Positions 1 to 33,058 of a DNA stretch of 33,058 bases are shown here, in pieces. The stretch comes from Porticoccaceae bacterium (GTDB lineage Bacteria; Pseudomonadota; Gammaproteobacteria; Pseudomonadales; Porticoccaceae), in assembly GCA_018654575.1 (NCBI GenBank), contig JABILI010000082.1, positions 1-33,058 on the forward strand, read 5' to 3'. The position numbers were made by a program, and so were the translations under genes. The notes below the pieces were generated by a model. The model saw only the letters and a list, made by a program, of their open reading frames with translations, was not told the DNA's origin and did not search any database. The stretch's first letter is position 1. Each line of letters begins with the position of its first letter.

Positions 1-450
1 CTGCCTGCTACACAAGAAAGTCGAATCTGTCGTATTTTTTATCGACAGGATTTTATTTCAAGTGCCCTGCATGAAATTGCCCACTGGTGTCTTGCAGGTA
101 ACCAAAGACGCCTATTGGAAGACTTTGGGTACTGGTACCATCCGGACGGCCGGAATGTTAATGAACAGGCCATTTTTGAGGCTGCTGAAACCAAACCTCA
201 GGCTTTAGAGTGGATGTTTGCAGTGGCCTGCGGTCATGGGTTCCGTGTAAGCGCTGACAATTTAGAGGGCCTTGATGACGATGGCCCAAGTTATCTATTC
301 AGGCAAGGTATAGTTAATCAAGCAAAGTCTTGGTGTATCTCTGAGGAATTACCGCCCAGAGCGGCTATATTTTTAGAGAGATTGAACGAGGCTTTCGGCA
401 ACTCTAATGTACGCTGTGATCAGAATTATCAGATGGCAAAAATTGCCTAG
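1..450 (+). CDS. epmC: Elongation factor P hydroxylase EpmC (5'-truncated by window edge)
   Basis: The reading frame is open from base 1, so the gene begins upstream of the window; an internal ATG at 115 is not the true start. EpmC (YfcM) hydroxylates the modified lysine of translation factor EF-P after EpmA and EpmB have acted. The visible part carries the family's HEIAHWC segment (codons 24-30 of the fragment), with its likely metal-binding histidines, then a DFGYWY..PDGR block, a KPQALEW segment and an SADNL segment, in the order known for the family. The stop is 9 nt before the exonuclease gene, so the two are probably cotranscribed. No EF-P, epmA or epmB gene is in the window. Confidence 0.88.
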   Translation: MPATQESRICRIFYRQDFISSALHEIAHWCLAGNQRRLLEDFGYWYHPDGRNVNEQAIFEAAETKPQALEWMFAVACGHGFRVSADNLEGLDDDGPSYLFRQGIVNQAKSWCISEELPPRAAIFLERLNEAFGNSNVRCDQNYQMAKIA

Positions 451-459
451 GGAATTATC

Positions 460-1392
460 ATGCAGGCCTTATTGATTGACTCGTCAATTTATATTTTCCG
501 TAGCTACTTTAGCTTGCCTGAAAATTGGCATTCTCTAGAGCCAAAATTTCCGACTCATGCTGTTTATGGATTTACTGGGTTTCTACTCGATTTATTAAGT
601 CGACAGCAGCCGGAGTATATATTTTGTGCCTTTGATGAGAGCCTTGGAACGGGTTTTCGGCATCAGCTATGTGGGGACTATAAAGCCAATCGTGAATTGC
701 CTGATGATGCGCTCGCCTTTCAGCTAATGGCCTGTCGGCAGTTATGTAGAGTACTTGGCGTCACTGAAATGGCATCAACAGTCTATGAAGCCGATGATTT
801 AATTGGCAGTATGGCCAGCGCTGTCAGGCGAAATAACGTTCAACCTGTTATTGTCAGTCGCGATAAGGATCTTATGCAGCTTATTGAGGGGGAAGATCTT
901 TATTGGGACTTTGGAAAATCGAACGCTAAAGGCCTACGTGTTCTAGAGGCTGAGCTAGAGCTAGGGTGCAATCAGATGGCGGATTACCTAGCCTTAGTGG
1001 GCGATACCAGTGACAATATTTGCGGGATCCCCGGTGTAGGTTCGAAGACAGCCAAGCAACTGCTGTCTCATTTTTCTGACGTAGAAGCGATTATGGATCA
1101 TCTTGATCAGCTTCAAGATTTACCGATTCGTGGAGCGAAGAAGCTAGCAGATAAACTAGCCGGATGTGCAGATCAATTACGACTATCTAGGCAGCTGGCT
1201 ACAATTACATGCGACGCTGAATCAGTGCCTAGTCTTCAAGGAATTGAATGGAAAGGTATTCATATGGATGCCTTTGAGTTGTTTTGTGAAGAGATGGGTT
1301 TTGGCTCAGCGTTTTCGAGGCGCTGTGCTGATCTTAAGCAACGAGATACGCGCCCCTATAGTTCCGCTTCCTCATCGTCTAAGAGAGATTAG
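460..1392 (+). CDS. xni: 5'-3' exonuclease / flap endonuclease (Xni/ExoIX or Pol I N-domain type)
   Basis: This 310-aa protein is a single-domain nuclease of the family formed by the 5' nuclease domain of DNA polymerase I, T5 exonuclease and E. coli Xni. Such enzymes cut flaps during Okazaki fragment processing or repair. Carboxylate metal ligands are visible in EADDLIGS (residues 110-117), SRDKD (133-137) and GDTSDN (181-186). The last is followed by the helix-hairpin-helix GIPGVGSKTA that grips DNA. It is longer than E. coli Xni (about 251 aa), with a low-complexity, serine-rich C-terminal tail. It appears to keep both metal sites, whereas E. coli Xni is reduced, so activity may be closer to the Pol I domain. 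It sits between epmC and pdxB, with a 1-nt gap to pdxB. Family is certain, the exact orthologue less so. Confidence 0.82.
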   Translation: MQALLIDSSIYIFRSYFSLPENWHSLEPKFPTHAVYGFTGFLLDLLSRQQPEYIFCAFDESLGTGFRHQLCGDYKANRELPDDALAFQLMACRQLCRVLGVTEMASTVYEADDLIGSMASAVRRNNVQPVIVSRDKDLMQLIEGEDLYWDFGKSNAKGLRVLEAELELGCNQMADYLALVGDTSDNICGIPGVGSKTAKQLLSHFSDVEAIMDHLDQLQDLPIRGAKKLADKLAGCADQLRLSRQLATITCDAESVPSLQGIEWKGIHMDAFELFCEEMGFGSAFSRRCADLKQRDTRPYSSASSSSKRD

Positions 1393-1393
1393 T

Positions 1394-2515
1394 GTGAAAA
1401 TTATTGCCGACCAAAGTGTACCTCTAGTAACAGAATTATTTGGGCCCTATGGTGATGTTCAGCTATTGTCTGGTCGAGAAATATCTGCTGTAGATATCGT
1501 TGACGCCGACATTCTGCTAGTGAGGTCTGTAACTCAAGTGGATGCTAATCTTCTGGAAGGTTCACCGGTAAAATTTGTTGGCTCTGCGACGATTGGGACA
1601 GATCATGTCGATCTAGATTATCTTCAGGCTGAGGGTGTTTGCTTCGCTCATGCGCCTGGTTGTAATGCTCAATCGGTGGTGCAATATGATTTCTCTGTAA
1701 TGACGAGATTAATGCCCGACTGGCAGACTAAAACTGTCGGTATAGTTGGCTGTGGTAACGTTGGCGGCAGATTGCTAAGAGCGCTTTTATCTATCGGTGT
1801 TGACTGCCGAGTTTATGACCCTTATTTGGCTGGCGATAGCGGAATAATGACCACCGACTTCGAGTCGGTGCTAGACAGCGATATCCTTTGCCTGCATACG
1901 CCTTTAACAGTTTCTGGACTATATCCTACCTTCCACTTACTGGATGCTACAGCGCTATCTAAGCTCAAGCCGGGAGCTCTCTTAATCAACGCAGGCCGTG
2001 GTGCTGTCGTCGACAACAAGGCATTATTGGACCTATTAAAGGGAGGCGTAGACTTAGTGGTTGCCCTCGATGTGTGGGAACCGGAACCTATGGTCGACGT
2101 AGAGTTGCTTCAGTATGTATCTATGGCGTCACCTCATATTGCCGGCTATAGCCTTGAGGGGAAAGTGAACGGTACGTCAATGATCTTCGATACGTTTGTG
2201 GAATGGCAGGGGACCCGGCAGAATAAGAGTAACATCGTCAAACTAGACGATATGGCAGTATGTCCGGTGGTTATAAGTAGCGTTGAGGATGCTATTTTAG
2301 CGAGCTTCGACATCAGCGCAGATGACAATAGAATGCGATTGATACTTGAAGGCATTGAACCCGGCTCACCCCGAGTGGGCGCTCATTTCGACCAGTTACG
2401 CAAAGAGTATCCAGTCCGCCGAGAATGGGCCTCAATGGTATTTAATGCTGAGCGGTTAAACCTCTCGATGAAAGATCGCTTAACGCTAACCTCTCTAGGT
2501 TTTAATCTATGTTAG
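1394..2515 (+). CDS. pdxB: Erythronate-4-phosphate dehydrogenase PdxB
   Basis: PdxB oxidises 4-phosphoerythronate to 2-oxo-3-hydroxy-4-phosphobutanoate, the second step of DXP-dependent pyridoxal phosphate synthesis. The 373-aa length fits E. coli PdxB (378). The GTG start at 1394 is chosen because the protein then begins MKIIADQSVP, as in the family; an open frame upstream only overlaps the exonuclease gene. The D-2-hydroxyacid dehydrogenase fold is clear: the NAD-binding GCGNVG is at residues 119-124, with Arg202 in NAGRGAVVD, the acidic DVWEPEP segment (226-232) and His248 in SPHIAGYS as catalytic residues. The C-terminal PdxB dimerisation region follows. Start and stop are tightly packed between the exonuclease gene and the convergent alaA. 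Confidence 0.95.
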   Translation: MKIIADQSVPLVTELFGPYGDVQLLSGREISAVDIVDADILLVRSVTQVDANLLEGSPVKFVGSATIGTDHVDLDYLQAEGVCFAHAPGCNAQSVVQYDFSVMTRLMPDWQTKTVGIVGCGNVGGRLLRALLSIGVDCRVYDPYLAGDSGIMTTDFESVLDSDILCLHTPLTVSGLYPTFHLLDATALSKLKPGALLINAGRGAVVDNKALLDLLKGGVDLVVALDVWEPEPMVDVELLQYVSMASPHIAGYSLEGKVNGTSMIFDTFVEWQGTRQNKSNIVKLDDMAVCPVVISSVEDAILASFDISADDNRMRLILEGIEPGSPRVGAHFDQLRKEYPVRREWASMVFNAERLNLSMKDRLTLTSLGFNLC

Positions 2516-2524
2516 AACTCAGAC

Positions 2525-2553
2525 GACACTCTATTAGGATTGCAGTGTCTTTT
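2525..2553 (+). terminator. Possible intrinsic terminator for pdxB inside the 3' end of alaA
   Basis: GACACT at 2525-2530 pairs with AGTGTC at 2544-2549 across a 13-nt loop, and TTTT follows. It lies just after the pdxB stop and overlaps the last codons of the convergent alaA. The stem is short, so this is a modest candidate. Confidence 0.35.
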
Positions 2554-3772
2554 CGCGGTTGGCGGTATAAGAGAGGAGAAAGGTGGATAGTCTTTCTATC
2601 GCTTTAATAAGCGTGTCTTGGTCAGGCAAAAATACAATCCTAAAGTGTTGAGTATCTTGACAGGTAAATGCGGAACCCTGAACGATAAGCAGATGTTCTT
2701 TTTTCAGAAGTTCGAGCACAAAGTTCTCGTCGTCATTAATAGGGTAGACCTTAGGGTCTAACTTAAAAAACAAATACATCGCAGAGAGTGGCTTTATGCA
2801 GCTTACGCCCGGAATAGATATTAAGAGTTTATGCGCTAAGTCACGTTGGGCAAGCAGGCGACCACCCGGGAGTATCAAGTCTTCAATACTTTGGCGACCG
2901 CCAAGTGCGGTTTGCACGGCCAACATGGCGGGAACGTTCGCACACAGGCGCATAGAAGCGAGCATCTCTAAACCTTCAATGTAACTTGCTGCCATCTGTT
3001 TCGCGCCACTAATCAACATCCAGCCAGACCTAAAGCCAGCAAGGCGATACGTCTTTGAGAGCCCGTTAAAGGTTAAACACAGCGTGTTTTTGGTTAAAAG
3101 CGAAAGCGGGTAGTGCACCGCATCATCATATAAAATACGGTCATAAATTTCGTCTGCAAATATAATGAGCCCATGCCGTTCGGCAATCGCTACTAATGCG
3201 CATAACGTGTCTTTTGAATAAACCGCACCCGTGGGGTTGTTTGGGTTAATAATAACGATGCCGCGAGTATTTTGAGTAATTTGGCTTTCTATATCATCAA
3301 TATTAGGCTGCCAGCCTTGAGATTCTTCGCATTCATAATGAACAGGTTTTCCACCAGCAATAGATACAGCTGCGGTCCAAAGTGGATAATCAGGGGAGGG
3401 GATGAGAATTTCATCTCCCTGATTGAGCAAGCCCTGCATCGACATTACAATTAATTCACTAACGCCATTACCCATAATAACATCATCAACATGGGCGCCC
3501 TCAAGGCCTTCAGATTGATACCGTTGCATAACAGCTTTTCTGGCGGCGAATAGACCTCTGCTATGTGAGTATCCTTGCGCGTCGCGAAGGTTATGTATGA
3601 CATCCTGCATTATCTCGTCGGGTGCATCAAAACCAAAGGCGCCAGGGTTGCCAATGTTTAGTTTTAAAATTTGCTGACCTTCATCTTCTAGCCAGTTGGC
3701 ATACTCGAGTACGGGACCGCGAATTTCATAATTAACATTATTTAATTTATCTGACTGTAAAAACGGTTTCAT
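2534..3772 (-). CDS. alaA: Glutamate-pyruvate aminotransferase AlaA
   Basis: AlaA is a PLP enzyme of the class I aminotransferase fold that makes alanine from pyruvate and glutamate in the cytoplasm. The 412-aa product matches the E. coli AlaA (YfbQ) pattern along its whole length. Seen blocks include YEIRGPV near residue 15, LNIGNPGAFGFDAPDEI (38-54), GNGVSELI (101-108), PDYPLWTAA (127-135), INPNNPTGAVYSK (175-187) and FADEIYD (205-211). The Schiff-base Lys240 is in GLSKTYR. IEGLEMLASMRLCANVPA follows and is typical of AlaA rather than AspC. The start is the first ATG after a stop-rich region. It is transcribed away from the tRNA promoter region and toward pdxB. Confidence 0.95.
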   Translation of the reverse strand: MKPFLQSDKLNNVNYEIRGPVLEYANWLEDEGQQILKLNIGNPGAFGFDAPDEIMQDVIHNLRDAQGYSHSRGLFAARKAVMQRYQSEGLEGAHVDDVIMGNGVSELIVMSMQGLLNQGDEILIPSPDYPLWTAAVSIAGGKPVHYECEESQGWQPNIDDIESQITQNTRGIVIINPNNPTGAVYSKDTLCALVAIAERHGLIIFADEIYDRILYDDAVHYPLSLLTKNTLCLTFNGLSKTYRLAGFRSGWMLISGAKQMAASYIEGLEMLASMRLCANVPAMLAVQTALGGRQSIEDLILPGGRLLAQRDLAHKLLISIPGVSCIKPLSAMYLFFKLDPKVYPINDDENFVLELLKKEHLLIVQGSAFTCQDTQHFRIVFLPDQDTLIKAIERLSTFLLSYTANREKTLQS

Positions 3773-4025
3773 TGCTTAGACACTTTTCGATGGTTTTATT
3801 AGGGGCGCGCATTGTACCTAAAAAACTAACACTTTTGGATCTCATCAATATCTGATTTTGCTAGGTCTCAATAAAGCGGGCTTTAAAGCCAATTATAGTC
3901 AGCATTGGCGTGCCTGAGTATTTGATGTAAAACTATGGCAATGATGATATCAACGCACTTTACAATGCTTGTATGGCTATTCGGACTAATATCTCGATAA
4001 GGTAAAACTAAATATTAACGATTAG
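3773..4025. other. Non-coding stretch between alaA and an orphan terminator
   Basis: No convincing reading frame is seen. The stretch contains the 5' leader and promoter region of alaA (minus strand) and a short palindrome, GGCTTTAAAGCC, near 3880-3891. It ends at a plus-strand terminator, so it may encode a small RNA read left to right, but no clear promoter for one was found. Confidence 0.3.
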
Positions 4026-4050
4026 AAAAGGGGCTTGTGTCCCTTTTTTT
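4026..4050 (+). terminator. Rho-independent terminator with no upstream gene
   Basis: AAAAGGG (4026-4032) pairs with CCCTTTT (4041-4047) around an 8-nt loop and runs into seven T residues. No plus-strand gene precedes it, so it may end a small RNA or shield the tRNA promoter from read-through. Confidence 0.5.
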
Positions 4051-4080
4051 AATGTATTTAATTTTTAATTAAAAAGGGGA

Positions 4081-4108
4081 TTGCGAATGGTCGTTCTCTG
4101 GGTATAAT
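4081..4108 (+). promoter_or_regulatory. Promoter of the tRNA-Glu/tRNA-Gly operon
   Basis: A -35 box TTGCGA (4081-4086), a 16-nt spacer and a perfect -10 box TATAAT (4103-4108) are followed by the GC-rich discriminator GCCCGCC. Such discriminators are typical of stable-RNA promoters under stringent control. Transcription would start near 4115 and give a leader of about 130 nt before the first tRNA. Confidence 0.75.
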
Positions 4109-4245
4109 GCCCGCCTTGTTGTAGTGAAAGACGACAAGCAGATTTGGCTAGATATGTAACTTTAATGGAACGTATCGAAAAGGGAGCATAATAGGTTAGC
4201 GACTGCTACTCACGTTTGTCCTTGCCAAGACTGGGTTACAGCCTC

Positions 4246-4321
4246 GTCCCGTTCGTCTAGAGGCCCAGGACACCGCCCTTTCACGGCGGTAACAGGGGTT
4301 CGACTCCCCTACGGGACGCCA
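4246..4321 (+). tRNA. tRNA-Glu (anticodon UUC)
   Basis: The 76-nt gene includes an encoded CCA. The acceptor stem GTCCCGT/ACGGGAC, anticodon stem CCGCC/GGCGG with loop CTTTCAC (anticodon at 4280-4282) and T-arm with GTTCGAC all fold. It is the first gene of a two-tRNA operon. Confidence 0.97.
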
Positions 4322-4348
4322 TGTTATAAGTTGCCATTAGTGGCTTCT

Positions 4349-4423
4349 GCGGGAATAGCTCAGTGGTAGAGCAGTTCGTTGCCAACGAACAGGTCGGGAG
4401 TTCGAGCCTCCTTTCCCGCTCCA
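4349..4423 (+). tRNA. tRNA-Gly (anticodon GCC)
   Basis: The 75-nt gene includes CCA. The acceptor stem is GCGGGAA/TTCCCGC and the anticodon stem GTTCG/CGAAC encloses loop TTGCCAA (anticodon at 4381-4383). The T-stem GGGAG/CTCCT contains one G-U pair. It lies 27 nt after tRNA-Glu and is followed directly by a terminator. Confidence 0.97.
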
Positions 4424-4429
4424 ATTAAA

Positions 4430-4460
4430 AAAACGCAAAATTTCGGTTTTGCGTTTTTTT
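4430..4460 (+). terminator. Rho-independent terminator of the tRNA operon
   Basis: AAAACGCAAAA (4430-4440) pairs with TTTTGCGTTTT (4447-4457) around TTTCGG, with a seven-T tail. It starts 7 nt after the CCA of tRNA-Gly. The run of A on the other side would also serve the minus-strand flavodoxin-like gene poorly, so plus is the likely direction. Confidence 0.85.
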
Positions 4461-4502
4461 ATGTCTGCAATAAAGTTCGATAAAACTCTTTGGTGGTTCT
4501 TT

Positions 4503-4970
4503 CTAAAAAATACCTAAGGCTAAACCTGCAGCCATACCTTGACCGAAATCTTCGCACTGCTCTTGATGCTTATTTTTGAAGCCTCCTACAATGATCAGTG
4601 GCTCACATATTTTACGCAAGGGATAGCCCTTAACGATGCGGTCAACCTCTCGAACAGCACCTGTACCATCATTACCTGAGCTGACAAAAATGCCGTAGGG
4701 CAGGTTCAGTTGATAGGATTCAGCGGGGTAGAAGGTGCGATCAAAAAAGTCTTTTAACGCACCGCTCATGTAGCCAAAGTTCTCAGGCGTCCCGAAGAGA
4801 ATGCCATCAGCCCAACGCAAGTCACTCAAATCGGCGTTAAAAGCCGTTATAAAGCGCGTTTTAACCTCATCCTCACGCTGAGAACCCTGGTGCACAGCTT
4901 CCGCCATACGCAGAGTACCGCCGCTCTGACTGTGATAGATAATTAATAGGTTTTTCATTGCTGCATCCAC
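4503..4970 (-). CDS. Flavodoxin-family protein / NAD(P)H-dependent FMN reductase-like
   Basis: The 155-aa cytoplasmic protein has the flavodoxin fold. An N-terminal strand is followed by the phosphate loop HSQSGGTLRMAEAV (around residues 13-26), which binds FMN phosphate. GTPENFGYMSGALKDFFDRT is the flavin-contacting segment of the WrbA/FMN-reductase type. Members reduce quinones, or carry electrons, using bound FMN; the substrate here is unknown. The longest frame begins at 4970. A second ATG at 4958, giving MKNLLIIYHS, fits the family better, and neither has a strong ribosome site. It stands alone, downstream of the tRNA operon on the opposite strand. Confidence 0.75.
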   Translation of the reverse strand: MDAAMKNLLIIYHSQSGGTLRMAEAVHQGSQREDEVKTRFITAFNADLSDLRWADGILFGTPENFGYMSGALKDFFDRTFYPAESYQLNLPYGIFVSSGNDGTGAVREVDRIVKGYPLRKICEPLIIVGGFKNKHQEQCEDFGQGMAAGLALGIF

Positions 4971-5072
4971 ACTATTGGAAAGTATTTTTTACAAATCTGA
5001 GTACACTGGATCTTAATATAAAGTGCCGTAAGACTGTACAAGTCTAAACGTTACCTGAAAACAGGGGTAGGT

Positions 5073-5516
5073 CTAGGTTGCCACTAGATCGGGGCCTGGG
5101 GGGTCAGGTTGCCTATCTCTTGCTAGCCATGATGAATGTGTCGGTAAAACAAGACAGAGCAATCCAAGAAAAATATAATCAAGCATCTGATTCACCTCAG
5201 ACCATTCCTGAAGAATGTAATGCCCAAACATAAGGCTCAGCATAAAGCCTAGCCATGCATAGACGGTATAGCCTTTATATTCATTGCTGAGTAGTGCCAA
5301 CCCCAGACTTATCTCAATAAAAGGGATAAGTGAAAGAAATAAATTAACTAAGGATTCAGCTAAGTTAATCCGTAGCTCACCTTGAAACAGCTCGGAGTAG
5401 TAATTATAAAAAGCACCATCGCTGAAGAACTTGCTAGTGCCTGCTGTAAGCAGGATTAGTATCATTGTTATACGAACAATGCGTTCTGCATCTTTTAATT
5501 TTTGAACTGGAATCAT
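5073..5516 (-). CDS. DoxX/MauE-like four-helix membrane protein
   Basis: The 147-aa product has about four hydrophobic helices (roughly residues 13-29, 54-76, 82-100 and 110-126). The small-residue motif TAGTSKFFSDGAF closes the first helix, as in the DoxX and MauE families. These inner-membrane proteins are linked to quinone or thiol redox chemistry, but their reactions are mostly unknown. AGGAG lies 6 nt upstream of the ATG. The C-terminal tail is rich in Pro and Asp and is cytoplasmic or periplasmic. It is not obviously coupled to the flavodoxin-like gene, since about 100 nt separate them, although both are read in the same direction. Confidence 0.6.
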   Translation of the reverse strand: MIPVQKLKDAERIVRITMILILLTAGTSKFFSDGAFYNYYSELFQGELRINLAESLVNLFLSLIPFIEISLGLALLSNEYKGYTVYAWLGFMLSLMFGHYILQEWSEVNQMLDYIFLGLLCLVLPTHSSWLARDRQPDPPGPDLVAT

Positions 5517-5901
5517 GTGGAACTCCTGTTTTTAGTCTTTTGTAAAAGATCGTTGGACCAATTGCGGGCTAATGTAGCCTATAGACCAAACAATACTACG
5601 GCGCAAGCAGTTCTGTCTAATGCTTGCTGACTAGGACTAATTTGCGTTGTTCCGTATAAATGTGCGCTTGAGTATGACCTGTGGGCCATTGTTATGGTTT
5701 AATTGGCGCTAATGCGTCCGAATAGGCCGAATAGGCCGAATAGGTCGAATAGTCAAAGATTAATGACAGAGTCCTAAATAATGACAACAGTGCCGAGTAA
5801 TGCTGTGATAAGGAACATTCAGAGGCCTCAAGAGCGTCGTCGAGCTTCTTTAGGGCAATACAAGGCCATATGTCGCCTCAGGCTGGGAGAGCCATCTCAG
5901 C
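5517..5901. other. 385-nt divergent intergenic region upstream of msbA
   Basis: No gene is supported. The region must hold promoters for the DoxX-like gene (minus) and the msbA run (plus). Its one visible structure is the 9-nt tandem repeat at 5718-5752. GGGAGA at 5884-5889 is 12 nt from the msbA ATG, farther than is ideal for a ribosome site. Confidence 0.4.
5718..5752. repeat. 9-nt tandem repeat, about four copies
   Basis: The unit CCGAATAGG occurs exactly three times (5718-5726, 5727-5735, 5736-5744), followed by a degenerate fourth copy (TCGAATAG). It lies about 150 nt upstream of msbA. Confidence 0.95.
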
Positions 5902-7740
5902 ATGTCTGAAGCAACAGGTACATCAGGAACAAAAACCTATCTAAGATTGCTAGGTTACGTGGCTCGCTACTGGTTTCCGTTTTTAATCGCCGTATTTGGT
6001 TTGCTACTGCATTCTCTTGCCGAGATCGCCTTTATTGACCTGTTGCGCTATATCACGGACACAGTAGCTGTTCTAACTGGGTCTGCGGCTGATTCTACGG
6101 CTGCGTCCAAGTCAGGGGTTATCGGCGGTATTGCGCAAGGACTATTTGGCGATGAATTAGTCAATGAAAGCTGGCTAGTCATACCGCTATTTTTAATTAT
6201 GATTAGTGCGGTGAGAGGTGTTGGCTATCTGATTGGCACCTATTTCATTGCCTATGTAGCCAATTACCTAGTGCATGCGTTGAGAACGGACCTGTTTAAC
6301 CGCTATTTACTGCTGCCGTTTAAATTTTTTGACCAGTCAATGTCTGGGAATTTGGTGTCGGTAGTTACCTTTAATGTGCAGCAGGTGACAGAGGCAGGCA
6401 CCAAAGCGATTAAGACTGTCATACAGCAGGGCAGTTTAGTGATTCTATTGATGGGGTATCTGTTGTATGTGAATTGGATACTGACTCTGTTCTTTATAGC
6501 CGTATTACCCATTATTGGGATGATCGTTACCAAGGTAAGCAAGCGCTTTAGGCTAATTAGTAAAAATATTCTGTCAGCGATGGGTGATGTGACCCACGTG
6601 ACGCAAGAGGCTGTGCAGGGCTATCAAGAGGTTCGAATATTTGGTGCTGTAAAGACTGAGCGTAACCGGATGAGTAATGCCAGTCATGATAATCGGCGGC
6701 AGAATATGAAAATGGCATTTACCGGCGCTTTGAGTAACCCCTTAATTATCCTGATTGTTTCGTTTGCCTTTGCGGGTGTCACAGGCTTCATGCTCAATCC
6801 GATTATTCTCAACACCATGACTACCGGTAGCTTTATTGCCTTTATTGTCGCTTCAGGGGTACTGATTAAGCCTATTCGGCAGCTTACAGAGGTTAATAGC
6901 GATATTCAGCGCGGTATTGCATCGGCAGAGTCGATCTTTGAGATCCTTGATTCAGAGGCTGAACCGGACGAGGGCACTTTTGAGGCAGAAGCGGTTACCG
7001 GCGGGTTTGAGTTCTCTAATGTCAGTTTCACCTATAAGGGAACCAAGAAAGAGGTCCTTAAAGACATTAATCTCAAGGTTAGCCCAGGTGAGACCATCGC
7101 TCTGGTGGGATCTTCAGGTAGCGGGAAGACGTCACTAGTAAGTTTGATTCCTCGTTTTTATAACCATAAAGAAGGACAGATTTTACTTGATGGCGTCGAT
7201 GTTAATGACTTCTCACTCACTAACTTGAGAAAACATATTGGTATCGTGAGTCAAAACGTCACTTTATTTAACGATACTATTTTTAATAATATCGCCTATG
7301 GCGAATTAAAGGATCGTTCTGAGGATCGGGTACGAGCGGCGGCTAAAATAGCTAATGCCGATGCGTTTATTGAAGATCTGTCCGATGGTTTTGATACACA
7401 TATAGGTGATGATGGTGTCATGCTCTCCGGTGGTCAGAGGCAGCGTATCGCTATAGCGCGTGCAGTGCTTAAGAACGCGCCAATCCTCATACTAGATGAA
7501 GCAACCTCCGCTCTGGATACTGATTCAGAACGCCATATTCAGGCGGCTTTAGAGCAACTTATGAAGGGGCGCACAACCTTTGTTATCGCTCACCGGCTGA
7601 GTACTGTTGAAAAAGCCGATCGTATCTTAGTATTAGAAAAAGGACTCATCGTTGAGCAGGGCACCCATAAGGAGTTGCTGAGTAACAAGGGTCGCTACGC
7701 TAAGCTTTATCGGAATCAGTTTGATGAGTCTGGGGGATAG
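5902..7740 (+). CDS. msbA: Lipid A export ABC transporter MsbA (ATP-binding/permease)
   Basis: This 612-aa half-transporter flips core lipid A across the inner membrane using ATP. Six transmembrane helices fill residues 1 to about 335. The nucleotide-binding domain follows, with Walker A GSSGSGKT (403-410), the signature LSGGQRQRIAIARA (from 508), Walker B ILILDEATSALD (Asp532) and the H-loop His564 in IAHRLS. Length and order match MsbA (E. coli 582 aa); other lipid exporters share this architecture, but the adjacent lpxK and kdsB make MsbA the best reading. Its stop is 2 nt before the lpxK start codon, so the two are probably translated together. Confidence 0.92.
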   Translation: MSEATGTSGTKTYLRLLGYVARYWFPFLIAVFGLLLHSLAEIAFIDLLRYITDTVAVLTGSAADSTAASKSGVIGGIAQGLFGDELVNESWLVIPLFLIMISAVRGVGYLIGTYFIAYVANYLVHALRTDLFNRYLLLPFKFFDQSMSGNLVSVVTFNVQQVTEAGTKAIKTVIQQGSLVILLMGYLLYVNWILTLFFIAVLPIIGMIVTKVSKRFRLISKNILSAMGDVTHVTQEAVQGYQEVRIFGAVKTERNRMSNASHDNRRQNMKMAFTGALSNPLIILIVSFAFAGVTGFMLNPIILNTMTTGSFIAFIVASGVLIKPIRQLTEVNSDIQRGIASAESIFEILDSEAEPDEGTFEAEAVTGGFEFSNVSFTYKGTKKEVLKDINLKVSPGETIALVGSSGSGKTSLVSLIPRFYNHKEGQILLDGVDVNDFSLTNLRKHIGIVSQNVTLFNDTIFNNIAYGELKDRSEDRVRAAAKIANADAFIEDLSDGFDTHIGDDGVMLSGGQRQRIAIARAVLKNAPILILDEATSALDTDSERHIQAALEQLMKGRTTFVIAHRLSTVEKADRILVLEKGLIVEQGTHKELLSNKGRYAKLYRNQFDESGG

Positions 7741-7742
7741 CT

Positions 7743-8759
7743 TTGTCGGCTGAAAAGAGATGGCTAAATGCCTGCTACAGTAATAGCTCTTGGCTATTGT
7801 TGTTAGCACCACTCTCTTGGTTGTTTAGCCTTATATCGGCTGTTAGAAGGCTGATTCTGCAGCGCTTGTATCAAGGTAGGCCTTTTTCGGTGCCTGTCGC
7901 GGTGGTGGGTAACATCTCTGTTGGTGGCAGCGGTAAGACACCGTTGATTATAGCGTTAGTTAAGGCGCTCAATAAGCTAGGCTATACAGCTGGTGTTATC
8001 AGCCGTGGTTATGGCGGCGCGGCTAGTGCCTACCCATTGCGGGTCACAACGGGAACACCCGTAGACCAAAGCGGTGACGAACCCCTTTTAATAGCACAAT
8101 CGTGCGGATGCCCAGTGGTGGTAGACCCTGATCGTGTGAGAGCGGTTGAGTTTTTGTTACATGAGACCTCCTGTGACATCGTTCTTAGTGATGATGGCTT
8201 ACAGCATTACCGCTTACATAGAGACATTGAGATCGCAGTCGTAGATGCTACGCGAGGTCTAGGTAATGGACGCATGTTGCCGTCGGGCGCTTTGCGTGAG
8301 AGTCCTAGCCGCTTAAGTCAGGTAGATTTTGTGGTGCTTAATGGCTCTGGGGCTGACATTGCAGCAGAAATAGGCCTGGTTGGGGCTCATCAGATTGAAT
8401 TACAGGCTTTAGGTTTGCGTAATATCGCCAGTAATCTAATAGTCCCAGTTAATGCCTGGGAGGGCGGTGTAAAAGTACACGCTGTTTGCGGTATTGGACA
8501 CCCCGAGAGATTTGCTCAGACCCTTAAAGAGCTGGGGTTTGAGGTTATTTTGAGCTCGGTCAATGACCATCAGCACCTAAGTGATGATGACCTCGAGTTT
8601 GGCGATGACTTACCTATGATTATTACCTCGAAAGATGCGGTTAAATACCGTGGTGTCATCCCTGATAATTTGTGGGTGCTGGAAGTAGAAATGTCTATTT
8701 CAGAGGATTTTGTCCATAGTCTGGCCGAACAAGCAGGTCTGACTATCACGGCCACATAA
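7743..8759 (+). CDS. lpxK: Tetraacyldisaccharide 4'-kinase LpxK
   Basis: LpxK phosphorylates the 4' position of the tetraacyldisaccharide to form lipid IVA, on the inner face of the inner membrane. The 338-aa protein has an N-terminal hydrophobic anchor (residues 17-32), the P-loop GNISVGGSGKT (56-66), then ISRGYGG and LSDDGLQHYRL. That last segment carries the family's catalytic Asp region. The TTG at 7743 is chosen because it directly follows the msbA stop, has GGGGGA about 5 nt upstream (7732-7738) and gives the expected N-terminus. The usual ycaR/Trm112-like gene between lpxK and kdsB is absent here; only 41 nt separate them. Confidence 0.95.
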   Translation: MSAEKRWLNACYSNSSWLLLLAPLSWLFSLISAVRRLILQRLYQGRPFSVPVAVVGNISVGGSGKTPLIIALVKALNKLGYTAGVISRGYGGAASAYPLRVTTGTPVDQSGDEPLLIAQSCGCPVVVDPDRVRAVEFLLHETSCDIVLSDDGLQHYRLHRDIEIAVVDATRGLGNGRMLPSGALRESPSRLSQVDFVVLNGSGADIAAEIGLVGAHQIELQALGLRNIASNLIVPVNAWEGGVKVHAVCGIGHPERFAQTLKELGFEVILSSVNDHQHLSDDDLEFGDDLPMIITSKDAVKYRGVIPDNLWVLEVEMSISEDFVHSLAEQAGLTITAT

Positions 8760-8800
8760 GATAGTCATATAATGAAGCTATAACCCTAAGAGTACTTTGT

Positions 8801-9556
8801 ATGTCCTTTATCGTCATAATTCCTGCCCGCTACGAGTCCACGCGCTTGCCCGGCAAGCCGCTAAAAGATATTGCTGGTACGACTATGATTCAGCGTGTTT
8901 GGCAACAGGCGAATAAAAGCGGTGCATCCCGGGTGATTATTGCGACTGACGATGAGCGTATTAAACAGGCCGCTAGCGGGTTTGGTGCTGAGGTATGTAT
9001 GACTAGAGATGATCATGTGTCGGGCACCGATAGATTGCAAGAAGTGGCGAATATACTACAGCTTAAGGGCGATCAGGTGGTGGTTAACGTGCAGGGTGAT
9101 GAGCCACTTATACCACCGGCTGTGATCGATCAAGTGGCCAATAATCTCGCCAGCAACCCTTCAGCGGGGGTATCGACGCTCTCAGAACCCATTAATGATG
9201 TTAAGGCGCTCAAAGACCCTAATGTCGTTAAAGTAGTCGTTAACGCGCAGGGGATGGCTAATTACTTTAGTCGGGCGCCCATTCCTTGGCCTAGAGGCGA
9301 TTTTCAAGCCGATAGTAGCACCATGCCGTCTGGCATGTCTCCTAGGCGGCATATTGGCATCTATGCCTATCGGGTGAGGCAATTGAATGCGTTTGTTGGC
9401 TGGGCTGTTGCTCCAGTCGAGCAATCTGAGTCCTTGGAGCAGCTGCGATTCTTGTGGAATAGCGTTGCTATTCATGTCGCAGATGCCATTGAAGAGGTGC
9501 CGGGTGGCATTGATACTGAAGAAGATATAGAGGCCGCCTCATTGCTTTTATCCTAA
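8801..9556 (+). CDS. kdsB: 3-deoxy-manno-octulosonate cytidylyltransferase KdsB
   Basis: KdsB activates Kdo with CTP to give CMP-Kdo for the inner core of LPS. The 251-aa length is typical. Visible motifs are [16 protein letters not shown] at the N-terminus (nucleotide binding), [28 protein letters not shown] (metal and sugar binding) and [18 protein letters not shown] and [10 protein letters not shown] close the family pattern. It follows lpxK by 41 nt and likely belongs to the same transcript, so lipid A export, kinase and Kdo activation are made together. Confidence 0.96.
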
Positions 9557-9637
9557 TATAAATTGATATTAAACAGTTACTTGTAGTTAATACCTTATAA
9601 TAGACATTACATAAAAGATAAAGGCAGATTTCAGAGT

Positions 9638-10147
9638 ATGAGCAAACTATCAGTTTTATTTGTATGTCTTGGTAATATTTGTCGGTCTCCTACAGCGCAT
9701 GCGGTATTTAGGCAGATGGTGAGCGCTCAGGGGCTTGATAGCAAAATACAGGTCGATAGTGCTGGAACAGGCGATTGGCACCTAGGGTACGCTCCAGATG
9801 CCCGCTCGACGGCAACCGCCGCCGAAAGAGGTTATGACCTATCAGATTTGCGCGCGCGGCCAGTAACGCCCTCTGACTTTGCACATTTTGACTATATTAT
9901 CGCTATGGATAACAGTAATTTGGACAACTTACAGGTTATGTGTCCTGGCGGATTTTCTGGAGAACTTAAGCTTTTTCTAGATTATACCGGCAAAGAGCGA
10001 TATTCAGACTATACCGAAGTGCCAGATCCCTACTTGGGGGGTGCCGATGGGTTTGAGTTAGTGCTGGACTTGATCGAGGATGCGTCGCTAGGGCTTTTGG
10101 GTCGCATCAAGGCTCAGTTGCAGCAATCAGATAGGGTCATGGGATGA
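9638..10147 (+). CDS. Low-molecular-weight protein-tyrosine phosphatase
   Basis: The 169-aa protein starts with the LMW-PTP active-site loop CLGNICRS (Cys10 nucleophile, Arg16), with the general acid Asp130 in VPDPYLGG. DSAGTGDWH is also characteristic. These cytoplasmic enzymes remove phosphate from tyrosine, for example on Wzc-type kinases controlling polysaccharide export, or on arginine in some lineages. No tyrosine kinase or capsule genes are in view, so the substrate is unknown. Gene order between kdsB and murB is common in gammaproteobacteria. About 80 AT-rich nt precede it and could hold a separate promoter. Confidence 0.9.
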   Translation: MSKLSVLFVCLGNICRSPTAHAVFRQMVSAQGLDSKIQVDSAGTGDWHLGYAPDARSTATAAERGYDLSDLRARPVTPSDFAHFDYIIAMDNSNLDNLQVMCPGGFSGELKLFLDYTGKERYSDYTEVPDPYLGGADGFELVLDLIEDASLGLLGRIKAQLQQSDRVMG

Positions 10148-10155
10148 TTCTTTAG

Positions 10156-11214
10156 ATGGGTGATCTGCAGGTTGAAACAAACAAGTCGTTGCTGACCATG
10201 AATACCATGGCTTTGGCTTCGTCAGCTGAGTATTTTTGTTCTGTATCAACGATTAATGAGGTGCAAAAAGCGCTGTCTTTTGCCAGAGAGCATGATTTAT
10301 CAGTCACGCCCTTAGGGGCTGGTAGTAATGTCGTTCTCGCCAGTAACCTAAGTGGACTAGTCGTGCATTTAGCGTTAAAAGGGTGGGAGTCTACAGTGCC
10401 CCTGGGTATTGCTAGCGGATTTGTTGATGTGACCTTTGCTGCCGGCGAGAATTGGCATGACATGGTAGTTATGTGCCTTGATAAAGGCTGGTTCGGTCTA
10501 GAGAATCTGTCTTTAATTCCGGGTAATATGGGTGCAGCGGCTATCCAGAATATTGGTGCCTATGGCGTAGAACTCTCTAGCCTTCTCGTGTCACTGCAAA
10601 TTATTGATATTCAGTCCGGCAAATGCACTGAGTTGCCCGCAGAAGCGTGCCAGTTTTCCTATAGAGATAGCGTTTTTAAGCAATCTTTGAAAGATAAGTG
10701 CATTATTACTCAAGTGACGTTGCGATTATCAACTGAGGCTAATATAAATATTGATTATCCTGCTCTGAATGCTTATTTTGCTGCACTAGAAAAAGAGCCT
10801 ACACCCCAGTTGGTCGCAGATGCAGTGTGTGAAATACGTCGTGAAAAACTCCCTTATCCTAGTGAATTAGCGAATGTTGGTAGTTTTTTTAAGAATCCGG
10901 TCATTGAGCGTTCGACGTTGGTCCATGTGCAGGCAGTTGGCGGTGACGTCGAGGTTCCTTTTTATCCTCAGGCAGATGAGTCAGTGAAAGTGCCGGCGGC
11001 GTGGTTGATTGATCAGTGTAAATTCCGCGGTGTGCGCCGAGGTGGTGTCGGGGTACATGACAGACAGGCGCTAGTGTTGGTGAATTACAGTAACGAGATT
11101 AATAACGACAGTGCCAAAGAGGTTCTAGCCCTAGCGAAAGAGATTCAAGCAGCTGTAAAGGTAAGATTCGGCATCGAGTTAGAGGTGGAGCCTAGGATCT
11201 ATGGAGCTTTTTGA
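10156..11214 (+). CDS. murB: UDP-N-acetylenolpyruvoylglucosamine reductase MurB (type I)
   Basis: MurB reduces UDP-GlcNAc-enolpyruvate to UDP-MurNAc with NADPH and bound FAD in cytoplasmic peptidoglycan synthesis. The 352-aa length fits type I enzymes (E. coli 342). GAGSNVV (54-60) and IPGNMGAAAIQNIGAYG (121-137) bind FAD. YRDS includes Arg170, GSFFKNP has the proton-donor Ser243, and Glu345 in EVEPRIYG completes the active site. The ATG at 10156 is preferred over Met15 because the family has a SLxxxNT segment, here SLLTMNT, upstream of Met18. It starts 8 nt after the phosphatase stop and overlaps the next gene by 14 nt. Confidence 0.95.
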   Translation: MGDLQVETNKSLLTMNTMALASSAEYFCSVSTINEVQKALSFAREHDLSVTPLGAGSNVVLASNLSGLVVHLALKGWESTVPLGIASGFVDVTFAAGENWHDMVVMCLDKGWFGLENLSLIPGNMGAAAIQNIGAYGVELSSLLVSLQIIDIQSGKCTELPAEACQFSYRDSVFKQSLKDKCIITQVTLRLSTEANINIDYPALNAYFAALEKEPTPQLVADAVCEIRREKLPYPSELANVGSFFKNPVIERSTLVHVQAVGGDVEVPFYPQADESVKVPAAWLIDQCKFRGVRRGGVGVHDRQALVLVNYSNEINNDSAKEVLALAKEIQAAVKVRFGIELEVEPRIYGAF

Positions 11215-11806
11215 GCAGCAGGTTATTCCACTTCAGCTAAGTCCAGACCGCCAGAGTGAAATCACTTTTTGGCCTAATTGGCTGGAACAGACTGAAGCTG
11301 ATGACTTGCTGGTTACTGCTATAAACAAGGTCACTTGGCAACACCACAATATTAATATAGCGGGCAAATCAATCCCTATCCCAAGATTACAGAATTGGTT
11401 TGGTGATCCTGCAACCAGCTATACTTATTCACGTATTAAGTTGCAAGCTTTAGCTTTTCCGCCTTGGATGGAAGAGCTCAGAACTAGGGTAGAACGCCAG
11501 ACTGGCTGCAGTTTTAATGGGACCTTAGTTAATTACTACAGAGATGGTCGAGATAGCGTCGATTGGCATGCTGATGACGAGGTTGAGTTAGGGTTAGAGC
11601 CAATCATAGCGTCAGTCAGCTTAGGGCAGGAGCGTACTTTCTTGCTTAGACACAAGACGACCAAACAACGACTAAAGATAAACCTGCCGCATGGCTCCCT
11701 TATGGTGATGGGCCCAGGGATTCAAAAGTATTGGCTCCATAGTATCGCCAAAGATAAAAATGTCGTTAAGTCGAGAATAAATTTTACGTTTCGTAACATG
11801 GATTAA
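11201..11806 (+). CDS. AlkB-family 2-oxoglutarate/Fe(II) dioxygenase (ALKBH2/3-like)
   Basis: The 201-aa protein fits the DNA/RNA alkylation-repair dioxygenases. Iron ligands His123 and Asp125 are in WHADDE and His180 is in WLHS; Arg192 and Arg198 in SRINFTFR bind 2-oxoglutarate and help catalysis. PRLQNWFGD and NYYRDGRDSVDWHADDE resemble the ALKBH2/ALKBH3 branch more than E. coli AlkB, which would suggest demethylation of 1-methyladenine or 3-methylcytosine. Its ATG lies inside the end of murB (14-nt overlap, other frame), so translation is probably coupled. No ada-type regulator is nearby. Confidence 0.87.
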   Translation: MELFEQQVIPLQLSPDRQSEITFWPNWLEQTEADDLLVTAINKVTWQHHNINIAGKSIPIPRLQNWFGDPATSYTYSRIKLQALAFPPWMEELRTRVERQTGCSFNGTLVNYYRDGRDSVDWHADDEVELGLEPIIASVSLGQERTFLLRHKTTKQRLKINLPHGSLMVMGPGIQKYWLHSIAKDKNVVKSRINFTFRNMD

Positions 11807-11843
11807 GATAATCGCTGGAATAGGCGGTGTTAAGGAGTAAACA

Positions 11844-13097
11844 TTGAAGTTATCTGCATTTGGGGACAAGTTTTCAGCGTCTACGGGTATTGTTGAGCTG
11901 ATGGACGACCTCGGTACAGCGCTGAATGGAAATCCGGATATGATTTTTATGGGTGGCGGCAATCCCGGTCGTATTCCAGAGGCGGAGGCTATTTTTAAGA
12001 AGCGGCTCGAAGCTGTGCTTCAGGACCCCCAGCAGTTGCATAGTCTAATGGGTATCTATCAGTCACCCCAAGGCGAAAAATTGTTTCTCAATCAGATTGC
12101 CGGCTTACTTCGCAATGAGTTTGGCTGGGATGTATCTGAGCGAAATATTGCGATTTCCAATGGTAGCCAACCGGCATTTTTTATTCTCTACAATATGCTA
12201 GCGGGGACGATGACTGATGGGACACACCGCTCTATACATTTACCTCTGGCCCCAGAATATATTGGATACACTGATATCGGGTTGTCGGAACAGTTCTTCA
12301 CGGCTACTCGACCTGAAATAGAGTTGCTTGATGAGCGTATGTTTAAGTACCACGTTGATTTTTCAAAGCTAGAGATTACAGAGCAGACGGCAGCTATGTG
12401 TGTTTCTAGGCCCACTAACCCTACCGGCAATGTGCTTACCGACAATGAGGTCGAGCATCTTGATGATATCGCTCAGGCAGCAGATATTCCCTTAATCATT
12501 GATGGGGCTTATGGCTTGCCGTTCCCGGGGATCTTGTTTAATGATGCTAAGCCCCACTGGAATCAGAATACGATATTGGTTCTGAGCCTATCAAAGCTTG
12601 GTCTGCCTGGTGTCAGGACTGGTATTGTTGTGGCTAGCGAGGAGCTTATTCAGGCCTTTAGTAATGCAAATACAGTGGTCAGCCTTGCCTGTGGAAACTT
12701 TGGCCCGACGATTGCTCGAGAGCTGTTTAGGACGGGAGAAATACTGTCGTTAAGCCGGCAATTGATCAAGCCATTCTATGATCAGGCTGCCACGCAGGCG
12801 GTCAAATGGTTTAAAGAATCGTTTGGTGATGTGCCATATCGTATTCATAAGCCTGAAGGGGCCATCTTTTTATGGTTATGGTTCGATGGTATACCCATCA
12901 GCAGCCAAGAACTTTATGAGAGGCTCAAAAGAAGAGGTGTGCTAGTAGTGCCAGGGCATAATTTCTTTCCAGGTATGGATCAGGCGTGGCGGCATCAGCA
13001 AGAATGCATTCGAGTATCCTATGCTCAAGACGGGGACACCGTCCGTAAGGGTATTGCCTTAATTGCCGAGGAAGTCGCTAAGGCCTATAAAGAATGA
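11844..13097 (+). CDS. avtA: Valine-pyruvate aminotransferase AvtA
   Basis: AvtA is a PLP enzyme that exchanges amino groups between valine and pyruvate/alanine. The 417-aa protein has the same length as E. coli AvtA and matches it throughout: FGDKFSASTGI, MGGGNPGRIPE, NGSQPAFF (106-113), PLAPEYIGYTD, VSRPTNPTGNV (188-197) and Lys251 in SLSKLGLPG, which binds PLP. HKPEGAIFLWLWF and RGVLVVPGHNFFPG lie near the C-terminus. The start is TTG, supported by AAGGAG at 11832-11837 with 6 nt spacing. With alaA in the same window, two alanine-forming transaminases lie within 10 kb. It overlaps trmH by 4 nt (ATGA). Confidence 0.94.
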   Translation: MKLSAFGDKFSASTGIVELMDDLGTALNGNPDMIFMGGGNPGRIPEAEAIFKKRLEAVLQDPQQLHSLMGIYQSPQGEKLFLNQIAGLLRNEFGWDVSERNIAISNGSQPAFFILYNMLAGTMTDGTHRSIHLPLAPEYIGYTDIGLSEQFFTATRPEIELLDERMFKYHVDFSKLEITEQTAAMCVSRPTNPTGNVLTDNEVEHLDDIAQAADIPLIIDGAYGLPFPGILFNDAKPHWNQNTILVLSLSKLGLPGVRTGIVVASEELIQAFSNANTVVSLACGNFGPTIARELFRTGEILSLSRQLIKPFYDQAATQAVKWFKESFGDVPYRIHKPEGAIFLWLWFDGIPISSQELYERLKRRGVLVVPGHNFFPGMDQAWRHQQECIRVSYAQDGDTVRKGIALIAEEVAKAYKE

Positions 13098-13759
13098 CTC
13101 CAGAGCGATTTGCCAGGGCCATTGCTGTTCTTAATCATCGCCAACCAGACCTAACCGTGGTCACAGACCAGGTGCACAAAGGGCAAAACCTATCAGCAAT
13201 TATCCGTACCTGCGATGCGGTAGGGATCGAGGCCTTGTATTCAGTGTACGACGCAGCAACCTTCAGGGCGCATACAGGTACGACAATGGGTACCCACAAA
13301 TGGGTTGATACTCACATTTATAAAAATATTGATGAACCTCTAATAGAGCTTAAAAACCAACATTATCAGATCATTGCTGCAGATACGTCAGGTGACACGA
13401 AGGATTATAGAGAGGTTGATTATACCAAGCCTACAGCGGTGTTATTAGGCGCAGAAAAATATGGCATTAGTGATGCAGCATACCCCTATATAGATCAGTG
13501 CGTGACTGTACCCATGCTCGGTATGGTTGAATCATTTAATGTGGGTGTGGCCTGCGCGATTATTCTCTCTGAAGCTAGAGGTCAACGAGAAGCGGCAGGT
13601 TTCTATAAGGAGCGTCAGATGTCTGATGAGGCATACAACAGGACCTTGTTCGAGTGGACGCAGCCACTGGTAGCGAAATACTGCCAAAAGCATGACCTGC
13701 CTTACCCAGCTTTGAACGAAGCCGGCGATATTGTTGACTTAGATTGGCGGAAGAGCTGA
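13094..13759 (+). CDS. trmH: tRNA (guanosine(18)-2'-O)-methyltransferase TrmH
   Basis: This SPOUT methyltransferase puts a 2'-O-methyl group on G18 in the D-loop of tRNAs using SAM. The 221-aa length fits E. coli TrmH (229). The three SPOUT motifs are visible: motif 1 NLSAIIRTCDAVGI, with its catalytic Arg, motif 2 AVLLGAEKYGISD, and motif 3 VPMLGMVESFNVGVACAIIL, which forms the trefoil knot. A short C-terminal extension like that of TrmH follows. The ATG overlaps the stop of avtA, indicating translational coupling, although avtA is not its usual neighbour. It is convergent with pabB. Confidence 0.93.
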   Translation: MTPERFARAIAVLNHRQPDLTVVTDQVHKGQNLSAIIRTCDAVGIEALYSVYDAATFRAHTGTTMGTHKWVDTHIYKNIDEPLIELKNQHYQIIAADTSGDTKDYREVDYTKPTAVLLGAEKYGISDAAYPYIDQCVTVPMLGMVESFNVGVACAIILSEARGQREAAGFYKERQMSDEAYNRTLFEWTQPLVAKYCQKHDLPYPALNEAGDIVDLDWRKS

Positions 13760-13818
13760 AATATAGGAGAGTCAAGGGATGGGCAATGCCGCGAAGAAAT
13801 TACCGGTAGCGTCCTGAT

Positions 13819-15228
13819 TTATGCGCCTGTGAAGTCTTCGAGCGTTTTTAATAAAAGTTTGATTTTGTCCATCGATTCTTCGAACTCACTCTCCGCTTCG
13901 GAATCTGCCACAATTCCACCCCCGCCCCAGCAGTGCATAATTGCCTTTGACGCTAGTATGGTCCTGATAGCTATGTTAGTGTCCATCTTATTGTTCGCAC
14001 TGACATAACCTATACTACCGCAATAGACTGAGCGCCGGACCGGTTCTAATTGCTCTATTATTTCCATGGCACGCCGTTTTGGCGCCCCAGTTATTGAGCC
14101 CCCGGGAAAAGAGTCACGCAGCAAGTCAATTGGACTGCTGCTATCAGACAAATCGCCTGTAACGGTACTGACTAAATGGTGCACATTGGCAAAGCTTTCG
14201 ATGGCAAATAGCTGAGGCACTTTAACGCTGCCTGGGATACAGTTCTTGCTAAGATCATTTCGCAATAGATCTACAATCATCAGATTCTCAGCTCGGTTTT
14301 TGGCGCTATTAAGCAGGGCAGTAGCACTTGCTTGATCTTCTAAAGTCGATTTACCTCGTGGGACTGTTCCTTTAATAGGCTTTGTCTCAGCCAGCAATCG
14401 GTCTGATGACGGACTGTTTGATACCTTTAAAAAGCGCTCTGGCGACATGCAAAGTACAGCCTGATCTTGCCACTTCCAATAGGCTGAGAAAGGAGAGGGT
14501 AGCGCCTCTCTCAAAGCAAGATAAGCCTGCCAAGGATCGCCTTTATAAGAAGTAGAAAAATGCTGTGTAAAATTGGTTTGATAGCAGTCTCCACTAGTAA
14601 TGTAATCTTTGATCTTACCAACAGCTTCAGCGTATTTAGATCGAGTCAATGTCGGTATAAACGCTTGGTTAAGCTTGAAAAGAGACTTAGGATCAGCGCT
14701 TGTCTTCGTGCTTGAGGCCGTTAGGCGATTAATGATGTCCGCCCTCAGCTCATCAGAGCAGTTTTGGTGGAAAATAATATGACTTTTCTTAAGATCATGG
14801 TTAACTATTAGTGCCCATAAAAATCGACCAATGCGCATGTCTGGCAACTCGGTAACCGAGGACGCGGTGCTAGGTATATCGATGAGCCTACGCCCCAAAT
14901 CATAACCAAAGTAGCCTAACAACCCCCCGGTAAAAGGCAGGTCTCGGCAATCAGGATCGATGGGCAGGAGAGGTTCTAATAATTCGCTAGCGAGAGAAAA
15001 TGGATCTTCCTGGCTTGTTCGAGAGCTATGCTCGCTGATAATGGTGGAATCTTTGCCGTGTGTCTCTATGATCACATCGGGGGAGCTCGTGATGATATCC
15101 AAGCAACCTTTATCGCTGACGGGTTTACCACTGTCTAGCCAGATCGCTTCAGGCATGTCACGGATAGACTCAAACAGTAGAACGCTACTGTCACCATAGG
15201 GTATTTCATGGCGAAAAATTGATTTCAT
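13819..15228 (-). CDS. pabB: Aminodeoxychorismate synthase component I PabB
   Basis: PabB converts chorismate to 4-amino-4-deoxychorismate with ammonia from PabA, leading to p-aminobenzoate and folate. The 469-aa protein has the chorismate-binding fold: FTGGLLGYFGYDLGRR near residue 100, SGDCYQTNFTQ, CMSPERFLK, PIKGTVPRG, LLRNDLSKN, and PGGSITGAPKRRAMEIIEQLEP toward the C-terminus. Lysine in PIKGT, in place of the Ala of TrpE and PIAGT enzymes, marks PabB-type catalysis and argues against anthranilate synthase. No pabA or pabC is in the window. The start ATG at 15228 precedes a 160-nt divergent gap shared with the GNAT gene. Confidence 0.93.
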   Translation of the reverse strand: MKSIFRHEIPYGDSSVLLFESIRDMPEAIWLDSGKPVSDKGCLDIITSSPDVIIETHGKDSTIISEHSSRTSQEDPFSLASELLEPLLPIDPDCRDLPFTGGLLGYFGYDLGRRLIDIPSTASSVTELPDMRIGRFLWALIVNHDLKKSHIIFHQNCSDELRADIINRLTASSTKTSADPKSLFKLNQAFIPTLTRSKYAEAVGKIKDYITSGDCYQTNFTQHFSTSYKGDPWQAYLALREALPSPFSAYWKWQDQAVLCMSPERFLKVSNSPSSDRLLAETKPIKGTVPRGKSTLEDQASATALLNSAKNRAENLMIVDLLRNDLSKNCIPGSVKVPQLFAIESFANVHHLVSTVTGDLSDSSSPIDLLRDSFPGGSITGAPKRRAMEIIEQLEPVRRSVYCGSIGYVSANNKMDTNIAIRTILASKAIMHCWGGGGIVADSEAESEFEESMDKIKLLLKTLEDFTGA

Positions 15229-15388
15229 TGCTATTTTAGACGTCTCGCAGTAACAAGAGAGTTGTCAGAGGGGTTCGGTTCCAAGACCGCTACTCTAAGG
15301 GCTAAGTTTAAAATAGGCAATGGCAGATTTAGTCCGGTGGTGTTTTAATCCACAGCTAACTATTTTTTTTAAAATAAAGGAAAATAAG

Positions 15389-15847
15389 ATGCTTGATATA
15401 CGTGTTGCTAATGCCGAGTCAGACGCGCTAATACTAGCTGAACATAACTGCGCCATGGCGCTTGAGACAGAAGCAAAGTTGTTAGACCTCGAGATTGCTA
15501 TTCTTGGAGTCAATGGCTTATTTGAGCGTTCGGAGTTTGGCTTTTATTTGGTTGCCGAGGTTAATGCCACTGTTGCTGCGACCTTGATGGTGACTTATGA
15601 ATGGTCTGATTGGCGCAATGGATTGTTCTGGTGGATTCAATCCGTCTACGTTAAGCCTCAGTTCCGGCGTCAGGGGCTCTATCGCGGCATGTACGAACAC
15701 CTTAAGTCAATGGCCACACAGCAAGCAGAGTCCGTTTGTGGCTTTAGGTTGTATGCTGAAACTGAGAATATTGGTGCTCATGCGACCTATGTCGCTAGCG
15801 GCATGCATGTGTGCGAATACGTTATGTTTGAGGAAGCGACCGCTTAG
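15389..15847 (+). CDS. GNAT-family N-acetyltransferase
   Basis: The 152-aa protein has the GNAT acetyl-CoA fold. Motif A is VKPQFRRQGLYRGMYEHL (about residues 91-108), whose RRQGLYR loop binds the CoA pyrophosphate. FRLYAETENIGAHATYVASGM is the motif B region. The substrate is unknown. The ATG at 15389 is preferred to an in-frame upstream start at 15320 because AAGGA sits 7 nt before it and the fold begins right after it. The stop overlaps the convergent rsmE stop by 4 nt. Confidence 0.85.
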   Translation: MLDIRVANAESDALILAEHNCAMALETEAKLLDLEIAILGVNGLFERSEFGFYLVAEVNATVAATLMVTYEWSDWRNGLFWWIQSVYVKPQFRRQGLYRGMYEHLKSMATQQAESVCGFRLYAETENIGAHATYVASGMHVCEYVMFEEATA

Positions 15848-16551
15848 CTTGGAAAAAGTCGGCTAATAATTGAGGGTACGGCATTTTCTACTCTCAATAT
15901 TCGAGGGCCGACGTGCACGGCTTGAAATCCGATCTCTTTAAGTTTGTCGATCTCATAGGGTATAAATCCACCCTCTGGGCCAATGGCTAATGTAATCTTT
16001 TCTGAGATATCCACAGGACAGTTCTTATCGGTATTAGGGTGAGCCACCAACGGAATGGTTCCTCTAATAAGGTCACTTAGCTCATCTTCGACAAAAGGTT
16101 TAAATAGTTTACGTAGATGCACTTCCGGTAAGAGAGTGTCTCTTGCTTGCTCTAGCCCAAGAATGAGTTGGTGTTCTATTGCTTCGGGTGACAGAAAAGG
16201 CGACTGCCAGAAGCTTTTCTCGACGCGGCTTGAGTTTATAAGATATAGGGTTTTTACGCCCATGGTCGCAATCGTTTGCAATGTTCTGCGTAACATTTTT
16301 GGTCGCGGCAGAGCCAACAGCATGGTTAGTGGTATCGGGGGAGGCGGATCCTGACTGAGGTCTAGTGTTAATGTTGCCTGTTCTTTGTCTAGTTGGACAA
16401 TGGTGCCAGTGCCCATTAAGCCGTTGATGTGTCCTACCTTAAACGAATCACCAACCTTTGCCTTATGCACGTCTAGTAAATGCCTTAGCTGGCGATCACG
16501 AACATTACAGGCATTGTCAGATATGTTGGACGTTAGAAGTAGCATATTCAT
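15844..16551 (-). CDS. rsmE: 16S rRNA (uracil(1498)-N(3))-methyltransferase RsmE
   Basis: RsmE methylates N3 of U1498 in helix 44 of 16S rRNA with SAM. The 235-aa protein has an N-terminal PUA-like part with RHLLDVHKAKVGDSFKVG and a C-terminal SPOUT domain. The latter shows LLALPRPKMLRRTLQTIATMGVKTLYLINS, KSFWQSPFLSP, LGLEQARDTLLPEV, LAIGPEGGFIPYEIDKL and GPRILRVENAVP. The ATG at 16551 is chosen because related proteins begin MNxLLL; a TTG at 16623 would add 24 residues. Neither has an obvious ribosome site. In E. coli the gene neighbours gshB, which is not seen here. Confidence 0.9.
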   Translation of the reverse strand: MNMLLLTSNISDNACNVRDRQLRHLLDVHKAKVGDSFKVGHINGLMGTGTIVQLDKEQATLTLDLSQDPPPPIPLTMLLALPRPKMLRRTLQTIATMGVKTLYLINSSRVEKSFWQSPFLSPEAIEHQLILGLEQARDTLLPEVHLRKLFKPFVEDELSDLIRGTIPLVAHPNTDKNCPVDISEKITLAIGPEGGFIPYEIDKLKEIGFQAVHVGPRILRVENAVPSIISRLFPS

Positions 16552-16744
16552 GGATGGGGATTGTAATCGATATTGAGCAGCATAGGTCAGCAATCGGTCG
16601 TTAAAGCGCGGTGTCGACAACAAGACTCAATAAGTTGGTTGAGATCATTGGGGCAACTGTCCTGGCTGGGGATTGGGTTACCAGTCATGACGCCTTAGGA
16701 CGGAATCGTTAATTATCGCCTGTATCAATTAGCGTTGCATTCAA

Positions 16745-16750
16745 TATAAT
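16745..16750 (+). promoter_or_regulatory. -10 box for tRNA-Arg
   Basis: A perfect TATAAT ends 9 nt before the mature tRNA 5' end, so transcription would start just ahead of it. A good -35 box was not found; TGTATC at 16721-16726 with an 18-nt spacer is the nearest candidate. Confidence 0.5.
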
Positions 16751-16759
16751 GGCGACCCT

Positions 16760-16834
16760 GGGCTCGTAGTTCAATGGATAGAATAGGGACCTCCTAAGTC
16801 TTAGATGCAGGTTCGATTCCTGCCGAGCCCACCA
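16760..16834 (+). tRNA. tRNA-Arg (anticodon CCU)
   Basis: The 75-nt gene includes CCA. The acceptor stem is GGGCTCG/CGAGCCC; loop CTCCTAA carries the anticodon at 16793-16795; the T-arm has GTTCGATTC. The first two anticodon-stem pairs are G-U. It is a single-copy tRNA for AGG codons, and an AT-rich stretch follows. Confidence 0.95.
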
Positions 16835-16961
16835 GTTATTTTTTATCAAATACCAGGGTCTGAACGGTTATAATTTCGGTTCGACTGTGGTTTACTTACG
16901 GTGGTGATTTTTGAGTGGGATTGAGTTTTTTATCTCGTTCGTTCGAGCAATAAATTTCATT

Positions 16962-16975
16962 AATAAATATTTATT
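16962..16975. promoter_or_regulatory. 14-bp perfect AT palindrome upstream of korC
   Basis: AATAAATATTTATT is self-complementary and ends 15 nt before the korC start codon. A GC-containing partial palindrome CTCG-N6-CGAG lies at 16934-16947. Either could be an operator; neither matches a binding site that I recognise. Confidence 0.3.
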
Positions 16976-16990
16976 TCACGAGACTAGAAC

Positions 16991-18763
16991 TTGAAAGCAA
17001 CAAATATAAAAAACCCCGAATACTTCCATAAAGTGGTTGATTGCCAGTACGCGTGTCCAGCGCATACGCCGGTTCCCGAGTATATCCGCTTGATAGCTAG
17101 GGAACGCTATACCGACGCCTATATGGTTAATTGGGAGTCTAATGTTTTTCCCGGTATTTTGGGGCGCACCTGTGATCGTCCATGCGAACCGGCCTGTCGA
17201 CGCGGTCGGGTAGAGGATGAACCGGTTGCCATATGCCGTTTGAAACGGGTGGCTGCTGACAATAAAGACGATATTCAAGATCGCCTACCAAATATTCCAG
17301 ATAAAAAGAACGGCAAACGTGTGGCCTTGATTGGCGGTGGCCCAGCCTCACTGACGGTGGCCAGAGATTTGATGCCTTTGGGCTACAGTATTGACCTGTA
17401 TGATGATCAAACTGGTGGTGGAGGCATGATGAAGAGTCAGATTCCCTCGTTCCGACTACCAGAATCTGTTCTTAATGAAGAGGTCGATTATATTCTCGAT
17501 ATGGGAGTGGTTACTCACTTCAACACAACCGTTGATAGCCTCAAAGAAATATTGGATAAAAAGTACGACGCGGTCTTTATAGGCACGGGGGCACCGCGAG
17601 GCAAGGATTTAAACCTTGCGGGTCAAGCTGATGCCGGAGCGCACATACATATTGGGATAGACTGGTTATCTAGTGTTGCCTTTGAACATAGCAATAATAT
17701 AGGCAAGCGTGTTGTGGTCCTTGGTGGCGGTAACACCGCTATGGATTGTTGTCGAACAGCTCGCCGGCTAGGTGGTGAGGACGTCAAGGTGATTGTCCGT
17801 AGTCCTTTTGCCGACATGAAAGCGTCGCCTTGGGAAAAAGAAGATGCTATGCACGAAGACATTCCCATTATCGATAACCATGTTCCCCTAGCATTTGTGG
17901 TCGAGGATGGAAAGTTTATTGGGGTTACTTTTGATCGTGTTGATGCCGTTTATGACGATGATGGTCGTCGTCAGTTGGTTTCTACGGGTGAAGATCCTGT
18001 TTTGTTTGAGTGCGATGATGTCCTCATGGCTATTGGCCAAGAGAATAGCTTTCCTTGGATTGAACGTGATACAGGTATTAAGTTTGACGAATGGGGAATG
18101 CCTAAGGTTGATGAAACGACTTTCCAGTCAGCAATCAAACACGTGTTTTTTGGTGGCGATGCCGCTTTTGGACCCAAGAATGTTATTACGGCGGTTGCTC
18201 ATGGTCATCAGGCAGCCGTTTCTATTGATCATTTCTGCAACGGCAAGAATGTTACTGAGCGGCTCGCACCAGGAGTTACTCTTATAAGCCAGAAGATGGG
18301 AATTCATGAGTGGAGCTATGATAACGCAGTGCCGATTGATCTTCGCTATGTTGTGCCGCAGGCTGATAAGGCGTTAACCTTAAAAGACCGTAAGGTCGAA
18401 GTGGAGCTTGGGTATGATCTGAAAACAGCTTATGCAGAGGCCGAGCGCTGCTTGAACTGCGACGTACAGACGGTTTTTGAAGAGATTCGCTGCATCGAGT
18501 GTGATGCCTGTATCGATATTTGTCCTACAGATTGCATAACGTTTACGCCAAATGCGGAGGAAAAGCTACTGAGGAAAAAGCTCAGCGCTACTGCGACCAA
18601 TCTGTCCCAGGATCTTTATGTCTCTGAAGAATTACCCACTCATCGTGTCATGGTAAAAGATGAAGATATGTGCCTGCACTGTGGGTTGTGTGCAGAACGT
18701 TGCCCCACGACGGCTTGGGATATGAAGAAATTTTTATATACCGTAACCAAGGCGGGGCAATAA
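16991..18763 (+). CDS. korC: 2-oxoacid oxidoreductase NAD(P)/FAD subunit KorC-like (GltD-like with ferredoxin domain)
   Basis: The 590-aa protein couples the oxoacid oxidoreductase to NAD(P), probably reducing NADP+ with electrons from its partner subunits. An N-terminal Fe-S domain has Cys18/Cys22 and Cys61/Cys65/Cys69 (as in glutamate synthase small subunit). An FAD domain has GGGPAS (115-120), an NAD(P) domain has VVLGGGNTAMD, and a second FAD segment is FFGGDAAFGPKNVITA. A C-terminal two-[4Fe-4S] ferredoxin domain has Cys501/504/507/511 and Cys561/564/567/571. The TTG start is forced: a stop codon lies two codons upstream and the conserved sequence begins at once. A large subunit of glutamate synthase is absent, and korA follows after 2 nt, so KorC fits best. 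Confidence 0.85.
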   Translation: MKATNIKNPEYFHKVVDCQYACPAHTPVPEYIRLIARERYTDAYMVNWESNVFPGILGRTCDRPCEPACRRGRVEDEPVAICRLKRVAADNKDDIQDRLPNIPDKKNGKRVALIGGGPASLTVARDLMPLGYSIDLYDDQTGGGGMMKSQIPSFRLPESVLNEEVDYILDMGVVTHFNTTVDSLKEILDKKYDAVFIGTGAPRGKDLNLAGQADAGAHIHIGIDWLSSVAFEHSNNIGKRVVVLGGGNTAMDCCRTARRLGGEDVKVIVRSPFADMKASPWEKEDAMHEDIPIIDNHVPLAFVVEDGKFIGVTFDRVDAVYDDDGRRQLVSTGEDPVLFECDDVLMAIGQENSFPWIERDTGIKFDEWGMPKVDETTFQSAIKHVFFGGDAAFGPKNVITAVAHGHQAAVSIDHFCNGKNVTERLAPGVTLISQKMGIHEWSYDNAVPIDLRYVVPQADKALTLKDRKVEVELGYDLKTAYAEAERCLNCDVQTVFEEIRCIECDACIDICPTDCITFTPNAEEKLLRKKLSATATNLSQDLYVSEELPTHRVMVKDEDMCLHCGLCAERCPTTAWDMKKFLYTVTKAGQ

Positions 18764-18765
18764 CA

Positions 18766-20613
18766 TTGAAAAACATTAAAAGTGTCAATGAGTTCGTCAT
18801 TAAATTTGCTAACGTCAATGGAACAGGTTCAGCCAGTGCAAACAATTTGTTTGCCAAGGCTTTATTCAGAATGGGTATACCGGTTAGTCCCAAAAATATT
18901 TTCCCATCAAACATACAAGGATTGCCTACTTGGTATGTAATTCGCGCTAGCGCAAAAGGTTATCTGGGAAGGCGAGGAGGCGTTGATATCATGCTAAGTG
19001 TCAACCCTCAAAGCATAGCTAGTGATATCAAGGAAGTACTGCCTGGAGGATACTTCATTCATGACAACACCAAGCCACTGGACCTTCGCTTAGACCGCAG
19101 TGACATTACCATCATCGGTGTGCCTCTGACCAAAATGTGCCTGGCAGAGTATAAAGATCCTCGCCAGCAGCAGCTGTTTAAAAATGTGATTTACGTCGGG
19201 GCTCTGGCAGCGTTACTCGACATCGATTTTGCGGTGTTAACAGATCTTTTGGCTGACCAGTTTCGAGGCAAAGAAAAACTGATTGCCCCTAATGTCCATG
19301 CTCTTGAACTTGGTTATCAATATGCCAAGGAAACCTATAGTTGTCCTATTTCTATCAAAGTGTCACGGATCAATAAAGTCGGTGATAGTATTTTGATTGA
19401 TGGAAATACAGCCATGGGTTTGGGAGCGGTTTACGGAGGTGCTACGGTGGCCGCGTGGTACCCAATAACGCCCTCAACCTCAATGGTTGAAGCGTTTGAA
19501 AAGTATTGTACGCGTCTGCGTGTTGACCCCGGGTCTGGGCGGAAAAATTATGCGATTGTTCAAGCTGAGGATGAGTTAGCTGCCATTGGTATGGCTATTG
19601 GTGCTAACTGGAATGGCGCGCGATCTTTTACCTGTACTAGTGGTCCGGGGGTTTCGCTGATGAGTGAATTTCTAGGGTTGGCCTATTTTGCAGAAATCCC
19701 TGTTGTGTTGATTAATGTGCAGAGAACGGGACCGTCTACGGGTATGCCGACTCGTACACAACAGGGCGATATCGTGGCGTGTGCATATGCCTCTCACGGA
19801 GACACCAAACAAGTACTGACATTCCCAGCAACACCGAAGGAATGTTTTGACTTCACAGCAGATGCTTTTGACCTTGCTGAATGCTTGCAGACGCCTGTAA
19901 TTGTTGTTTCTGACCTAGATCTTGGAATGAATGATCATATGTCAGAACCTTTAGAGTGGGATAAAGGGCGTAACTACGACCGGGGCAAAGTGTTATCAGC
20001 CGAGGAACTCGACAATACCGAGGAATTTGGTCGTTATCTGGACGTTGATGGCGATGGTATATGTTATCGGACGTACCCAGGTACCCATCCAACGAAAGGC
20101 TCTTTCTTTACGCGCGGTACCTCCCGAAACGAGTTTGCTGTCTATACTGAGGACGGCAATGAATATGCCGCTAATATGATCCGCTTATTACGTAAGTGGG
20201 AAACCGCCAAAGAGTATGTGCCCGAGCCTATCATCCAGCAGGCGTCTCCTAAGCGGGACTATGGTGTAATCTGTTTTGGTACGAGTGAGCCATCCACCTT
20301 GGAAGCTAGGGACTACTTAGCTAAACAGGGAATCCGTCTAGACTACATGCGAATTAGAGCCTTCCCCTTTAATGATGACGTAGAAGTCTTTATTGAAAAG
20401 CATGACATGGTTTTTGTGGTGGAACAAAATCGAGATTCTCAGATGCGTAGTTTGTTAATGGCCGAGTTTGAATTTGGGCATGACAAAATCAAATCAGTAT
20501 TAAGTTTTGATGGTGATCCTATCAGCGCTCGCAATATTCGTAAGCAGATCTTGAAAAAACTACCTGGCGACAATGTGACGCCTATCCGCGGTAATGCTAA
20601 GGAAACAGTTTAA
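18766..20613 (+). CDS. korA: 2-oxoacid:acceptor oxidoreductase alpha subunit KorA (fused gamma-alpha)
   Basis: The 615-aa subunit joins a gamma domain (residues 1 to about 190, with GTGSASANNLFAKALFRMG and FPSNIQGLPTWY) to the alpha domain, which starts near DGNTAMGLGAVYGG. YPITPSTS from Tyr232 is the substrate-pocket motif of this family. Such enzymes decarboxylate a 2-oxoacid with CoA, TPP and Fe-S clusters. 2-Oxoglutarate is the likely substrate, by similarity of arrangement to KorABC, but this is inference. The TTG at 18766 is chosen because the upstream extension only overlaps korC and the family N-terminus starts there. It is 2 nt after korC and 1 nt before korB. Confidence 0.86.
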   Translation: MKNIKSVNEFVIKFANVNGTGSASANNLFAKALFRMGIPVSPKNIFPSNIQGLPTWYVIRASAKGYLGRRGGVDIMLSVNPQSIASDIKEVLPGGYFIHDNTKPLDLRLDRSDITIIGVPLTKMCLAEYKDPRQQQLFKNVIYVGALAALLDIDFAVLTDLLADQFRGKEKLIAPNVHALELGYQYAKETYSCPISIKVSRINKVGDSILIDGNTAMGLGAVYGGATVAAWYPITPSTSMVEAFEKYCTRLRVDPGSGRKNYAIVQAEDELAAIGMAIGANWNGARSFTCTSGPGVSLMSEFLGLAYFAEIPVVLINVQRTGPSTGMPTRTQQGDIVACAYASHGDTKQVLTFPATPKECFDFTADAFDLAECLQTPVIVVSDLDLGMNDHMSEPLEWDKGRNYDRGKVLSAEELDNTEEFGRYLDVDGDGICYRTYPGTHPTKGSFFTRGTSRNEFAVYTEDGNEYAANMIRLLRKWETAKEYVPEPIIQQASPKRDYGVICFGTSEPSTLEARDYLAKQGIRLDYMRIRAFPFNDDVEVFIEKHDMVFVVEQNRDSQMRSLLMAEFEFGHDKIKSVLSFDGDPISARNIRKQILKKLPGDNVTPIRGNAKETV

Positions 20614-20614
20614 T

Positions 20615-21667
20615 ATGAGCTATGAACGGCCCAAATTTCGTCATCCGAATACTGAAATTAATGACTTGGGATACGCCCGCCAAGATTATGAAGGCGCACT
20701 ATCCACGCTATGCGCCGGCTGTGGCCACGACTCAATTTCGGGAGCCATTGTACGGGCCTGTCATGAGCTTTCTATTGAGCCTTATAGGCTAGCTAAGCTA
20801 TCTGGGATTGGTTGCTCATCGAAGGCTCCGACGTATTTCCTTGGCAATTCGCATGGGTTTAATTCAGTACATGGCCGAATGCCTTCAGTGGTTACAGGTG
20901 CCGCCATGGCTAATCGTGATTTAATCTACCTTGGAGTGTCAGGCGACGGTGATACTGCATCCATAGGGATGGGGCAGTTTGTGCATGCTGCTCGCAGAAA
21001 CCTGAATATGGTTTATATCGTAATGAACAATGGTTGTTATGGCCTGACAAAAGGCCAAGATTCAGCCACTGCCGATGAAGGTTCCAGGAGTAAGAAGGGT
21101 GATCCCAGCCCCTTTGAATCGATTGATCTGTGCGCGTTATCCTTGCAGGTAGGTGCCACTTTTGTCGCTCGCAGTTTCTCTGGTGATAGAGATCAGCTGG
21201 TTCCCCTGATTAAGGCTGCCATTTCTCACCGTGGATTTGCTTTAATTGATGTAGTTTCTCCCTGCGTAACCTTTAACAATAATGCAGACTCTACTAAATC
21301 GTACGATTTTACAAGAGAACACTTAAAATCGACGGGTACCATGGACTTCGTGCCAATGAGGGAGGAAATAACAGCGCGATATGCGCCTGGAAGTTCACAT
21401 GAAGTGACTCTCCACGATGGCTCGGTTATCCACCTTTACAAAATGGGGAAGGGCATAGATCCTCTAAATAGAGTCTCAGCGCTTAATGCTTTGGAGGAAT
21501 GTAAGCAGGAAGGGCGAATTCTCACTGGCCTGTTGTATATGGACCCAGATTCGAAAGAACTTCACGAGGCGATAGGGACGGTTAAGCGGCCCTTGAATCA
21601 GCTAACAGAGCGCGAGCTCTGTCCTGGTAATTCGGTGTTGCAAAACATCAATGCCAGCCTACGTTAG
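20615..21667 (+). CDS. korB: 2-oxoacid:acceptor oxidoreductase beta subunit KorB (TPP-binding)
   Basis: The 350-aa beta subunit holds thiamine diphosphate and one [4Fe-4S] cluster. GDGD (110-113) through MNNGCYGLTKGQ (137-148) is the TPP/Mg motif. Cys33 and Cys36 in LCAGCGHD, Cys67 in GIGCSSK and Cys217 in SPCVTFNN are the four expected cluster ligands. The ATG at 20615 directly follows the korA stop and has AAGGA at 20599-20603; an earlier in-frame ATG within korA is unlikely. The three genes form one compact operon. No intrinsic terminator was found in the 60 nt before betB. Confidence 0.9.
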   Translation: MSYERPKFRHPNTEINDLGYARQDYEGALSTLCAGCGHDSISGAIVRACHELSIEPYRLAKLSGIGCSSKAPTYFLGNSHGFNSVHGRMPSVVTGAAMANRDLIYLGVSGDGDTASIGMGQFVHAARRNLNMVYIVMNNGCYGLTKGQDSATADEGSRSKKGDPSPFESIDLCALSLQVGATFVARSFSGDRDQLVPLIKAAISHRGFALIDVVSPCVTFNNNADSTKSYDFTREHLKSTGTMDFVPMREEITARYAPGSSHEVTLHDGSVIHLYKMGKGIDPLNRVSALNALEECKQEGRILTGLLYMDPDSKELHEAIGTVKRPLNQLTERELCPGNSVLQNINASLR

Positions 21668-21727
21668 TCAGTTTAAAATCACTAAGCGGCCATGTCCTCC
21701 TGAGTATCCTGACGTTTGGCGTAGTCC

Positions 21728-23182
21728 TTAAAAAGGAGACTCCATATCATTCATACGCACAAAAACAGACTTTAATTGTGAGTAGTGAGAAATAGCTTCT
21801 TTAGAGTTTTCACGACCAACCCCTGACATTTTGACACCTCCAAAAGGGACTTCAACTGGAGCGTCATTGTACGAGTTGATAAAGCAAGTCCCAGACTGAA
21901 GTTCATCAATCACTCGGTGGGCACGGCTAATATCAGCGGTAAAGATACCTGCAGCTAAACCGAATTCTGTGGCGTTTGCTCTGATTATAACCTCTGCTTC
22001 ATCTTCAAAGTCTAAAACGGACATCACTGGGCCGAATATTTCCTCACGAGCAATGGTCATGTTGTCGCTTACATCAGCAAAAACGGTCGGTTGTATGTAA
22101 TAGCCTTCTCCGGAGATACGATTGCCACCAGTGACCAGTCGAGCACCTTCTTCTTTGCCCTTTTTAATAAATCCTAGCACCAACTCTAATTGCCGCTCAC
22201 TCGCCATAGGGCCAAAGTTTGTTGCCTCATCCTGAGGATCACCAATAACAGCGAGATCGAGCCGCTCACATAATCTTTTTAAGAAGGCATCCTTAATGCC
22301 CGACTGAACGAAAACTCGGGTACCATTTGAGCAGATTTGTCCGGTAGAATAGAAATTGGCCAAAATAGCGCCGCTCACGCAATTGTCTAGATCGGCGTCA
22401 TCAAAGATAATTAGAGGCGATTTCCCGCCTAATTCCATAGTGACATGCTTCATTCCGGCGGCTGCGGAGGCATATACCTTGCGACCAGTAGGCACCGACC
22501 CCGTTAACGACACTTTGTCCACACGAGGATCAGACACTAAGGCGGCGCCGACGTCTCCCGCACCTTGGACTACATTATAGAGGCCTGGAGGAAGGCCGGC
22601 TTCGACCAAAATCTCAGCCACTTTTAATGCGCACATTGGTGTTGTTTCAGATGGCTTGAATATCATGGCATTACCGCAAGCAAGCGCAGGCGCGCCTTTC
22701 CAACAAGCAATTTGCATTGGATAATTCCACGCACCAATCCCGACACACAAACCTAGCGCTTCGCGGCGAGTGTAGGCCCAGTTTCCATCCGCCAAGGGGA
22801 TGTACTCTCCGGTTAAGGACCCCGCCAAACCACCAAAATATTCCAAGGCATCCGCTGCGCTTGTTGCATCAGCACAGAGGGTCTCGGATAGGGGTTTTCC
22901 TGTGTCATAGGTTTCCAGAACAGATAAATCGTAATTACGCTCACGAATAATGTCAGCTGCCCGGCGTAAGACACGGCCACGTTCAGTTCCCGATAGTTTC
23001 GCCCAACCTATTTGCGCTCTTTTAGCACTCTCGACCGCTCTTTCAATAATCGCAGGCGTTGCAGAATATACACGTCCAATTATGGTCCCAGTGGCGGGAT
23101 AGATGACCTCAATGGGCGTACCATTATCATCTTCGACATATGCGCCATCAATAAAGTGGCTTGCTATAGGTTGTATAAACAT
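21728..23182 (-). CDS. betB: Betaine-aldehyde dehydrogenase BetB-like
   Basis: The 484-aa enzyme belongs to the NAD-dependent aldehyde dehydrogenases and follows the E. coli BetB pattern over its length. Oxyanion Asn153 is in GAWNYP, the catalytic base Glu250 in MELGGKSP, and the nucleophile Cys284 in [31 protein letters not shown] and SGVGRENS are also seen. BetB oxidises betaine aldehyde to glycine betaine, an osmoprotectant. However, no betA, betI, choline transporter or sulfatase lies nearby, so another aminoaldehyde substrate is possible. It is convergent with the kor operon and starts 31 nt after the cupin gene on the same strand, so the two may share a transcript. Confidence 0.82.
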
Positions 23183-23213
23183 GGGGTTCTCTTTTAAGTA
23201 TTAAGTAAGCCGT

Positions 23214-23567
23214 TTATTTTAGCTCTGTTTCTAGAATCACAACCGCTGTTTCGCCAATATTCCTAACGTTGTGTGTGGTCGCCGGTAAAAAAAGGGTTTG
23301 TCCATCAGTGGCTACTAATGTGGTGCTGGGTTTCCGGTTATCTTCGGGTATCAAAATTAGCGTCCCGCCTTTAATAAAATAGACCACTCGATTGTCATAG
23401 GTATGAGTATGCATGCCAGATTCCGTGCCAACCGGGTAGGTGAGGCGCACAACTTCAACGTCTGCGTTATTAAGTACAACTTCTCTCTGACCTGATGATG
23501 CTGCCAATGAGTAGGGAGCACAAAATAAAAGTGCTGTACATAAACTAATGGTTCGAACCCTATCCAT
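23214..23567 (-). CDS. Small secreted cupin-domain protein
   Basis: The 117-aa product has a signal peptide (residues 1 to about 22, cleavage near SLAAS) and a single cupin fold. GMHTHTYDNRVVYFIKGG gives His53 and His55, and PATTHNVRN gives His99. The glutamate expected in the first cupin motif is replaced by Asp/Asn, so metal binding may rest on three histidines. It is probably periplasmic, with unknown substrate. Its signal peptide and ribosome site are nearly identical in DNA to those of the 232-aa secreted protein (compare 23530-23576 with 24625-24674), so the leader was copied. GGAGGATTT precedes the ATG. Confidence 0.7.
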   Translation of the reverse strand: MDRVRTISLCTALLFCAPYSLAASSGQREVVLNNADVEVVRLTYPVGTESGMHTHTYDNRVVYFIKGGTLILIPEDNRKPSTTLVATDGQTLFLPATTHNVRNIGETAVVILETELK

Positions 23568-23576
23568 AAATCCTCC
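23530..23576 (-). repeat. Leader/signal-peptide repeat, copy 1 (cupin gene)
   Basis: This segment covers the ribosome site, start codon and first codons of the cupin gene. It matches 24625-24674 with only a few substitutions and a 3-nt indel. Both encode a TISLCTAL segment. Confidence 0.85.
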
Positions 23577-23591
23577 CGCGCTGTTTTTTTA

Positions 23592-23957
23592 TCATTCGCT
23601 AACGAAGACCGTTCCATCTTCAAACTCAATCTCGCGTAGGTACATCGTAAACTCTCGGCGTCCTTTCCTTCCGGTCGCCTTAATTTTCGAACCCACCTTC
23701 AAAAGATCTAATGAGACGCCTTGCCTTTCTAAGGTGTTTCTCGACTTGGACTCTATTAACCAGAAAGTTTTATCGCCTTGTTCGTTGGTATTTTTGATAA
23801 GCACGGAGGCATGAGGGTTCTGAAAACGAACTCGCTCGATAATACCCTCGACTGAAATTATTTCTTGCGTGAAATTCGCATTCGTCGAATGATGTGCGCT
23901 CACGCAAAATGGAATACTTAGTAATGTCGCAATCAATAAGATTTTTTTCATCTTCAT
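23592..23957 (-). CDS. Secreted DUF6152-like protein
   Basis: The 121-aa protein has a signal peptide (residues 1 to about 21, FCVSA) and a mature part starting HHSTNANF. The pattern HHS..F at the mature N-terminus, G.IERVRFQNPHASVLI, FWLIESKSRNTLERQGV and a G.I..TGRKGRR segment fits the DUF6152 family of periplasmic small beta proteins, whose function is unknown. MKMKK allows a start at 23957 or 23951. It lies 10 nt from the 232-aa gene upstream and 24 nt from the cupin gene downstream, all minus strand, so the three form an operon of secreted proteins. Confidence 0.65.
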   Translation of the reverse strand: MKMKKILLIATLLSIPFCVSAHHSTNANFTQEIISVEGIIERVRFQNPHASVLIKNTNEQGDKTFWLIESKSRNTLERQGVSLDLLKVGSKIKATGRKGRREFTMYLREIEFEDGTVFVSE

Positions 23958-23966
23958 TCTTCTACT

Positions 23967-24665
23967 CTAATTCGCATTGAGTTCATCGAACCAATTATAG
24001 TTTGCTTCAGTGCAGTCATACACGTTAAGTTCGGTTTCGTCTGCCCGCCTGAAAAAATATTCAAGCACCAGAGGTTTTTCGAAGATCGATTCGTCGATAT
24101 AGGTATGGGTGATATGCAGTGTTTCACCCTCTACCTCTAACACTTCGATAGCAACTGTGCCAGGCACCTGGGGTATCCCGCGCGACGTTCGAATATATCC
24201 ATAGGCATGGTTCCTAGACTCAATAATTAGACGGTTGCCTTCGTAACTAGCAAACGACGAGCCCATTTCTGGAAAGAACGTGCCCTCTAAGTTTTGGGTG
24301 CTGGGTTGGTCCGTTAGTGCCGATTCGTCGCCCAAGGGTATCTCACGCCTGAGATCAAAGAGTTCGTAACTGATTAATATGCTTGTCCCTGTTTGTTCAA
24401 TCTTGATAGGTGCGCCTGGATTCGCCCAGATCCTCGATGAACTGGCCGGCGTGCAGTAAAGGCTGGGGTCATCTGCAAAGAGATCGTAGTCACTCTGCAG
24501 GCGTTGACCCTCTTCTCTCAGTAATATTTCACTCTCTGTGCCAGGTCCATTGAGCATCCATGTGCCACTTATATTCGCCTGCGCTATTGCAGTACCAAAT
24601 ACGCCAAGCGAGATAATGTAAACTAGTGCTGTACACAAACTAATGGTTCGATTAATCCGATTCAT
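23967..24665 (-). CDS. Secreted protein of unknown function, 232 aa
   Basis: I do not recognise a family. A signal peptide (about residues 1-28, cleavage near GTAIAQA) is followed by NISGTWMLNGPG, an opening typical of lipocalin-like or small beta-barrel periplasmic proteins. Two cysteines (in LYCTPASS and VYDCTEANYNW) could form a disulfide. GGAGG lies 4 nt before the ATG, and a 33-codon membrane-peptide gene ends 12 nt upstream. The transcript probably starts at the palindromic promoter at 24859-24886. It leads an operon with the DUF6152-like and cupin genes. Confidence 0.65.
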   Translation of the reverse strand: MNRINRTISLCTALVYIISLGVFGTAIAQANISGTWMLNGPGTESEILLREEGQRLQSDYDLFADDPSLYCTPASSSRIWANPGAPIKIEQTGTSILISYELFDLRREIPLGDESALTDQPSTQNLEGTFFPEMGSSFASYEGNRLIIESRNHAYGYIRTSRGIPQVPGTVAIEVLEVEGETLHITHTYIDESIFEKPLVLEYFFRRADETELNVYDCTEANYNWFDELNAN

Positions 24666-24674
24666 AAATCCTCC
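24625..24674 (-). repeat. Leader/signal-peptide repeat, copy 2 (232-aa gene)
   Basis: This is the partner of 23530-23576, covering the ribosome site, ATG and signal-peptide start of the 232-aa gene. AGTGCTGTAC, AAACTAATGGTTCGA and CATAAATCCTCC are shared exactly. Confidence 0.85.
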
Positions 24675-24677
24675 AGG

Positions 24678-24779
24678 CTAAAAAGGAGACATTCCGTTAG
24701 CGTATCTGTAAATCAACAGTAAAACCCAGATTACTACACAGGTCTTAATTATATAAGCGGGTATGTTTTCTTTTTTCAT
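24678..24779 (-). CDS. Small single-pass membrane peptide, 33 aa
   Basis: A 33-codon frame encodes a peptide starting MKKENIPAYII, with one hydrophobic helix (about residues 9-24, rich in V, I, L) and a short polar tail ending MSPF. AAGGGA lies 5 nt upstream of the ATG, and the stop is 12 nt from the next ATG. It sits between the palindromic promoter and the 232-aa gene, so it is the first gene of that operon or a leader peptide. No homologue is known to me. Confidence 0.5.
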   Translation of the reverse strand: MKKENIPAYIIKTCVVIWVLLLIYRYANGMSPF

Positions 24780-24858
24780 TTTGATCCCTTTATTAAGGAG
24801 TTTAATGGACACCCTAAGGTTACTTTTTACCCTCACTCAATTAAATGTTAATTAACCG

Positions 24859-24886
24859 ATCATAGCTGAATAGCCCATCCAGTTAA
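24859..24886 (-). promoter_or_regulatory. Palindromic promoter, copy P3
   Basis: Read on the minus strand: TTAACT (-35), a 16-nt spacer, then TATGAT (-10). The 17-nt CTGGATGGGCTATTCAG (24866-24882) fills the spacer. It points to the 33-aa peptide gene at 24779 and the secreted trio. Confidence 0.6.
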
Positions 24887-24902
24887 AGCTGGGCTAGATT
24901 GA

Positions 24903-24934
24903 GATTCCACCTATGCAGATTGTTGTGTACTCTA
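24903..24934. repeat. 32-nt direct repeat, copy A
   Basis: It begins GATTCCACCTATGCAGATTG and matches 25176-25207 at 29 of 32 positions. It lies just upstream of promoter P3 and on the left flank of the 47-aa gene. Confidence 0.9.
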
Positions 24935-25026
24935 GGGCTGTGAGTGGTTAATTGCTTATCTGAAGAGTTTTGTCCAAACTTTAAACAAGAAGTTACCTGA
25001 TACACATAGTCAAAGGAGTCATTCTG

Positions 25027-25170
25027 ATGAAAGACCCACTAACTGAAGGATTGGAGGAAGCAGGGGAGATGTTTAAAAAACTTTACACAGACTTTATGAA
25101 AATCTATGAGAGTGAAGATAAGCCTGAAGATAGTTCTGAAAAAGTGGAAGGCAGTAAAGAAGAAAGTTAG
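25027..25170 (+). CDS. Small acidic protein, 47 aa, unknown
   Basis: The frame encodes a 47-aa soluble peptide starting MKDPLTEGLEEAGEMFKKLY, amphipathic at first and then highly charged (many Glu, Ser, Lys). AAAGGAG at 25012-25018, 8 nt before the ATG, is one of the best ribosome sites in the window and argues that it is translated. It is the only plus-strand gene in a minus-strand block and is flanked by the 32-nt direct repeats, so it may have been inserted as a unit. I recognise no family. Confidence 0.55.
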   Translation: MKDPLTEGLEEAGEMFKKLYTDFMKIYESEDKPEDSSEKVEGSKEES

Positions 25171-25175
25171 CATCG

Positions 25176-25207
25176 GATTCCACCCATGCAGATTGTTGTC
25201 GACTCTA
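25176..25207. repeat. 32-nt direct repeat, copy B
   Basis: This is the second copy of the 24903-24934 repeat with three substitutions, beginning 5 nt after the stop of the 47-aa gene. Confidence 0.9.
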
Positions 25208-25227
25208 TAGCAACGAGAACTTAACCT

Positions 25228-26004
25228 TTAATTGTTAGTTCCAAAAAATGTTAGGAGAACATCATCTAACAGAGGCCTCCAATTTGACCAATTATGCCCC
25301 TGGTGCGACTGTTTATACGTAAGATCATAGCCTTTTTCTGTTAAAGCGTTTTTAAAGTCTCTATTATCGCGAGTGCTATCACCTTTGCGCCCATGGCTTA
25401 AAAATATTTTGAGGGGTAGCTTGGGACCTTTTTTGTAAATATCTGTAAGCCGTCTTACTAGATAACTTTTGCCGGGTGATTGCATGGCAAGCCCCGCAAA
25501 ATAGTCCGGTAGAAACAATCCAAAACAGGCTGCATTATAAGCTCCATAGGAAAGCCCCATAATGACTCGTGCTTCTCGATTCGGGCTTGCAGGGTAGGAT
25601 GCCTCTATCGCCGGGAGAAGTTCATAAGCATAAAACTTTGCATAATTCTCATTGCAAATAAATTGACTATCACGTCTATTATCAGAAATTTTATCAGGAT
25701 TTCGTGCATCGACAAAAACTGCAATAACAGGCTCAATTCTGTTGGCCCTAATTTCTTTATCTAAAAGCTCCGGTAACTTTCCAGATTTAATATAGGCCTC
25801 ACCATCCGTTATATAAATCGTAGGCAACAACATATCTGGATTCATTCCTTCGGGCGTGTAAACACGGTATTGGAGGTTGTAGCCTAACATTTCGCTTTTT
25901 ATAATAATGTTATCTGATAACTTTCCGCCCAGCAGTTGATCATTCTCGCTAGAAAAAGAAGATTCCGCGAAAAATATAATAATTACTAGTACTACCTGTC
26001 TCAT
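25228..26004 (-). CDS. Secreted alpha/beta-hydrolase, esterase D / enterochelin esterase-like
   Basis: The 258-aa protein has a hydrophobic signal sequence (residues 1 to about 18) and the PF00756-type esterase fold. The nucleophile elbow GLSYG has Ser152. His237 in HQGHNW is the likely catalytic histidine, with an Asp in the segment around 209-216. PTIYITDGEAY is the usual strand before the active site. Relatives cleave ester bonds of siderophores, S-formylglutathione or sugars; export suggests an extracytoplasmic substrate. The ATG at 26004 has AAAGG 6 nt upstream, better than a TTG at 26010. Palindromic promoter P4 lies about 40 nt upstream in the same direction. Confidence 0.78.
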   Translation of the reverse strand: MRQVVLVIIIFFAESSFSSENDQLLGGKLSDNIIIKSEMLGYNLQYRVYTPEGMNPDMLLPTIYITDGEAYIKSGKLPELLDKEIRANRIEPVIAVFVDARNPDKISDNRRDSQFICNENYAKFYAYELLPAIEASYPASPNREARVIMGLSYGAYNAACFGLFLPDYFAGLAMQSPGKSYLVRRLTDIYKKGPKLPLKIFLSHGRKGDSTRDNRDFKNALTEKGYDLTYKQSHQGHNWSNWRPLLDDVLLTFFGTNN

Positions 26005-26040
26005 CCTCAACCTTTACAAAACTCCTTTATTGATTACTTA

Positions 26041-26068
26041 ACCATAGCTGAATAGCCTATTCAGTCAA
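26041..26068 (-). promoter_or_regulatory. Palindromic promoter, copy P4
   Basis: Read on the minus strand: TTGACT, a 16-nt spacer, TATGGT. Here the palindrome CTGAATAGGCTATTCAG (26048-26064) is perfect except for its centre. It points to the esterase at 26004, with a start site predicted near 26034. Confidence 0.65.
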
Positions 26069-26192
26069 ATCGGGCTAGATCGAGGTGGTTAGGAACAAAT
26101 ACACCTTTGTAGTATATTTATCTTAACCATATTGGACTCTCGATGTATGAGCTAGAGTCAAATTTTTATTGATATCGCCAATGGAGGCGAAG

Positions 26193-27521
26193 GTGTCTGA
26201 AAGAAAGCAAAAAACAGTAGGTATCCACGAGTTGTATCGCAAGAACCCACGAGAGGCTGACAAGCTGTTGTGGGGCAGGGAGGTCGACTCTGGTACACGG
26301 CGGGGATTTCTGAAGAAAAGCGGGCTCGCGGCCATGGTGGCCTTTATAGGGTCGAGCATCCCCTTTGCCAGTAAAATGCCAGGGGGGCTAATTCCGGCTG
26401 CTATGGCTGATGCCTCAGTGGCTTTTGGTATCGATGGTAAGGAGGGCTTGAGAATACTCAATGACCGTCCGATCAATGCCGAGACGCCGCCACATTTACT
26501 CGATGATGATTTGACCCCAGCAAAACATTTTTTTGTGCGGAACAATGGTATTCCTCCGGATCTTGAGTCAATTGGAGACCCCGGGAAGTGGGTGCTAGAG
26601 GTGGCGGGTGAATCCTGCCTTAAACCAAAAAAGTATACCCTCGCTGAACTAAAGCGAAAATTCAAACACTATAGCTATGCATTGACTCTGGAATGCGGAG
26701 GCAATGGCCGTAGCGAGTTTGATCCGCCAGCCAAAGGTAATCAGTGGTCTACCGGTGCTGTCGGATGTGCCCAGTGGACGGGTGTCAGGCTCAAGGATGT
26801 ATTGGAAGATTGTGGTATTAGCGATGACGCGGTTTATATCGGCTATTATGGCGCCGACGCGCATCTCACCGGTAATCCTAGTAAGCAATCCATTTCACGG
26901 GGCGTGCCAATGTCCAAAGCTCTAGAGGATGAAAGTTTGATCGCCTGGGGATTTAACGATGAGGAGATACCCTTTCAAAATGGCTACCCCTTGCGTCTGG
27001 TAACCGGTGGCTGGCCCGCCTCAACCTGCGGTAAGTGGCTAAAAAAAATAGTGATAAGAAATCAGGTTCATAACGGTGCGAAAATGGCGGCTCCGTCATA
27101 CAGTGTGCCTAATAGGCCTGTCGCACCAGGAGCCAAGGTTGCTAATGAAGACATGCACACTATCGAATCTATGCCGGTTAAATCATTAGTTACTTCCCCT
27201 AAAAGTGGCGTTACTCACCCTTTAAAAGAGAGTTTCTCCTGCAGAGGGCACGCCTGGGCCGGTGATCTCAGTGTGGAGAGAGTTAAGGTGTCAATTGACT
27301 TTGGTGCAACCTGGCAGTTGGCTGACCTCAAAAAGCCCATCAATCGGCTGGCATGGCAGCGATGGCGCGCAGAGCTGAGTTTTCCGCAACCCGGCTATTA
27401 TGAGGTTTGGGTGAAAGCAACTGATTCTCAAGGGAGGTCACAACCGACGATAGTCCCCGGTTGGAACCCCAAGGGATACCTTAACAATGCCTGTCACCGT
27501 ATTGCCGTGCAAGTGGTGTAA
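26193..27521 (+). CDS. Sulfite oxidase-like molybdopterin enzyme, Tat-exported (SorA-like)
   Basis: The 442-aa enzyme has a twin-arginine signal with Arg36-Arg37 in TRRGFLKKSG. A molybdopterin domain follows, with HFFVRNNG and ligand Cys168 in TLECGGNGRSEF, plus GGWPASTCGKWLKKI. The C-terminal Mo-co dimerisation domain is from about residue 290. It should oxidise sulfite to sulfate in the periplasm and pass electrons to the cytochrome encoded 2 nt downstream. The GTG at 26193 has GGAGG 5 nt upstream, better than an ATG at 26181 that has no ribosome site. The Tat signal begins unusually far from the start, which is common in this subgroup. A substrate other than sulfite cannot be excluded. Confidence 0.85.
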   Translation: MSERKQKTVGIHELYRKNPREADKLLWGREVDSGTRRGFLKKSGLAAMVAFIGSSIPFASKMPGGLIPAAMADASVAFGIDGKEGLRILNDRPINAETPPHLLDDDLTPAKHFFVRNNGIPPDLESIGDPGKWVLEVAGESCLKPKKYTLAELKRKFKHYSYALTLECGGNGRSEFDPPAKGNQWSTGAVGCAQWTGVRLKDVLEDCGISDDAVYIGYYGADAHLTGNPSKQSISRGVPMSKALEDESLIAWGFNDEEIPFQNGYPLRLVTGGWPASTCGKWLKKIVIRNQVHNGAKMAAPSYSVPNRPVAPGAKVANEDMHTIESMPVKSLVTSPKSGVTHPLKESFSCRGHAWAGDLSVERVKVSIDFGATWQLADLKKPINRLAWQRWRAELSFPQPGYYEVWVKATDSQGRSQPTIVPGWNPKGYLNNACHRIAVQVV

Positions 27522-27523
27522 CG

Positions 27524-27892
27524 ATGCACACAGGCAATAATGATGGGCTTGTGGCCCGCGCTTCAGCAGCAGTGTTATTGGTGTCACTGGTTATTTCGAC
27601 CTCGGCAAGTTCCGCCGAAATTGACCCAGATAGCGGGTTAACTGTGGCCGACGGCTGGGAGACTGTACGAGCGAATTGTACTGCTTGCCATTCTGCAAAA
27701 TTTATCACGTTTCAACGGGGCGACCGAGACACCTGGGAATCGATGATTCGGTGGATGCAAAAAACCCAAGGCTTATGGTTATTTGATAAAAAGACGGAAG
27801 ATACCATTTTGAGTTATCTCGCCGCTAACTATCCCCCCGGGAAATCATCTCGGCGCAGAAATCTATCGCCAGCAGAGCTACCAATAGATTGA
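27524..27892 (+). CDS. Periplasmic c-type cytochrome, partner of the sulfite oxidase (SorB-like)
   Basis: The 122-aa monohaem cytochrome has an N-terminal signal (residues 10-31), a haem site CTACH (Cys52, Cys55, His56) and candidate axial Met74 or Met78 in WESMIRWMQK. Its start is 2 nt after the oxidase stop, so the pair matches the SorAB plan, in which the cytochrome accepts electrons from the Mo centre. A basic tail (KSSRRRNL) ends the protein. A minus-strand terminator lies downstream. Confidence 0.83.
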   Translation: MHTGNNDGLVARASAAVLLVSLVISTSASSAEIDPDSGLTVADGWETVRANCTACHSAKFITFQRGDRDTWESMIRWMQKTQGLWLFDKKTEDTILSYLAANYPPGKSSRRRNLSPAELPID

Positions 27893-27983
27893 GGTGATTG
27901 TTAGTGCCCCAAGAACCCATCGGTCACCCCTATTTAATTGCCAAGTGGCTTAGGTTAGTTGAAGTTATTCTATCCCGGAAATG

Positions 27984-28008
27984 AAAAGCCCCAGCATTTG
28001 CAGGGGCT
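27984..28008 (-). terminator. Minus-strand terminator next to the tRNA-Ser remnant
   Basis: Read on the minus strand, AGCCCC-TGCAAATGCT-GGGGCT forms a strong stem, with an inner GCA/TGC pairing, and is followed by TTTT. It lies just past the 14-nt tRNA-Ser fragment and downstream of the serine hydrolase. It may be the original terminator of tRNA-Ser. Confidence 0.7.
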
Positions 28009-28022
28009 CCAGTGATCTTATG

Positions 28023-28036
28023 TGGCGGTGGGATAG
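28023..28036 (-). repeat. Displaced 3' end of tRNA-Ser (candidate attachment site)
   Basis: TGGCGGTGGGATAG is identical to 32961-32974, the last 14 nt (T-stem edge, acceptor strand, CCA) of tRNA-Ser. A terminator follows in both places. This is the pattern left by site-specific integration at a tRNA 3' end. Confidence 0.6.
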
Positions 28037-28103
28037 AGCCTCATCGCCTTGGTATTAAATATATATGAGATTCTAAATTAGGTTTGATACTAATTACTTT
28101 CTA

Positions 28104-29324
28104 TTAATCTCTCACATCTCTATCTAGAGCTTTTAGAACCCTTGATGACAAGTACTCTTTTGTTGGTCTGGATATATCGAATATATTCCATCCATTAAAT
28201 ACCATGACAAGGTCATGTTCGGGAATAATCAATAAATATTGACCACCATAGCCGCTACCACTATACATCCATTCTCCTTTTCCATCTTCATAAGGTATAA
28301 GCCACCATTGGAACCCATACTTATTACCGCTATATCCAGTATCCACAGCTGGTGTCATAGTCGAAGTGACCCATCCTTTTGGCAGTATCTGGTTCTGTTG
28401 CCATCTGCCATTGTTGAGGTATAAAAGCCCAATCTTTGCAAAGTCTCTTGAAGACAGATACAAGCCACCTTCAGTATCTGTTAAACCTCTTGGTGTTTTT
28501 TTCCAATAGAAATTTTTAATTCCCATAGGTTCAAATAGATATTTTTTAGCGTATTCATCTACCGACATATTTACAGATACCTGAAGAATATGGGACAGTA
28601 AAATAGTTATACCACTGTTATAAACAAATTTCTTTCCTGGCTCGTCTTCCATTGGTGGGGATAAGATGAATCTTAACCAATCATCACTGCTCTCCATACT
28701 TGCAGCGTCATTTAATGGGTCAGTGTAAGCATGAGTAAATTCATCCCACTTGATGCCTGCAGTCATTGTCAGCAAGTCACGAATCGTAATCGACTGCTTG
28801 ATTGGATCACTAAAAAGTGAGCTGTATTCTGGGAAATATCCTACGATTTTTGCATCTAGACCCGTTATTTCGCCTCGATTAATGGCAATTCCATAAAGTG
28901 CTGAAGTGACACTTTTAGTGACCGACTGAATGGTGTGCAGCTCTGTGTCTCTATAGAAAGGATGCCAATCTGTGTCATGATAATTATATTGAGCCGTAGC
29001 AAAGTCACCATAATTTTTTTGCATGATCTTAGCTTGTTCAAACTTACTGGACTTAGTCAGAGTAAAATAGTCAATGTCATAATATTTTTCAAAAATTATA
29101 TCGCCTCCTTTTATGACCAAGAAACTATCTACATATCCGTGTTTTCCGTCTTGAAATTCTTGATTCAGCGTCTCTAATACAGCAACATCTGCGCCCCTCT
29201 CTTCCGGGGACGATAGACTCCAGTCATTATTTTTATTGGCGATATTTTTAACTTCCACAGGATTTCCAATAACATGAAGAGAGAATAGTAGTAATACAAG
29301 AGAAATAATCAACATGTTTTTCAT
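28104..29324 (-). CDS. Exported serine hydrolase, beta-lactamase/penicillin-binding class C family
   Basis: The 406-aa protein has a signal peptide (residues 1 to about 20, HVIGN) and the class C beta-lactamase-like fold. Motif 1 SVTK has Ser134 and Lys137. Motif 2 is YNS at 235-237. Motif 3 is GSGYGGQ near residue 360, replacing the KTG of true beta-lactamases. That suggests an esterase or peptidase rather than an antibiotic-degrading enzyme. TMTAGIKWDEF and YGFQWWLIPYEDG are typical of the group. It ends toward the tRNA-Ser remnant and terminator, and its divergent neighbour is the GST. The codons are more AT-rich than those of the housekeeping genes. Confidence 0.83.
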   Translation of the reverse strand: MKNMLIISLVLLLFSLHVIGNPVEVKNIANKNNDWSLSSPEERGADVAVLETLNQEFQDGKHGYVDSFLVIKGGDIIFEKYYDIDYFTLTKSSKFEQAKIMQKNYGDFATAQYNYHDTDWHPFYRDTELHTIQSVTKSVTSALYGIAINRGEITGLDAKIVGYFPEYSSLFSDPIKQSITIRDLLTMTAGIKWDEFTHAYTDPLNDAASMESSDDWLRFILSPPMEDEPGKKFVYNSGITILLSHILQVSVNMSVDEYAKKYLFEPMGIKNFYWKKTPRGLTDTEGGLYLSSRDFAKIGLLYLNNGRWQQNQILPKGWVTSTMTPAVDTGYSGNKYGFQWWLIPYEDGKGEWMYSGSGYGGQYLLIIPEHDLVMVFNGWNIFDISRPTKEYLSSRVLKALDRDVRD

Positions 29325-29422
29325 AGAATTGGCCTATTTGAATAACACCTTGGAAAAAGTATATTCATGTGCAAGCTCAAAATACTACCATAGTCCAACT
29401 ACACCTGTAGAATACTATGTCT

Positions 29423-29446
29423 AAGTGGTATATAAAGTGGTATATA
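29423..29446. repeat. 12-nt tandem duplication at the GST ribosome site
   Basis: AAGTGGTATATA occurs twice in a row and ends 3 nt before the GST start codon, so it occupies the ribosome-binding region. AAGTGG would be a weak Shine-Dalgarno, present in both units. Confidence 0.9.
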
Positions 29447-29449
29447 TAA

Positions 29450-30082
29450 ATGTTGTATAAGCTATTTTATGCAGATGGCAGTGCCTCCATGGGTATCCAG
29501 GTTTTACTTGAAGAAATAGGTGTTCCCTATGACTTAGTTCAATCGACTATTGATATGAATGAACCTCGTCCTCCCGAGCAACTGGCAATCAATCCAAATG
29601 GTTGGATCCCCGTGCTTATTGGCGACGTGGCTATTTATGAAGCTGCTGCCATAACCATTTACTTGTGCGATCAATATCCCTCAGCAGATTTAGCGCCCAG
29701 ACCTGCTCAGATGACCAGAGGTTTGTTCTTGCAAACCTTAGTCTATTTTTCCAGTTCTGTTCAGAATGCGTTTCAACTTAACTATTATCCTGATCGATTT
29801 ACTGAGACGAGCGATGGTTATTCCGGCGCGATGCAACGAGGTATTCGCCGGTTACGTGAAACATGGCAAGTGATCGATACTCAAATAGGGGCAAATCAAT
29901 GGGTGCTGGGTGACAAGTTCAGTGCGGTTGATATTTACTTATTTATGCTGACCACCTGGTTGAAGGATCCTAGAGGTCACCCATCGGTACAGGAGTTTCC
30001 TAGCGTCGCAAGAATTGCTGAAAAAGTGTTGTTGCGGCCCGCTACACAAAAAGTCTACGGTGAAGCCCTCCAAATTAACTAG
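29450..30082 (+). CDS. Glutathione S-transferase family protein
   Basis: The 210-aa protein has an N-terminal thioredoxin-like domain (residues 1 to about 78) and an alpha-helical C-terminal domain. NPNGWIPVLIGDVAIYEAAAITIYL holds the cis-proline and the Glu-Ala pair that bind the gamma-glutamyl group; Ser11/Ser13 in YADGSASMG is the likely catalytic position. LGDKFSAVDIYLFML is the conserved N-capping motif. Such enzymes join glutathione to electrophiles or isomerise substrates; the target is unknown. The start ATG has no strong ribosome site, only the tandem 12-nt repeat. It is followed after 20 nt by the lipoprotein esterase, probably cotranscribed. Confidence 0.88.
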   Translation: MLYKLFYADGSASMGIQVLLEEIGVPYDLVQSTIDMNEPRPPEQLAINPNGWIPVLIGDVAIYEAAAITIYLCDQYPSADLAPRPAQMTRGLFLQTLVYFSSSVQNAFQLNYYPDRFTETSDGYSGAMQRGIRRLRETWQVIDTQIGANQWVLGDKFSAVDIYLFMLTTWLKDPRGHPSVQEFPSVARIAEKVLLRPATQKVYGEALQIN

Positions 30083-30102
30083 CCCTCACAGAAGAGTAAT
30101 CC

Positions 30103-31143
30103 ATGACTGTTATAAAAAGATGGCTCAGTGTGATTTCAATATTGTGTTTATTATCGTGTGCGGAAACACCGGAATTATTGAAAAACAATAATCCCGATAA
30201 ATACACCGTAGCGAAAGATGTATTGTGGGCATCGCCAGATGAGTTTGATCTGACTATGGACATTTACACGCCAACCTCAGGTAAAGAGGCCTATCCAGTG
30301 CTGCTGATTTTTCATGGTGGTGGCTGGCTTATTAATCACAAGGGGATTATGACTCAGGCGTCAAAGTACCTGGCATCCAACAGTGAATACGTGATTTGCA
30401 ATGTTGACTACCGCCTGCTGGGTGATGAACAAAATACGGTCACGATTGATCAGATCGTAGAGGATGTTTTTGGCTCAGTGCTATGGGTACAGGAGCATAT
30501 TAGTCACTATGATGGTGATGTTAATAATATCGCGGTAACCGGTGACAGTGCCGGCGGACACCTCGCGGCTATGATCGTAAACTCTGGACATCTTCTAGGT
30601 TCCGATGGCTACTCTGAGCAGTCACTCCGATTCACTCCGTCCTATCTGCCCACCGGCATGACGGCAGAGCAGGTTGACGAACAAGGAGGCATATCGGTGC
30701 AAGCGGCCATTTTGAGTTACGGAGCCTATGACATTTACGCCTCGGGACTGGAGGGCATTGAAAGCTGGAAGAATCCTTTTTGGCTAATGGCCGGCTCCTT
30801 GGCCAGAGGTCTTTTCGGCGATAAATTTAATGCCACTGACAACCCGAGCCTGTATAAAGGCGTCTCGCCGTCTTACCTCATTCCCCAGGCCAGCGAACGC
30901 CAACTGCCTGCGCAACTGCTGACTGCTGGGAGCGAAGACAAGCTGATTTCGCCTGCGTCCGTCAAAACCTATATGGCCAAGTTGCAAAATGCCGGGCACG
31001 ACGTTCAATACTGGGAACATGATGGCAGGGGGCATGCGTTTTTGGACTCTGGTTCAAATAGCTTGATGGGGCAGAGTTTTGAAAAGGATGCTCCACTGGC
31101 GCTGGACGTTATGATCAAATTTCTCGATGGTGTGTTTTATTAA
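30103..31143 (+). CDS. Alpha/beta-hydrolase lipoprotein (HSL/carboxylesterase family)
   Basis: The 346-aa protein has a lipoprotein signal with lipobox LLSC (residues 16-19), so it should be membrane-anchored outside the cytoplasm. The hydrolase fold shows the oxyanion HGGGW (71-75), nucleophile Ser149 in GDSAGG, an acidic residue in TAGSEDKLISP and a histidine in GRGHAFL, the order of hormone-sensitive lipase-type esterases. The substrate is unknown. Together with the GST it could process and conjugate an ester-containing compound, but that is only a suggestion. Confidence 0.85.
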   Translation: MTVIKRWLSVISILCLLSCAETPELLKNNNPDKYTVAKDVLWASPDEFDLTMDIYTPTSGKEAYPVLLIFHGGGWLINHKGIMTQASKYLASNSEYVICNVDYRLLGDEQNTVTIDQIVEDVFGSVLWVQEHISHYDGDVNNIAVTGDSAGGHLAAMIVNSGHLLGSDGYSEQSLRFTPSYLPTGMTAEQVDEQGGISVQAAILSYGAYDIYASGLEGIESWKNPFWLMAGSLARGLFGDKFNATDNPSLYKGVSPSYLIPQASERQLPAQLLTAGSEDKLISPASVKTYMAKLQNAGHDVQYWEHDGRGHAFLDSGSNSLMGQSFEKDAPLALDVMIKFLDGVFY

Positions 31144-31214
31144 AACTCGTCCAAAAAGCTCGTGCCTAATCTGTGGAAGTATTCGTGCATTGTAGTGTAC
31201 AAAAACCCTTTTTA

Positions 31215-31280
31215 TAAGCCTCAAGAACTTTTCTACCACCTAATTTGACTGGGTGGGTTGTTCAGCTATGATTAAGTAAT
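31215..31280 (+). repeat. Promoter-region direct repeat, copy 1
   Basis: It matches 31793-31864: TAAGCCTCAAGAACTT, then a T/C-rich stretch, ACCACCT and AATTTGACTGG, then the palindrome and TATG. A 5-nt indel and scattered substitutions separate the copies. It includes promoter P1. Confidence 0.85.
31245..31272 (+). promoter_or_regulatory. Palindromic promoter, copy P1
   Basis: TTGACT (31245-31250), a 16-nt spacer, TATGAT (31267-31272). The spacer palindrome CTGGGTGGGTTGTTCAG (31249-31265) is the most degenerate copy. It points to a small frame at 31305 with a strong ribosome site, 33 nt downstream. Confidence 0.55.
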
Positions 31281-31304
31281 AAAATAAAAATCAAGGAGAT
31301 TCAA

Positions 31305-31433
31305 ATGGCGGGAGCGGGGTTGATGGCGGCGATACTATGGAAACCTCTGGGAGTGAGAAGAGGGAGTGCACCCACGGCTAAGTCCGCATGTATAGGTACT
31401 TGCTTATACGACCCCTTGTTGTTCGCATCGTGA
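31305..31433 (+). CDS. Possible 42-codon gene downstream of promoter P1
   Basis: An ATG with AAGGAG 6 nt upstream (31293-31298) opens a 42-aa frame starting MAGAGLMAAILWKPLG and ending at 31433. The promoter and ribosome site are good but the peptide resembles nothing I know, and the GC-rich start differs from its surroundings. It may instead be the broken 5' end of a longer gene, or a structured RNA may occupy this interval. Confidence 0.3.
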   Translation: MAGAGLMAAILWKPLGVRRGSAPTAKSACIGTCLYDPLLFAS

Positions 31434-31594
31434 GCAGGGTACAAGGCATTACTGTCAGACGTAAGGCGTTCCCTGGTGAATTCCAAGCGGACTGGACTTC
31501 CACTCATGAGGAGCGTGGAGCAGGACAATGGAAACCTGATACACACCGTACACGAGAATCCACTTGCAGGAAATTTAATATTGCACTGAACTAT

Positions 31595-31732
31595 AAAGAG
31601 ATGGGGCAATACCAAGATGATCTATTGGACACCCTGACATTACAATTAAAAGAGAGACTAGGCATCGACCTAAGTCAGTATACCATCTTGGGGCTATACG
31701 ATAGTCCTGATGATCATGCAGCGGTGTTCTGA
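31595..31732 (+). pseudogene. Fragment resembling a DUF302 C-terminus
   Basis: The last 46 codons of a 114-codon frame (open from 31388) look coding, while the first part is arginine-rich and unlike a natural protein. Residues LKERLGIDLSQYTILGLYDS recall the pattern LKxKLGVDxxxYRILGxCNP of DUF302 domains. There is no proper start or ribosome site near 31595. It is probably a decayed gene piece between the two promoter repeats. Confidence 0.25.
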
Positions 31733-31792
31733 TGACTACCCAGAATTAAGGATTGAATCGATTGCGGAGATAACTGGAACAAGCGTAAGGAC

Positions 31793-31864
31793 TAAGCCTC
31801 AAGAACTTCTTTACCACCTCACCATAATTTGACTGGATGAGCTATTCAGCTATGCTTAATAAAT
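31793..31864 (+). repeat. Promoter-region direct repeat, copy 2
   Basis: This is the second copy of 31215-31280, with the added CACCA before AATTTGACTGG. It includes promoter P2. Confidence 0.85.
31829..31856 (+). promoter_or_regulatory. Palindromic promoter, copy P2
   Basis: TTGACT (31829-31834), a 16-nt spacer, TATGCT (31851-31856). The palindrome is CTGGATGAGCTATTCAG (31833-31849). It points to the secreted 231-aa protein at 31956 with a leader of about 90 nt. Confidence 0.6.
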
Positions 31865-31955
31865 CGAAGTAATGTTTTTCACATAATCATGAAATCTAAC
31901 TTTCGATTACTTGCAATCAAATACAACACTAATCTTTTCAGCTGGGGAAACAAAA

Positions 31956-32651
31956 ATGAACCACTTAAAATTTACATTCACTATTCTGATCTCACTGGTA
32001 TTTTCAAGTCTAGCTATGGCCGCTCCAGAAGGCGCTATCACCACACTAACAGTTCAAGCTGACGACATTAACAAATATGTTCAATACATGAAAAAAAACC
32101 CTGAAACTTTTAAAGCCATTGGCTCAGATGTAGCAGGAGTTTGCGTAACTCGAGCCGGCAATAATTACCCAGGAGAAATGTTCGTTTGGAATGTATTCCC
32201 AAGTCTTGAAAAAGCTTTAGGGATGATTGAAGCCTACGATCCAGCTAATCCAGCGCCTGCCTTTGATCGGTTAAGGTCTGTCAAATATGCAGCCGTGTTC
32301 AAGCCATTGAAAGAGTTTGATCTCGAACCAGGTTTTGAACGCCTTTGGAGAATTAAACTAAATGATGAAATGGCATTTACAAACAAAATGACTGAGCTAG
32401 AAGCTGCTATTCGAGCTGCCGGCAACAAGGTGAACTTAGCCGTATTCGCTCCTGTTGGTGGCGGCATTCACGAAACTGGAATGCATCACTTCAGAGCGAT
32501 TTTTAAATCGGGTTCAGAAGCAGGCAAGGTGCTAGATCAGTTCTATGCTGGCGCCTCCTTCTCGTCTATTTGGATTGAAGCGCAGCAATATGTCGATGAG
32601 ATAGTCTCGGAAACAATTGAGGTATGCGAGGTCATATACACAGCGAAATAA
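31956..32651 (+). CDS. Secreted protein of unknown function, 231 aa
   Basis: A clear signal peptide (residues 1 to about 23, cleavage after SLAMA) precedes a mature protein with two similar halves. Each appears to have a beta strand, a helix and an aromatic-rich strand (for example EMFVWNVFPSLEKAL in the first half and GMHHFRAIFKSGSEAG in the second). This resembles a doubled ferredoxin-like or NIPSNAP/ABM-type barrel, by eye only. Two cysteines are widely spaced (near residue 68, and in VCEV near the end). The ATG at 31956 has GGGGAAA upstream; an earlier in-frame start would precede the signal peptide. It is the target of promoter P2. Confidence 0.65.
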   Translation: MNHLKFTFTILISLVFSSLAMAAPEGAITTLTVQADDINKYVQYMKKNPETFKAIGSDVAGVCVTRAGNNYPGEMFVWNVFPSLEKALGMIEAYDPANPAPAFDRLRSVKYAAVFKPLKEFDLEPGFERLWRIKLNDEMAFTNKMTELEAAIRAAGNKVNLAVFAPVGGGIHETGMHHFRAIFKSGSEAGKVLDQFYAGASFSSIWIEAQQYVDEIVSETIEVCEVIYTAK

Positions 32652-32920
32652 ACAACACATTAAATCTAGAAAACACGCTAGCTGACAAGGCTAATGGAGT
32701 CGACAGTAGGCGCTGAGGTGCTGATAGCCCCTCGGCGACATTGCCGTTTTCATTAGATAGCAGCGGCATAGACTGCTGCTTTACAGGCAGGGGTAATAGG
32801 GCAATATCTGCCTAAGGCTCGGCGTATCTGAGAATTGGGGTTTTATTGCTAGGAATTACGAATTATCTATCTATCAACACCTTTATAGTGGGTAGGTTAA
32901 TGGGTAAATATTCTTCATAT
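32652..32920. other. Non-coding stretch with several hairpins before tRNA-Ser
   Basis: No gene is supported. Adjacent inverted repeats include CGGC/GCCG (32733-32746, then TTTT), a weak terminator for the preceding gene, AGCAGC/GCTGCT (32759-32780) and AGGCAG/CTGCCT (32785-32813). This may be a structured RNA or the right end of the island. Confidence 0.35.
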
Positions 32921-32948
32921 AAAAAAACCCCTGTAAAAACAGAGGCTT
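32921..32948 (-). terminator. Terminator of tRNA-Ser
   Basis: Read on the minus strand, CCTCTGT and ACAGGGG form a stem around a T-rich loop, followed by seven T residues. It begins 12 nt after the tRNA CCA end. Confidence 0.8.
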
Positions 32949-32960
32949 AATTAATGTATA

Positions 32961-33051
32961 TGGCGGTGGGATAGGGATTCGAACCCTAGTTAGGCTATTA
33001 ACCTAAGCCAGTTTTCAAGACTGGTGCATTCAACCGCTCTGCCATCCCACC
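32961..33051 (-). tRNA. tRNA-Ser (anticodon UGA)
   Basis: The 91-nt gene includes CCA. The acceptor stem is GGTGGGA/TCCCACC, the anticodon stem CCAGT/ACTGG (anticodon at 33015-33017), the long variable arm has TTAGG/CCTAA and the T-arm has GTTCGAA. The long variable arm confirms class II. Its 3' 14 nt recur at 28023-28036. Confidence 0.97.
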
Positions 33052-33058
33052 AATTGAA

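Follow-up and report, generated by a model that had tools for sequence, protein, structure and literature searches.

In Acinetobacter, pdif/dif modules are small gene modules flanked by short repeats. Islands with Arm-DNA-bind_3 integrases at tRNA-Ser genes are taken here to be P4-like. Integron cassettes are described, in the portions of two accounts that were available, as generally lacking promoters of their own and as depending for expression on a promoter at the head of the array (PMC4670013, PMC11014356), and the available portion of the second account reports promoter activity for some gene-less cassettes of Vibrio superintegrons (PMC11014356). Among the matches listed from the open PMC literature, a set that excludes subscription journals and preprints, no title or start of abstract describes a system like the one considered here. 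The window analysed is a 33,058-nucleotide stretch of a Porticoccaceae contig (JABILI010000082.1, assembly GCA_018654575.1), and four short sequences within it are probably boundary elements of mobile gene cassettes in SAR92 that are exchanged mainly by homologous recombination.

The pattern TTRACT-N16-TATGNT has exactly four matches in the window, two in each direction, compared with a mean of 0.05 and a maximum of one in 100 dinucleotide shuffles of the window. All four carry CTG-N11-CAG in the spacer and lie at the positions and on the strands of the original prediction, which had identified them as a four-copy promoter-like family and is borne out to that extent. The parent element is about 50-60 bp long (CACCTCGATCTAGCCCTGAT-TTGACT-N16-TATGmT-TTArG), and its conserved block exceeds the predicted core, starting some 20 nt upstream of the -35 hexamer and extending to a few nt past the -10 hexamer and often as far as the Shine-Dalgarno sequence. 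Copy 1 (24846-24905, minus strand; E = 4.1e-13; predicted core 24859-24886) comprises the left half and TTAACT-N16-TATGAT. Directly upstream of it is a type (a) cassette 3' end that is common to other cassettes (24903-24951, minus strand), and downstream, in the same direction, are the genes for a 232-residue predicted secreted protein without a Pfam family (23967-24665, minus strand), which starts about 195 nt past the core, and for a DUF6152 protein (23592-23957, minus strand). Copy 2 (26026-26086, minus strand; E = 1.6e-16; core 26041-26068) precedes the gene for a putative esterase (PF00756) with a hydrophobic N-terminus (25228-26010, minus strand); a second type (a) 3' end (25176-25224, minus strand) is followed by no element. 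Copies 3 (31239-31286, plus strand; E = 3.0e-11; core 31245-31272) and 4 (31816-31868, plus strand; E = 1.5e-12; core 31829-31856) are without the canonical left half and have upstream of them a type (c) 3' end (31209-31241, plus strand) and a type (c)-like 3' end (31793-31819, plus strand), respectively. Behind copy 4 lies the gene for a 231-residue predicted secreted protein (31956-32651, plus strand), and after copy 3 there is a 42-residue frame with a Shine-Dalgarno sequence (31305-31433, plus strand) that is doubtful as a gene; the expectation that each copy is aimed at a nearby gene is thus plausible for copies 1, 2 and 4 and weak for copy 3. A tRNA-Ser(TGA) gene (32961-33051, minus strand) ends both the array and the contig, and its 3' end matches att-like repeats adjoining integrases in relatives. 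A MauE/DoxX-like gene (5073-5516, minus strand) has homologues that are cassette genes in genomes G003 and G027, and no significant element was found beside it in the window.

Across the window's own 2.42-Mb genome the loose pattern TTRACT-N16-TATG is not special by itself (23 matches against 15 with a reversed-pattern control), but the family is real: a 27-mer consensus with at most three mismatches has nine matches and none in the control, and a 64-column model of the element has 14, partial copies counted. Of 35 genomes belonging to the window's genus, 16 contain the element by the 64-column profile, and of 21 from other genera none does. Named matches to the element come from SAR92, Porticoccaceae or unclassified Gammaproteobacteria, and a search of viral contigs, phages and plasmids found none; as far as searched, the element is confined to the SAR92 clade.

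By resemblance of sequence the element has the hexamer spacing of a sigma-70 promoter (15-19 nt). In 33 of 74 distinct copies a Shine-Dalgarno start with a frame of 40 codons or more behind it lies 15-60 nt downstream on the same strand, a fitting distance for such a promoter, against 7.3% of random positions and one of the 74 copies in the opposite direction. All 33 are among the 66 copies with a TAT/TGT box, and none of the eight without the box has such a start. The copies therefore behave like promoter heads, in agreement with the original prediction, and the element may act as a sigma-70-like promoter. Counting against this part of the preferred reading are the 41 copies that fail the Shine-Dalgarno test, the 12 of 81 copies without a same-strand open reading frame of 40 residues inside 200 nt and the conservation of the -10 region: the -35 columns are the best conserved of the element (1.66-2.0 bits), whereas several spacer and upstream columns are conserved at least as well as the opening four columns of the -10 box, which reach about 1.4 bits.

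Genome comparisons add what the original prediction had missed, namely that the copies bound cassettes that swap neighbours and are shared between species. In G003 small cassettes stand in tandem and all face one way: contig C16 carries 11 same-strand copies at 21.5-28.8 kb, spaced 0.5-1.2 kb apart. Homologous blocks span element to element with unrelated neighbours on either side, the same genes reappear between element copies with differing neighbours across genomes, and about 2.6 kb present in G003_C16 and absent from record SRR3933286 corresponds to three element-bounded units. Window positions 31817-32674 are 96.9% identical to a G015 contig, although the backbone of this pair is 84.8% identical; the corresponding values are 95.6 and 70.5% for G000_C51 and G004, and up to 97.2 and 85.9% for G015 and G027. 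The units are not always above the backbone, which weighs against the preferred reading: in G003 and G027 they are 95.0-97.2% identical with a backbone at 90.7-95.2%, and many stretches common to genomes are only 66-87% identical. The recurrence of genes with changed neighbours, in some genome pairs far more alike than the chromosome, nevertheless indicates that the copies are boundaries of mobile cassettes. Each copy thus doubles as the 3' end of the unit ahead of it, and this touches the finding named in advance as adverse to the predicted promoter family, many copies at places such as 3' ends.

Each unit extends from an element as far as the following one and generally contains a single small gene. 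In the element itself, the right part would serve as an expression head, with a sigma-70-like TTGACT-N16-TATGmT followed by a short leader and, in roughly half of the copies, by a Shine-Dalgarno sequence; the left part (CACCTCGATCTAGCCC) is a common 3' end for the gene before it. Genome comparison shows the repeat, the organisation into cassettes, the change of neighbours, the identity of some units above that of the backbone and the placement of start signals, and from these the activity of the promoter, the mode of recombination and the vehicle are inferred. Since a unit carries its own expression head it could be expressed wherever it lands, and since units share 50-60 bp, deletion, insertion and exchange between loci and species could proceed by recombination between elements. 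This recombination is most likely to be ordinary homologous recombination, although 50-60 bp is short for recombination across species. Phage-type integrases often lie beside the arrays, and their islands may move arrays between cells.

The switch points at the junctions vary, with best positions from -20 to +43 across 16 families, and this favours homologous recombination. With one pair per family (11 + 5), a variable crossover outperforms one fixed to the 6-16 window by 28 log units. Pulling the other way, pooled pairs (23 same-right and 10 same-left) have a switch peak at +7/+8, and the best of the 11-nt windows, 6-16, lies on the palindrome centre, as a site-specific crossover would give. 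Pairs below 90% identity or with short flanks are left out of both sets; an earlier set, chosen with other cut-offs, comprised 18 and 9 pairs, and the very first 47 and 37. Such a fixed crossover has a good pooled likelihood and was set aside as the lead reading on the per-family test. Under it, a tyrosine recombinase, probably one of two integrases found at array heads, would act on the palindrome CTGGA-TGGGCTA-TTCAG as its core site, with crossover between the -35 and -10 hexamers rebuilding the promoter at every insertion, a possibility that is to be regarded as doubtful. The 3' ends of two types of integrase do adjoin elements in ten of 16 cases, which is beyond the needs of a pure homology model. 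At seven of the nine C-terminal ends examined, type A (Arm-DNA-bind_3, Phage_int_M and Phage_integrase domains) stops 11-369 nt short of an element on the same strand, a count that takes in two partial elements (G000_C50 and G022_C16), and type B stops 14-50 nt short of an element in three of seven; the stop codon of the integrase gene falls inside the left half or a left-half variant in G027_C31 and G007_C8. The seven type A cases, P4-like integrases at arrays, come from relatives and from contig C50 of the window's own genome, with none on the window contig. For type A, however, the att appears to be the 3' end of tRNA-Ser genes: repeats matching these ends are located 5' of it in HTCC2207, G007_C8 and MOLA455. 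In MOLA455 a 22-bp att repeat at the tRNA 3' end is present on both sides; in the window the tRNA-Ser copy was the only one found. Nor does integrase presence follow element presence (eight of 16 element-bearing and six of 19 element-free genomes, fragments counted), so that co-occurrence was discarded as an unconvincing argument, and G015 and G020 have arrays and no PF00589 match. Members of the integrase family occur widely among viral contigs and phages, with no more than 45% identity among the matches listed. That these are integron-independent cassettes with a recombination core in the 16-nt spacer, and that a tyrosine recombinase of phage type at the head of the array drives them, is on this evidence somewhat more doubtful still; were it true, the -35 hexamer would come from the end of one cassette and the -10 hexamer from the head of the next, and each capture or reshuffle would build a working promoter.

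The remaining readings are less probable. A fixed regulon, in which a single repressor or activator acts at the spacer palindrome of exported-protein genes as first proposed, would suit the promoter-head geometry and the lean of the genes towards exported or membrane proteins, which does hold by a crude measure (hydrophobic N-termini in 18 of 25 distinct element-headed genes and in three of 17 large genes from the window's backbone). It is unlikely, in that the palindrome suggested as an operator or RNA leader shows no covariation: arm pairing over 54 distinct cores is 0.892 against 0.885 shuffled, a value reached by 187 of 1000 shuffles, two arm changes are both-sided and single changes comprise 43 that keep and 41 that break a pair. 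A covarying palindrome was accordingly dropped. Column conservation gives the arms no advantage over the spacer middle, the conserved left half sits upstream of the -35 hexamer, and the element-headed genes are mixed in content (DUF1330, cupin, lumazine-binding-like, GST and glyoxalase) and differ in order between species. A degenerate integron, with the elements as attC sites left behind after the array's IntI was lost, would explain the integron-like organisation and the small cassette genes and is very improbable. IntI (TIGR02249) is over the cut-off in none of the 16 genomes of the genus set that carry the element (HTCC2207 and MOLA455 lying outside this search) and in one of the 35 same-genus genomes, G011, which is without the element and in which the element profile gives nothing significant in the 3.9 kb around IntI. 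Hairpins seen by eye in three 3'-end families had suggested attC sites, but over the 80 copies with enough flank the upstream 3' ends and core fold no better than shuffled ones (mean z = +0.12; three copies below -2.5), and inspection of the element consensus by eye revealed no GTTRRRY or RYYYAAC core. Xer-dependent modules of the pdif type, perhaps using a divergent Xer, would account for small modules between short repeats and are the least credible: a strong full-length XerD-type match (E < 1e-70) occurs in none of the 35 genus genomes and in 16 of the 21 from other genera, although the other five of those 21 also lack one and many genus genomes retain a weak match (E of about 1e-6 to 1e-8, frames of 425-453 residues).

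Mobile cassettes exchanged mainly by homologous recombination would, if confirmed, represent another route to cassette-style gene sharing, in a marine lineage in which the junctions themselves resemble promoters with start signals and neither IntI nor a recognizable attC accompanies them. The cultured strains HTCC2207 and H231 carry the system, which makes expression and exchange testable. The arrays resemble Acinetobacter pdif/dif modules in having small gene modules between short repeats and differ in the want of a strong XerD-type match in the genus and of a bipartite 28-bp site visible by eye. With P4-like islands at tRNA-Ser they share Arm-DNA-bind_3 integrases at several array heads and tRNA-Ser 3'-end repeats nearby, but the repeated SAR92 element is distinct from the tRNA att, and many copies of it lie within the island as well as outside it. 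The likeness to sedentary chromosomal integrons and CALINs lies in tandem small single-gene cassettes, a shared boundary sequence and exchange between genomes; the SAR92 arrays differ in that no IntI and no attC folding signal were found and, set against the generally promoterless cassettes of the partial accounts cited above, in a boundary that is itself promoter-like. Promoters within a cassette array are also reported, in the portion available, for Vibrio superintegrons, where they belong to gene-less cassettes, whereas in SAR92 it is the boundary repeat that holds the promoter-like sequence.

The four promoter-like sites of the original prediction, with the core TTRACT-N16-TATGNT, lie in the window where it placed them, two pointing leftward and two rightward, against an average of 0.05 in shuffled sequence. 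In the 2.42-Mb assembly to which the window belongs (103 contigs; the window spans the whole of contig C71), a loose hexamer pattern is unremarkable (23 matches versus 15 in the control), whereas the whole 27-mer family is distinct, with nine occurrences at up to three mismatches versus none in the reversed control. Across the copies of this genome and its relatives, conservation spans about −20 to +30 from the −35 start, with the consensus CACCTCGATCTAGCCCTGAT/TTGACT/GGATGGGsTATTCAGC/TATGmT/TTArG, often followed by TAATCAATAAAGGGAG. Column information, computed from the 78 distinct 52-mers among 81 copies, is 1.66–2.0 bits in the −35 columns and about 1.4 bits in the first four −10 columns, the latter not above several spacer (range 0.5–1.6) and upstream columns. 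The conserved stretch thus extends beyond a promoter. The spacer palindrome shows no sign of covariation: 54 distinct cores pair like shuffled columns (fraction 0.892 versus 0.885), the middle is conserved no less than the arms, only two cells are altered on both sides, and the changes that preserve pairing (43) are about as common as those that disrupt it (41). The proposal that arms differ only by transitions is true of the four window copies but fails beyond them.

When one genome from each of 84,980 species was scanned by pattern, 18 stretches came up, in records labelled SAR92, Porticoccaceae, HTCC2207, MOLA455 or uncultured Gammaproteobacteria. A sequence-only model of the element produced 101 matches (E ≤ 0.001) in 16 of the 35 genomes of the window's genus (G000, its own genome, to G034) and none in the 21 that represent other genera of the order, though the filters used could have dropped weak matches. 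An exact pattern search of IMG/VR did not find the element, nor was it found among the phage or plasmid records searched. The genomes compared are almost all drafts, in which contig ends interrupt arrays, and the taxon assigned to the window's genome is that of the other members of its genus.

The 30 regions compared contain 81 copies; in them, blocks of homology repeatedly run from one element to another, with differing neighbours. Contig 16 of G003 carries 11 copies on one strand (21.5–28.8 kb, spacing 494–1220 nt), and G003 has about 2.6 kb that record SRR3933286 lacks, equal to three units. A unit with a 165-residue MRNN.. gene stands behind an element in four assemblies; a fifth, G030, has the gene in inverted orientation. 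The unit behind copy 4 is common to the window and G015, and window positions 31817–32674 are 96.9% identical to G015, with a backbone identity of 84.8% over 2660 nt. Similar differences separate G000_C51 from G004 (unit 95.6% over 316 nt, backbone 70.5% over 5338 nt) and G015 from G027 (units up to 97.2%, backbone 85.9%). In several genome pairs, then, units resemble each other more closely than the chromosomes do. In others they do not: G003 and G027 have units at 95.0–97.2% and a backbone at 90.7–95.2%, and many shared stretches have 66–87% identity. Our reading is that single units have been passed horizontally on different occasions; the alternative is that some units are more strongly conserved.

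Of the 74 distinct copies for which sufficient sequence was available, 33 have a Shine–Dalgarno start opening at least 40 codons 15–60 nt past TATG, mostly at offsets of 26–41 nt; these are 33 of the 66 copies with a TAT/TGT box and none of the eight without, compared with 7.3% at random same-strand positions and 1/74 in the opposite direction. We infer that element copies are candidate promoter heads of their units. In the window genes and 14 typed cassette proteins, Pfam recognises families such as DUF1330, DUF4234, cupin, lumazine-binding-like, SnoaL-like, MauE/DoxX, histidine phosphatase, GST, metallo-β-lactamase fold, glyoxalase and TonB C-terminal. A hydrophobic N-terminus occurs in 18 of 25 distinct genes with such a candidate head versus 3 of 17 large genes from the window's backbone (a simple hydropathy count with a small, chosen background), in agreement with the suggestion of exported proteins. 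In the relative HTCC2207, a 1157-residue collagen-like protein gene with strong internal tandem repeats directly follows an element (L188 4550–8023).

The canonical left half is missing from copies 3 and 4, and copy 3, followed only by a 42-residue frame, may be decayed. The window array terminates at a tRNA-Ser(TGA), which is also the contig end and whose 3' end matches repeats beside relatives' integrases. Such a repeat, TATGGCGGTGGGATAG, occurs around both HTCC2207 integrases (L188 4149, 9232 and 11160) and before the type A integrase of G007_C8 (L158 14). The element-abutting integrases of the window's assembly are on C28 and C50, not on the window contig. Near the starts of the cupin gene and the 232-residue gene lie direct repeats, 27 and 21 nt long and about 1.1 kb apart (window 23530–23576 and 24625–24674). 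At some cassette 3' ends elsewhere, the reading frame runs into the left half and stops there (..ACCTCGATCTAG), for example at G003_C16 22733 and in the G027_C31 integrase, which gives the impression that open frames were attached to the boundary. The left half is also fused to the 3' end of an opposite-strand gene for a large secreted repeat protein ending LETLMPAL (G000_C50 14417–14458, G016_C76 430–471 and G020_C25 13243–13283); the sequence beyond it differs among the three genomes, and this arrangement looks like an array end.

Array heads carry PF00589 matches, tyrosine recombinases of two types, and the main rival account is that a site-specific, integrase-driven system joins the units. 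Type A, in which the catalytic residues R, K, H, R, H, Y can be picked out by eye, has a same-strand element 11–369 nt behind it at seven of the nine C-terminal ends that share 53% identity or more (G000_C50 and G022_C16, both with partial elements, HTCC2207, G016_C76, MOLA455, G007_C8 and G027_C31, but not G033_C23 or G021_C24), G016_C76 and HTCC2207 sharing a single junction. For type B, an element follows at 14–50 nt in three of seven cases (G000_C28, G007_C74 and HTCC2207, but not G007_C13, G008_C31, G029_C49 or G022_C68, the contig ending within 220 nt of type B in the last two); in HTCC2207, B and A stand back to back with an element after each. Pooled pairs also favour a fixed site, switching from left-linked to right-linked at +7/+8 with 6–16 intermediate, the best 11-nt crossover window being 6–16.

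With one pair per family, however, best crossover positions lie anywhere between −20 and +43, and a model with a variable crossover outperforms the fixed 6–16 window by 28 log units; we prefer homologous recombination between elements as the probable means of joining units. A simple integrase model is further opposed by type A, which seems to use tRNA-Ser 3' ends (lying 5' of it in HTCC2207, G007_C8 and MOLA455), by the presence of A or B (at least 50% identity, fragments counted) in 8 of 16 array genomes versus 6 of 19 others, which does not track arrays, and by G015 and G020, which have arrays yet no PF00589 match at 89–90% completeness.

As for known systems, an integron is disfavoured: none of the 16 element-bearing genomes has an IntI above the cut-off, and folding of 80 copies with upstream ends gave no signal. 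The sole IntI of the 35 genomes is in G011, a related genome without the element (G011:C3:150064–151011, L089), where apparent GNAT-type cassettes and ordinary attC sites were seen by eye. None of the 35 genomes of this genus has a strong full-length XerD-type match, against 16 of the 21 from other genera, which argues against Xer modules; weak XerD-type matches in 425–453-residue frames of many of these genomes nevertheless leave room for such modules acting through a divergent Xer, and XerCD may have been lost, replaced or strongly changed in the genus.
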